A stretch of 41,295 nucleotides of DNA from positions 1-41,295 of IMG/VR virus record IMGVR_UViG_3300005563_000057; one strand, written 5' to 3'. The position numbers and the translations under genes are program-made. This stretch comes from a virus. Below the pieces are notes generated by a model that was given only the letters and a program-made list of their open reading frames with translations, made no database searches and was not told the DNA's origin. Of this stretch, positions 1 through 41,295 are shown one piece after another (the first letter of the stretch is position 1; each line of letters opens with the position of its first letter).

Positions 1-2
1 CC

Positions 3-50
3 GCATGGTCAGCCGCATGGTCAGCCGCACGGTCAGCCGCATGGTCAGCC
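3..50 (+). repeat. Four tandem 12-bp coding repeats
   Basis: The unit GCATGGTCAGCC is repeated at 3-14, 15-26, 27-38 (one T to C change) and 39-50. The period is a multiple of three and the reading frame stays open, so this is a coding repeat, giving a tetrapeptide array, rather than a CRISPR or origin iteron. The array runs off the left edge of the window and its true copy number is unknown. Confidence 0.85.
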
Positions 51-107
51 CAAGACACGATGTTAAACGACATGCTCAATGCAATTGAGAACCACACAAC
101 GGTTTAA
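3..107 (+). CDS. 3' end of a repeat-rich protein (partial)
   Basis: Only the last 34 codons are in the window, ending at TAA 105-107. The visible part opens with four copies of a tetrapeptide (AWSA, AWSA, ARSA, AWSA), followed by a tail ending ENHTTV. Ala/Ser/Trp/Arg tetrapeptide tails like this occur in many phage and bacterial proteins and are probably alpha-helical, but the function cannot be judged from the fragment. It lies 11 bp upstream of the ParB-like gene on the same strand and is probably cotranscribed with it. Confidence 0.6.
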   Translation, partial: AWSAAWSAARSAAWSAQDTMLNDMLNAIENHTTV

Positions 108-118
108 GGAGTAGCACA

Positions 119-946
119 GTGACAACAAGCACAAGCACGACAGAAACCAAGCGGTTAAAGTCCGGGGTATTGACCCGCCTGGACCCCAGATTGATCACAG
201 TTGAACAAGGCTTCAACCCGCGTAGGTTTGATACCGATGCTGCCCAAAAAAGCCTTCTTGCTCTCAAGGCTAGTATCAAAGAGCAGGGTGTTCTACGCGA
301 CCTCTGGATTCGCTACGATGCCGGAACAGATACCCACATCTTGGTAGATGGCGGTCGGCGGCTCAAAGCAGTCAAGGAACTCATTGCCGAAGGCGTAGAG
401 ATCCTGACGGTCCCTGTCATCCAGAAGACGGCGGCTAATCCAGCAGACAGGCTTGTGCTGGCCCTGACTGCAAACGAAGGTGAACCCTTGACGCAGACCG
501 AGGTTGGTGCCAGCTACCAACGGCTTGTCAACTACGGGTGGGATGTTCCCAGGATTGCGCAGAGAATGGGTAAGACTGAGCGGTATGTCAAGGACTCCAT
601 CGAGCTTGCAGATGTACCGGATGAAATCAAGTTGCTCGTGAACACCGGCAAGGTTACGAAATCTTTGGCTATCAAGACCGTGCGCACACAGGGAGACAAG
701 GCTGCTGAAGCCCTGGAGGTTGCGGTCAAGGTGGCTAAGTCTGAGGGCAAGGCTGTAGCAAAGTCGGCCAAGAAAGCCCCTGCTGTGCAGACAACGGCAG
801 TCTACAAGCTGGAACAAATCAGCATCATTATGCAGGAATTTGAAGCCATGGATACGGCTACTCTTGACTTCCACAAGTTTGCCGGTATCTTGGCAGACAT
901 TTCAGATGTGCTGGAATCTGATGTAGCGATTGGGAGGGCGGCGTGA
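119..946 (+). CDS. ParB/Spo0J-like partition-type protein
   Basis: 275 aa. The GTG start is preceded by AGGAG at 107-111. The N-terminal half looks like a ParB nuclease/CTPase-type domain, with FNPRRF near residue 32 and the box DGGRRLKA near residue 77. A KorB/ParB-like helical DNA-binding region follows (QTEVGASYQRL, RIAQRMGKTERYV, about residues 124-156). The C-terminal part is Lys/Ala-rich and then hydrophobic. Such proteins bind and spread on DNA or act as transcription regulators, and phages use them for plasmid-like partition or gene control. No ParA is visible in the window. The TGA stop overlaps the next GTG start (GTGA). Family assignment is good; the specific role is inferred. Confidence 0.85.
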   Translation: MTTSTSTTETKRLKSGVLTRLDPRLITVEQGFNPRRFDTDAAQKSLLALKASIKEQGVLRDLWIRYDAGTDTHILVDGGRRLKAVKELIAEGVEILTVPVIQKTAANPADRLVLALTANEGEPLTQTEVGASYQRLVNYGWDVPRIAQRMGKTERYVKDSIELADVPDEIKLLVNTGKVTKSLAIKTVRTQGDKAAEALEVAVKVAKSEGKAVAKSAKKAPAVQTTAVYKLEQISIIMQEFEAMDTATLDFHKFAGILADISDVLESDVAIGRAA

Positions 947-1419
947 AGGAATTGACAGATGAGCAGTCTTTGACGATTGGTCGCAGTGTAGTTGCTGCCG
1001 CAGTAGCACCCAACGGTGCCTATAGTATCGGTCCAGGTGGTCTAAAGTCCGCAGGCCGTGCAGCATACGAGGCCGTGCGACCGCTTGTGCTGGCTGAGGC
1101 GCTGGCAGAGCCGGATGGTAGCGAGTGGTATGACGCCACACGTTATTTCCGCGATGAATCATACATTGCCCCAGACGGCAAAGCGTTCCTTTCCTGCCGC
1201 TCAGTATCAGAGATGCTCCGCGACCGTCTCGCGCACCTAACCGCGAAACCGGACGCAGACGAGATCACGATAGTGAAATGGGTTCACAACCCGAAGCGAT
1301 GGATTGTCCTTCAGGGCGGTTGGAATGTAGGGAACTACGGCGGTTTTGAAGATCGCAGGGACGCGGAACGATATGCCGCAGGGCTGCGGGTTGAACTTGC
1401 AGAAGCACGGGCAGCCTAA
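943..1419 (+). CDS. Hypothetical protein, 158 aa
   Basis: I do not recognise the family. The GTG start overlaps the TGA stop of the ParB-like gene in a GTGA junction, so translation is probably coupled. The protein is acidic to neutral, with no obvious membrane segment or cysteine cluster. The end is Ala/Glu/Arg-rich and finishes ARAA. It may work with the ParB-like protein because of the coupling, but nothing in the sequence names a function. Confidence 0.7.
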   Translation: MKELTDEQSLTIGRSVVAAAVAPNGAYSIGPGGLKSAGRAAYEAVRPLVLAEALAEPDGSEWYDATRYFRDESYIAPDGKAFLSCRSVSEMLRDRLAHLTAKPDADEITIVKWVHNPKRWIVLQGGWNVGNYGGFEDRRDAERYAAGLRVELAEARAA

Positions 1420-1446
1420 CACGGCCTAACACAGTTTTACACAGCA

Positions 1447-1456
1447 TAACCGATAC
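1447..1456 (+). promoter_or_regulatory. TAACCGATAC element, copy 1
   Basis: An exact copy of a 10-bp sequence that recurs in the same orientation ahead of several genes in this window. It ends 20 nt before the ATG at 1477. No sigma70 -35/-10 pair is visible around it. It could be a phage promoter part, an operator or a 5'-leader signal; the role is inferred from recurrence only. Confidence 0.55.
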
Positions 1457-1476
1457 GACAAGAGAAGGTGGGTATT

Positions 1477-2118
1477 ATGTCAGAACTAAACGAACTTTTG
1501 AATTTCGACTCCATCGCTGAAGCTGAACGGCTTGCTGGCACGAGCTACAAAGAGAGCGACGCTGTAACGTGGCTGGGCTTGGGGCTGATGCAGGAAAAGA
1601 ACAAGCGGCTGAACGCTATCCTGTCTGAGCGCAAGGATTCCCTATTCTCCAACACCCTTACATACTACGAAATGGTCATCGCAGAGGAAGGGTTTGTAAA
1701 AGTCCTGGAACTCCCCATTGTGGGCACCGAAGACACTTTCTTCATCTACTGGCACCCGGATGGCATTCTGCTCAAGTTCGATTCTTACAATGGTAGAAGC
1801 GTCAACGGGGGCAATTTCTACTACAACTGGAAGCCGAACGAGAACGCTGATTGGTCAGTTCTGAGCAGCCACAGTGGGCGCGTGGACGGAATCATTGCGG
1901 GCGACCACGACTGCCGTGAGGCCATCCGGTACCATATCCAGCGCCTTCGTGAAGAGGGGACATTCTTGAACCCGTGGGTGAAGCGACCGTTCTTGTGGCT
2001 GCTCCATTACATGGACACCAAGACTGAGGGCTACGATTACAAGTCCATTACCGCCGAGCGGATTGCCATGCTGCCAGAATATGTGCAGAGTGCGATTGTT
2101 CCTGTGTGCGTGGTATGA
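1477..2118 (+). CDS. Hypothetical protein, 213 aa
   Basis: The ATG at 1477 is chosen because AGAAGG (1463-1468) sits 8 nt upstream; an in-frame GTG at 1468 would overlap that ribosome site. I recognise no domain. The protein is rich in Trp, Tyr and acidic residues, with a middle part (DTFFIYWHPDGILLKF, NFYYNWKPN) that reads like an antiparallel beta-sheet. No signal peptide or cysteine motif is seen. It is preceded by the recurrent TAACCGATAC element and overlaps the next gene at ATGA. Confidence 0.75.
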   Translation: MSELNELLNFDSIAEAERLAGTSYKESDAVTWLGLGLMQEKNKRLNAILSERKDSLFSNTLTYYEMVIAEEGFVKVLELPIVGTEDTFFIYWHPDGILLKFDSYNGRSVNGGNFYYNWKPNENADWSVLSSHSGRVDGIIAGDHDCREAIRYHIQRLREEGTFLNPWVKRPFLWLLHYMDTKTEGYDYKSITAERIAMLPEYVQSAIVPVCVV

Positions 2119-2360
2119 GCCAGATCAAAGTAGTGACACATTCCGGCAGCGTGTACTTCCTGGATTTACTCGCCAAGACGTGGGAGCGGGTTCTGCACAG
2201 CCAAGCAAGTGGCAGGTTGCGGACAGAGCGGGGACTGTACTTGGGCACGCTGTCTGTCACAGTAGGCAGACGGATGAATATACATTGCCCATCCATGTTT
2301 ACAAATGGACCCGAGCGGATGATTTCTACATCGGCTGTAATTGAGATTGGAGCGGCGTGA
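2115..2360 (+). CDS. Small hypothetical protein, 81 aa
   Basis: Starts at ATG 2115, overlapping the TGA of the upstream gene (ATGA), so it is probably translationally coupled. The N-terminal part (SQIKVVTHSGSVYFLD) suggests a small beta-rich fold. No known motif is seen. Its end is formed by the recurring junction sequence GGAGCGGCGTGA, giving the C-terminus IGAA. A competing frame over the same stretch lacks a ribosome site and coupling. Confidence 0.6.
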   Translation: MSQIKVVTHSGSVYFLDLLAKTWERVLHSQASGRLRTERGLYLGTLSVTVGRRMNIHCPSMFTNGPERMISTSAVIEIGAA

Positions 2361-2563
2361 ACATCTTCACATGGTTGTGGTTGCGTTGGCACGGGTACTG
2401 CCCCAAGCATTTAACAAAACGGTCGTACTCCGGTGATCCCCCGAACGTGGGCAGCTATTGCTCTGAATGCTTAAACGCTGGCTATCTGCGCAGTCAAGCA
2501 AGACGCGCACAAGCGGATGCCAAGGCTGCTGAGATAATCAAGGGATTGAAGGGAGCGGCGTGA
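2357..2563 (+). CDS. Small putative zinc-binding protein, 68 aa
   Basis: GTG start inside the GTGA junction, with GGAG at 2349-2352 as ribosome site. A Trp-rich start (TWLWLRWHGY) is followed by CPKH (about residues 15-18) and CSEC (about 35-38), a possible C-x2-H...C-x2-C zinc site, then a charged helix ending KGAA. It is clearly similar to the protein at 16719-16904 (same order: Trp-rich start, GYC-x-KHL, then a C-x2-C pair). Function unknown; nucleic-acid or protein binding is a guess. Confidence 0.7.
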   Translation: MNIFTWLWLRWHGYCPKHLTKRSYSGDPPNVGSYCSECLNAGYLRSQARRAQADAKAAEIIKGLKGAA

Positions 2564-2685
2564 GCAGAACATGGCGAGCATTTTGGTGGGGATTCTTTCA
2601 CCCTTTCGCAACCAAGGCGGAACACTACAAGAGGGCTGTTCAGGACGTGATTGACTACCCTGTGGATGGCAATGATGAGCAGTAG
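2560..2685 (+). CDS. Small hypothetical protein, 41 aa
   Basis: GTG start in another GTGA junction directly behind the GGAGCGGC ribosome site, stop TAG at 2683. The product begins with an aromatic, basic stretch (SRTWRAFWWGFFHPF) and ends acidic. It may sit on the membrane surface, but is too short to classify. The coupled start and the tight fit between neighbours are the main support for a real gene. Confidence 0.55.
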   Translation: MSRTWRAFWWGFFHPFATKAEHYKRAVQDVIDYPVDGNDEQ

Positions 2686-2983
2686 TGTGCAGCGTTACGA
2701 TTTCTTCGATGGTATGGGTTACGTAGAGGGAACCCCGAACTCTAAGGGTGACTACGTACTCCATTCTGAGTATGCACAGAAAGCAGAATGGTCCGAGGTC
2801 ACGTCCGAAAATCTTCCAAGGTTGGGCGACGAAGTTTTGGAAGTCTGGTTCAATAAAAGCGCCCGCGTCTTCCTCACAATCTGTACCCACAATTGGGATG
2901 ACGGATTATTGTACTTGCCTAACGTACCAGTCAAGGTTTACCGCCGCCCGCTGAATGTGCCCAAGGAGAACAATGTCAGTTAA
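2675..2983 (+). CDS. Hypothetical protein, 102 aa
   Basis: The start is uncertain. ATG 2675 overlaps the upstream gene by 11 bp, ATG 2672 and GTG 2687 are alternatives, and none has a strong ribosome site. The sequence has a conserved-looking middle (LPRLGDEVLEVWFNKSARVFL) suggesting a small globular fold, but I do not recognise the family. It overlaps the next gene by 11 bp. Confidence 0.65.
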   Translation: MSSSVQRYDFFDGMGYVEGTPNSKGDYVLHSEYAQKAEWSEVTSENLPRLGDEVLEVWFNKSARVFLTICTHNWDDGLLYLPNVPVKVYRRPLNVPKENNVS

Positions 2984-3572
2984 AGAAAAGGTAATCGGAA
3001 TCGTGATGAACCGGCCCCCAAAGCCAGATCCCCAGGATGTTCCCATTGGGATTCAACAATTGATCGCAAGCGGTGTGCCGTTTATGGTCACGCCGAATCC
3101 CAATGTCATGTATGAAGGTGTAGAAGGGGTTGGCGAAGTTCCTGCCCCTATGGATGTTGAGACAGAGATGCAGGTACCACTCTTGCAGGCTGGTGTGTTG
3201 ACCGTGGATGAAGCGCGGGCAGGGTGTGGGCTGCCTCCCGTGATTTCTGCGGTTGAGGAGATGAAGCCTCTCCTGAATCTGGAAGACGCCCAAGCATTAG
3301 CAAAGGAGTTTCTGTCTACCGAGCGGCTGATACCCGATGAAGAGTGTCTGCCCCAGTTCTTTGAGGACGACCGCCCTGTGCTGTGGACGACGACCGATCC
3401 TGACCCCGTTGTTACCACTGTGCAGCCTGAGTTCTGGGCACTGTCCCCCGACCAGTTTTCTGCCCTTGATGCAGTCACTCTCGGGTGCAGCGTCCAGGTT
3501 GTGAACAAATTAGCTGCCCTTGAATCAGAAATAAAGGCAATCAAAATGAGACTGGAAGGTGACAAAGCATGA
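2973..3572 (+). CDS. Hypothetical protein, 199 aa
   Basis: ATG 2973 is preceded by AAGGAG at a good distance. The protein is acidic and Pro-rich; the phrases LLQAGVLTVDEARAGCGLPP (about residues 70-90) and FWALSPDQFSALDAVTLG are typical of short helices. It ends in a heptad-like helix (LAALESEIKAIKMRLEG) that could form a coiled coil. The LTVDEARAGCGLPP stretch resembles segments seen near the end of some phage portal-type proteins, but the size and context do not fit a portal. Function unknown. Confidence 0.7.
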   Translation: MSVKEKVIGIVMNRPPKPDPQDVPIGIQQLIASGVPFMVTPNPNVMYEGVEGVGEVPAPMDVETEMQVPLLQAGVLTVDEARAGCGLPPVISAVEEMKPLLNLEDAQALAKEFLSTERLIPDEECLPQFFEDDRPVLWTTTDPDPVVTTVQPEFWALSPDQFSALDAVTLGCSVQVVNKLAALESEIKAIKMRLEGDKA

Positions 3573-3823
3573 TGACAGAAAAGCAGATTGACTTGATGCG
3601 GTCTACTAATGAGGCAAACGAAGCGGCTGCGCGGGCCGCTGTTCTGGCAGTAGACCCAACCGCAGAATTGTCATTTCATTACATGGGGGCAGCCGAGTGG
3701 TACGAAGTTCGTTCTGGGGCCGGTAAAGTGCTTGGTGAGGCCGATGCTTCTACGGTGTTTACAGGTGCCGAAACCGCGTGGAAAAACGCATTGAAGAAAC
3801 TGTCGAAATCAAGGCCAAAATAA
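3569..3823 (+). CDS. Small hypothetical protein, 84 aa
   Basis: Starts at ATG 3569 overlapping the preceding TGA (a second ATG follows at 3572). The middle part (ELSFHYMGAAEWYEVRS, then GEADASTVFTGAETAWKNA) has the look of a small alpha/beta protein, and the end is basic (LKKLSKSRPK). No known family. It is the last gene before a sigma70-like promoter and appears to close the first transcription unit. Confidence 0.65.
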   Translation: MMTEKQIDLMRSTNEANEAAARAAVLAVDPTAELSFHYMGAAEWYEVRSGAGKVLGEADASTVFTGAETAWKNALKKLSKSRPK

Positions 3824-3826
3824 ACC

Positions 3827-3856
3827 TTGACTCTTAGATGATACACAGTGTACATT
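3827..3856 (+). promoter_or_regulatory. Sigma70-like promoter with A-rich upstream block
   Basis: TTGACT at 3827-3832, an 18-nt spacer, then TACATT at 3851-3856. Just upstream is CCAAAATAAAC, a variant of the block GCAAAATAA found in front of the -35 boxes at 17408, 28758, 32781 and, on the minus strand, 38689. It would drive the DksA-like gene at 3888 and the small genes after it. Confidence 0.65.
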
Positions 3857-3887
3857 GTTAATAGTGACAAACGAAAGGATTATCACC

Positions 3888-4205
3888 GTGCGAAAGTGCA
3901 AAGACTGCGACGTAGAAATCCCGGCCATTCGGCTCAAGGCCAAGCCAAACGCAACCCTGTGTGTCAACTGCCAGGCGAAAGTAGACACCGTGATTTGTGC
4001 GCCTGCCACAGACATGGGGCGGCTGGGGTTTGCCAAGACGCACTCAGATGATCCCAAGATCCCTAAGTACGTCACCTACGGGTTGGCGAGCTTGTTTGAG
4101 TCGGAAGACTACAAGACGGGGACCGCAAAGAACACGATGCTGTACACAGTGAGCAACGCAGGACGCCAAGGATGGGCTGATGAAATGAAGAGGAGAGCGG
4201 CGTGA
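3888..4205 (+). CDS. DksA/TraR-type zinc-finger protein, 105 aa
   Basis: GTG 3888 is favoured over an upstream in-frame codon because AAAGGA lies 9 nt before it and the promoter's expected start point falls between them. The N-terminus carries C4-x2-C7-x17-C25-x2-C28 with the intervening pattern IP-x2-RL-x2-KP and CVNCQ, which matches the DksA/TraR zinc finger. The long coiled-coil of true DksA is absent, so binding in the RNA-polymerase secondary channel is uncertain. The C-terminal part (YVTYGLASLFESEDYKT) is not recognised. It ends RRAA at another GCGGCGTGA junction. Confidence 0.75.
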   Translation: MRKCKDCDVEIPAIRLKAKPNATLCVNCQAKVDTVICAPATDMGRLGFAKTHSDDPKIPKYVTYGLASLFESEDYKTGTAKNTMLYTVSNAGRQGWADEMKRRAA

Positions 4206-4360
4206 GTGATAACAGAAGTGGAACCGGATTTGGATTGGGCAGTGTAATCGCCGGGATTGTGTCGTGGGTTCACTGGCATAGTATCGGCTGGTGCATTCTC
4301 CACATTGTTCTTGGATGGGCATACCTCATTTACTACGTCGTGGTTTATGGATTCCACTAA
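4202..4360 (+). CDS. Small membrane protein, 52 aa
   Basis: GTG start in a GTGA junction with a GAGGAGAG ribosome site. Two hydrophobic stretches, one from GLGSVIAGIVSWV and one from CILHIVLGWAYLIYYVVV, suggest one or two membrane helices. His and Trp residues lie between them. No family recognised; a role in superinfection or the envelope is possible but not shown. It overlaps the next gene by 14 bp. Confidence 0.6.
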   Translation: MSDNRSGTGFGLGSVIAGIVSWVHWHSIGWCILHIVLGWAYLIYYVVVYGFH

Positions 4361-4487
4361 AGAGAGTGGCGTGACTGCCCTGAAGGTGTTGAAGGTCGCT
4401 CTCTTGTGGCTGGCTGTGGGGTTCCAGGTTGCCGTGGGCGTGACCGTGGCTTTCTTAATCGGTATGTACATAGCGTGGTATTGGTAG
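4347..4487 (+). CDS. Small membrane protein, 46 aa
   Basis: ATG 4347 begins inside the end of the preceding membrane-protein gene. A short polar start (MDSTKESG) is followed by a long hydrophobic run (LLWLAVGFQVAVGVTVAFLI), enough for one or two membrane spans. The stop is followed at once by AGGAGG for the next gene. Function unknown. Confidence 0.6.
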   Translation: MDSTKESGVTALKVLKVALLWLAVGFQVAVGVTVAFLIGMYIAWYW

Positions 4488-4495
4488 GAGGGTAG

Positions 4496-4672
4496 TTGCT
4501 AACCCACGTTTTCAATGTTCTTTGGGGCTGTCGCCACAAGCGTGTAAGCTGGCCCCGATTTGATCTCAAGCGCGGTCAACGAGGGGTGTATGTAACTTGC
4601 TCCGACTGCGGTAAAGAAATCCCATACAAGAACACAGTGTTGGTACCGGATGCGCCGGTGAGGAAGAAGTGA
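4496..4672 (+). CDS. Small zinc-binding protein, 58 aa
   Basis: Begins at TTG 4496 with AGGAG at 4486-4490. The product carries CRHK (about residues 12-15) and CSDCGKEIPY (about 35-44), spaced by a basic stretch (PRFDLKRGQRGVYV). The C-x2-H...C-x2-C arrangement suggests one zinc site. Similar short proteins occur in phages and their hosts, without a known role to my knowledge. The stop overlaps the ATG of the next gene (TGATG). Confidence 0.65.
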   Translation: MLTHVFNVLWGCRHKRVSWPRFDLKRGQRGVYVTCSDCGKEIPYKNTVLVPDAPVRKK

Positions 4673-5184
4673 TGGCAGAGACGAAACGAGTGATACCGGA
4701 GGATTTGCAGCAAGCGTACAAGGATTGCAGCGATCCGTATGTGGTCCCTGAAACGCTTGAGTGGGCTATTACGAGAGACAGGTCTATGCAGCAGTTCGCC
4801 AAGTCCATGATCGAGCGCATAGCCGACCACGCCGCCGCGCTTGCCGCGAAGGACGCGGAATGGGTTTTGCGTTTAGCCAGCTTCCGCAAAGGACTGGAGT
4901 CGGCTGGTCTGCACGGACACTACAACATCTTCCAGCAACACTTCGGGGAAGATGCTGACAAGGGTGTAGAAGACCTCACCGCCGCGCAGCAGCAGATCGT
5001 GACGCTGAGGGAGGCGCTGGAGCGCGTGGTGTGGCGCGAACGCTCCAACTTTCCCGACAACCCCTATTGCGTGTTGTGCGGAGTGGGTCAGAAGTGGGCC
5101 GCCGTACATGGGCACGAGAGCAACTGCGCCCTCGCCAGCCCCGCGCCCACACAAGCAGCCAAAGGAGGCACCCATGCCGAATGA
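4672..5184 (+). CDS. Hypothetical protein, 170 aa
   Basis: ATG 4672 overlaps the preceding TGA. The first two-thirds are helical and charged (SMIERIADHAAALAAKDAEW and LTAAQQQIVTLREALERV), probably coiled coil. A C-terminal patch with CVLCG, H and C (about residues 135-156) may bind zinc. Overlap with the next gene is 11 bp at an AAAGGAGG site. No family name can be given. Confidence 0.7.
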   Translation: MAETKRVIPEDLQQAYKDCSDPYVVPETLEWAITRDRSMQQFAKSMIERIADHAAALAAKDAEWVLRLASFRKGLESAGLHGHYNIFQQHFGEDADKGVEDLTAAQQQIVTLREALERVVWRERSNFPDNPYCVLCGVGQKWAAVHGHESNCALASPAPTQAAKGGTHAE

Positions 5185-5584
5185 AGATGATGCGACTATC
5201 GAGATTGAGAAGGACGTAGAGAACTTTCGCAAAGTGGAGCAGGCCACAATCGCGCAGCTACAGGCAGAGGTCCGGCGCCTGACGGACCTTGTGCGCTATG
5301 CCCGACACTATCTGCACGATGAGCACTTAATCAGCGGCCAAGAGTTTGCCGCCCTTGTGGCTGATTCAGACAACGGCCAACGAGTCGCACGGTTGGAAGG
5401 CTATGACGGGATTGCACGGGAACTAGTTGAAGCGCGCAAAGACCGGGATCAGCGAAAAGCTGAGGCCGCAGTCGCTCTGGCAGTGCTGGTGAGAATCGGC
5501 ACACCTGAGCAAATCCATGAGGCTACAAGCGCCATTCTCGCCTCGCGCGAGCCAGCGCAGCCGAGCGCGGAAGGAGGTAAGTGA
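5174..5584 (+). CDS. Coiled-coil hypothetical protein, 136 aa
   Basis: ATG 5174 has a strong AAAGGAGG ribosome site; a longer in-frame reading from 5108 has none. The residues from EKDVENFRKVEQATIAQLQ onward form a long amphipathic helix, followed by a second helical block. The end (PAQPSAEGGK) resembles the end of the next protein (PQPSAEKP), and the DNA there (CAGCCGAGCGCGGA) is repeated. Function unknown. Confidence 0.7.
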   Translation: MPNEDDATIEIEKDVENFRKVEQATIAQLQAEVRRLTDLVRYARHYLHDEHLISGQEFAALVADSDNGQRVARLEGYDGIARELVEARKDRDQRKAEAAVALAVLVRIGTPEQIHEATSAILASREPAQPSAEGGK

Positions 5585-5904
5585 TGCTGTATGTGTATCT
5601 GCTGCAAATGATCCTCCACCAGAGAGTATTCGAGTTCCACCCCGCTGATACAACACAAACGTTCAGAGTATCTGCGCCGTATTGGGACGGCGCTACCGTT
5701 ACTTACGCGGCGGCGACCGTAACAATGCGACCCGATCCAGGATGCGGTCGGTGGTCGGCGCAGGAAAAGCCCGATTCTCCAGATACCTGCGAATTACAGT
5801 TCGCATTCGACGGAGACATTGACGTTTCATGCGCCAAGCAAGGCAAAAGCAACATTTTTATCTGTACATGGAAGAAGCCACAGCCGAGCGCGGAGAAGCC
5901 ATGA
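5584..5904 (+). CDS. Hypothetical protein, 106 aa
   Basis: ATG 5584 lies 6 nt after AAGGAGG (5571-5577) and overlaps the preceding TGA; GTG 5581 is a less well-spaced alternative. A hydrophobic start (LYVYLLQMILH) is followed by a beta-rich section with three cysteines (GCGRW, DTCELQF, VSCAKQ), which could be disulfide-bonded if exported. It ends PQPSAEKP at a repeated junction sequence. Not recognised. Confidence 0.6.
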   Translation: MLYVYLLQMILHQRVFEFHPADTTQTFRVSAPYWDGATVTYAAATVTMRPDPGCGRWSAQEKPDSPDTCELQFAFDGDIDVSCAKQGKSNIFICTWKKPQPSAEKP

Positions 5905-6200
5905 AGATGAGAAATGGCATCTTGATCGTGGCCGCCCTAGCCTACCTTGCGTGCGCTGCCTTACTCGTGCGGGATGCTGACGATGCACACAACCTTCGTG
6001 TGATGCGGCAGCGCAACATTGAGCGGGTCAGTTTCTACCAGAGCAATTTACAGTTCCGCAATCGCTGCCATGAATGGATTGAGTCAAATCCAAAAATGAA
6101 GATATGGGAACTCGAAGCCACATCGGATCGGATGGATAGCCTTGGTTACTACCAACTGACCGACGATATCCCATGTTGGGCTCTGACGGAGAAGCCATGA
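5901..6200 (+). CDS. Membrane-anchored small protein, 99 aa
   Basis: ATG 5901 is coupled to the upstream stop (ATGA). The N-terminus KMRNGILIVAALAYLACAAL is a single hydrophobic anchor or signal segment. The rest is polar, with two cysteines (RNRCHEW and IPCWALT), and probably faces the periplasm. The junction CGGAGAAGCCATGAA at its start is repeated at the start of the following gene (6187-6201). No function is recognised; a spanin-like role is conceivable but no lysis gene is close. Confidence 0.65.
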   Translation: MKMRNGILIVAALAYLACAALLVRDADDAHNLRVMRQRNIERVSFYQSNLQFRNRCHEWIESNPKMKIWELEATSDRMDSLGYYQLTDDIPCWALTEKP

Positions 6201-6298
6201 AATTCAACCCACGTAGTGTTCTCGATTGGGCGGGACTCATCATCTTTATCCTCAGTGCAGTTGTGGCCGTCTACACGACTTGTCTAAGACACCCATAA
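6197..6298 (+). CDS. Single-span membrane peptide, 33 aa
   Basis: ATG 6197 overlaps the stop of the upstream gene and has the same ribosome-site cassette (CGGAGAAGCC). The peptide has one hydrophobic helix (LDWAGLIIFILSAVVAVY) and a short tail ending RHP. It is too short for family assignment. A small membrane protein such as a holin-like or sensor peptide is possible but unsupported. Confidence 0.5.
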   Translation: MKFNPRSVLDWAGLIIFILSAVVAVYTTCLRHP

Positions 6299-6339
6299 AC
6301 CAATACAGTAAGCGTTACACCCACGAAGGATGAAACAAG

Positions 6340-6618
6340 ATGAATAAAACCGCTAAACACTATTTACCATTCGTACCCGTCGTTATTGTGAGTCCGGTGC
6401 TTATAGCGTGTGTCGTGGCATTGGTAGATCCCAAGGTAAACCACAGGGTTGAATACGTCCGCGACCCTAGCCATCATTGTGTGTCTCAATCCAGTACGAT
6501 TGCTCACAAATCCTGGGACTACTCGCAAGACGAGGTTGTGTGGCAGCGTGGTGAGACCTTCTGGCAGTGTGATGAACACATTGGTATCAATTTCTACGAC
6601 AATGAAGAACAACCCTAA
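6340..6618 (+). CDS. Membrane-anchored hypothetical protein, 92 aa
   Basis: ATG 6340 follows GAAGG. The first 30 residues contain one hydrophobic span (LPFVPVVIVSPVLIACVVAL). The remainder is polar, with two cysteines (HHCVSQ and FWQCDE) and many aromatic residues, and probably lies outside the inner membrane. Not recognised. It sits 24 bp before the lipoprotein gene, so the two may belong to one envelope-related unit. Confidence 0.65.
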   Translation: MNKTAKHYLPFVPVVIVSPVLIACVVALVDPKVNHRVEYVRDPSHHCVSQSSTIAHKSWDYSQDEVVWQRGETFWQCDEHIGINFYDNEEQP

Positions 6619-6642
6619 ACTCAGTCACCCAAAAGGAACCTA

Positions 6643-6915
6643 GTGAAACAAACCATTTATGCAGTGTTGTTCGTGTTGTTAGCCATCCTTGCGGTAGGCT
6701 GCACCCATAAGGTACAGATTGTTCCCGCTCCTGTTGTTACGGCACCTGTAACCCCTGTAACCCCTGTAGCCGCTCCTGCGCCTGTGGTGCCAGTAGTACC
6801 AGCGGTCCCCCGACCTGTGCCTCCTGTGACAGCACCGGCTCCCAAAGCGGAAAAGCTGATCAAAGTCAGATGCCCACAGGACATTACCAAACCTTGCGAA
6901 AGGGTGCCCGAATGA
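6643..6915 (+). CDS. Proline-rich lipoprotein, 90 aa
   Basis: GTG 6643 is preceded by AAAGGA. The N-terminus is a classical lipoprotein signal: MKQ, a hydrophobic core, then the lipobox LAVGC with Cys20 as the lipid-modified residue. The mature part is dominated by Pro, Val and Ala (PVTPVTPVAAPAPVVPVV) and ends in a small CPQDITKPC motif. Short Pro-rich lipoproteins include lambda Rz1-type outer-membrane spanins, but no partner inner spanin or lysozyme is next to it. Lipidation is well supported; the spanin idea is speculative. Confidence 0.75.
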   Translation: MKQTIYAVLFVLLAILAVGCTHKVQIVPAPVVTAPVTPVTPVAAPAPVVPVVPAVPRPVPPVTAPAPKAEKLIKVRCPQDITKPCERVPE

Positions 6916-7094
6916 GTGACGAAATGGTTTACTGGAACGCGTTCTTCGCTGCACTTGGCGGGAAGGTGTTTAGAAATGTCAACTCTACCCACGAGCACCT
7001 TGTTGAGTGCAGTCGGAACATTGCATTGGAAACCCTGAAGCTACACGATATCGAGGTTCCGTACAGTGTTCGGAAGCAGTTGGAGAAGTCTTAG
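6912..7094 (+). CDS. Small hypothetical protein, 60 aa
   Basis: ATG 6912 overlaps the lipoprotein stop (ATGA). The product is helical (MVYWNAFFAALGGKVF; IALETLKLHDIEVPYSV), with one Cys and no known motif. It is the last of the small-gene series before the replication region. Confidence 0.6.
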   Translation: MSDEMVYWNAFFAALGGKVFRNVNSTHEHLVECSRNIALETLKLHDIEVPYSVRKQLEKS

Positions 7095-7146
7095 CTGATT
7101 CCACAAGCGATATGATAGAATTGGAATATAGATTAGAAAGGGATAA

Positions 7147-8388
7147 ATGAGCACAGCACTTCCAACCTGGATGGTGTTTGAAGATGTAGACATGGACGCA
7201 GAGGAAGTCGCGGTTCCCAGCTACAAGTTTTACGGGGACAGCATAACCCTTTACTTTGAATCCGGCCCCCATATCTACTACAAATTCAACGAACAAGGAG
7301 ACCGCGAGAACGTAGATGGCGTAACCACGATCCTGAATGTGATTTCCAAGCCCTACCTCACCGCGTGGGGAACTAAGCTCTGCATCGAGACGCTGAAGGA
7401 GAAGATGTTCGACTCCAACGGGATGCCAATTCCCTACAGCACGGAAGAATTGTTTGTTTGGTTTGAAGAAGCCAAGAATAAGCACAAGGAAAAGTTGGAG
7501 ACCGCAGGGGACATTGGAAAGATAGCGCACAATTCCCTAGAGCAGAATATCAAGTATGCCATAGCGAACACTGACGGTGTGGTGAAGTCCTTGGTGGATC
7601 TACCCACGCACGAGCAAGCCTACAATTGCGTCCAAGCCGCCAAGGGGTGGATGGACGCGCATAACGTCCGCTGGCTGCATACTGAGAAACTTGTGTACTC
7701 CCGGCTCTACAATGTGGCCGGAACCCTAGATGGTGACGCGCTTGTGGACAGTTGTACCGACCCTTTCTGCAAAGGGTGCCAGGGACGGGTATTCAAGGAC
7801 CGCCGTTCCATCATCGACTTCAAGAGCAGTAACTATCTCTCGAACCCAATGGCGTATCAAACCGCGATGTACCAGTTCATGCAGATTGAGGAGTTCGGGG
7901 AACCAATCTTCGACCGCTGGGTTCTACGCCTTGGTAAGAGCCAAGGGGACTTTGAGTTTTGGTACTTGCCGGATGTTTACTTTGAGGCAGATTTGGAGGC
8001 GTTCCTTGCGGCTCTACATCTTTACCGTGGCTTACGCGATGTGGAAGAACGGCGGCGAATTGATAAGAAAGCATTCACAGAATTGACACGCTCTGTCAAG
8101 AAAGAGGCAAAGGCAGAAATCAAATCCCAGGAGAAGGCAACCAAAGCGGCAGCCAAGGCAGAACTAAAGGCTGCAAAGGCACTCAAGCTGGAAGCACAGA
8201 AGGCTCATTACAAGCGTCTACGAGCCGCAGGAACGCCTGTCGTTGAAGCCAAGGCTCTCGCATACCCCGTTGAGGTTGTAGAGGTTCCTAGCGAGATTGC
8301 ACAGTCTGCAAAGATTGAGAAGCCGGTAGTAGAAAAGCCTATCAAGGATCTCCCACAGCAAACGGCACCAAATGAATGGAGTTTGTAG
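7147..8388 (+). CDS. PD-(D/E)XK exonuclease-like protein, 413 aa
   Basis: ATG 7147 follows AAAGGG. The core has the layout of RecB/Cas4-family nucleases: a glutamate in EKLVYSRLYNVAGTLDG, the motif-II Asp in AGTLDGDALV (about residue 200), then IIDFKSSN (D-x-K, about residue 222) and AYQTAMYQ, the usual Q/Y helix. Four cysteines before the D-x-K (CTDPFCKGC and nearby) may form a metal site. The last 100 residues are a Lys/Ala/Glu-rich helix and a low-complexity tail, unusual for the family. It probably processes DNA ends for recombination or genome maturation. Nuclease fold is well supported; substrate is not known. Confidence 0.8.
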   Translation: MSTALPTWMVFEDVDMDAEEVAVPSYKFYGDSITLYFESGPHIYYKFNEQGDRENVDGVTTILNVISKPYLTAWGTKLCIETLKEKMFDSNGMPIPYSTEELFVWFEEAKNKHKEKLETAGDIGKIAHNSLEQNIKYAIANTDGVVKSLVDLPTHEQAYNCVQAAKGWMDAHNVRWLHTEKLVYSRLYNVAGTLDGDALVDSCTDPFCKGCQGRVFKDRRSIIDFKSSNYLSNPMAYQTAMYQFMQIEEFGEPIFDRWVLRLGKSQGDFEFWYLPDVYFEADLEAFLAALHLYRGLRDVEERRRIDKKAFTELTRSVKKEAKAEIKSQEKATKAAAKAELKAAKALKLEAQKAHYKRLRAAGTPVVEAKALAYPVEVVEVPSEIAQSAKIEKPVVEKPIKDLPQQTAPNEWSL

Positions 8389-8928
8389 GTGGATCATTCC
8401 CAAGCACGGACAGGTATGAATTCAAGCAAGCGAAAAGGCATTCTCAAGGATCTGTGTATGGCACAGGCATGGAGATGCTTTTGGTGCGGGCAGCTAATGG
8501 ACAACTCAGATCCTAAAGCACCGCGTTATCGAACCTTGGAACATGTCACAGCAATTGCGGGCGGTGGGAGCAAGGCGAAAGATCGAAGCAATCTTAGGGC
8601 AGCGTGCAGCGAGTGTAACCAGTTGAGGGGTGAATTTCATGGGCTGCGCTTGTGCAACGGGAGGCTTACGGAGGAAGTCAGCCGATTGAAGGTGAGGTTA
8701 ACCGAAACTAAAGAGGCTCTGCATACGGCCACCGATAGGGTTACTGAGTTGCAAAACGTGCCCGCGCCACACTGCTACTGGTGCAGGGCAAAGGGGCGTA
8801 TCAAGGAGTGGTTTTACAACATCAGTCACAGCAACTACATCTGGGCAGTACGTTACCGTCACCCTCACCCCGATTGTCTAACCACTCACCACCGACATCA
8901 ACACCTTAACCGATACAACTACAAATAG
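8389..8928 (+). CDS. HNH endonuclease, 179 aa
   Basis: GTG 8389 follows the previous stop directly. The HNH core is CFWCG (about residue 31), then LEHVTAIAGGG, a conserved Asn (DRSNLRAACSECN) and the second CxxC. A coiled-coil segment (LTEEVSRLKVRLTETKEAL) and another C-x2-C (CYWC) follow. The last residues (LNRYNYK) are read through the recurrent TAACCGATAC element, so the original stop may have been lost. HNH proteins nick or cut DNA and are often mobile in phage genomes. Whether this one is a homing enzyme is unknown. Confidence 0.8.
   Translation: MDHSQARTGMNSSKRKGILKDLCMAQAWRCFWCGQLMDNSDPKAPRYRTLEHVTAIAGGGSKAKDRSNLRAACSECNQLRGEFHGLRLCNGRLTEEVSRLKVRLTETKEALHTATDRVTELQNVPAPHCYWCRAKGRIKEWFYNISHSNYIWAVRYRHPHPDCLTTHHRHQHLNRYNYK
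8907..8916 (+). promoter_or_regulatory. TAACCGATAC element, copy 2
   Basis: Exact copy, 29 nt before the GTG at 8946. It overlaps the last codons of the HNH gene, in a frame where it encodes LNRY. Confidence 0.5.
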
Positions 8929-8945
8929 GAGACATAGATTAAAGT

Positions 8946-9611
8946 GTGAGGCCACTAAAGACTTGCGCGAAATGTAAGAAAGAGTTACCCGCGACGGTCG
9001 AGTTCTTCTTCAGGCAAGCCAGGGCTAAGAGTGGGTTGAAGTCTCGTTGTAAGGTGTGTCAGCAAGAAGACAGCAATGTATATAGGCTGGCTAATCCCGA
9101 GAAGTTCTCAGGCTATCGTGCAAAAGCATACAAGAACGACGCGGAGGCAGAGAAGAAGAGGACCGCGAAGTACCGCAAAGATCACCCGGAGAAGATAAAG
9201 AAGTACCCATATAAGAACAAGCCTCAGTACCTACGGCAGCGGCGGGCGTATTACGCACTCTACCCCACAAAGAGGCAGAAAGGCACACTGAAGAAGAACT
9301 ATCGACTTACAGTGGAGCAGTATCAAGCAAAGTTGGTAGAACAGAACTTTAGGTGTGCAAATCTGGGTTGTTCTAACTCCGTGGTAAAGGGTGGTCATGT
9401 AGACCATGACCACACATGCTGCCCGACCCGCGAATCCTGCGGTAAATGTGTCAGGGGTATTCTATGTCCTGGGTGCAACACCGGCTTGGGAATGCTCAAG
9501 GACGATATCGCAAGAGTACGAGGGGCTGCGGCCTATCTTGAACTCCACCTTGATAAACGCTTAACCGATTCAGCAACCGAAAGGAATACAGATTGTCTAC
9601 AGACCTCGTAA
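8946..9611 (+). CDS. Recombination endonuclease VII, 221 aa
   Basis: GTG 8946 follows AGGAG at a long spacing. An N-terminal zinc motif (CAKCKKELP ... CKVCQ, residues 7-40) is followed by a very basic linker. The C-terminal half is a clear T4 gp49-type domain: CANLGC, then VDHDH (catalytic His/Asp), CVRGILCPGCNTGLG and DDIARVRGAAAYLE. The T4 enzyme resolves Holliday junctions and branched DNA before packaging. The tail after the domain reads through a variant TAACCGATTC element. It overlaps the next gene by 19 bp. Confidence 0.88.
   Translation: MRPLKTCAKCKKELPATVEFFFRQARAKSGLKSRCKVCQQEDSNVYRLANPEKFSGYRAKAYKNDAEAEKKRTAKYRKDHPEKIKKYPYKNKPQYLRQRRAYYALYPTKRQKGTLKKNYRLTVEQYQAKLVEQNFRCANLGCSNSVVKGGHVDHDHTCCPTRESCGKCVRGILCPGCNTGLGMLKDDIARVRGAAAYLELHLDKRLTDSATERNTDCLQTS
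9562..9571 (+). promoter_or_regulatory. TAACCGATAC element, variant TAACCGATTC
   Basis: Nine of ten bases match. It lies in the 3' end of the endonuclease VII gene and ends 21 nt before the TTG start at 9593, the usual distance for this element. Confidence 0.45.
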
Positions 9612-10522
9612 ACATTGAAACGCAGAACGCGATTGTGAAGCAGCAGAGTGATTCTTGGGGTGAGGAAACGGATGAGATCAAGCCGGTCTATATCGCCCTC
9701 AAGCAACCCACGTCCGAAACCCTTGATGCGTTCAAAAATGGTTCGTTCGTGTACAAGACACTTGGCAAGTCTTGGGACAGCATGAACATCATTCCCTTGC
9801 AGATCCTCAAGACCCGCAAGAAGCAGACTCCCTACCAGCCTGGGGTCAAGTCGGAGACACTGTGCCGGTCCAACAACCGCATCGTGCCTGTCACGAATGA
9901 TGACCGCTTTACTCCGCTGGCTACAACTTGTGCAAGCTGCAAGTACGGTGATGCGGCTTGGGCAGGTTATGACAAGGCGACCAAGACCGGCACCAAGCCT
10001 TCCTGCGACAAGGAGATTCAGGTTCTTTTCATCGAGCAGGAAAGTGGACAGCCCTATATCTACAGCGTGCGCGGAACCGGCGTCAAGCCTGTGGAAGCCA
10101 TGTTTGAAGCAATCAAGGCCATCTCCAAGGATGTGCAGGGTCGCAACGAAACCGCCAATAGGCTCGCAAGGGGTACAGGTGTTCGCCCCCAGATTTACGA
10201 GTTTGTTATCACGATGACTTCAGAGCGTGCGGGCAAGAACTACATCCCCAAGTTCACGAAGGTTGTCCAGATGACGCCAGAGAATGCGGCTTCATTCGGA
10301 CCCTTGTATGAGCAGTTTGTTACTGCCCGTCAGTTGGCGTTTGAGAATCGCGCCAAGGAAGCCTCGGTTGATGCTGCCATTGAGTCGGGTGAGGTTGAGG
10401 AGCAGGAGCCGGTCCAGGCTGCCGCACAGGTTCAGCCAGAGTACCTTCCGCCCCCGACCAAGCGCCGTGCAGGGACTCGTCCTGTGTACGTTCCACCGAC
10501 CGAGGATAAACAGCCCATCTAG
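9593..10522 (+). CDS. Hypothetical protein, 309 aa, possible zinc site
   Basis: The TTG start is preceded by AAGGAATACAGA, nearly identical to the leader of the ribonucleotide reductase gene. The N-terminal 250 residues are well ordered, with CASCKYGDAAW and a later Cys (about residues 104-132) as a possible zinc site. The C-terminal 60 residues are acidic, then Pro/Arg-rich (EEQEPVQAAAQVQPEYLPPP). Position between a nuclease module and helicases suggests a DNA-handling role such as single-strand DNA binding, but I see no diagnostic fold. Confidence 0.75.
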   Translation: MSTDLVNIETQNAIVKQQSDSWGEETDEIKPVYIALKQPTSETLDAFKNGSFVYKTLGKSWDSMNIIPLQILKTRKKQTPYQPGVKSETLCRSNNRIVPVTNDDRFTPLATTCASCKYGDAAWAGYDKATKTGTKPSCDKEIQVLFIEQESGQPYIYSVRGTGVKPVEAMFEAIKAISKDVQGRNETANRLARGTGVRPQIYEFVITMTSERAGKNYIPKFTKVVQMTPENAASFGPLYEQFVTARQLAFENRAKEASVDAAIESGEVEEQEPVQAAAQVQPEYLPPPTKRRAGTRPVYVPPTEDKQPI

Positions 10523-10532
10523 TCAGCAGACA

Positions 10533-10542
10533 TAACCGATAC
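10533..10542 (+). promoter_or_regulatory. TAACCGATAC element, copy 3
   Basis: Exact copy between the genes ending at 10522 and starting at 10591. The 48-nt distance to the next start is longer than usual. It is followed by AGCATGG, similar to the ACCATGG after the copy at 29238. Confidence 0.5.
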
Positions 10543-10590
10543 AGCATGGGGCACGCTTGTGAACGGTGTCCCAGATAGAAGGAATACCTT

Positions 10591-10788
10591 ATGGAAAAGT
10601 GCGACACGAATTTGTTTCATCTTTGGCTTCACTGGCTACGCAGTCTCGGGGGCACTTTTGAACCCGTGCGTGACCTAGATGAACCCAAGCCCCGTACAGG
10701 ACGTAGAGACCCTGACAAGAAACCCCGTATGAACCCCGTAGGCACCAATGCTGCATATTGGACCGCGCAAGCCAACTCACAGAAGTAG
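10591..10788 (+). CDS. Small hypothetical protein, 65 aa
   Basis: ATG 10591 has AGAAGGAA upstream. The product begins with an aromatic helix (NLFHLWLHWLRSLGG) and continues with a basic, Pro-rich, disordered stretch (DEPKPRTGRRDPDKKPRMNP). No family is recognised. The following TTG-started gene begins 14 bp downstream. Confidence 0.6.
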   Translation: MEKCDTNLFHLWLHWLRSLGGTFEPVRDLDEPKPRTGRRDPDKKPRMNPVGTNAAYWTAQANSQK

Positions 10789-10802
10789 AGAGGAACATTA
10801 GA

Positions 10803-11567
10803 TTGCCTAAATTCAATCCGGTAGCACCTGTTGTCATCCCGGCCCCTGCCATTGTGCAGAGAGACGTTTCCAGGGCGGAAGAAGTCATCCAAAGCATCCA
10901 GAAACTTGAGAGCGGGCTGTCTACATCGCAGTTTGATTTGGGCTTTTTGCTGGCAGAAGTGAAGCGGGACGATCTGTGGGCTGCTCACAAGGCTCTGAGC
11001 TTTGATGAGTTTGTCAAAAACATGAGGTTCGATATTTCCCCGCGCCAAGTCGCCTACTTGGTGACCATCGCTAACAAGAGCCAGCAGCTTGGCATCCCTC
11101 GTGAGCAATTGGTGAAAGCCAAGATCAGCAAGGTAAAGGAGATTTTCAAACTCGACCCAGAGACAGAGCACAAGGACGACGCCACGGGCAACATTGAAAT
11201 CGTGAGCGATCTTATGAAGCAGTTGGTGGTTGATGCGCCCTTCAAGACATTGGCAGAAATCAAGAAACTGGTGGACGACATCATTGGTGTGGTAGACCCC
11301 GATGGCAAGCCTGTGAAGGATACGGTCATGTACCGCACGGACCAGTTGGCGGTTGTGGATATGGCTATCAAACTCAACATGCTTCAGGCAGGGGAGAGTG
11401 CAGAAGGGTTGACTGGATCTGACAAGCAGATTGCAAGGGGCAAGGCGCATGAACGCATTTGTGCAAACTATCTCGCAGACCCCAACAACGAAGCAGAAAA
11501 ACTCGGCACCCCTGGAACCTTCGTGGATGATGATGGCACCGTGTACGAGTTAGGGGACGGAGAATGA
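10803..11567 (+). CDS. Hypothetical protein, 254 aa
   Basis: TTG 10803 is chosen because GAGGAACATTAGA precedes it, matching the leaders of two other TTG-started genes here; an upstream in-frame ATG at 10758 lies inside the previous gene. The protein is mostly helical; the segment LSFDEFVKNMRFDISPRQVA (about residues 68-87) resembles helix-turn-helix-like repeats found in phage DNA-associated proteins. The C-terminal end is acidic. It could bind DNA. It overlaps the next gene at ATGA. Confidence 0.7.
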   Translation: MPKFNPVAPVVIPAPAIVQRDVSRAEEVIQSIQKLESGLSTSQFDLGFLLAEVKRDDLWAAHKALSFDEFVKNMRFDISPRQVAYLVTIANKSQQLGIPREQLVKAKISKVKEIFKLDPETEHKDDATGNIEIVSDLMKQLVVDAPFKTLAEIKKLVDDIIGVVDPDGKPVKDTVMYRTDQLAVVDMAIKLNMLQAGESAEGLTGSDKQIARGKAHERICANYLADPNNEAEKLGTPGTFVDDDGTVYELGDGE

Positions 11568-12040
11568 AAGTCCCTATCTGCTGGGAATGTAGAGATTCAA
11601 GTGGCCTTGAGGAAACCGCTGTAGACGGTAAGCCAATCATGGTCTGCTCCTACTGTGGCAACAAGGCTTCATCTGTGGAAGAAACCCGGTTACACAATGG
11701 CAACCTACCTACTAACGACCCCATGAAGGTGTTAGGGGACTTTCATTCTGCAAGCAGTTACGCCATCCGGGCATTCACAACCCCGCTTGGCAAAGTCAGG
11801 ATGAATGTTTCTACGAATTCAAACTTCTGCCATTCGGTAACGGCGGATGGTGTGGTTTCAAAGAGTATCAAACGGTACGTAGATAGTGACTGGAGTTCTG
11901 AGGCGTTCTCATCCGTGCTGGCAGAGTACCCCGAGAATATGGCGGGTGTCTTCCAAACCCTGGCGATTGTTTCCAAGATCGTGGGCGAGTTGCAGAGAAC
12001 CGTAAACCCTGTAGTGGAGTTGGATTTGGACGCAGAATAG
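11564..12040 (+). CDS. Zinc-ribbon hypothetical protein, 158 aa
   Basis: ATG 11564 is coupled to the preceding stop. CWEC at residues 6-9 and CSYC at about 29-32 form a zinc-ribbon-like pair. The remaining 120 residues look like an independent alpha/beta domain (SSYAIRAFTTPLGKVRMNV; VFQTLAIVSKIVGELQ) that I do not recognise. The stop is directly followed by the HNH gene. Possibly nucleic-acid binding, inferred only from the ribbon. Confidence 0.7.
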   Translation: MKVPICWECRDSSGLEETAVDGKPIMVCSYCGNKASSVEETRLHNGNLPTNDPMKVLGDFHSASSYAIRAFTTPLGKVRMNVSTNSNFCHSVTADGVVSKSIKRYVDSDWSSEAFSSVLAEYPENMAGVFQTLAIVSKIVGELQRTVNPVVELDLDAE

Positions 12041-12370
12041 ATGCCCAAACGGTTCATACTGTCTGAGAAAGCATACGCTGCTCTACGGACAAAGGTCTAC
12101 CAACGCGATAGCTTCAAGTGCCGTAGATGCGGGGCTAGTAACGTGTCGGCACATCATATTTGGTGGAGGTCAGCAGGAGGGCCGGATACAAGCGGAAATC
12201 TGGCATCACTCTGCGATACCTGCCACAAGATGGTTCATGGGCTAATCAAGGGCAGATATTTACAAATCCTGGCAAAATCTGGTGACCCCAATGAGATCCC
12301 AGATGCGGACAAGGGACTTAAATTCACGATTCATAACAAGCCTCAGAGGAGAAACAAGTGGACAACGTAA
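12041..12370 (+). CDS. HNH endonuclease, 109 aa
   Basis: ATG 12041 immediately follows the preceding TAG. This is a compact, complete HNH domain: VYQRDSFKCRRCG, then HHIWWRSAGGPDTSGN, then LCDTCHKMVHG. The two CxxC pairs bind a structural zinc and the HH...N...H residues form the metal-dependent active site. Proteins of this size act as nicking enzymes in packaging or as free-standing homing endonucleases; no terminase is nearby. It overlaps the next gene by 13 bp. Confidence 0.85.
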   Translation: MPKRFILSEKAYAALRTKVYQRDSFKCRRCGASNVSAHHIWWRSAGGPDTSGNLASLCDTCHKMVHGLIKGRYLQILAKSGDPNEIPDADKGLKFTIHNKPQRRNKWTT

Positions 12371-12843
12371 CTAATACCAGCCCCTTTGCAAGTCATTGGG
12401 CAGCAGAACCCAAAGACGGTCCCAACCCTCTCTACCACAATGGTGTCAAGGTTGGTACATACGAGTCGGGAGTAGGTAGCCCCATCGGCATCCTTTCGGG
12501 ACTTGATGGTAAATCCTACAAGTCGTGGAAGGAAGTCATTGATGCCAACAGCACGTTCTTTGCGCCGAGTGGCGTTGTTGAAGGCTATGATTTGGACACA
12601 TCCTTTAACCCCGAGGACTTCAATGATCTGCCCCGTGACACGCCGATGTGCAATGGTGACTGCCCTGAGTGCCGTGAGGAAGCCGCTGATGACGCTGTGT
12701 TTGTCAGTGTGAACTCTGACGGTCGAATCTTTGTGCAGATTGACGACGACATGAGCATCGTGTTGACGGCAGACGAAGCCGCATCGCTCATCGCCAAGTT
12801 GGAATGGGCTGTTGAAGGTGTAAGCGCACTGGAGGTTATCTGA
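12358..12843 (+). CDS. Hypothetical protein, 161 aa
   Basis: GTG 12358 follows AGAGGAGAAACAA. The acidic product has a central cysteine group (MCNGDCPECREE, about residues 99-110) and a C-terminal beta-hairpin/helix block (GRIFVQIDDDMSIVLTADEA) resembling small phage proteins of unknown function. The stop overlaps the next ATG (TGATG). Confidence 0.7.
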   Translation: MDNVTNTSPFASHWAAEPKDGPNPLYHNGVKVGTYESGVGSPIGILSGLDGKSYKSWKEVIDANSTFFAPSGVVEGYDLDTSFNPEDFNDLPRDTPMCNGDCPECREEAADDAVFVSVNSDGRIFVQIDDDMSIVLTADEAASLIAKLEWAVEGVSALEVI

Positions 12844-13073
12844 TGGCTGCTCGTAAACGCAAGAAGATCGAAGGCGCATCCCGCAATATCTACATTGTCA
12901 CCTACACGCGGGACACAGCCAACGGCACCAAGGAATTTGAAAATCAGTATGCAGCCGATGTTTACGCCACAGCAGAACTAATGGCGCAGGACATTGACTA
13001 CATTTACACAAGCCAGATCATCTCCATTAAGAGAACCGACCAGCGTGTGACCTACGCATTCCCAGTAGTCTAA
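12843..13073 (+). CDS. Small hypothetical protein, 76 aa
   Basis: ATG 12843 overlaps the preceding stop. A basic start (AARKRKKIEGASR) is followed by an alternating hydrophobic pattern (NIYIVTYTRDT ... YIYTSQIISIKR) suggesting a small beta-sheet fold. It lies 9 bp before the helicase gene and shares its AAGGAG-rich intergenic region. Not recognised. Confidence 0.65.
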   Translation: MAARKRKKIEGASRNIYIVTYTRDTANGTKEFENQYAADVYATAELMAQDIDYIYTSQIISIKRTDQRVTYAFPVV

Positions 13074-13082
13074 GGAGATAAC

Positions 13083-14777
13083 TTGCTTCGGCCTTACCAA
13101 AGTGACTGCGTGAACGCAAGTTTGTCCCGCAGAGCAGCGGGGGTAAAGCGGCAACTCATTAGCTTGTTCACGAGCGGGGGTAAGACGGTGATCTTCGCCA
13201 ACCTACCCCAATATATGCCCGTGGACAAGCGGATGATGATGGTTGTCCACACTGATGAACTTGTTCGCCAAGCAGTAAAAAATATCAAGCACTGGAACCC
13301 TGGTCTGGAAGTTGGTGTTGAGAAAGCAGAGCAGTACGCTGGGGATGAGCGCGTGGTGGTTGCAAGTATCCAGACCTTGGGCACGGAGGCTGGATACAAG
13401 CGGTTAGCAAGGTTCAATCCCAACGACTTCTATTTCTTGATTATTGACGAAGCGCACCACGCGACCGCCGTGACGTACAAGAATGTTATCAGGCACTTCG
13501 GTCTATTCGAGTCTGCCCCATACACTACATTGTGTGGGTTTACAGCAACACCCAATCGTGGGGACGGGCAGGCGCTTGGGCAGGTATTCGATGAAACCGT
13601 GTTTGAGTATGGCATCCAAGACGGTTTACGGGATGGATGGCTGGTTGACCCTATCGGCATCCGTATCCGTCTCGACGCCGATATCAGCAAGGTCGGGACC
13701 AAGAAAGGTGACTTCGACAAGGACCAACTTGCGGCTGCCGTAAACACTCCTGCGTGTAATGAAGAAATGGTTAGACGCTGGATGGAAGAAGCGTGGCCCC
13801 GCCGTACCATTGGATTCACCGTAAATGTAAAGCACGCGGAAGACATGGCAGTGGTGTTCCAGCGCCAAGGGATTGCTGCACAAGCCATCTCGGGCAAGGA
13901 TTCGCGGGATGTTCAGAGGCAGAAGATCGCTGCATTTGCATCCGGTGAAATCATGGTGCTGCTCAATTGCCAGCTAATGATTGAGGGTGTAGACATTTGG
14001 CAGATTGAGTGTGTACTGGATGCTGCGCCTTGCAAGAGCCAAGGCAAGGTAGTTCAGAAGTATGGTAGAGGTTTCAGATTGCAGGAAGGCATCTGGAACA
14101 TGAATGAGTACCGAGCACAAGGGCTGCTCAAAGACGAAGACAAAAGTGACTGCCTCATTATGGATGGTGCGTGCAACACAGGCAAGCACTCACTTGTAAC
14201 CCTGTCTACGCTGTTCGGGCTTGGGGCAGATTTGGACCTCAAGGGGCGGTCGGTGCGGGTTGCGGCCAAGGCGATTGAGGATGTACAGAGACAGTATCCC
14301 AACCTGGATATGTCGAAGCTCAAGGACATCACTCAGATCAAATCATACATTGAGTCGGCTAATCTGTGGGCTGTTCGCTTTGCAGAAGATGTGATGGACT
14401 TCAGTAAACTCCAGTGGCATTCTCCTGCACCCAAGACGTACAGGTTGCTTCTGCCCAAGGGGGAACAAGTCGTAGTCACAGAGGATCTGACCGGGAAATA
14501 CACTGTGGCTGGGGTTGTTAACACTGAGCGGTTTGAAGAAAGAAACATCAAGTCGTTGGCAGAAGCCATTAGGTTCGCAGACAGAACCGTGAGTACCAAG
14601 GGGAAGGAAATTCTCACATTGCTGCGCCGAGAGAGCAAATGGCATTCAGAGCCGGTAAGCGACGGGCAGCGTGCTTTGCTCAAGAAGCTGAAGGTGCCTG
14701 ATGCCGCTGTAGCCAAGATGAATAAGGGCGATGCGGCCAAGCTGATTACTTCCAGGTTTGGTAACAAGCAGCCATAA
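13083..14777 (+). CDS. SF2 DEAH-box helicase, 564 aa
   Basis: The TTG start has AAGGAG at a good distance (13073-13078). Domain 1: Q-like start LRPYQSDCV, Walker A SGGKT with Lys34, DEAHH at residues 122-126, and motif III GFTATPNR. Domain 2: the region with TIGFTVNVKHAEDMA, LLNCQLMIEGVDI and KYGRGFR (motif VI arginines). This is the UvsW/RecG/restriction-helicase style of superfamily 2. It uses ATP to translocate on or remodel duplex or branched DNA, and probably acts in replication restart or recombination beside RecA and endonuclease VII. The last 150 residues are unrecognised and may be an accessory DNA-binding region. Confidence 0.88.
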   Translation: MLRPYQSDCVNASLSRRAAGVKRQLISLFTSGGKTVIFANLPQYMPVDKRMMMVVHTDELVRQAVKNIKHWNPGLEVGVEKAEQYAGDERVVVASIQTLGTEAGYKRLARFNPNDFYFLIIDEAHHATAVTYKNVIRHFGLFESAPYTTLCGFTATPNRGDGQALGQVFDETVFEYGIQDGLRDGWLVDPIGIRIRLDADISKVGTKKGDFDKDQLAAAVNTPACNEEMVRRWMEEAWPRRTIGFTVNVKHAEDMAVVFQRQGIAAQAISGKDSRDVQRQKIAAFASGEIMVLLNCQLMIEGVDIWQIECVLDAAPCKSQGKVVQKYGRGFRLQEGIWNMNEYRAQGLLKDEDKSDCLIMDGACNTGKHSLVTLSTLFGLGADLDLKGRSVRVAAKAIEDVQRQYPNLDMSKLKDITQIKSYIESANLWAVRFAEDVMDFSKLQWHSPAPKTYRLLLPKGEQVVVTEDLTGKYTVAGVVNTERFEERNIKSLAEAIRFADRTVSTKGKEILTLLRRESKWHSEPVSDGQRALLKKLKVPDAAVAKMNKGDAAKLITSRFGNKQP

Positions 14778-14784
14778 CGGATAT
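14775..14784 (+). promoter_or_regulatory. TAACCGATAC element, variant TAACGGATAT
   Basis: Eight of ten bases match. The TAA is the stop codon of the helicase gene, and the element ends 21 nt before the primase-helicase GTG start. Confidence 0.4.
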
Positions 14785-14805
14785 ACTATATCTAAGGATG
14801 TGATA

Positions 14806-16722
14806 GTGGAACCAACTAAAGCGGAACTCTACTGTGCTACTAAGGGTTGGACATACGGCATAAACGGGAATCAGCTAGTTCTACAGGCGTGCCCATTCTG
14901 CGGTCGGGACAAATTCTATATCAACAAGGACAACTTCCTCTGGGACTGCAAGAGTGGCAACTGTGGCAAGAAGGGCAACGAAAAGACCCTGAAATATGCA
15001 CTCGGGGATGCCATTGAAGGGATCGAATCGCAGCACGATAATGTACAAGCAGCAAACAAGCCTGCCCCGCTGCCGGATGTAGAAGCCGCCCACGACTGGT
15101 TGCTACAGAACGACAAGTTGATGAACTTCCTGAATGATGACCGGGGCTGGTCGGAAGCCACAGTTCGCAAGATGAAGCTGGGGTTGGGCACCAAGTGGAT
15201 TCACAGCGTTAAGCAGATGGTGCCGTGCCTGATGTACCCATACTTTGCGGGCGAGCATTGTGTATTTGTCAAGTATAGGACATTACCCCCAGCGGAGAAG
15301 GACTTTGCCGCCACAGGTGGGCGAGAGAACGGGTTGTACAACCAGAATGCAGTGAAGAAGGACATGGAGTATTTGCTGCTCGTAGAGGGTGAGGCCGATA
15401 CCATCTCCGTGATTGAGCAGGGCGAGTTAAACGTAGCTGGGATTCCAGGCTGCGAGTCCAAGAAGGTGACGTTTGATCATTTGCTGACCCTGCCCAAGAA
15501 GAAGTATCTGCTATTCGACAATGACGCTGCTGGTCAACACGGGGCAGAAGAATTTGCAAACAGGTTCGGGGTCTCGGAGTTTTACAACATCGTGCTCCCC
15601 GAGTTTGACTTGTCGGAGCCGGTTGGGGACAGGACCAAGGGCAAGGATATTTCAGAATGGCTTCTTGAAGGCTACACATTGGCAGACCTCAAGGTGCTCA
15701 TGGATCAAGCCACTCCGTTTGAGATGGAAGGCGTCTCAGGGATGGCGGGGGCACTTGAAGACTGCATCAAGGAGATGGAAGAAAAGGGGAACTCTGACCC
15801 CAGGTACAACTCTCCGTGGCCCAGCTTGAACCGTTGCATGGGCGGTATGGAAGACGGGGATCTCGTCATTATCCAAGCGGCCCAGAAATGCGGGAAGACG
15901 ACCATGGCGCTCAATTGGGTTGACTACCTTGTGACACAGTTTGGCGTGAATTGCTTCGTGGAATGCCTGGAAATGAGCCAAGCACGGTTGGCCCGCAAGT
16001 GGGCATCCTTTGTAACCAAGACGGATGACACACCGGGCCGCAGTGAATTGACGGCAGCCAAAATCAGGGAAGCCATCACAATTAGCCGTGACCGGCCCAA
16101 TGAAATCCTGTTTGGTTACACAACCCTGAAAAGGGAGGAAGATGCCTTTGAGCGCATCCGTAAGGCGGTCAGGAGGTACGGAGTCAAGGTTGTGGTGTTC
16201 GACAACCTGCAATTCCTCGTTGATGTGACCCTGACCAAGAGCCAAGCCGGGAATCGAGTTTCTTACATGAGCCAGTTGACCAAGAAATTTAAGTCGCTGG
16301 CAATGGAACTCAAAATCGTAATCCTGCTGATTGCGCAGACCAAGCGGCTGGATGAAGACACGGTAGCAACAAGCAACAGCTTGGAGGGTAGTTCTGCCCC
16401 AGCGAATGATTGCGACACGATGTTGGTTATGAATCGCAGCAAGGAAGCCAATGTCAGGAAGAAGTCGGAATTGTCCATGATGGGGAATATGCAGACCAGC
16501 GAGAACTACGCGCCGGAACTCTACATCAAGACAGATCTCAGCAGGTTTGCACCGGGTGGTTGGGCCACATTACACATGCAGGGTGAAATGAGTTGGATTC
16601 GGGAGCGGACTACGGACGAAGAAGGCAAGAGCGGCCCCAAGGACACGGCAAACGGTATTCCATTTGAAAAGCAAGCGGCTGTGGTTGTAGTTGCCGCAGA
16701 GGAAGGGGTTCAGGCTATATGA
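14806..16722 (+). CDS. Primase-helicase, T7 gp4/Twinkle type, 638 aa
   Basis: GTG 14806 lies 7 nt after AAGGA (14794-14798); GTG 14800 is too close. The N-terminus has a primase zinc ribbon with C29, C32, C48 and C53. The TOPRIM domain follows, with LLLVEGEADT (Glu194) and LLFDNDAAGQHGAEE. The C-terminal half is a RecA-type hexameric helicase: Walker A QAAQKCGKTT (Lys364, Thr365), Walker B VVVFDNLQFL, then LIAQTKR and the DnaB-like SSAPANDCD stretch. One polypeptide therefore makes primers and unwinds the fork. The protein is 638 aa against about 566 for T7 gp4. No DNA polymerase is seen in the window, so the phage may use the host enzyme or encode one elsewhere. Confidence 0.9.
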   Translation: MEPTKAELYCATKGWTYGINGNQLVLQACPFCGRDKFYINKDNFLWDCKSGNCGKKGNEKTLKYALGDAIEGIESQHDNVQAANKPAPLPDVEAAHDWLLQNDKLMNFLNDDRGWSEATVRKMKLGLGTKWIHSVKQMVPCLMYPYFAGEHCVFVKYRTLPPAEKDFAATGGRENGLYNQNAVKKDMEYLLLVEGEADTISVIEQGELNVAGIPGCESKKVTFDHLLTLPKKKYLLFDNDAAGQHGAEEFANRFGVSEFYNIVLPEFDLSEPVGDRTKGKDISEWLLEGYTLADLKVLMDQATPFEMEGVSGMAGALEDCIKEMEEKGNSDPRYNSPWPSLNRCMGGMEDGDLVIIQAAQKCGKTTMALNWVDYLVTQFGVNCFVECLEMSQARLARKWASFVTKTDDTPGRSELTAAKIREAITISRDRPNEILFGYTTLKREEDAFERIRKAVRRYGVKVVVFDNLQFLVDVTLTKSQAGNRVSYMSQLTKKFKSLAMELKIVILLIAQTKRLDEDTVATSNSLEGSSAPANDCDTMLVMNRSKEANVRKKSELSMMGNMQTSENYAPELYIKTDLSRFAPGGWATLHMQGEMSWIRERTTDEEGKSGPKDTANGIPFEKQAAVVVVAAEEGVQAI

Positions 16723-16904
16723 GCAAACTGTATGCAATGTGGGTTCTTTGGCGGAACGGCTACTGTACCAAGCATTTGGTGCCGAAGCAGCGCGGTATGC
16801 GGGGTGTGGGTTGGTGCAAATTGTGCAACAACGAGTTCATGGCGCGGAAAGACCAAGGCATCGAGAAAGCAAAGAAGAGGCTGGGGGTTGAGGGAACGAC
16901 ATGA
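16719..16904 (+). CDS. Small putative zinc-binding protein, 61 aa
   Basis: ATG 16719 overlaps the primase-helicase stop (ATGA). Trp-rich start, GYCTKHL (C-x2-H), then WCKLCNNEF (C-x2-C) and a basic helix. It is a paralogue of the 2357-2563 product: same order, spacing and length. Function unknown. Confidence 0.7.
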   Translation: MSKLYAMWVLWRNGYCTKHLVPKQRGMRGVGWCKLCNNEFMARKDQGIEKAKKRLGVEGTT

Positions 16905-17125
16905 GTGAAGTAGTAAAGATTGAGGTAGCCCACATCTTGGACGACGGGACAACGGGGCTTAGTATTAGCGAACACGGCGGGTTTGAGATGCTGCCATACA
17001 CTAACCCGAACGTTCTACGGTTTTCGAGAGCGCGGGATGCCGCGAGCTTCAAGGTGTTCATGTACAACCACGATAATGGGTCATTGGCGCAAAAGGTGCG
17101 ACCCGTGGAACATAGTTGGGGGTGA
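16901..17125 (+). CDS. Small hypothetical protein, 74 aa
   Basis: ATG 16901 overlaps the preceding stop. The alternating pattern (VVKIEVAHILDDGTTGLSI; FEMLPYTNPNVLRFSRARD) suggests a small beta-rich protein. No known motif, no cysteine. It ends 3 bp before the next GTG start. Confidence 0.65.
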   Translation: MSEVVKIEVAHILDDGTTGLSISEHGGFEMLPYTNPNVLRFSRARDAASFKVFMYNHDNGSLAQKVRPVEHSWG

Positions 17126-17128
17126 TTA

Positions 17129-17395
17129 GTGGCTAACATCTACCCGGATGCTCTCCTGGACGCCCAAGGAGCGATTGTCTGCACTCAGACGGGTGTAGAC
17201 CTGCCAAATTACTCCGGGGCTGTCCTAGCCGTCTTCAAGGGGCAGCCATGGGTACTGTGGTTGTCCCTCAACCCAGACGGTACACGAAAGTGGGATGTCA
17301 TAACCCAAGGGAGTCAGCTTGTGATGGCGGATATCGACGCATTTCTGAAAACCCGTGTCACAAATGGTGGTTCAGATATCACATTTACAAAATAA
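17129..17395 (+). CDS. Small hypothetical protein, 88 aa
   Basis: GTG 17129, with GGGGGTG upstream as a weak ribosome site. Mixed alpha/beta pattern (YSGAVLAVFKGQPWVLWLSL; LVMADIDAFLKTRV), no motif recognised. It is the last gene before the promoter at 17408 and probably closes the replication unit. Confidence 0.65.
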   Translation: MANIYPDALLDAQGAIVCTQTGVDLPNYSGAVLAVFKGQPWVLWLSLNPDGTRKWDVITQGSQLVMADIDAFLKTRVTNGGSDITFTK

Positions 17396-17407
17396 GCAAA
17401 ATAATGG

Positions 17408-17435
17408 TTGACTCCAGCCTGTCCCTGTGTAAATA
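17408..17435 (+). promoter_or_regulatory. Sigma70-like promoter with A-rich upstream block
   Basis: TTGACT at 17408-17413, then TAAATA at 17430-17435 (16-nt spacer; AAATAT gives 17). AAGCAAAATAATGG sits just upstream of the -35. It would drive the ligase gene at 17472 and the long gene series behind it. Confidence 0.7.
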
Positions 17436-17471
17436 TGGGACATCGGCAAAATTGAAAGAGGCAAATTTCTA

Positions 17472-19658
17472 ATGAAGTTCCCAATCCTGTACCATACCGC
17501 GAAAACCGGAGCCACCCATCAGTGGGAGGTTGAATCCATTGGCGACCAAATTGTAGTCAAGCATGGGCAGGTTGGAGGGGTACAAACGACTGCAACCACG
17601 GTCGCTACCCCGAAGAACATTGGCAGGTCCAATGAAACCACAGGATCGCAGCAAGCCGAAATCGAGGCTGCTGCCCTCCACAAGTACAAGCTGGACCGTA
17701 CCTACAGCCTGACTCCATCGGAGGCCAAGGACGTGGTTTTGCTGCCCATGTTGGCCCATCCAATGGCAAAGTATGAGCACAAGATTACCTACCCTGTTTC
17801 AGTGCAGCCCAAGTTGGATGGTTGCTTTACCTACCACTCATCAATTGTGACCGAAAACGGCCATCAGCCAATCGGTAAAATTGTCGAGGAAAAGATACCC
17901 TGCAAGGTGCTGTCCTGGAACGAGGATAATGGGGTGTTTGAGTTTAAATGCGTTCTCAACTATTTTAACAATGGGGCCGCGCCGCAGGACGATTGGTGTG
18001 AGATCAAACTAGAGAATAACCGGCGAATTAAGACGACATGGAACCATCAATTTCTCACAAACAAGGGGTGGGTAAAAGCGCGGGATCTCAACGCCGATGA
18101 ACACAGGATTGCGTCGAACACCGCAGACTCAAGGGTGATGGGCCTACTGATGGGTACCCTGTTGGGAGACGCCAATTTATCTTTTGATAAACGCCACAAG
18201 GATATATCCCCTAGATTGACGTTCGGCCACGCCTCAAGGGAATTGCTCGAACACAAAGTTAAGGTGATGGGCATTGCGGGAAACATCTCTGAAGAAACAT
18301 CTGGGTACGGCAGCAAAATATACCGCTTCTGCTCCTCAAATCACATCGACGCAAACCTCGATGTTTTTTACCACACGTCCCCGAGTTCCGCAAAGTGGGG
18401 AACTCGCCGCCCGGTTACACAGGCCATGCTGCACAATTATCTGAGCCGTGAGGGACTATCGCTTTGGATTGCCGATGACGGGACTTTGCGTAGCAACAAC
18501 GGAAACAAAGAGACACCAATCCTTCAAATTGCTACTCATTCTCAATCTGACGAGGAAGTAAAGGAAATCGTGGGCTACTTTACTTCATCCTGGGGAGTAA
18601 CCCCTACGCCTATCAAGGATAAGCGGGTCGAAACGGGAGGTGGTTGGTTTCTGAATTTTAAGACATCAGACACCGTTCTTCTTCTCAGCCGTTTAAGAGA
18701 GGTTGTTTGGGAAGGCGCAGAATACAAATTCTTCTTTCGTCCCGAAGCATACGTTCAGCCTACTGTCGATGTACTCACATACCAGTTGTTCAAAATTCAT
18801 CGGTGCCGTAAGTCTCTACCGATCACAAAGTATGACATTGAGGTAGAGGGTAATCACAATTACGTGGTTAATGGGGTAATTGCACATAATTGCCGGGCGC
18901 TCGCAAGGTGGAATCCAGAAGGCACGAAGGTCATCCTGACTTCACGCGGCGGCAAGGAATGGAAAGTCACCCAGCACATCAACGAGGCGCTGGAAGCCAT
19001 TCTGCCCAAGGACGCTGTGTTTGATGGCGAGATTTACCTACACGGCAAGACGTTCCAGTGGATCACAGCCAGGACCAAGAAGAAACAGTCTGGGACCGAG
19101 TTGCTTGAGTACCATGTCTACGATATGCCGGAAGTCGGTGGGCAGGATGACTTGCCGTGGCAAGAGCGGATGGTGGCTCTCTACGGCGTGTACAACACGG
19201 TTGGTTGGGCGGGTTCAATCACGCCGGTCAAGGCCGTCCCCACATCCGGGGCAGGGACGCCACAAGTCGTCAAGGCATTGCACGACCAGTACATCAAGGA
19301 CGGCTACGAAGGTGCAATCGTCCGCACCCTGGACGGCTTGTACGAATATGGGTTCCGTTCACAGGGGTTACTCAAGCTCAAGCAGTTCGATGACGCTGAG
19401 TTTACCATCGTGGGGTACAAGAGCGGAGAAGGCATCGAATCGGATCTTGTCATCTGGCGTTGCAAGAATGACGTAAACGATTTGGAGTTCGACACCCGCC
19501 CCAAGGGAACCCATGACGACCGAAAGAAGCTGCTCTTGAACGCTACTACATTTTATGGGCAGAAACTTCGGGTCAAATACTTCGGGCGTTGTGATGGTAC
19601 GGATTTGCCAAGGTTCCCAATCGGGGAAGGCGTGAGACTACCGGAGGACATGGATTGA
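17472..19658 (+). CDS. ATP-dependent DNA ligase precursor with intein, 728 aa
   Basis: ATG 17472; the leader carries GAAAGAGG. The N-terminal 60 residues (HQWEVESIGDQIVVKHG, QVGGVQTTATT) look like a WGR-type domain. The nucleotidyltransferase domain begins near residue 105, with motif I KLDG (Lys114 the adenylated lysine). The intein follows at Cys118 and the extein resumes with CRALARW. Later motifs: VFDGEIYLHG, DGYEGAIVR and LLKLKQF (motif V lysines), then an OB-fold domain (FTIVGYKSGEG to the end). After splicing the ligase is 372 aa, a normal small phage ligase. It seals nicks in replication or recombination. The stop overlaps the next ATG. Confidence 0.92.
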   Translation: MKFPILYHTAKTGATHQWEVESIGDQIVVKHGQVGGVQTTATTVATPKNIGRSNETTGSQQAEIEAAALHKYKLDRTYSLTPSEAKDVVLLPMLAHPMAKYEHKITYPVSVQPKLDGCFTYHSSIVTENGHQPIGKIVEEKIPCKVLSWNEDNGVFEFKCVLNYFNNGAAPQDDWCEIKLENNRRIKTTWNHQFLTNKGWVKARDLNADEHRIASNTADSRVMGLLMGTLLGDANLSFDKRHKDISPRLTFGHASRELLEHKVKVMGIAGNISEETSGYGSKIYRFCSSNHIDANLDVFYHTSPSSAKWGTRRPVTQAMLHNYLSREGLSLWIADDGTLRSNNGNKETPILQIATHSQSDEEVKEIVGYFTSSWGVTPTPIKDKRVETGGGWFLNFKTSDTVLLLSRLREVVWEGAEYKFFFRPEAYVQPTVDVLTYQLFKIHRCRKSLPITKYDIEVEGNHNYVVNGVIAHNCRALARWNPEGTKVILTSRGGKEWKVTQHINEALEAILPKDAVFDGEIYLHGKTFQWITARTKKKQSGTELLEYHVYDMPEVGGQDDLPWQERMVALYGVYNTVGWAGSITPVKAVPTSGAGTPQVVKALHDQYIKDGYEGAIVRTLDGLYEYGFRSQGLLKLKQFDDAEFTIVGYKSGEGIESDLVIWRCKNDVNDLEFDTRPKGTHDDRKKLLLNATTFYGQKLRVKYFGRCDGTDLPRFPIGEGVRLPEDMD
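17823..18890 (+). mobile_element. Intein with LAGLIDADG homing endonuclease in DNA ligase, 356 aa
   Basis: Begins at Cys118 (CFTYHSSIV), ends with VIAHN and is followed by Cys474 as +1 nucleophile, so all splice-junction residues are present. Block B is TWNHQF (T-x2-H); block F/G is YDIEVEGNHNYVV ... IAHN. The endonuclease has two LAGLIDADG-type helices, GLLMGTLLGDAN and LSLWIADDGTL, both keeping an acidic residue. The insertion separates motif I KLDG from the rest of the catalytic domain. The DNA looks more AT-rich than the flanks, which would fit a recent arrival, though I have not computed this. Confidence 0.9.
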
Positions 19659-19801
19659 TGGACACATGGACAGCCTACGAAACCAACTGGCCCCACCCTC
19701 CACCGGGTGATTGGTTCTGTATAGGGCTAATTTTTCGGGAGTTCTCGTGCAGGCTTGAGTTTGAGCTATTCCGCTTGAGACACCCAAGGTTCAAAGGATG
19801 A
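19658..19801 (+). CDS. Small hypothetical protein, 47 aa
   Basis: ATG 19658 shares its first base with the ligase stop, and its TGA overlaps the next ATG, so it is coupled on both sides. The product has many aromatic residues (TAYETNWPHPPPGDWFCIG) and a basic tail (LEFELFRLRHPRFKG). Real by its fit between neighbours; function unknown. Confidence 0.55.
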   Translation: MDTWTAYETNWPHPPPGDWFCIGLIFREFSCRLEFELFRLRHPRFKG

Positions 19802-20268
19802 AACTAACCGAACTCAAAAGAATGGTAACAATCTGGGCAGAGCGTTTGCAGGTCCAGGATTGGACCCTGAAAGTGAGATTCGCTCGCCCTGATGAAGTTG
19901 AAAGCGGTTGGGGTTTCTGTTACCCCAACGCGCACACGAGGGAAGCGGAGATTGTCATTGTAAACCCCGCAGATTATGCGGAGGAAGATCGAAAAGATGC
20001 CACTAAGGATGTAGAGGTTTTTGCCGTTCACGAACTCTCACACCTTCATTTCGCACCCTTCGCTACTCAAGAAGGATCTGCCCTGGAAACGTTGGAAGAA
20101 ACAATTATCTCCACAATCAGTAGGTTGTTGGTTGCAATCGACCGGAAAGATGAAGCCGTACTTGGGCGCAGGTTGTCAAAGCGTGCTGCCCTCAATCCTC
20201 CAAAGACCAAGCTGCACCCACCCACGATTCAAGAAAAGGACACACAAATTGTCAATCCTGAAGACTAG
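19798..20268 (+). CDS. Zincin-like putative metallopeptidase, 156 aa
   Basis: ATG 19798 lies 8 nt after AAGG. The motif VHELSHLHF (H-E-x2-H, about residues 77-85) and a downstream Glu (LEETIIS) fit a gluzincin-type zinc site. The N-terminal part (WAERLQVQDWTLKVRF) matches a second protein in this window at 30718-31134, with the same spacing to HELLH. Such small zincin-fold proteins occur in phages without an assigned substrate. The end is Pro/Lys-rich. Zinc-site assignment is good; proteolytic activity is inferred. Confidence 0.75.
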   Translation: MKLTELKRMVTIWAERLQVQDWTLKVRFARPDEVESGWGFCYPNAHTREAEIVIVNPADYAEEDRKDATKDVEVFAVHELSHLHFAPFATQEGSALETLEETIISTISRLLVAIDRKDEAVLGRRLSKRAALNPPKTKLHPPTIQEKDTQIVNPED

Positions 20269-20491
20269 CCTTGTCGCTGAAACCATTGAGCCAACTGTCG
20301 CACTCACTCTCCAAGAAGACGGAGAAGGTAACATCATCCTCGTGGGCACGTCTGAGGATGGGGAGCAAGCAAGTTTGTTGACCATTGATTCCGAAGGTGT
20401 CGTTGTATTGCACGCCGGTATCCCCTACGCGCTGGGATTCAATTTGGATGCAGATGGCCGCTTGTTGGCCTTTCGGGAGGATGTCAGCTAA
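20249..20491 (+). CDS. Small hypothetical protein, 80 aa
   Basis: TTG 20249 is chosen because AAAAGGA is 8-9 nt upstream; the frame is open further upstream but there it overlaps the metallopeptidase gene and gives an implausible sequence. The product is acidic with alternating hydrophobic residues (GNIILVGTSEDGEQASLLTI) and looks like a small beta-sandwich or hairpin protein. Not recognised. Confidence 0.6.
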   Translation: MSILKTSLVAETIEPTVALTLQEDGEGNIILVGTSEDGEQASLLTIDSEGVVVLHAGIPYALGFNLDADGRLLAFREDVS

Positions 20492-20494
20492 TTC

Positions 20495-20944
20495 ATGGTG
20501 GTTAAACGGACAAGGAAAAAGAAAGTACCCAAGATTAAGCCCCTGAAGTCGCCAATCGAAGCAGCAAAGGCAGCAAAGGCTAGAGAACGGCGGCTTCAGG
20601 TCATATTTAATACATGCTCAACCGAATATGAAAAGGTGTTGGTATATCAGAATCGGGCCTGCGGGGTTACCAAGCTGCCTACAAGCCAGCTATATTTAGA
20701 CCACGATCACGTCTCGGGTTTGCTCAGAGGGCTGCTATCCTACAAAATTAACAAAGGGCTGGCTTACTTCAATGATGACCCCAACCTACTGAGGAATGCT
20801 GCGGACTACTTGGAAAATCCGCCTTATTCAGCAGCCGTGGGTGAAGATGTCTATGGTATGTTGGGCAGGGTCACTACCAAGCCCAAGAATCGTAAGTACG
20901 GGCCACTTGGGACCAAAGAGCCGCAACCGCGCAAGAAGTCGTAA
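20495..20944 (+). CDS. Endonuclease VII-like protein without zinc cysteines, 149 aa
   Basis: ATG 20495 follows GGGAGG at a long spacing. A very basic N-terminus (KRTRKKKVPKIKPLK) is followed by the core LYLDHDHVSGLLRGLLS and YKINKGLAYFNDDPNLLRNA, which aligns with T4 gp49. Catalytic DHDH is present. Where the full-length copy at 8946 has C-x2-C pairs, this one has a single Cys (ACGVTK) and YKIN, so the structural zinc is missing. It may still cut branched DNA or be specialised; divergent function is inferred. Confidence 0.78.
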   Translation: MVVKRTRKKKVPKIKPLKSPIEAAKAAKARERRLQVIFNTCSTEYEKVLVYQNRACGVTKLPTSQLYLDHDHVSGLLRGLLSYKINKGLAYFNDDPNLLRNAADYLENPPYSAAVGEDVYGMLGRVTTKPKNRKYGPLGTKEPQPRKKS

Positions 20945-20951
20945 CCGATAC
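20942..20951 (+). promoter_or_regulatory. TAACCGATAC element, copy 4
   Basis: Exact copy. Its TAA is the stop codon of the endonuclease VII-like gene, and it ends 22 nt before the ATG at 20974, with TAGGAG between. Confidence 0.55.
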
Positions 20952-20973
20952 TACATCATATAGGAGTACGTAG

Positions 20974-21186
20974 ATGAGTGAAGCAGTTGACCACCCGGCA
21001 CATTACGGGGGCAAGGACAACCCATACGAAGCCATCAAGGTAATAGAGGCGTGGCAGTTGGGGTTCAACCTTGGTAATGCTGTGAAATACATTAGCCGCG
21101 CTGGAAAGAAGGGCGCGGCACTCGAAGACCTCAAGAAAGCGGCGTGGTATTTGAACCGCGAGATCCAGGGCAGAGAAACGGAATGA
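20974..21186 (+). CDS. DUF3310 (SaV-like) protein, 70 aa
   Basis: ATG 20974 has TAGGAGT upstream. The sequence shows the DUF3310 signature nearly whole: HPAHYGG, NPYEAIKVIEAW, FNLGNAVKYISRAGKK and EDLKKAAWYLNREI. The family is widespread in phages, is often labelled nucleotide kinase-like, and is usually found with nucleotide-metabolism genes, as here. Biochemical activity is not established for most members. The stop overlaps the next ATG. Confidence 0.88.
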   Translation: MSEAVDHPAHYGGKDNPYEAIKVIEAWQLGFNLGNAVKYISRAGKKGAALEDLKKAAWYLNREIQGRETE

Positions 21187-21740
21187 CGACCTTACGACAG
21201 CGGAGCACACAAGCGTTCGATGAATTGATGCCCCTGCTCCAAGAATTTGTTTACAGCCCTGATGACACAGGGAAGCCCAGTGCGCGGGATGCGTTCACAA
21301 GTGTAGTCCCTCAGTACCAAACCGCAGCGGCTAGTGCAGGTAGCTTGCAGGCAATGGCCTATCGGGAGATGGGCGGGAAGGCAACCAACACCCGCAATCC
21401 ATTTAGAAGCCAGCCCACAATGAGTGACTTGCGGATTGATGTTGAGCTTGCTGCCCGAAAGGTGTTGACCCCGGCAGAGAACCGTTACTTTCTACAGCAT
21501 TACCTACAAGAGTTCCTAAGTATTGCAGATGCTAACGACCCCACCGACTGGGAATTAGGTGCAGACAAGTACATGGTCGCTTTCCTGGATACCTTTGATT
21601 ACCGAGATAGGGACGCAGTACAAGCCTATGACTCGGGGATTAGGGAAAAGTTGGGGTCTGCTTTTATCAAGACTGGGTTGTTCCCCCTGAGTTCGTATTT
21701 TGAGAGCCGGGATTGCCGGATTAAAAGAGAGAAGGTCTGA
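21183..21740 (+). CDS. Hypothetical protein, 185 aa
   Basis: ATG 21183 overlaps the DUF3310 stop (ATGA). The protein is largely helical (RIDVELAARKVLTPAENRYF; YMVAFLDTFDYRDRDAVQAY) and ends basic. The VLTPAENRYFLQHYLQEF helix has a faint likeness to helix-turn-helix regions of sigma-like phage proteins, but too weak to name. Context: between DUF3310 and a small membrane protein. Confidence 0.65.
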   Translation: MTTLRQRSTQAFDELMPLLQEFVYSPDDTGKPSARDAFTSVVPQYQTAAASAGSLQAMAYREMGGKATNTRNPFRSQPTMSDLRIDVELAARKVLTPAENRYFLQHYLQEFLSIADANDPTDWELGADKYMVAFLDTFDYRDRDAVQAYDSGIREKLGSAFIKTGLFPLSSYFESRDCRIKREKV

Positions 21741-21742
21741 CC

Positions 21743-21889
21743 ATGAACTACGGTAACAAGTTCCTTCAGATTTACATTACAGCCGCACTATTGCCGGTCA
21801 TTCTGGGGTACGCGGCATTGTGCGCGGTGCTGTACGGTATTGCTGCGATCACTGAGGAAATCGAGGACGTGTGGGGCATGAACCAGTGA
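21743..21889 (+). CDS. Small membrane protein, 48 aa
   Basis: ATG 21743 is preceded by GAGAAGG. One or two hydrophobic spans (LQIYITAALLPVILGYAAL, then CAVLYGIAAI) and an acidic tail (TEEIEDVWGMNQ). The TGA overlaps the GTG of the HD gene. Holin-like in size and shape, but lysozyme is 7.5 kb away, so this is only a possibility. Confidence 0.6.
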   Translation: MNYGNKFLQIYITAALLPVILGYAALCAVLYGIAAITEEIEDVWGMNQ

Positions 21890-22416
21890 GCGCCTGGACA
21901 GGACGGATTCACACCTTCTCAGGCAAGCGGTTTGCACCACTCAACCCCGACCCTGATGACATCTGCATAGAAGACATTGCCCACAGCTTGTCACAACAAT
22001 GCAGGTTCACGGGCCACACAAGGAAGCCGTACTCGATTGCACAGCATTCCTACTTGGTTAGTGTCAACTGCGCCTCTGAAGACGCTCTGTGGGGCTTGAT
22101 GCACGACGCAAGTGAAGCCTACCTGTGTGATATTGCAAGCCCTGTGAAACACAGCGATGAAATGGGCGGGTATCGGTTGGCAGAACTAAACCTAATGGAA
22201 GTTATTTGCCACAAGTACGGTCTGCCCCTGGATATGCCGGAAAGTGTCAAGGTTGCAGATCGCCGGATGCTGATTACAGAAGCACGGGATTTGATGCCTC
22301 CTGCTGATTGGTATGAGTTGGCAGACTGTTACGGCTTTACTGTCTTCCCTTGGTCGGCTGTGTTCAGTGAGCGCAAGTTTTTAGAGAGATATGAGGAGTT
22401 GACGAGTGGCAAGTAA
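21886..22416 (+). CDS. HD-domain phosphohydrolase, YfbR/5'-nucleotidase type, 176 aa
   Basis: GTG 21886 is chosen since it gives a GTGA overlap and the family's usual start (WTGRIHTFSGKRF); GTG 21871 would add five residues. The HD motif is in GLMHDASEAYLCDIASPVK, with earlier His residues in RFTGHTR and SIAQHSYLV and a later Asp near KVADRRML. Relatives remove phosphate from deoxynucleoside monophosphates. Beside ribonucleotide reductase, DUF3310 and Nudix genes it probably tunes or clears nucleotide pools. It overlaps the recA gene by 11 bp. Confidence 0.85.
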   Translation: MSAWTGRIHTFSGKRFAPLNPDPDDICIEDIAHSLSQQCRFTGHTRKPYSIAQHSYLVSVNCASEDALWGLMHDASEAYLCDIASPVKHSDEMGGYRLAELNLMEVICHKYGLPLDMPESVKVADRRMLITEARDLMPPADWYELADCYGFTVFPWSAVFSERKFLERYEELTSGK

Positions 22417-23530
22417 TGCAGCGCGTGCAAAGGCGAAGGCCAAGCAGGAAGAGTTGGAAGCGGACCCGGATTATGTAGCGCCTGTTGTTGAAGGCGACAA
22501 GCATAAGTTGGTGGAAGCGGCCATCAAGTCCATTAAGAAGGATGGGGGCTGTGCGTTTGAGCGGATGAAGGACAAGTCCAAGGAACTGCACCCGGTTCTA
22601 CCCACTGGGATATTTGGGCTTGACCATCACATCATCGGGTCCGGTGGATTCCCTCGCGGGAAGATTGTTGAGTTGTTTGGTGCCCCAAGCGCGGGCAAAG
22701 GCACGCTCCTGTCCCAGTTGATCGCCAATACGCAGAAGGTGAACCCAAGCGCGGACATTGCTTACGTAGATGCGGAGGCGGCGTTTGACCACAGCTACGC
22801 GGCTGCTCTTGGAGTAGACACGGACAATCTGCTGATTGCAGAGCCAAATTATGGAGAGCAGGCGTTGCAAGCTGCCCTAGATGTTATAGAGACGGGCGGG
22901 ATGACCCTAGTTGTCATTGACTCCGTGGCCGCGCTAGTGCCCCGCGCAGAACTCGAAGGAGAGATCGAAGACGCCCACATGGGGCTTCAGGCACGCATGA
23001 TTGGTAAGGCGTTGCGCAAGATGACTGGGATTGCCAGCAAGACGGGAACCTGTGTGGTGTTTGTCAACCAGTTGCGGGCGACCATGAACGCATCCTTCGG
23101 CCCCAAGTCGGATACGCCCGGTGGGAGGGCACTCAAGTTTTACTCCAGTGTGCGCCTGAGCGTAGACAGGATTCAGCAGTACAAGGAGAAGGACAAAGAA
23201 GTTGGCAGTGTGACCAAGGTTCAGGCCAAGAAGAATAAGACCTTTCGACCCTTCCTGGAAATGGACATGAACCTCATGTTTGCAGAGCCGGGGCAGCAGC
23301 CGGGGTTTGACAGCACAATGAGCCTCGTGGATCTCGCTATCAAGCATGGTATCTGGGTCAAGGATGGCAGCAAGTACGTGTTGGTGTCTACGGGCGAGTT
23401 GGTTATGGGTAAGGTCAATCTGCGGGATGGGTTGAATGATAACAAGAACTTGAAGAAGATCACGGCTGAAGCAACCCTAGTGGCTATGAACAAGACTCCT
23501 GGATATATCAAGAGGGCGCTGCGTGGGTAA
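22406..23530 (+). CDS. recA: RecA recombinase, 374 aa
   Basis: GTG 22406 has GAGGAG upstream. RecA order is complete: LPTGIFGLDHHIIGSGGFPRG, Walker A GAPSAGKGT (Lys98), YVDAEAAFDHSYA, LVVIDSVAAL (Walker B) with VPRAELEGEIEDAHMG following, FVNQLRATMN and PGGRALKFYSSVRL. The Walker A Thr after the lysine is Gly99 followed by Thr100, where bacterial RecA usually has GKTT. An N-terminal Lys/Ala-rich helix and a longer C-terminal part differ from host RecA. It catalyses strand exchange in phage recombination or recombination-dependent replication. It overlaps the next gene by 8 bp. Confidence 0.93.
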   Translation: MASNAARAKAKAKQEELEADPDYVAPVVEGDKHKLVEAAIKSIKKDGGCAFERMKDKSKELHPVLPTGIFGLDHHIIGSGGFPRGKIVELFGAPSAGKGTLLSQLIANTQKVNPSADIAYVDAEAAFDHSYAAALGVDTDNLLIAEPNYGEQALQAALDVIETGGMTLVVIDSVAALVPRAELEGEIEDAHMGLQARMIGKALRKMTGIASKTGTCVVFVNQLRATMNASFGPKSDTPGGRALKFYSSVRLSVDRIQQYKEKDKEVGSVTKVQAKKNKTFRPFLEMDMNLMFAEPGQQPGFDSTMSLVDLAIKHGIWVKDGSKYVLVSTGELVMGKVNLRDGLNDNKNLKKITAEATLVAMNKTPGYIKRALRG

Positions 23531-24152
23531 GAGACTGAGACTAATTGTTGGTTGTGAGTACAGTGGCAGGGTGCGGCAGGCGTTCAGAGAGAGAGGACAC
23601 GACGCTTGGAGTTGTGACTTCCTACCATCTGAAGACAATAGCCCGTTCCACATTCAGGGGGATGTACTAGAGCACCTTGACGACGACTGGGATATGGGAA
23701 TTTTCCACCCAACCTGCACATACAACAACCTTGCGGGAATTCAGTGGATGTACCATCCCAAGGATTCTCACTTGCTACCCGAGGAACGCAGGAGGCACCC
23801 AAAGTACCCCAACCGGATGATTGACTTCAAAAGGGAGACTGAATTCTTCCTCAAGTTGAAGAACTGCAAGATTCCGAAGACGTGTATTGAGAACTCCCAG
23901 CCTCACGGATTGGCAATGTCGGTGGTTGGTAAGTATACCCAGAAGGTGCAGCCGTGGATGTTTGGTGACCCATTCAAGAAGGGCGCTTGCCTGTGGTTGA
24001 AGAATCTGCCCAAGTTGGCGGCTACGGCCATTGTGCCGGTGCATCTGCGGAAAGCTGAGTGTCACTTGGCATCACCTGGTCCCAACCGCTGGAAAGAGCG
24101 GAGCAGGACTTATGAAGGAATTGCTACTGCGTTTGCTACACAGTGGGCTTAA
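23523..24152 (+). CDS. Cytosine-C5 DNA methyltransferase-like protein, 209 aa
   Basis: GTG 23523 starts inside the end of recA. The N-terminus IVGCEYSGRVRQAF, followed by GHDAWSCD, is the AdoMet-binding start seen in phage cytosine methyltransferase-like proteins. Motif IV is HPTCTYNNL, where the catalytic Cys follows Thr rather than Pro. Motif VI appears as CIENSQPHG. QPWMFGDPFKKGACLWLKNL is a family-typical stretch. At 209 aa it lacks the usual target-recognition domain. It may methylate or otherwise modify cytosine, or be a divergent relative. Its stop is the TAA of a recurrent element. Confidence 0.75.
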   Translation: MGKRLRLIVGCEYSGRVRQAFRERGHDAWSCDFLPSEDNSPFHIQGDVLEHLDDDWDMGIFHPTCTYNNLAGIQWMYHPKDSHLLPEERRRHPKYPNRMIDFKRETEFFLKLKNCKIPKTCIENSQPHGLAMSVVGKYTQKVQPWMFGDPFKKGACLWLKNLPKLAATAIVPVHLRKAECHLASPGPNRWKERSRTYEGIATAFATQWA

Positions 24153-24159
24153 CCGATAG
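24150..24159 (+). promoter_or_regulatory. TAACCGATAC element, variant TAACCGATAG
   Basis: Nine of ten bases match. The TAA is the stop of the methyltransferase-like gene, and the element ends 20 nt before the proposed ATT start of the Ntn hydrolase. Confidence 0.5.
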
Positions 24160-24179
24160 TACATAGCGAAGGAGACATT

Positions 24180-24728
24180 ATTACCTGCATAGTCGGCTGT
24201 GTCAAAGACGGTGTAGTAACGATTGGTGCAGACTCCCTGGGAGTTGCAGGGCTGTCCAAAACTACCCGCAATGATGTCAAGGTGTTCCATCGCGGCCCTT
24301 TCGTGATTGGGTTTACTTCTTCCTTCAGGATGGGGCAGGTATTGCAGTACAGCCTCAAGACCCCGCACCACCCTGACGGCATGGATGACCACGAATACAT
24401 GGTGACACTGTTTGTAGACAGTGTGAGGGAGTGCTTCAAGGCTGCTGGTATCGCACGCAAGGCGGATGACATTGAAAGCTGTGGCAGTTTCCTAGTCGGT
24501 TATAGGGGCAAACTGTACCACGTAGAAAGTGACTACCAAGTAGGCGAGAGTGTTGACGCCTATAGTGCGGTTGGTTGTGGTACAGACCTTGCATTGGGCA
24601 GCATGTACACAACTGAATGGGACGACCGCACGGCGGAAAGCAGGATCACGATTGCCCTTGACGCAGCCTCAAACTTTTCAGCCGGGGTAGGCGGTCCCTA
24701 CCATTTTGTATCCTCGGAGGATAAATGA
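24180..24728 (+). CDS. Proteasome-beta/HslV-like Ntn hydrolase, ATT start, 182 aa
   Basis: The frame opens at a TAA (24150) and holds no ATG, GTG or TTG before the conserved domain begins. GAAGGAG (24168-24174) is 5 nt before ATT 24180, the likely initiator; ATT 24177 is too close. The next codon is Thr. Counting that Thr as 1, Asp is residue 17 (in GADS) and Lys is residue 33 (in VKVF), exactly the catalytic spacing of proteasome beta subunits and HslV. Later FVIGFTSSFRMGQ, FLVGYRGKLYHV and AVGCGTDLALGSM follow the HslV order. Removal of the initiator would expose the Thr nucleophile. No HslU-like ATPase is nearby, so substrate and partner are unknown. An ATG at 24282 would cut off the active site. 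Confidence 0.85.
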   Translation: MTCIVGCVKDGVVTIGADSLGVAGLSKTTRNDVKVFHRGPFVIGFTSSFRMGQVLQYSLKTPHHPDGMDDHEYMVTLFVDSVRECFKAAGIARKADDIESCGSFLVGYRGKLYHVESDYQVGESVDAYSAVGCGTDLALGSMYTTEWDDRTAESRITIALDAASNFSAGVGGPYHFVSSEDK

Positions 24729-24952
24729 TTCACATACACATCCCCTTTAGCTTATCAGCAGAAACAATCTTCCTGATTCGCGCAGGTATCCTAGCGGTTT
24801 CTACCGCAGTGCTTGCAGTCAGGTGGAACCGCTGGACAATTCGCAGGATGCTCAAGGAGGAATTCGTTCGCCAACTCTTTCTGATGGAGATGGGAACCGT
24901 GCCTGAGAAGTACAGGGAGCGTAACAAAAAGTGGTGGAGGAGAGGCCAGTGA
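24725..24952 (+). CDS. Membrane-anchored basic protein, 75 aa
   Basis: ATG 24725 overlaps the Ntn hydrolase stop, within a GGAGGATAAATG leader. One hydrophobic span (IFLIRAGILAVSTAVLAV) is followed by an amphipathic basic tail (KYRERNKKWWRRGQ) that would face the cytoplasm. No family recognised. The coupled start suggests expression with the Ntn hydrolase. Confidence 0.65.
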   Translation: MIHIHIPFSLSAETIFLIRAGILAVSTAVLAVRWNRWTIRRMLKEEFVRQLFLMEMGTVPEKYRERNKKWWRRGQ

Positions 24953-25086
24953 ACCCCAAGATCCTGCCCACAGTCATGGTAGTGCTGTCTGTCCTTGCTT
25001 CCGCGTGCTACTTCTACACCAAAGACGTTAGGCACGGTATCTACTGGCTTGCGTCTGCCGTACTCATTGCGTCCGTTACGTACTGA
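24949..25086 (+). CDS. Small membrane protein, 45 aa
   Basis: GTG 24949 in a GTGA overlap, with GGAGAGG upstream. Two hydrophobic spans (LPTVMVVLSVLASACYFY and IYWLASAVLIASVTY) separated by a basic turn (TKDVRHG). Size and topology resemble a class II holin, but lysozyme is 4.3 kb downstream and nothing else supports that. Confidence 0.6.
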   Translation: MNPKILPTVMVVLSVLASACYFYTKDVRHGIYWLASAVLIASVTY

Positions 25087-25120
25087 AACCCTTACCCCAT
25101 ACATAGATAGGAATACAGAT

Positions 25121-27955
25121 TTGAATTGGTCTAACTTAGGCAAGATTGTCTTTCGTAGGACATACAGCCGCGTGCAGGGTGATGGAACAAACGAGTCGCT
25201 TAGGCAAGCGGCAGAGCGGGTCATTGCAGGAAATGTCAAAGGATTGAATGTACCGGAATCTGAGCAGAAGGAACTCCTGCGGCTGCTCATGGAGAACAAG
25301 GCCGGTCCCGCTGGAAGGGGATGGTGGTTTTCAGGAGCGGAAGCACAAGACAAGATTGGTGGGGCTGCATTAAACAACTGCTGGTACCTCAATGCAGCAG
25401 AGTGGCAGAACTACATCATCGCCCAAGACCTCTTGATGCTGGGTGGCGGGGTGGGCCTGAGTGTCGAACACAGGTTTGTGAGCAAGCTGCCCAAGATTAA
25501 AAAGGGCGTTGTCATTGTTCACAAGTTGACGAAGGACGCTGACTTCATCGTACCGGATAGCCGCGAAGGGTGGAACGAACTCATCTACCGTGTGCTTGAA
25601 TCTTACTTCGTTACCGGCAAGGGGTTCACGTACTCCACGATTTGTGTGCGCGGAGCAGGGGAAGCCATTGTTGGGTTCGGCGGTGTGTCATCCGGTCCCT
25701 TGGACCTCACCAAACTCGTAGCAACCTTGGGGACAATTCTGAACCCTCGTGGTGGTAAGAGTGTACGACCCCTGGATGCTGCCGACATCATCTGTGCTAT
25801 CGGGGAGATGGTAGTGTCTGGGAACGTCAGGCGCTCTGCCATCCTGATTCTTGGGGATGCTTGGGACAAGGATTACCTCAAGGCCAAGCGTTGGGATCTC
25901 GGCGTACTGCCTTCTTATCGAGGCAAAGCCAACTTCTCAGTCGTGTGCGACGACATTGATGACGTTCACCCGTTGTTCTGGAAGACATACGAAGAAGGCG
26001 AACCATTCGGCATCCTTAACCGTAGCAACATACAGAAGTATGGTCGCATGGGAGAACTCAAGGCAGACAAGGCGGAAGGGGCAAATCCTTGTCAGCCAGC
26101 ATGGGCTACCGTGCTCACTCCTGAAGGTATCCGGCAGTTCAAAGATATTGACGCGGGAAGCACGATCTGGTCTGGTAGCAAGTGGACAAAGGTTGTAAAG
26201 AAGTGGAGCACGGGGCAGAAGCCGGTTCGCGCCTTTGCAACCAGAGCGGGCACCTTTTATGGGACTGGTAATCATAAGGTTGTCAGCAATGGGGCCAAGG
26301 TTGAAGCCTATGACGCGGTGACTATTGATACCGTCCAGGGTCCAAGTAGATTCTCCCTTAACCGATATGCCATGGACGTTATGGACGGATTGGTTATCGG
26401 TGATGGGACTGTCCACGAGGCATCAGGTAACTTGGTCGGCCTTGATATTGGTGTGAATGATGGGGATTACCACACGAGTGAGATACGTACCTTGATTGGC
26501 CGTGCGCGTCCAGGCGTGAGTGAACACTTTTGGGAGATTACGACTACGGTTACACACGATGAACTCCCGAGAACATTCCTGCGCGAAGTTCCCGAACGGT
26601 TCAAGCAAGGGGACGAAGCAACTGTTTGTGGGTTCCTGCGTGGTTTGTTCTCTGCCAACGGTTCTATTGCTGGTGGGCGGGTAACGCTGAAGCAGTCAAG
26701 TTTCAAGATGATCGAAGATGTTCAGCAAATGCTCTCGGGAATCGGCATTAGGTCGTATTACACATGCAACAAGGGTAAGGCAGTTAAGTTCTCGAACGGG
26801 ACATACCAGTGTAAGGATTCATTCGACCTCAACATCCTCACCGACCGTGTAGCCTTTGCAGAGCGTATCGGGTTCCTTCAAGGGTACAAGAACGCTGCAC
26901 TCGCTAAGGCCATCGCTTCAGGCCAGCAGATTGAGAAGAAAACACCCAAGAGCAGTTACGAAGTCAAGGAGGTTACATCTCTAGGTGTGCAGGAAGTGTT
27001 CGACATTATGGTTGAGGACGAAGCGCACACGTACTGGACGGGTGGCCTACTTGTTTCCAACTGTGTCGAGGCTACCCTAGAGCATGGCGAACCCTGCAAT
27101 CTAACTGAGCAAGCACTTTGCAACCTGAATGGCCCGCAAGAGTTCTTCGGGGCGAGCCGGTTGATGCACAGGTGGGCAAAGCGGGTAACTATGGCTCGCT
27201 ACCATCACAAGGTGTCTGCCGATGTAGTTGCACGCAATAGGCGCACGGGTGCTGGTATCACGGGCATCTTGAACTCGCCTTTGTACACGCCTGACATCCT
27301 GGATGAAGCCTACAAGCAAATCCAGATGGAGGACATTGCATACTCTGCACAGTTGGGGGTTCCTCTTAGTGTTCGCACTACAGTAGTCAAGCCGAGCGGC
27401 ACACGTTCCAAGGTCATGGATTGTGGGGGCTACGAAGGCGCACACGCGCCCCTGAGCCGCTACATGATCCAGCGGATTAGGTTTGCTGCTAGTGACTCGC
27501 TGGTACCCCTCCTGAGAGCCGCAGGACACCATGTAGAGTTTGACATCAAACTAGACGGCAAGAGGGATCACAGCACGGTCGTAGCTGAGTTCTACGTTGC
27601 TGCCCCTGTGGGTTATCCAGTTGTGGACGAAGGCTGGGATACCTGGAAGCAGTTGGATACCTTGAAGCTGCTGCAAAAGCATTGGGCAGACCAAGCCGTG
27701 TCGGTCACGGTTTACTACAAGAAGGAAGAGATCCCGCAGATTAGGGCATGGCTGGCTGACAACCTGCAATACATCAAGTCCATTAGCTTCCTGCTGGAGA
27801 CAGGACACGGGTTCAAACTCGCACCCAAGGAAGCCATCACCCGTGAAGAGTATGACCGCCTAAGCAAAAATATCAAGCCCATTGCTCTGGATGATATATC
27901 GGATGGAGAGATGGAAAGCCAGGAGTGCGCGGGAGGGTTATGCCCAATCAAGTAA
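25121..27955 (+). CDS. nrdJ: Class II (adenosylcobalamin) ribonucleotide reductase precursor with intein, 944 aa
   Basis: TTG 25121 is preceded by AGGAATACAGAT, the same leader as the TTG gene at 9593; an open stretch upstream to 24995 overlaps two other genes. Cys87 (NNCWYLNA) matches substrate-reducing Cys119 of the Lactobacillus leichmannii enzyme. After splicing the active loop reads N-P-C-V-E, with the Cys as the thiyl-radical residue, and the second redox Cys follows 11 residues later (GEPCNL), as C408/C419 there. The C-terminal pair C936/C941 (CAGGLC) matches C731/C736. The spliced enzyme is 620 aa against 739, so a compact form. It makes deoxynucleotides without oxygen or a second subunit, using cobalamin from the host. 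No thioredoxin gene is seen. Confidence 0.92.
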   Translation: MNWSNLGKIVFRRTYSRVQGDGTNESLRQAAERVIAGNVKGLNVPESEQKELLRLLMENKAGPAGRGWWFSGAEAQDKIGGAALNNCWYLNAAEWQNYIIAQDLLMLGGGVGLSVEHRFVSKLPKIKKGVVIVHKLTKDADFIVPDSREGWNELIYRVLESYFVTGKGFTYSTICVRGAGEAIVGFGGVSSGPLDLTKLVATLGTILNPRGGKSVRPLDAADIICAIGEMVVSGNVRRSAILILGDAWDKDYLKAKRWDLGVLPSYRGKANFSVVCDDIDDVHPLFWKTYEEGEPFGILNRSNIQKYGRMGELKADKAEGANPCQPAWATVLTPEGIRQFKDIDAGSTIWSGSKWTKVVKKWSTGQKPVRAFATRAGTFYGTGNHKVVSNGAKVEAYDAVTIDTVQGPSRFSLNRYAMDVMDGLVIGDGTVHEASGNLVGLDIGVNDGDYHTSEIRTLIGRARPGVSEHFWEITTTVTHDELPRTFLREVPERFKQGDEATVCGFLRGLFSANGSIAGGRVTLKQSSFKMIEDVQQMLSGIGIRSYYTCNKGKAVKFSNGTYQCKDSFDLNILTDRVAFAERIGFLQGYKNAALAKAIASGQQIEKKTPKSSYEVKEVTSLGVQEVFDIMVEDEAHTYWTGGLLVSNCVEATLEHGEPCNLTEQALCNLNGPQEFFGASRLMHRWAKRVTMARYHHKVSADVVARNRRTGAGITGILNSPLYTPDILDEAYKQIQMEDIAYSAQLGVPLSVRTTVVKPSGTRSKVMDCGGYEGAHAPLSRYMIQRIRFAASDSLVPLLRAAGHHVEFDIKLDGKRDHSTVVAEFYVAAPVGYPVVDEGWDTWKQLDTLKLLQKHWADQAVSVTVYYKKEEIPQIRAWLADNLQYIKSISFLLETGHGFKLAPKEAITREEYDRLSKNIKPIALDDISDGEMESQECAGGLCPIK
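26090..27061 (+). mobile_element. Intein with degenerate LAGLIDADG domain in ribonucleotide reductase, 324 aa
   Basis: Begins at Cys324 of the precursor (CQPAWATVLTPEG), has GTGNHKVV as block B, ends with GGLLVSN and is followed by Cys as +1 residue. That +1 Cys is the reductase's radical cysteine, so the enzyme cannot work before splicing. The endonuclease region has MDGLVIGDGTV as first motif, with the Asp kept, and GLFSANGSI as second, where the usual Asp is Asn. Loss of one metal ligand suggests the homing enzyme is dead or weak. Splicing residues look intact. Base composition resembles the flanks, which fits long residence. Confidence 0.9.
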
Positions 27956-28128
27956 GCAAGCACAAAGATCACTGGGTGGGCGGAAAATGCGCCTGCCCTC
28001 TCGATGGTAAGTGTATCGAGTGCGGCAAACCTTGTAACGACCATGACCTTGTGGCCGACTACCATTGGTGCAACGAATGTATCAACCGTGCATTGGACAA
28101 CGATGCAACTGGGTTCAAAGGAGAATGA
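27940..28128 (+). CDS. Small zinc-binding protein, 62 aa
   Basis: ATG 27940 lies 3 nt after GGGAGGG, inside the end of the reductase gene. Cysteines in CACPLDGKCIECGKPC and WCNEC, with several His, could bind one or two zinc ions. The short distance to reductase might suggest a redox partner, but there is no thioredoxin-like CxxC fold. Unknown. The stop overlaps the Nudix ATG. Confidence 0.65.
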   Translation: MPNQVSKHKDHWVGGKCACPLDGKCIECGKPCNDHDLVADYHWCNECINRALDNDATGFKGE

Positions 28129-28544
28129 TGACTAAGTACGTGCTGGGATTTATGTTTGATGGTGATCGTGTTGCGCTTATTAGAAAGAACCGCCCCAAGT
28201 GGCAGAATGGGTTGCTCAACGGTGTCGGTGGGCATGTAGACGCAGACGAAGATGATATATGTGCTATGACGCGGGAATTCTGGGAAGAGACAGGGATGCG
28301 AACTAGGCCGGGTAGTTGGAAACCATTTGCCACTCTAAAGGGGGATGGGTTCGATGTTCGGCTTTTTGTTGCGGCAGGAGATGTGGCCTCACTCAAGACA
28401 ACGACGGATGAAGCTATCGTGGTCATTCCCTACAAGGAAATTAGTGAGCAGAATGCTGTGTCGAACCTCGTGTTCTTGCTGCCCATGGCTAAACGGCGGT
28501 TGGACGGGAAGCTTGAGTACCTAGGTATTACGGAGATAAACTAG
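28125..28544 (+). CDS. Nudix hydrolase, 139 aa
   Basis: ATG 28125 has AAAGGAG upstream and overlaps the preceding stop; ATG 28128 is equally possible. The Nudix box is complete: G, five residues, E, seven residues, then REFWEETGM (about residues 29-51). The N-terminus YVLGFMFDGDRVALIRKNRP is the usual first strand pair. Such enzymes split nucleoside diphosphates linked to another group, including oxidised dNTPs, NAD-like molecules or signalling nucleotides. Here it probably acts with reductase and HD hydrolase on the nucleotide pool; the true substrate is open. Confidence 0.9.
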   Translation: MMTKYVLGFMFDGDRVALIRKNRPKWQNGLLNGVGGHVDADEDDICAMTREFWEETGMRTRPGSWKPFATLKGDGFDVRLFVAAGDVASLKTTTDEAIVVIPYKEISEQNAVSNLVFLLPMAKRRLDGKLEYLGITEIN

Positions 28545-28739
28545 GTGCTTAGAATCCTATTCACAGACGGCTCAAAGAGAGAAATCGACGCAGACGATTT
28601 TATGTGCCCGGAGAAGATAACGCTGTTTCGCAAGAGGAACCCCAAGGGGGAAGATGGTCGCCCACCTGAGACCCGCTTTCGGGTTGTGGAGCAAATCAAG
28701 ACTGTCCGCATCAGGGACATCCAGGAAATCAGAAAGTAA
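28545..28739 (+). CDS. Small hypothetical protein, 64 aa
   Basis: GTG 28545 immediately follows the Nudix stop. The start LRILFTDGSKREIDADDF and the end IKTVRIRDIQEIRK look like a small beta-barrel or Sm-like fold, but I cannot name it. It is the last gene before the promoter at 28758. Confidence 0.65.
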   Translation: MLRILFTDGSKREIDADDFMCPEKITLFRKRNPKGEDGRPPETRFRVVEQIKTVRIRDIQEIRK

Positions 28740-28757
28740 AAAGTAGCAAAATAAAGG

Positions 28758-28786
28758 TTGTTTTAATCCTAGACAGGGTGTAGTAT
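28758..28786 (+). promoter_or_regulatory. Sigma70-like promoter with A-rich upstream block
   Basis: TTGTTT at 28758-28763, a 17-nt spacer, TAGTAT at 28781-28786. The upstream block TAGCAAAATAAAGG is almost identical to that of the minus-strand promoter at 38689. The ribosome site GGAGG for the 28812 gene follows. Confidence 0.75.
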
Positions 28787-28811
28787 CAAAACATCGACCG
28801 GAGGACACAGC

Positions 28812-29240
28812 ATGAGCATTGCATCTCGATTCGCAGCCATCAAAACCGCATGGGCTGGGTTTGTCAAGCGCAACGTTGTTGACGACAACCCATTTACGTA
28901 CCAAGAAGAGGTTACAGCTTGGGCGCAACGGGATGCTGCATTGGTCCCAGCATTGGCACGCCCCTATACCATCCAAGGCAGGTTCCTGGAGTTTCACGCA
29001 GCCAACCCGCAGGTTTACGAGAATTTGGTTGAATTGGCGTATGCTGCCAAGGATGCAGGGTTCAAGTGCTACTCCATCAACTCCCTTGTGGAACGGCTTC
29101 GCTGGCACTACAACATTGATATCCGCACGGATGGGTTCAAGATTGACAACTCCTTTCGCGCAAACTATTCAAGGCTGATTATGCAGCAGGAACCGGGGCT
29201 GGCCGGATTTTTCCATACCAGAATTCAGACTGCGGCTTAA
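28812..29240 (+). CDS. Conserved phage hypothetical protein, 142 aa
   Basis: ATG 28812 follows GGAGG. The pattern FLEFHAANPQVYENLVELAY, LVERLRWHYNIDI, then FKIDNSFRANYSRLIMQQEP and LAGFFHTR is a recurrent arrangement in phage and host proteins of unknown function that I have seen in annotated phages. Helical, no cysteine cluster. First gene of the third transcription unit, so it may be needed early or abundantly. It ends QTAA, with the stop forming part of the recurrent element. Confidence 0.75.
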   Translation: MSIASRFAAIKTAWAGFVKRNVVDDNPFTYQEEVTAWAQRDAALVPALARPYTIQGRFLEFHAANPQVYENLVELAYAAKDAGFKCYSINSLVERLRWHYNIDIRTDGFKIDNSFRANYSRLIMQQEPGLAGFFHTRIQTAA

Positions 29241-29247
29241 CCGATAC
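29238..29247 (+). promoter_or_regulatory. TAACCGATAC element, copy 5
   Basis: Exact copy. Its TAA is the stop of the 28812 gene. It ends 7 nt before the ATG at 29255 (16 nt before ATG 29264), closer than the usual 20-22. Confidence 0.5.
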
Positions 29248-29254
29248 ACCATGG

Positions 29255-29437
29255 ATGATAATTATGAAGCGGCAGAGCCTAAAGAAACTGCTCAAACTTG
29301 TTAACAAATCGTTGGCCTATGAGTCGGCTAGGGCAGTCCGACCCGCTGGCCTTCTCTATGTAACGCGCACAGATTTGTTGACATTGGCGGCTGGGAACAT
29401 CCAGGACGCTATAGATATCAAAAGGGAGAAGCGGTGA
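29255..29437 (+). CDS. Small basic hypothetical protein, 60 aa
   Basis: ATG 29255 (or 29264) has no clear ribosome site. The product is basic and helical (MKRQSLKKLLKLVNKSLAYE; LLTLAAGNIQDAIDIKREKR). Stop overlaps the lysozyme GTG (GTGA). The position next to lysozyme might hint at lysis control, but there is no membrane span. Confidence 0.6.
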   Translation: MIIMKRQSLKKLLKLVNKSLAYESARAVRPAGLLYVTRTDLLTLAAGNIQDAIDIKREKR

Positions 29438-29874
29438 ACGAGAACCTTACTTACAGCAAAAACGGCCTGCACTTGACCGAAGGGTTTGAAGGCTGCCGTC
29501 TCACGGCGTACAAAGATGTAGCGGGAGTCTGGACCTGCGGTTACGGCCACACTGGCCCCGATGTTCACATGGGGCAGACCATTACCCCGGAACAAGCGGC
29601 TGCATTCTTGATGCAGGATATCCAAGTGGCTGCCAAAGCTGTCAAGCGGTTGGTCACTGTACCCGTGTCACAGAATGTTTTTGATAGTTTGGTTGATTTC
29701 ACATTCAACTGCGGACAAGGCAACATGGCTCACTCCACTCTGTTACGCATGGTAAACACAGGGGATCTCAAAGCCGCTGCCAATGAGTTTGAGAAGTGGG
29801 ATAAAGCAGGCGGCAAGGTGGTAGCAGGTTTGCTCCGTCGCAGACAAGCAGAGGAGGCCGAGTTCAATGGGTAA
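29434..29874 (+). CDS. GH24 endolysin (T4-type lysozyme), 146 aa
   Basis: GTG 29434 has GGGAGAAGC upstream. The catalytic region is EGFEGCRLTAYKDVAGVWTC: Glu19, Asp28 and Thr34 match Glu11, Asp20 and Thr26 of T4 lysozyme in spacing. GYGHT and the C-terminal LLRRRQAEEAEFNG are typical of the family. There is no signal peptide, so it needs a holin, which is not identified nearby. It cleaves the MurNAc-GlcNAc bond of peptidoglycan at lysis. The end overlaps the next gene at a TTCAATGGGTAAG junction that is repeated at 30224. Confidence 0.93.
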   Translation: MNENLTYSKNGLHLTEGFEGCRLTAYKDVAGVWTCGYGHTGPDVHMGQTITPEQAAAFLMQDIQVAAKAVKRLVTVPVSQNVFDSLVDFTFNCGQGNMAHSTLLRMVNTGDLKAAANEFEKWDKAGGKVVAGLLRRRQAEEAEFNG

Positions 29875-30235
29875 GGATGAAACGTATGTACGGAGTGTGT
29901 GGGAGCGTGTTGATTTCTTCTTAGCGAGTAAAGACTTTAATCAGCCTCAAGCGGTTATCTGGGTTGGTGATGACGCCCATAGATTTCCAGATTACGCCGC
30001 AGCCGCCGAGTTCACCCGCGAGCACGAAGAGAAGGTGAGGCTGTTGCGGCGGGATATCAGGTGGGTTCATAGAGCAGCGTCGCCTGAATGGGAAGACATC
30101 ATTACAGAGGGTGATGATGTTTACAACGTAAAGGAAGAAGTACGAGATGCGTGTAGTCAGGCTCGCGTCCTCTCCCTGCTTACATCCGAACTCACCCGCC
30201 TCACTACCGGCATGAAGGACACGTTCAATGGGTAA
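29867..30235 (+). CDS. Hypothetical protein, 122 aa
   Basis: ATG 29867 has GAGGAGG upstream, inside the lysozyme end. Helical and charged (FTREHEEKVRLLRRDIRWVH; VKEEVRDACSQARVLSLL). No motif recognised. It also ends in FNG with the same junction as lysozyme. A lysis role is possible only by position. Confidence 0.65.
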   Translation: MGKDETYVRSVWERVDFFLASKDFNQPQAVIWVGDDAHRFPDYAAAAEFTREHEEKVRLLRRDIRWVHRAASPEWEDIITEGDDVYNVKEEVRDACSQARVLSLLTSELTRLTTGMKDTFNG

Positions 30236-30725
30236 GCCACAGACCAAATTGAGTTGGATCAACCGGGGCGCTGCCGAGAAGATCAACTGCTTACAACTCC
30301 ACAGGCAGACCAAAGACCGGCTTATGACTTCTGCCATCACCATCAAGGTTGCTGCTAGTGAAAGCACTCCAGATGGCATGGCACTCAGGGGGGCTATCAT
30401 ATCTGTTCCTTGTGTGGACCGGCCCTTGAGCAACTACTGTGAAGAACCATGGGACGATTTCTGCGTCTATATTACCTACACATACGATGGCTATTCCCCC
30501 TATGACCTGCTGACTCGTGGTGAGTTTATTGTCCAGACGCTCGATATTTGGGAATCTATGTACGCAAGGTTGGAAAAGTTGAACCCCACGGTGGCTGCGG
30601 AGATCCAAGTTGCATCCGCCTACCTCCGTAGTTGCTACCTCTTGCCCGAGCTTATAGACATGCAGAGCACGATAAACGAGATTGACGAGATTGTAGTTCC
30701 AATCGGGGGTACGCCCATTGCGTAA
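30228..30725 (+). CDS. Hypothetical protein, 165 aa
   Basis: ATG 30228 within the repeated TTCAATGGGTAAG junction. Basic start, then an alpha/beta stretch (FCVYITYTYDGYSPYDLL) and helices (TLDIWESMYARLEKL; LIDMQSTINEIDEI). No family recognised. The stop overlaps the TTG of the next gene. Confidence 0.65.
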   Translation: MGKPQTKLSWINRGAAEKINCLQLHRQTKDRLMTSAITIKVAASESTPDGMALRGAIISVPCVDRPLSNYCEEPWDDFCVYITYTYDGYSPYDLLTRGEFIVQTLDIWESMYARLEKLNPTVAAEIQVASAYLRSCYLLPELIDMQSTINEIDEIVVPIGGTPIA

Positions 30726-31134
30726 ACCCAAACACCCCAGTCTTACGATGACACAAACTAGCCTGGAGACATTGGGGCGCGAATGGCAGACCCGGCTCAA
30801 CCTCAACAACTGGAGTATCGTCTTCCACCTTGTTGACCAAGATGCAATTGAGGAGTGCTACGGAACTAACAACTACTTTTCTCCAGCCTTGCGGTCGGAT
30901 GTCAGCATTTTGGACCCCGCTGACAACACATCGGACAATCCTGGAGACCCCGTGTATATCCCAGAGGTCACGCTTGTTCACGAGTTGCTGCACCTGACTG
31001 TGAGCCAGTTGGACCCAAGCCAAGAGTTGCTGCACATTACTGAGCAAACTATCGAGACATTGGCTGTGGCTCTTGTGTCCGCGAAGTATGGGCAGGTATG
31101 TGTCAGAGAGTTCTATCCATTTTACGAAAGTTAA
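30718..31134 (+). CDS. Zincin-like putative metallopeptidase, second copy, 138 aa
   Basis: TTG 30718 overlaps the previous gene; ATG 30748 is a possible alternative and neither has a strong ribosome site. TLVHELLHLTV (H-E-x2-H) and a downstream Glu (TEQTIETLA) mirror the protein at 19798-20268, as does the N-terminal W-x-x-RLNLNNWSI. The two are clearly paralogues despite low identity. Substrate unknown. Confidence 0.72.
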   Translation: MRKPKHPSLTMTQTSLETLGREWQTRLNLNNWSIVFHLVDQDAIEECYGTNNYFSPALRSDVSILDPADNTSDNPGDPVYIPEVTLVHELLHLTVSQLDPSQELLHITEQTIETLAVALVSAKYGQVCVREFYPFYES

Positions 31135-31156
31135 CCCAAAATACGAGGAGATTCAA

Positions 31157-31390
31157 ATGGCGAAGTTTGTTATGGAAAACGACGAGGTTGAAATCACTCC
31201 GATTAAGTTCAAGGCTGGAGTTGACGCATACGGAGATTTTGTTGTCCGCGCGAATGATATTGACCTGTTTTACATCGACGCCGCCACAGGGACGTTCGTG
31301 TTCTACTGCCTTGGGGATTCGGAGATATCTGAACTGACTAATGCTGGTTTACATTTCAACGAGCGTAGTGAACTGGTAGTGACGCCGTGA
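31157..31390 (+). CDS. Small hypothetical protein, 77 aa
   Basis: ATG 31157 follows GAGGAG; a longer upstream reading overlaps the metallopeptidase gene. Alternating hydrophobics (VEITPIKFKAGVDAYGDFVV; LFYIDAATGTFVFYCL) indicate a small beta-sheet protein. Not recognised. It overlaps the next gene at GTGA. Confidence 0.65.
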   Translation: MAKFVMENDEVEITPIKFKAGVDAYGDFVVRANDIDLFYIDAATGTFVFYCLGDSEISELTNAGLHFNERSELVVTP

Positions 31391-31671
31391 TTGCCCTCGC
31401 CCTGCTGTTCCTATTCATCCCCAGACAGGCGGCTCCTCCTGCACAACACGCAGAGACAGTTTTGGTGCAGCCTGCTCCAAGTCCCCACGACCTCACCCTG
31501 TACAACCAACGGGGTGAGCAAGTCGCCAAGTGTCAGATTGTGGATGACGGGCAAACCATTAAGGACTGCAAGATCCAGACGGGGTACACCTTGGATGACG
31601 TGTTCACAGCTTGGGCAGACGCTCTCAAGCTACTGGAGAGTGAAGTACCGGACAAGGGGAAGGGACAATAA
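31387..31671 (+). CDS. Exported or membrane-anchored protein, 94 aa
   Basis: GTG 31387 in a GTGA overlap. A short hydrophobic start (IALALLFLFIP) followed by RQAAPPAQHAETV looks like a signal or anchor. The mature part is polar with two Cys (AKCQIV and KDCKIQ). No lipobox. Spanin-like size, but Pro-poor. Function unknown. Confidence 0.6.
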   Translation: MIALALLFLFIPRQAAPPAQHAETVLVQPAPSPHDLTLYNQRGEQVAKCQIVDDGQTIKDCKIQTGYTLDDVFTAWADALKLLESEVPDKGKGQ

Positions 31672-31944
31672 ATGACTACGTACAAGGGCAGAGCAGTGCA
31701 TTCAATTGGACCGAATGGGTGGTGTTTTCTGTTTCCCATATGTCCTATTTGCAAAGTCAATGACGGCTTCCACTCCTATGGTAAAGACGAAGACTGCCCC
31801 TGCTTCAAAGGCTGTCGCCTCTGCCTGAAGTGCTGTGAAGTCCTATTTAAGTTCACGTCGGTTTCCCGAGGGGCTAAACTTCGGAGGCAAATCGGGGCGC
31901 ATGTAAGGCGTGTAAGAAAAGCGCACAGAGTGGCATACCTATGA
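31672..31944 (+). CDS. Cysteine-rich hypothetical protein, 90 aa
   Basis: ATG 31672 directly follows the previous TAA, with AAGGGA upstream. Eight to nine cysteines (CFLFPICPIC, CPCFKGCRLCLKCC) suggest several zinc sites or a compact treble-clef-like fold. The end is very basic (RRQIGAHVRRVRKAHRV), so nucleic-acid binding is plausible. The stop overlaps the next ATG. Confidence 0.65.
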   Translation: MTTYKGRAVHSIGPNGWCFLFPICPICKVNDGFHSYGKDEDCPCFKGCRLCLKCCEVLFKFTSVSRGAKLRRQIGAHVRRVRKAHRVAYL

Positions 31945-32294
31945 GAACGATCATTGCGGGTAGTCGTGGAATCACGAAGATGAAGTTCGTCCAAGACGCT
32001 ATGAACGAAGCATGGGAGCAAGAAGGCATCTCGGCAACCTCTATCGTGTCTGGTACAGCAGCAGGGGTAGACACACTTGCAATCAAATTTGCAGACGCCT
32101 ACAACCTACCTTGTGCCAAGTTTCCCGCAGACTGGAACACACATGGAAAATCTGCGGGTTACAAGCGGAATGTAGTGATGGCGGAGAATGCAGACGCATT
32201 GGTTGCTATTTGGGATGGCGAGTCTAGGGGCACCCAACACATGATCAACATTGCTAGGGCTAGGGGGTTGAAGGTCTACGTCAAGACGGTTTGA
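31941..32294 (+). CDS. SLOG-family (DUF2493) nucleotide-binding protein, 117 aa
   Basis: ATG 31941 in an ATGA overlap. The signature RTIIAGSRGIT, IVSGTAAGVDTLAIKFA, FPADWNTHGKSAGYKRN and ALVAIWDGESRGTQHMI is a textbook DUF2493/YspA-like SLOG domain. SLOG proteins bind nucleotide-derived ligands and are found as DprA-like, LOG-like and antiphage sensor domains. Here it stands alone and may bind or process a nucleotide signal, perhaps with the Nudix and HD proteins. Fold assignment is solid; function is inferred. Confidence 0.87.
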   Translation: MRTIIAGSRGITKMKFVQDAMNEAWEQEGISATSIVSGTAAGVDTLAIKFADAYNLPCAKFPADWNTHGKSAGYKRNVVMAENADALVAIWDGESRGTQHMINIARARGLKVYVKTV

Positions 32295-32347
32295 GGTAGA
32301 CAGCAACCTCTATCCGTGTTCTACTTTGAGTCCAAGGGAGAACACCT

Positions 32348-32707
32348 ATGAGCGTTGACACCATCCTGGAAGCAATCGATGCCAAAATTGGCACCCTTCA
32401 GCAAGTCCGCAATTTACTCACGGGCGGGTCGATGAAGGCATTCACGTCATTCAAATCACCTGCCCATAATGGCGGGAACGGCTTTGTCCGCTCCTTGGTT
32501 ACGAGCAGCAAACGACGAGGCACGATGTCTCCTGAAGCCAGAAAGCGAATCGGGGAGGCTACCCGCAAGCGGTGGGCAGAGCGGAAGAGACTCGCGGCTG
32601 CATCTGCGGTAGGTGCGGCTGCAAAAGTGACAGCGGCTAAACGCAATGGCAGCAAGGCAAAGAAGACGGCTGCAAAGAAGTCACCATCTGTTGTGACCCC
32701 AAGCTAG
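32348..32707 (+). CDS. Basic, Lys/Ala-rich DNA-binding-type protein, 119 aa
   Basis: ATG 32348 has AAGGGAG upstream. A short N-terminal helix (TILEAIDAKIGTLQQVRNLL) precedes RRGTMSPEARKRIGEATRKR, a basic segment I associate with Acidobacteriota proteins, then a Lys/Ala tail (KRNGSKAKKTAAKKSPS) like a histone-H1 tail. It probably binds DNA non-specifically. A rho-independent terminator follows at once. Confidence 0.7.
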   Translation: MSVDTILEAIDAKIGTLQQVRNLLTGGSMKAFTSFKSPAHNGGNGFVRSLVTSSKRRGTMSPEARKRIGEATRKRWAERKRLAAASAVGAAAKVTAAKRNGSKAKKTAAKKSPSVVTPS

Positions 32708-32727
32708 ATCCCCACAAGCAAGACCCG

Positions 32728-32757
32728 AGACCCCTTCCGAAAGGTTGGGGTCTTTTT
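32728..32757 (+). terminator. Rho-independent terminator
   Basis: AGACCCC (32728-32734) pairs with GGGGTCT (32747-32753) around a smaller inner CC/GG stem closed by a GAAA-type loop, followed by TTTTTG. It ends the 28786-32707 unit just before a new promoter. Confidence 0.9.
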
Positions 32758-32780
32758 GTGCATATTAAGCAAATAAATTG

Positions 32781-32809
32781 TTGACAGAATCGGCCAAGGC
32801 GCGTAGTAT
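32781..32809 (+). promoter_or_regulatory. Strong sigma70-like promoter
   Basis: TTGACA at 32781-32786, a 17-nt spacer, TAGTAT at 32804-32809, and AAGCAAATAAATTG upstream of the -35. It lies right after the terminator and 23 nt before the ATG at 32833, whose AAGGAG is at 32821. Confidence 0.82.
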
Positions 32810-32832
32810 CGGGATTGTTGAAGGAGCTTGAC

Positions 32833-32943
32833 ATGAATGGCACTAAACTGAAGGCGCTGGGAGTCACCATGTCCCGCCTTTTAAACCAAGCCGGTATATT
32901 CGCGGCTGCGCTTGTTGTGCGACACGGCTGGAGGGTGATGTGA
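32833..32943 (+). CDS. Small peptide, 36 aa
   Basis: ATG 32833 has a good AAGGAG and follows a strong promoter directly. The product (start MNGTKLKALGVTMSRL, middle AGIFAAALVVRHGW) may be a short amphipathic or membrane-associated helix. No family. It could be a leader peptide for the metallophosphoesterase gene 13 bp downstream. Confidence 0.55.
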   Translation: MNGTKLKALGVTMSRLLNQAGIFAAALVVRHGWRVM

Positions 32944-32956
32944 AGGATGTAAAGCA

Positions 32957-33577
32957 GTGCTAATCGTCGGAGACATCCACGGCAAGACCAACAGCTACCT
33001 CAAGCTGCTTGAACACTACAAGGAGCCTAGTGTCCAGATTGGGGACTTCGGGGCGGGGTTCGTACCCATTCCTGTCCTGCCCCAAGATGCTTGGTTCTTC
33101 CGGGGCAACCATGACAGCCCAAAAGCGGCTAGGGAATCTCCATACTACCTCGGGGATTGGGGAATGCGGACGGTGGGCGGGGTTACCTTCTTTTTCCTAG
33201 GCGGTGCATGGTCGATTGACCAGTCCATGCGGATTGAGGGCCGGGACTGGTGGAGAGATGAAGAACTCTCGATTGCAGAACTGAATACCGCATTTGATGC
33301 CTACTGCGAAATCAAGCCTGACATCGTGTTGAGCCACGACGGTCCCAAGGTCGCCACCGGGATTCTACTCAACAAGTTTGCGTTGCACAAATCGGAGCCG
33401 TTCAGATCCCGCACGGGGCAGGCACTTGATGCCATGTATGACTTCCATCAACCCCTGAAGTGGGTGTTCGGCCACTGGCACATGCGTTGGAGACAGACCA
33501 TAGGCAGAACGGATTTCAGGTGTTTGGAAGAACTGGGTTGGTGCCAGATCAATACCACAAAGGATGGAGCAAAATGA
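32957..33577 (+). CDS. Calcineurin-like metallophosphoesterase, 206 aa
   Basis: GTG 32957 with AAGG 10 nt upstream. All metal-binding motifs are seen: GDIHG (residues 5-9), QIGDFG, FRGNHDSP, LSHDGP and FGHWH. These coordinate two metal ions and split phosphomonoesters or diesters. Phage members include lambda-type Ser/Thr phosphatase and nucleic-acid phosphodiesterases; the sequence does not decide. It overlaps the next gene by 4 bp. Confidence 0.9.
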   Translation: MLIVGDIHGKTNSYLKLLEHYKEPSVQIGDFGAGFVPIPVLPQDAWFFRGNHDSPKAARESPYYLGDWGMRTVGGVTFFFLGGAWSIDQSMRIEGRDWWRDEELSIAELNTAFDAYCEIKPDIVLSHDGPKVATGILLNKFALHKSEPFRSRTGQALDAMYDFHQPLKWVFGHWHMRWRQTIGRTDFRCLEELGWCQINTTKDGAK

Positions 33578-34116
33578 ACTTCGACGAACTCGTGGGAAAA
33601 GAATTTGATTTTTACGGCGTGGACAACAACTGCTTCAAACTTGGAGACACCATTTTCGAGGCTGTTGAAGACGAAGATGATGGCTACCGCTCCTGCATGA
33701 AGGAAGTCCTGATTCGCACGGATACAGAACACGGCTTAATCTTCTTCCAAAGGCCCGTTGCAGAAGTCCGCGTAGCGCCTGCCACAGAACACGACTTCGA
33801 CGGGTACATGTTGATCGACACCAACGACGGGCACAAATGGTTCAAGTTTGGGACGGCAGACAGCAGTGACTACTATCCTTGTTTCCGAGTCGAGTACAAC
33901 CCCAAGCCGCCAAAGGAACCAGCAATGACAGTCAAACGTGCGCAGGAGATTGTCAGATCCAAGCACCCACAAGCGATTACTGGGATTGTTCGGGGAACCG
34001 CATGGCTTGCTGTGAAGAACACGCCCCATGGGACCGTCATCAGCGGCTACCACGATACGAAAGGCTTGGCGTGGAAAGACGCCGCCCAACGGATTCTCCA
34101 GAAGCGCACAAATTAA
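33574..34116 (+). CDS. Hypothetical protein, 180 aa
   Basis: ATG 33574 has GGAG upstream and overlaps the preceding stop; a longer reading would run inside the phosphoesterase gene. Acidic beta-rich N-terminal half (FDFYGVDNNCFKLGDTIFEA); the C-terminal 50 residues (VKRAQEIVRSKHPQAITGIV) look like a separate small domain. Not recognised. Confidence 0.68.
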   Translation: MNFDELVGKEFDFYGVDNNCFKLGDTIFEAVEDEDDGYRSCMKEVLIRTDTEHGLIFFQRPVAEVRVAPATEHDFDGYMLIDTNDGHKWFKFGTADSSDYYPCFRVEYNPKPPKEPAMTVKRAQEIVRSKHPQAITGIVRGTAWLAVKNTPHGTVISGYHDTKGLAWKDAAQRILQKRTN

Positions 34117-34126
34117 CAGTAACCTG

Positions 34127-34132
34127 TATAAT
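34127..34132 (+). promoter_or_regulatory. -10 box TATAAT before acyltransferase gene
   Basis: A perfect TATAAT 66 nt upstream of ATG 34198. No clear -35 is seen 17 nt further up. It may give the acyltransferase gene its own transcript, as expected for a gene expressed from a prophage. Confidence 0.45.
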
Positions 34133-34197
34133 CGGGTCCACACCGCCTGCCGCCTGCTTCCAGTTGTTTACCATGTCAGCCACCGTTTGGGGATACC

Positions 34198-35334
34198 ATG
34201 CAGACTCAGACTCGGACTTTAGTCGGTTCCAAAAAACGGATTGTCAGCATTCAGGTTTGCCGAGGCTTGGCGGCATCCGTAGTCATCCTCTCCCATCTCT
34301 CTGAGTTCTCCAACAGGTATCTCAAACTCCGGTTCACCGATGGATTACGCACGGGTGATATCGGCGTTGACATATTCTTCGTAATCAGCGGCGTGGTCAT
34401 TGCCCTCGTAACCATTGGGAAATTTGGCAGCCGTCGCAATGCCATCACCTTTATCCATCACAGGTTTGCTCGCATTTACCCCGTGTTTTGGATCTACTTC
34501 ATCTTGGTTGGCGTAATTTACCTACATAATCCCGCGACGGTTAACGCCATCGGGGAACGCACCCCCAACCTCTTTTGGGGCTTCTTTCTCATACCTTCGC
34601 CGGGGCACCCACTTCTGATCGCGCAGGCATGGACACTGACACACGAAGTCTGCTTCTACTGCATCGTCTTTCTGTTGATGCTTGCCGTTCCAGAACGCCG
34701 TGTTGGTTGGTGCCTACTCGGTTGGGGTGCGCTCATTACTGTAGCAAAGGCACTCTCTTGTGTCTTCACAAACCCCCTGCTCTCCTTGCTGGCATCCCCT
34801 CTGAACTTCGAGTTCCTATCGGGTTATCTGTTGTTCTTCATCTACCGCCACACTGCTCTGCACAGGCACGCCGGTAAGGTCATTCTGGCTGCGTCTGTGA
34901 TCTGGCTGGCTCTGATTACGTCGTGGTCCGTTGCTGCCCACGGCTTGACGCATTGGGTTGAGCAGGATGCCTGGAACCGTGTCTACTTCTGGGGACCGTT
35001 CGCATTTTTGTTCGTCTGGGGCGCAATGGAACTCGAACGTAATAGTACGCGAAAGATCACAAAGTTCTTTGTAAACCTCGGGGACTGGTCATACTCGATT
35101 TACCTTTCACACGTCGTAGTCATTCACGCCGTGGGCCGTCCACTTGCACACAGGTTGCCACACACCCTCCCTACGTTTTTGCTCATCTGTGCCATTGTGC
35201 TTCCTGCGTCAATTGCTGTTGGCGCTCTGAGCTACAGGTTTATGGAACTCCCGCTTATGGCGCTGCTCTACAAACGGGAATCAAAAAGGGTTGTGGCGGG
35301 TGAACCAGCGGCGGTAGTTCCCGCACAGGGGTGA
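34198..35334 (+). CDS. OafA-type membrane acyltransferase (acyltransferase 3), 378 aa
   Basis: ATG 34198 with GGGGA 5 nt upstream. The family pattern is clear: VCRGLAASVVILSHLSEF at the start with the conserved His, GVDIFFVISGVVIALV, HHRFARIYPVFW and QAWTLTHEVCFY, then about ten membrane spans and a basic cytoplasmic end. Such enzymes transfer acetyl or other acyl groups to O-antigen or other surface sugars from inside the membrane. In temperate phages they change the host surface and block superinfection. Its separate promoter and position between the early genes and attP fit a lysogenic-conversion gene; the sugar target is unknown. Confidence 0.9.
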   Translation: MQTQTRTLVGSKKRIVSIQVCRGLAASVVILSHLSEFSNRYLKLRFTDGLRTGDIGVDIFFVISGVVIALVTIGKFGSRRNAITFIHHRFARIYPVFWIYFILVGVIYLHNPATVNAIGERTPNLFWGFFLIPSPGHPLLIAQAWTLTHEVCFYCIVFLLMLAVPERRVGWCLLGWGALITVAKALSCVFTNPLLSLLASPLNFEFLSGYLLFFIYRHTALHRHAGKVILAASVIWLALITSWSVAAHGLTHWVEQDAWNRVYFWGPFAFLFVWGAMELERNSTRKITKFFVNLGDWSYSIYLSHVVVIHAVGRPLAHRLPHTLPTFLLICAIVLPASIAVGALSYRFMELPLMALLYKRESKRVVAGEPAAVVPAQG

Positions 35335-35367
35335 TAACCACAACCACGATCCCAGAACTGAGCAAAA

Positions 35368-35431
35368 TTGACCATACGTGATTTCCCTAGGGGGGAAATA
35401 ATTGGCAGCAATCACCCCCGACATTGGGTGA
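35368..35431 (+). promoter_or_regulatory. Leader with two inverted repeats
   Basis: TTGACC at 35368-35373 follows GCAAAA, echoing the promoter module, but no -10 box is spaced correctly. ATTTCCC/GGGAAAT (35381-35399) and TCACCC/GGGTGA (35412-35431) form two small inverted repeats before the ATG at 35454. They may be operators or RNA hairpins. Confidence 0.4.
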
Positions 35432-35453
35432 AATCCCCTGGGAGGTTTCCAAA

Positions 35454-35810
35454 ATGACGACAGCCATACGCGACCAGAAAGCAGTCAATTCAGCTAATTC
35501 AGCTAATTCAACCAACTCCACCGATGCAACCAACGTGGCAGTCAACACGACCCACACGCCGCAAGAACAAGACGCATTCCGCCAAGTCGTTGTTCGACAC
35601 ACCCAGAACTGCAAAATCAGCGCGAACACATTGGAGTACATCTTGGGCAAGATCGCCAAGTCCGAAGACCCCGCTGTGGTCGCCATTCTGCCCAAGGCTG
35701 TGGATCTCGTTGCTACCATGCGTGCCGATACTTCCACATTCGATACACAATGTCGCAACTACATGAAGGCGTGGGGCACGAACGGCCCTGGTAACAATCA
35801 CGGCGCCTAA
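35454..35810 (+). CDS. Hypothetical protein with Asn/Ser/Thr repeat, 118 aa
   Basis: ATG 35454 has GGGAGG 8 nt upstream. The N-terminus includes a low-complexity NSANSANSTNSTDATN stretch encoded by short DNA repeats (AATTCAGCT units). The remainder is helical (TLEYILGKIAKSEDPAVVAI; FDTQCRNYMKAWG). No family. It has its own leader and terminator, so it may be a single-gene unit. Confidence 0.7.
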   Translation: MTTAIRDQKAVNSANSANSTNSTDATNVAVNTTHTPQEQDAFRQVVVRHTQNCKISANTLEYILGKIAKSEDPAVVAILPKAVDLVATMRADTSTFDTQCRNYMKAWGTNGPGNNHGA

Positions 35811-35838
35811 AGCAACCTCCCTCATCTGTGAGCAGACG

Positions 35839-35876
35839 GCCCTTGTCCACATCCGTGGGCAGGGGCTTTCTGTTTT
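35839..35876 (+). terminator. Rho-independent terminator
   Basis: A 12-bp stem (GCCCTTGTCCAC with GTGGGCAGGGGC, including G-U pairs) with an ATCC loop at 35839-35866, followed by TTTCTGTTTT. It ends the unit with the 35454 gene and separates it from the minus-strand gene. Confidence 0.88.
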
Positions 35877-35884
35877 CATACGCC

Positions 35885-36097
35885 TTACACACTGACTCGG
35901 CTGAAGTCCAACTCCAGGGATTTCAAGGCAGCCCGTGCAAGTTCCGCATCCTCTCCGCTTCCATCTGCAATCTGTTCAAGTACGGCCTGGAAAAGCGTGT
36001 CCTGCGCCATTCGCTGTGCGACATGATCGCCGCCAATCTCTGTGGTCATCCCAAGCACACACCGCTCTACGTCCGCTGCCGTGATCTTCTGGCCCAT
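35885..36097 (-). CDS. Hypothetical protein, 70 aa
   Basis: Read leftward from ATG 36097, with AGGAGGG upstream on that strand; the longer open frame to 36235 has no ribosome site. Product: MGQKITAADVERCVLGMTTE, then helices with many acidic residues. It lies alone between a terminator and the attachment region, divergent from the integrase. The site suggests a regulator of integration or immunity, but no helix-turn-helix is evident. Confidence 0.65.
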   Translation of the reverse strand: MGQKITAADVERCVLGMTTEIGGDHVAQRMAQDTLFQAVLEQIADGSGEDAELARAALKSLELDFSRVSV

Positions 36098-36465
36098 GCG
36101 CCCTCCTAGTATGCAACCGATGGAATCATTGTTGGGCACGAAAGTCAATGTGGGCCGGGTGAAGTAGGTGTACCGTCGTGACACAGAATGGCGCCACCAC
36201 GCTCTCCACAGCCCCAGGAGGATACTCAGCCCCACCTTGTATACTCAAGGCTGTCTACGGGGCACGAAAATAGCCGCATAGCGTGCAAAGCCAGCGACCA
36301 AAAACCGATGCTCTACTCCCATATCTGCGTTGGAGTCCGTTGTAGGGTCACTACTTCTCCGGTTTGCTGCAACTTGCTGACTACTCCTGAAGACTCGAAA
36401 GTATTGAAAACATTGCGTGTCGTCGGTAACCCCAATTGAATCAGGGCGGGTTTCTACAGCCGAAT
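36098..36465. other. Long non-coding stretch before attP
   Basis: About 370 bp without a supported gene. A + strand frame at 36188-36439 lacks a ribosome site and looks random. It contains three short related sequences (CTACTCCC near 36311, CTACTTCTCC near 36351, CTACTCCTG near 36382) that could be integrase arm-binding sites. This is the usual place for attP arms, and that is the best reading. Confidence 0.5.
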
Positions 36466-36514
36466 CGGTTTCCTAAACCGCAGGCCGTTGGTTCAAGTCC
36501 AACCGGGGCCACCA
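36466..36514 (+). other. attP core: 3' part of a tRNA-Arg (CCT) gene
   Basis: The sequence begins in the anticodon stem (CGGTTTCCTAAACCG, anticodon CCT), has a perfect T arm (GTTGG TTCAAGT CCAAC), the 3' acceptor strand CGGGGCC, discriminator A and CCA. No 5' half (acceptor, D arm) is found upstream, and the outermost anticodon-stem pair is already mismatched, so identity with the host tRNA probably starts there. This is typical of an attachment site that restores the tRNA gene upon integration. The integrase starts 107 bp downstream. Confidence 0.85.
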
Positions 36515-36620
36515 TATAAACCCTACAGAATGAAACAGATAGCACGAAACAAACAAAGATTTAATACGACATCGAAAATGAGAGTGTCCGCAGAGGGGTC
36601 ATTGGTGCTAAACTCTGCGC

Positions 36621-37700
36621 ATGGCTACCAAAATGGCGCAAAAGGCAACAAAACCCCGTGTGGTAAAGACACCTGTAAAGAGCCGGGGAGTGTTTGAAAA
36701 GATCAAGGGTTCCGGTATTTGGTGGATTCGGTACTTCGATGCCAACGGTCAGAAGCACAGGGAGAAAGTAGGCCGGAAGTCGGATGCCATCAGCCTCTAC
36801 CAACAGCGCAAGACGGAGATCCGCGCTGGGGCCAAGATGCCTGCCAACCTTCGGCGCAAAGGTGAGACCCTGGGAACTGTGCTGGACCGTGCGCTGGCTT
36901 GGTATGTGTCCCACCGCCCCAAGAGTGTCCGAAGCGCGACCACCCATTTGACGGCCTTCAAGGACTCGTTGGGAGACAGAGTAGCCGCCGAACTCACACC
37001 CCGTGATGTTGACGAGTGGATTAGTTCTCACACAGAGTGGTCGCCCGCTACGATGAACCGATACAAGACGACCTTGAGCCGTGCGCTTCAAGTCGCGCTG
37101 GTCTCGGGGCATTTGCAAAGGAATGTGGCGCGGCTGGTCACATCCCGCAAGGAAGACAATTCAAGGGTGCGGTGGCTGACGGATGGGGAAGAAACCAAGC
37201 TGCTCAAAACCATGAGTCCAGAATTGACGGACATTGTGTTGTTCGCTATGGACACAGGTGCCAGGAAGGGGGAGCAATTTTCGTTGACGTGGGATTCCAT
37301 CAGCTTCAAGCGGCGGGCAATCTTGTTGACCAAGACGAAGAACGGCAGCGACCGGGAAATCCCCATGACGGACAGGTGCTTTGAAATCCTAGAGAGGCTG
37401 CACAAAGACAAGTCCGAGACACACAACCGCGTCTTCCAAGCCAGATGGACAGACGCACCCTTGAAGAATCCCAGGAAGGCATTTGATCTGGCTGTACAGA
37501 AGGCTGGGATTAAGGATTTCCACTACCATGATCTGCGCCATACATTTGCATCTCGGTTGGTAATGGTCGGGGTGGATCTCTACACGGTGTCTAAACTGCT
37601 CGGCCACTCGTCAATCGGAACTACGCAACGTTATAGCCACTTGTCTCAAGAACGTCTCGCACAGGCGGTTTCCGTACTGAACGCGAGGAAGAAAAGTTAA
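36621..37700 (+). CDS. int: Tyrosine integrase, 359 aa
   Basis: ATG 36621 has no ribosome site, and a TAAACT box ends 6 nt before it, so a leaderless transcript is possible. A basic N-terminus with an arm-binding-type domain (GSGIWWIRYFDANGQKHREK) is followed by a core-binding domain (residues about 85-175). The catalytic domain shows Arg215 (TGARKGEQ), a beta-hairpin Lys (TKNGSDREIPM), His303-x2-Arg306 (HDLRH), His329 (LLGHSSI) and Tyr338 (TTQRYSHL). The enzyme recombines attP with a host tRNA-Arg gene. The last 80 bp overlap an antisense gene. Confidence 0.95.
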   Translation: MATKMAQKATKPRVVKTPVKSRGVFEKIKGSGIWWIRYFDANGQKHREKVGRKSDAISLYQQRKTEIRAGAKMPANLRRKGETLGTVLDRALAWYVSHRPKSVRSATTHLTAFKDSLGDRVAAELTPRDVDEWISSHTEWSPATMNRYKTTLSRALQVALVSGHLQRNVARLVTSRKEDNSRVRWLTDGEETKLLKTMSPELTDIVLFAMDTGARKGEQFSLTWDSISFKRRAILLTKTKNGSDREIPMTDRCFEILERLHKDKSETHNRVFQARWTDAPLKNPRKAFDLAVQKAGIKDFHYHDLRHTFASRLVMVGVDLYTVSKLLGHSSIGTTQRYSHLSQERLAQAVSVLNARKKS

Positions 37701-38403
37701 GGAACGCATCGCTGCCAAAGTACACCAGTGCCGCCTCATCATAGAGCATGGCGGCCTCCTCCGGTGTGCTACAAGTGCCAAGAATCATCAGGACATTGTT
37801 TACACGTATTCTCGCCCTATATTTGGATGCGTGTTTCTGCACACCCTTGAACCCGGTCATTGTATGGGGAGGCGCTTTCAAAGCCATTTTCTTCATACGC
37901 GCCGCACGGACCGTGTGATCTTGGTTTTGCGCCTGCTCCTCCCTCGTTGCCCAATGGATGTTCCCTGGTTCGTAATGACCATCATTGTTTCTGCGATCCA
38001 CGGAATGACTCGGGGATGGCCGCTCCCCCAACTCGTCGGCAAACTGTTTCAGGCTCGAAAAACAAAACTCGATTCCTCTTCCTCCGTATCGCCTGTAGGC
38101 TTGCGACGTGGGGTTCTGACATCTGCTCTTGGCACCGTGGTAAATGTTGAACACATCTGTGCCTGACATGTCGTGGGTTCGGCTCGCTTCCCCTAGTTGT
38201 GCCTTTTGCACACAACCACAACTTGTGGTTTCGCCTCTCCTCAGTCGTTGTCCTACTGTTGCGCACGCGGTGCCACAGTCGCAAAGACAGTTCCACACCA
38301 CCTTGTGAGAGCCATTAGGTGTGATGTGTGCATTGGGTCGCTTCCCGATAACATGCAGTTTACCGAACCGTAGGCCGGTTAAGTTGATTAAAGTATTTCC
38401 CAA
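37621..38403 (-). CDS. HNH-AP2 homing endonuclease, 260 aa
   Basis: Read leftward from TTG 38403, with AAAAGG 8 nt upstream. The N-terminus LTGLRFGKLHVIG, followed by WNCLCDCGT and SCGC, is the usual zinc-binding start of these enzymes. The HNH-like core has YHGAKSRCQNP, RYGGRGIEF and SVDRRNNDGHYEPGN with HWATREEQ. An AP2 DNA-binding domain follows (TGFKGVQKHASKYRARI to YFGSDAFLNF). The last ~23 residues come from DNA antisense to the integrase end. It looks like a mobile gene parked against the integrase; cutting specificity is unknown. Confidence 0.9.
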   Translation of the reverse strand: MGNTLINLTGLRFGKLHVIGKRPNAHITPNGSHKVVWNCLCDCGTACATVGQRLRRGETTSCGCVQKAQLGEASRTHDMSGTDVFNIYHGAKSRCQNPTSQAYRRYGGRGIEFCFSSLKQFADELGERPSPSHSVDRRNNDGHYEPGNIHWATREEQAQNQDHTVRAARMKKMALKAPPHTMTGFKGVQKHASKYRARIRVNNVLMILGTCSTPEEAAMLYDEAALVYFGSDAFLNFSSSRSVRKPPVRDVLETSGYNVA

Positions 38404-38452
38404 AATTATCGCCTTTTCTTATATGTATCATTTAAGGGCATGGACTAATAAA

Positions 38453-38632
38453 CTACACTGTGTCTTTTCTGCTGAACTTCATTAGCTCTACGTGTTGGAG
38501 CAAGACCTTGCGCCCCTTGCGCCTTGCGGTCAATTCTTTGGTTGCGATGTAACGGTCGATGGAACTCAGGCTCATCGACAGCATGTTGGCGGCTTCGGCT
38601 CTCGTGTAAAGTATCTTTTCTGTGCTAGGCAT
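38453..38632 (-). CDS. xis: Excisionase-like helix-turn-helix protein, 59 aa
   Basis: Read leftward from ATG 38632, with AGGG about 5 nt upstream and a promoter at 38662-38689. The sequence LYTRAEAANMLSMSLSSIDR, then YIATKELTARRKGRKVLL, is the MerR-type winged-helix pattern of small excisionases and DNA-binding proteins of the HTH_17 group. The arrangement with integrase and attP makes a recombination directionality factor the best reading; a transcription regulator is the alternative. Confidence 0.78.
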   Translation of the reverse strand: MPSTEKILYTRAEAANMLSMSLSSIDRYIATKELTARRKGRKVLLQHVELMKFSRKDTV

Positions 38633-38661
38633 GTGTCCCTGTCGTTTTCCTCTTGTTTCCC

Positions 38662-38689
38662 ATTCTACACAGTCTTTGGATTAATGCAA
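38662..38689 (-). promoter_or_regulatory. Sigma70-like promoter for the excisionase-like gene
   Basis: On the minus strand: TTGCAT (38689-38684), a 16-nt spacer, TAGAAT (38667-38662). The upstream block TAGCAAAATAAATG (around 38703-38690) is nearly the same as at 28744. The expected start point lies about 20 nt before ATG 38632. Confidence 0.7.
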
Positions 38690-38720
38690 CATTTATTTTG
38701 CTACATTCTGCCACAAACAC

Positions 38721-38755
38721 AAAAAGACCCTGCCTCCGATGTTTTGGAGACAGGG
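38721..38755 (-). terminator. Rho-independent terminator of the leftward operon
   Basis: On the minus strand CCCTGTCTCC pairs with GGAGGCAGGG (38755-38746 and 38737-38728), with an 8-nt loop, followed by TCTTTTTG. It lies 24 bp after the stop of the 38779 gene. Confidence 0.88.
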
Positions 38756-38778
38756 GCAGGGAACTCAATGCAAAAGGC

Positions 38779-39795
38779 TTACCAACGGTAAATCGTGTAT
38801 TTGTCAAGGTACAGGATGGAAGATCCGGTCTTTGCGGTCCCATCCACTTGGAAGTTTCCAATCAGATGTCCGACCGGCCAACCCAAGGAGAATGCACCAA
38901 GGACCGTAGCATTGATGGGCGATTCTGCCCCATCCAGCCACACAGAGTGGTACGTCACAAACCCCAATGCATCCCGTGAATAGCTAATCTGTACATGGTG
39001 CCAAGTGTCCTTGGTCCACTTGGCGGGATTGCACAAGGCAGTAGATTTCAGCCAGTGCGCCTTATGGTTCTGGGGCGTTCCGCTGTTTTCACCGAACTCC
39101 CACACACCGGCGCTCCCAGCACATTGGAACGCGTAAATCACAGTGTCCCCGTTGGCGGCTACCTGATTGTTGTCCATTTCCAGGTTGGCGATGAGGCTGC
39201 CTGTTTTGATCCGCACATAGGAGTCATAGACAAAGTTCATGGCGTCGGGGTCGTTTCCGTAGGTGTCGGAGTAGAGTATACCTCCGTAGTAAGTAAACAA
39301 GGTATCAAACCGTGCTGCCTCACCACTGAGTGACGGGCTGCTCACAAGTGCCATAGACCCCGTTGCTGTGCCATTGGTGCCGGGATCGTATTTAATCTTC
39401 CATCCCGTGTGGGTCTGAATGTTTGTGACCTGTACTGCGTTGGGCGAAATGTACGGACTCAACCGCAGAATGGTGTAGCTTGCGCGAGCCAAGCCGCTGT
39501 TGGCGTATCCCGGTGCTACCGCCACGGACTCAATGACTGCTGAGACAGAAACCGTAATCGGTCCTGTGTACACCAATGACTTTGTAGTTGGGGCGGAACC
39601 ATCCAAGGTATAGTGGATAACGGCTCCCGGTGTCCCATCCGACAGTTTGACATATTGCTTACCCGTATACGTACCGGAGGGTAGTGAAAACTTGGGCGTG
39701 GCGGTCATGGTGTAGGCGAATGCAAAAGATGTGAGGGCCGTTACAACCGCTAACGCAAGGAAATGCGGGGAAACGCGACGGGTGTTAAGTTTCAT
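38779..39795 (-). CDS. Secreted or virion surface protein with chitobiase C-terminal-like domain, 338 aa
   Basis: Read leftward from ATG 39795, with GAGG 8 nt upstream; an open extension to 40080 overlaps the preceding gene out of frame and is rejected. The N-terminus MKLNTRRVSPHFLALAVVTA looks like a signal peptide ending near AYT. Residues about 32-115 (FSLPSGTYTG, IHYTLDGSAPTT, AVAPGYANSGLA) match the CHB_HEX_C/Fn3-associated domain found with sugar-binding proteins. The rest is beta-rich with WHHVQISYSRDALGFVTYH, like a laminin-G/concanavalin fold. It may bind surface sugars as a tail or capsid decoration; the signal peptide would be unusual for that. Confidence 0.75.
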   Translation of the reverse strand: MKLNTRRVSPHFLALAVVTALTSFAFAYTMTATPKFSLPSGTYTGKQYVKLSDGTPGAVIHYTLDGSAPTTKSLVYTGPITVSVSAVIESVAVAPGYANSGLARASYTILRLSPYISPNAVQVTNIQTHTGWKIKYDPGTNGTATGSMALVSSPSLSGEAARFDTLFTYYGGILYSDTYGNDPDAMNFVYDSYVRIKTGSLIANLEMDNNQVAANGDTVIYAFQCAGSAGVWEFGENSGTPQNHKAHWLKSTALCNPAKWTKDTWHHVQISYSRDALGFVTYHSVWLDGAESPINATVLGAFSLGWPVGHLIGNFQVDGTAKTGSSILYLDKYTIYRW

Positions 39796-39814
39796 CAAGT
39801 AAGCCTCAATACAA

Positions 39815-39847
39815 ACAAAAATAAAGGGGTGACCCGAAAGCCACCCC
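39815..39847 (-). terminator. Rho-independent terminator or attenuator
   Basis: On the minus strand GGGGTG (39847-39842) and CACCCC (39831-39826) form a stem with a 10-nt loop, followed by TTTATTTTTG. It lies just 20 bp before the ATG of the 338-aa gene, so it probably limits read-through into that gene. Confidence 0.75.
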
Positions 39848-39877
39848 CCGGTGTTACTACTTACTGCCACTACTCGA

Positions 39878-40123
39878 TTACCACGTAACCTCGGTCGGTG
39901 CCTCGGTCGGTGCCTCGGTCGGTGCCTCGGGCTGCACTTCGGGCTGCACTTCGGGCTGCACTTCGGGCACGGATACTTCGGGCACGGATACTTCGGGCGC
40001 TTTCTCGGCTTCTGCAATAAACGCATTAACCGCGCCGACAAACGCCGTGGCGTCGTCATGCAACATGCCACGACAAGCATTAACGTAGGTGTCTACTGCG
40101 GTCTTCAGGACTTCGATGGTCAT
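39878..40123 (-). CDS. Small protein with Glu/Pro repeat tail, 81 aa
   Basis: Read leftward from ATG 40123, with AGGAGA 5 nt upstream. The first 40 residues form helices (TIEVLKTAVDTYVNACRGML; AFVGAVNAFIAEAEKAPEV). The rest is a repeat: VSVPE twice, VQPE-type three times, APTE-type three times, ending VTW. The tail is probably extended and disordered. A virion or scaffold-type role is possible; no family is known to me. Confidence 0.7.
   Translation of the reverse strand: MTIEVLKTAVDTYVNACRGMLHDDATAFVGAVNAFIAEAEKAPEVSVPEVSVPEVQPEVQPEVQPEAPTEAPTEAPTEVTW
39893..39994 (-). repeat. Tandem coding repeats
   Basis: Three 12-bp units GGTCGGTGCCTC (39893-39928), three 12-bp units GGGCTGCACTTC (39929-39964) and two 15-bp units GGGCACGGATACTTC (39965-39994), given as the + strand. 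All keep the minus-strand reading frame. Confidence 0.9.
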
Positions 40124-40144
40124 TGGATCTCCTGGGATTTGTGA

Positions 40145-40822
40145 TTAAAAGATGGGTGGTAGTAAATGGTCAAGATACATTACAACGGCATTGATGGTCG
40201 CCCTAATGCCCGTTTTCTTGTTTGGGTGCAAGAGATTGTGTACCTCGTCTGCCCCATCCTTTAGAATGCGGTTCCCTGACTCAGACATGCCCGCTACGCT
40301 GTCGATGGTCTTGGGGATGGATGGATTATCAATTACGGTCTTCAAATCGCTTACAGCGCCTTGTGTGGCTTCCAAAGTAACCTTGGTCTGAGTAAGAACC
40401 GGCTGGATACCATTTACGGCCGTAGTCACCGCATCAATGGCTTGCACACTATGCAATGTCAACTCGTTCTGGTTCTTGGTCAATGCATTTAGGGTGACAT
40501 TGGCGTTGTCAATAGTATTCGATACCTTGGTGTTCATACTGTCAATAAAGAGCGATTCCTTCCTGCTAACTTTCTGCGCTTCATTGGCAGTCATATCCAA
40601 GTGGATGATCAGGTTCTTGCTGTTCACCAACACCTTATCCAAGAGTTGCTGGGTGTGGTCCAACTTAACGAGTTGCATGTTGACTTGCGCGGACGTAACT
40701 GAAATCGCGCTGCCCGCCTTGAGTGCAACCGTTCCTGCTGCGATACACAGGAAGGCTGCACAAATGAGGCAGACAAGTTTTGCAATCTGGATGCTTGTTG
40801 CTAATCGCGTTGCTAGGGTCAT
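40145..40822 (-). CDS. Membrane-anchored coiled-coil protein, 225 aa
   Basis: Read leftward from ATG 40822, with AAGGA upstream. One hydrophobic anchor near the N-terminus (IAKLVCLICAAFLCIAAGTV) is followed by a long helical, Asn/Thr/Val-rich stretch (LVKLDHTQQLLDKVLVNSKN onward) that is probably a coiled coil. A second short hydrophobic end (INAVVMYLDHLLPPIF) follows. It resembles MCP- or tail-needle-like anchored helices, but no family is certain. Confidence 0.7.
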   Translation of the reverse strand: MTLATRLATSIQIAKLVCLICAAFLCIAAGTVALKAGSAISVTSAQVNMQLVKLDHTQQLLDKVLVNSKNLIIHLDMTANEAQKVSRKESLFIDSMNTKVSNTIDNANVTLNALTKNQNELTLHSVQAIDAVTTAVNGIQPVLTQTKVTLEATQGAVSDLKTVIDNPSIPKTIDSVAGMSESGNRILKDGADEVHNLLHPNKKTGIRATINAVVMYLDHLLPPIF

Positions 40823-40829
40823 CTAATCC

Positions 40830-41153
40830 TTACTTCTTCAGGGTGAGCGCCAAGGCCGCGACCGAAGGGTAGGAAGCAACCAACTGCTTCACAGAGTCAA
40901 TAACAGCAATGTCCAGACCGGCATCAGCAAGGTGCTGGTGGCTGGCCGCATTACCGGCTGCGAGTACGGAAGCAACCTCACCCAGAATCGCATAGCCCAG
41001 CTTCTCGAAAGGCAGAGCGAGCGTGCCATAGACGGGAACCGTAGCGGTCACGGTCTCCACAACGCCTTCGGTCTTCTGAATCTTGGGTAGATCGGCAACA
41101 ACTTTGGAGTAGAAGGTGGCGAAAAAGTGTCCAACAGATTTGAACGCGAACAT
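40830..41153 (-). CDS. Hypothetical protein, 107 aa
   Basis: Read leftward from ATG 41153, with AGGAG upstream. Two helices with small hydrophobic residues (PVYGTLALPFEKLGYAILGE; VASVLAAGNAASHQHLADAG) and a C-terminal helix (VAALALTLKK). It could be a holin-like or membrane-associated protein, but the helices are only moderately hydrophobic. It lies 7 bp before the coiled-coil gene. Confidence 0.65.
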   Translation of the reverse strand: MFAFKSVGHFFATFYSKVVADLPKIQKTEGVVETVTATVPVYGTLALPFEKLGYAILGEVASVLAAGNAASHQHLADAGLDIAVIDSVKQLVASYPSVAALALTLKK

Positions 41154-41167
41154 ATAAGGCTCCTGTA

Positions 41168-41287
41168 TTACGTAGGGTTGACTTGCGTCGAAGTTTGGAC
41201 ATCTACCGAAGTCGTAGCTGGTACCGTCGTGGGAATCTCAATATGAGCAACGTGAAGCTCTTTCTCGGCATAGGGAGCGAGGTTCAT
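41168..41287 (-). CDS. Small hypothetical protein, 39 aa
   Basis: Read leftward from ATG 41287, 8 bp inside the window edge, so its ribosome site and upstream gene cannot be judged; the true start may lie outside. The product (start MNLAPYAEKELHVAHIEIPT) ends in a Thr/Val/Ser-rich tail. It is the first visible gene of the leftward operon, 14 bp before the next one. Confidence 0.5.
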   Translation of the reverse strand: MNLAPYAEKELHVAHIEIPTTVPATTSVDVQTSTQVNPT

Positions 41288-41295
41288 TGTTAGGC

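Follow-up and report, generated by a model that had tools for sequence, protein, structure and literature searches.

A probable noncanonical start codon at a proteasome-like gene

The locus described here raises the question of whether a phage gene for a proteasome-like Ntn hydrolase is translated from an ATT codon. The window, by which we mean the whole 41,295-nucleotide stretch that was analysed (IMG/VR record IMGVR_UViG_3300005563_000057), contains a plus-strand frame at 24150-24728 that begins after a TAA codon (24150-24152) and closes at a TGA codon (24726-24728). The codons following the TAA are CCG ATA GTA CAT AGC GAA GGA GAC ATT ATT ACC TGC, in which the two ATT codons are at 24177 and 24180 and the ACC codon for Thr is at 24183; the translation of 24150-24728 reads PIVHSEGDI-I-TCIVGCVKDGVVTIGADSLG.... 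The initial annotation had found no ATG, GTG or TTG between the upstream TAA and the conserved domain, and this was borne out. The first such in-frame codon is GTG 24282, which is residue 34 when the Thr at 24183 is counted as 1, and a start at this position would drop Thr1, Asp17 and Lys33. As had also been noted, a Shine-Dalgarno (SD) sequence, GAAGGAG (24168-24174, plus strand), lies 5 nt (ACATT) before ATT 24180, and the Thr codon comes next. The gene defined by this ATT (24180-24182) extends from 24180 to 24728 and encodes 181 amino acids after the initiator.

The predicted duplex between the SD sequence and the anti-SD has a free energy of -8.8 kcal/mol, which ranks 40th among 160 relatives and is stronger than the family mean of -7.1. 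A scan for SD sequences followed by an ATT, ATC, ATA or CTG codon that opens a long NTG-free frame gave three sites, and of these 24180 alone lies in a frame matching a known family. No special RNA structure was found at the start codon, where folding was ordinary (z = 0.24), and a search for a phage initiator tRNA or a known leader RNA found neither. An AUU start at 24180 does not require a dedicated RNA fold or a tRNA from the phage.

The protein is a group I proteasome-like homolog

Over its residues 1-180, the window protein matched the profile of PHROG 1040, the 'peptidase HslV family', with E = 1.1e-22. Searches of Pfam, NCBIfam and, directly, PDB sequences with the single Ntn protein found no family, and PF00227, the Pfam proteasome/HslV model, gave no hit for the window protein and matched 6 of 54 relatives weakly. 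A profile of these 54 relatives weakly found HslV, BPH (beta-proteobacteria proteasome homolog) and proteasome beta chains, all aligned from residue 1. Structure prediction had been proposed earlier as a check for an Ntn/proteasome fold. The AlphaFold2 model derived from the 54-relative alignment had a pLDDT of 94.8 and a pTM of 0.90, and a Foldseek search with this model gave BPH (5ovt) as the best solved match (E = 4e-13, TM 0.82), followed by HslV (TM about 0.7) and proteasome subunits. The E values for BPH, HslV and the proteasome were about 1e-8 or better, which identifies a proteasome-type fold, and matches to phage proteins reached a TM of 0.96.

Counting the Thr as residue 1 places Asp and Lys at positions 17 and 33, as first proposed, and these residues are conserved. 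Thr1 (24183-24185), the predicted N-terminal nucleophile, is present in all 72 distinct IMG/VR proteins, and it is invariant in both family alignments (A1 and A2), as are the catalytic-site residues Asp17 (24231-24233) and Lys33 (24279-24281). HslV (ClpQ) has the same fold and the same Thr1/Asp17/Lys33 spacing, but its identity to the window protein is only about 14-18% and there is no HslU in the window. BPH (PDB 5ovs/5ovt/5ovu) shares the N-terminal Thr and is 22-23% identical, but it belongs to a different family and is host-encoded. Thus, the initial description as a proteasome-beta/HslV-like Ntn hydrolase held for the fold and the spacing, whereas HslV proper was rejected in favor of a separate, published group I proteasome-like family of phages and bacteria.

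Relatives were present in 204 phage records, 328 IMG/VR stretches and 196 stretches of bacterial genomes, the bacteria including Azospirillum, Rhizobium, Frankia, Streptomyces and Paenibacillus. AAH and PPH are proteasome-like homologs described by Fuchs et al. 2021, with AAH in group I (PMC8665760). The taxa of our relatives, these five genera and phages among them, fit the published range of AAH. We conclude that the window protein is a group I homolog, a family already published in phages and bacteria, and that the group I member is probably AAH; this likeness is one of taxonomic range and not of direct sequence comparison, and the start codon of the window gene differs. PPH, which is about 140 residues long and lacks the second helix H2 (PMC8665760), was rejected, as the window protein is 181 residues long and its model contains both helices (48-57 and 69-88). 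In the tree the window protein formed a long branch (1.11) of uncertain position. In a separate observation, one viral contig (L159:999-4763) carries three proteasome-like Ntn genes, two of them in tandem and each starting ATG-Thr-Cys, which are possibly subunits of one hetero-oligomer.

Relatives place the initiator at 24180

It had been suggested that the starts of relatives be aligned to see whether they map to the same codon. We determined the codon preceding the Thr in loci that were picked by internal motifs or profile, irrespective of their start. This codon was ATG (63), GTG (9) or TTG (7) in 79 other IMG/VR loci and ATG (63), GTG (19) or TTG (2) in 84 loci of bacterial genomes. Since an NTG codon occupied the homologous position in all 163 other loci (139 distinct proteins), 24180 is an initiator position and not an internal codon. 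An N-terminal extension in relatives, which would put the Thr inside the protein and had been named as the observation that would count against this reading, was rejected because the relatives have none and start exactly at the codon before the Thr. ATT at this position was found in the window phage only.

The named phages of PHROG 1040, including Moorella phage MTATph1, Geobacillus virus E3 and Psychrobacter phage D'Alembert, belong to the same family (44-54% identity) and share with the window protein both the catalytic triad and a beginning made up of a start codon, Thr and Cys. The codon directly before their Thr is ATG, TTG or GTG, whereas that of the window phage is ATT. MTATph1 is the nearest named relative (54%) and has TTG. 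We observed that the start annotated for the MTATph1 homolog (OR602862.1, L005:3998-4555; locus 4040) falls 42 nt into the gene. By homology the start is TTG 3998, so Thr1 and the residues that follow it are missing from the annotated MTATph1 protein.

Two ways in which the ATT could be misleading were considered. One is that ribosomes enter the frame elsewhere, by readthrough of TAA 24150 from the upstream methyltransferase gene, by a frameshift, or by initiation at the first ATT (24177). The methyltransferase and Ntn frames are identical and the ATT is doubled, as this reading would require, but TAA readthrough has no support in the window, the SD spacing to 24177 is merely 2 nt, and each of the three routes would yield a protein in which the Thr is internal or preceded by one residue, whereas relatives begin exactly at the codon before it. 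We regard this as the least probable of the readings considered. The other is that the true codon is ATG and became ATT through a mistake in sequencing or assembly. The presence of NTG in all relatives could be taken in this way, but a substitution error that reached the consensus at this base alone is unlikely, and another IMG/VR contig (3300025949_000086) is identical to the window over 25,099 bp, the ATT included. As this contig has no SNPs and could derive from the same site or reads, it speaks against a single assembly mistake more strongly than it proves independent sampling. An error thus appears very improbable.

A weakly translated gene or a recently silenced one

E. coli infC is an AUU-start gene. 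Like the window gene, infC, E. coli pcnB and S. aureus cvfC1 combine an AUU start with a good SD sequence, and the output of those genes is low; they differ in being cellular genes, and the AUU conservation shown for cvfC1 has no counterpart here, as AUU was conserved in 0 of the 163 other loci. The AUU start of cvfC1, which has a strong SD sequence, gives about 10% of the output of the AUG version, and the AUU start of pcnB and autoregulation by IF3 are cited in the same study (PMC13009471). Noncanonical starts are lowered by excess IF3 (PMC2268962); for the window gene, the sensing of IF3 suggested in the initial annotation would be speculative. The initial annotation was right that ATT starts are rare but had given infC as the known case, to which pcnB and cvfC1 must be added (PMC13009471).

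The principal alternative is that the start codon was lost recently (ATG to ATT) in one phage population and that the gene is functionally off, either as a newly formed pseudogene or as an allele with strongly reduced output. The ATT is one substitution from ATG and is unique among 140 distinct proteins, and the first in-frame NTG, GTG 24282, would not restore the catalytic residues. On the other hand, the frame and all of the catalytic residues are intact, the strong SD sequence is retained at 5 nt, and AUU with a strong SD sequence does initiate in bacteria (PMC13009471). Of the 53 positions with conservation of 90% or more across the other family members, the window protein also keeps 50; its three near-invariant differences (A19L, L53V and F173Y) are conservative, and 17 of 139 family members deviate more at near-invariant positions. 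Judged by its sequence, the protein does not look decayed, although a very recent loss would still be compatible with this; one G-to-T substitution could have switched it off with too little time for decay to follow. We consider such a loss unlikely.

Other members with an ATH start were sought in viral contigs by scanning for an SD sequence, ATH and T-C-I; among the 39 stretches obtained, only the same phage belonged to the family. In a search for close relatives by the Ntn and RecA proteins no phage was nearer than the identical contig, and a DNA-level search of 50,697 phage records gave nothing near the window. Because no other Ntn relative exceeds about 59% identity and the ATT is confined to a single known phage lineage, retention of the ATT over time is conjectural.

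An antisense promoter-like site overlaps the ATT

A sigma-70-like site (TTGACA-17-AATAAT, 11/12 to the sigma-70 consensus) is present on the minus strand at 24177-24205, over the ATT start, such that its -10 hexamer is the complement of ATTATT. The window has no other site of this kind, and 0.03 would be expected. No relative has the site, none scoring above 9/12 at that place. Since ATG would give the antisense site the same score, the site by itself does not explain the ATT. This promoter-like sequence was noticed post hoc and serves only as a lead. The thought that a single 29-bp stretch might throttle the Thr1 protease at two levels, with an AUU start that depends on IF3 level or the ribosome state and an antisense promoter over that start codon, the enzyme being switched with host growth or lysogeny, strikes us as quite improbable.

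Gene neighborhood and the search for a partner

The upstream gene (23523-24152, plus strand) matches PHROG 757 'DNA methyltransferase' (E = 3.8e-46) and ends 27 nt before ATT 24180. The small downstream gene (24725-24952, plus strand) overlaps the Ntn stop codon by 4 nt (ATGA), and its GGAGG SD sequence is inside the Ntn frame; an overlap of this type is typical of a translated operon. The genes of the window include those for ParB, exonuclease, helicase, primase-helicase, ligase, endonuclease VII, nucleotide phosphatase, RecA, methyltransferase, ribonucleotide reductase, acyltransferase and integrase. As the window ORFs scanned included no terminase, portal or capsid gene, the 41-kb window is probably a fragment. 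Two genes of this stretch contain insertions. The ATP-dependent DNA ligase gene (17472-19658) has an intein carrying a LAGLIDADG endonuclease, and the ribonucleotide reductase gene (24995-27955; likely start TTG 25121) has a LAGLIDADG insert that is probably a second intein of the same phage.

HslV pairs with HslU, an AAA+ unfoldase that is usually encoded beside it. The initial annotation saw no HslU-like partner, and for the 41-kb fragment this stands, since no HslU/ClpX-like AAA+ unfoldase was present among the large ORFs scanned. HslU was also absent among the commonest neighbors of the relatives. The 125 proteins adjoining the IMG/VR relatives included 11 of the large-terminase family, 10 of the portal family, 7 NAD-dependent DNA ligases and one ClpP. 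The terminase, portal and ligase matches indicate that the neighborhood is not fixed: the surroundings are head and packaging genes in many relatives, and DNA and nucleotide metabolism in others and in the window phage. Viral proteasome-like genes (L180-L258) often adjoin terminase, portal or head-morphogenesis genes, hinting at a link to head assembly.

Model and implications

The likely explanation, in our judgment, is an intact phage gene for a proteasome-like Ntn hydrolase, situated in a DNA and nucleotide metabolism module and weakly translated from AUU 24180. Weak AUU expression is the best reading because AUU starts are known to work, as in cvfC1 (PMC13009471). According to this model, 30S subunits would bind the AAGGAG SD sequence, perhaps aided by ribosomes that have ended translation of the methyltransferase gene. 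fMet-tRNA would pair imperfectly with AUU and, by analogy with the published AUU cases, output would be low, around a tenth of that from AUG or less; the Ntn enzyme is probably made only in small amounts. By general rules, deformylase and Met aminopeptidase would strip the fMet since Thr follows, thereby exposing Thr1 at the N terminus, and the position of the start codon supports this prediction. Thr1, together with Lys33 and Asp17, would then attack a peptide or amide bond of some substrate, with the enzyme working by itself or as an assembly of identical subunits, and with no HslU of its own. These data would suit a Thr hydrolase that stands alone or self-assembles and whose substrate is on the phage side, such as a head or metabolic protein.

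The enzyme family is known from phages and bacteria; what is unusual is the ATT start, which is so far private to one phage. Common gene callers take ATG, GTG and TTG only, and a gene of this type is called from an internal codon, with all of its catalytic residues lost from the annotation. Start positions fixed by homology provide a way to detect noncanonical starts from sequence alone. If the AUU start is real, it would add a phage example to the low-output starts of infC, pcnB and cvfC1, and it would sit on an enzyme that is possibly harmful when overproduced.
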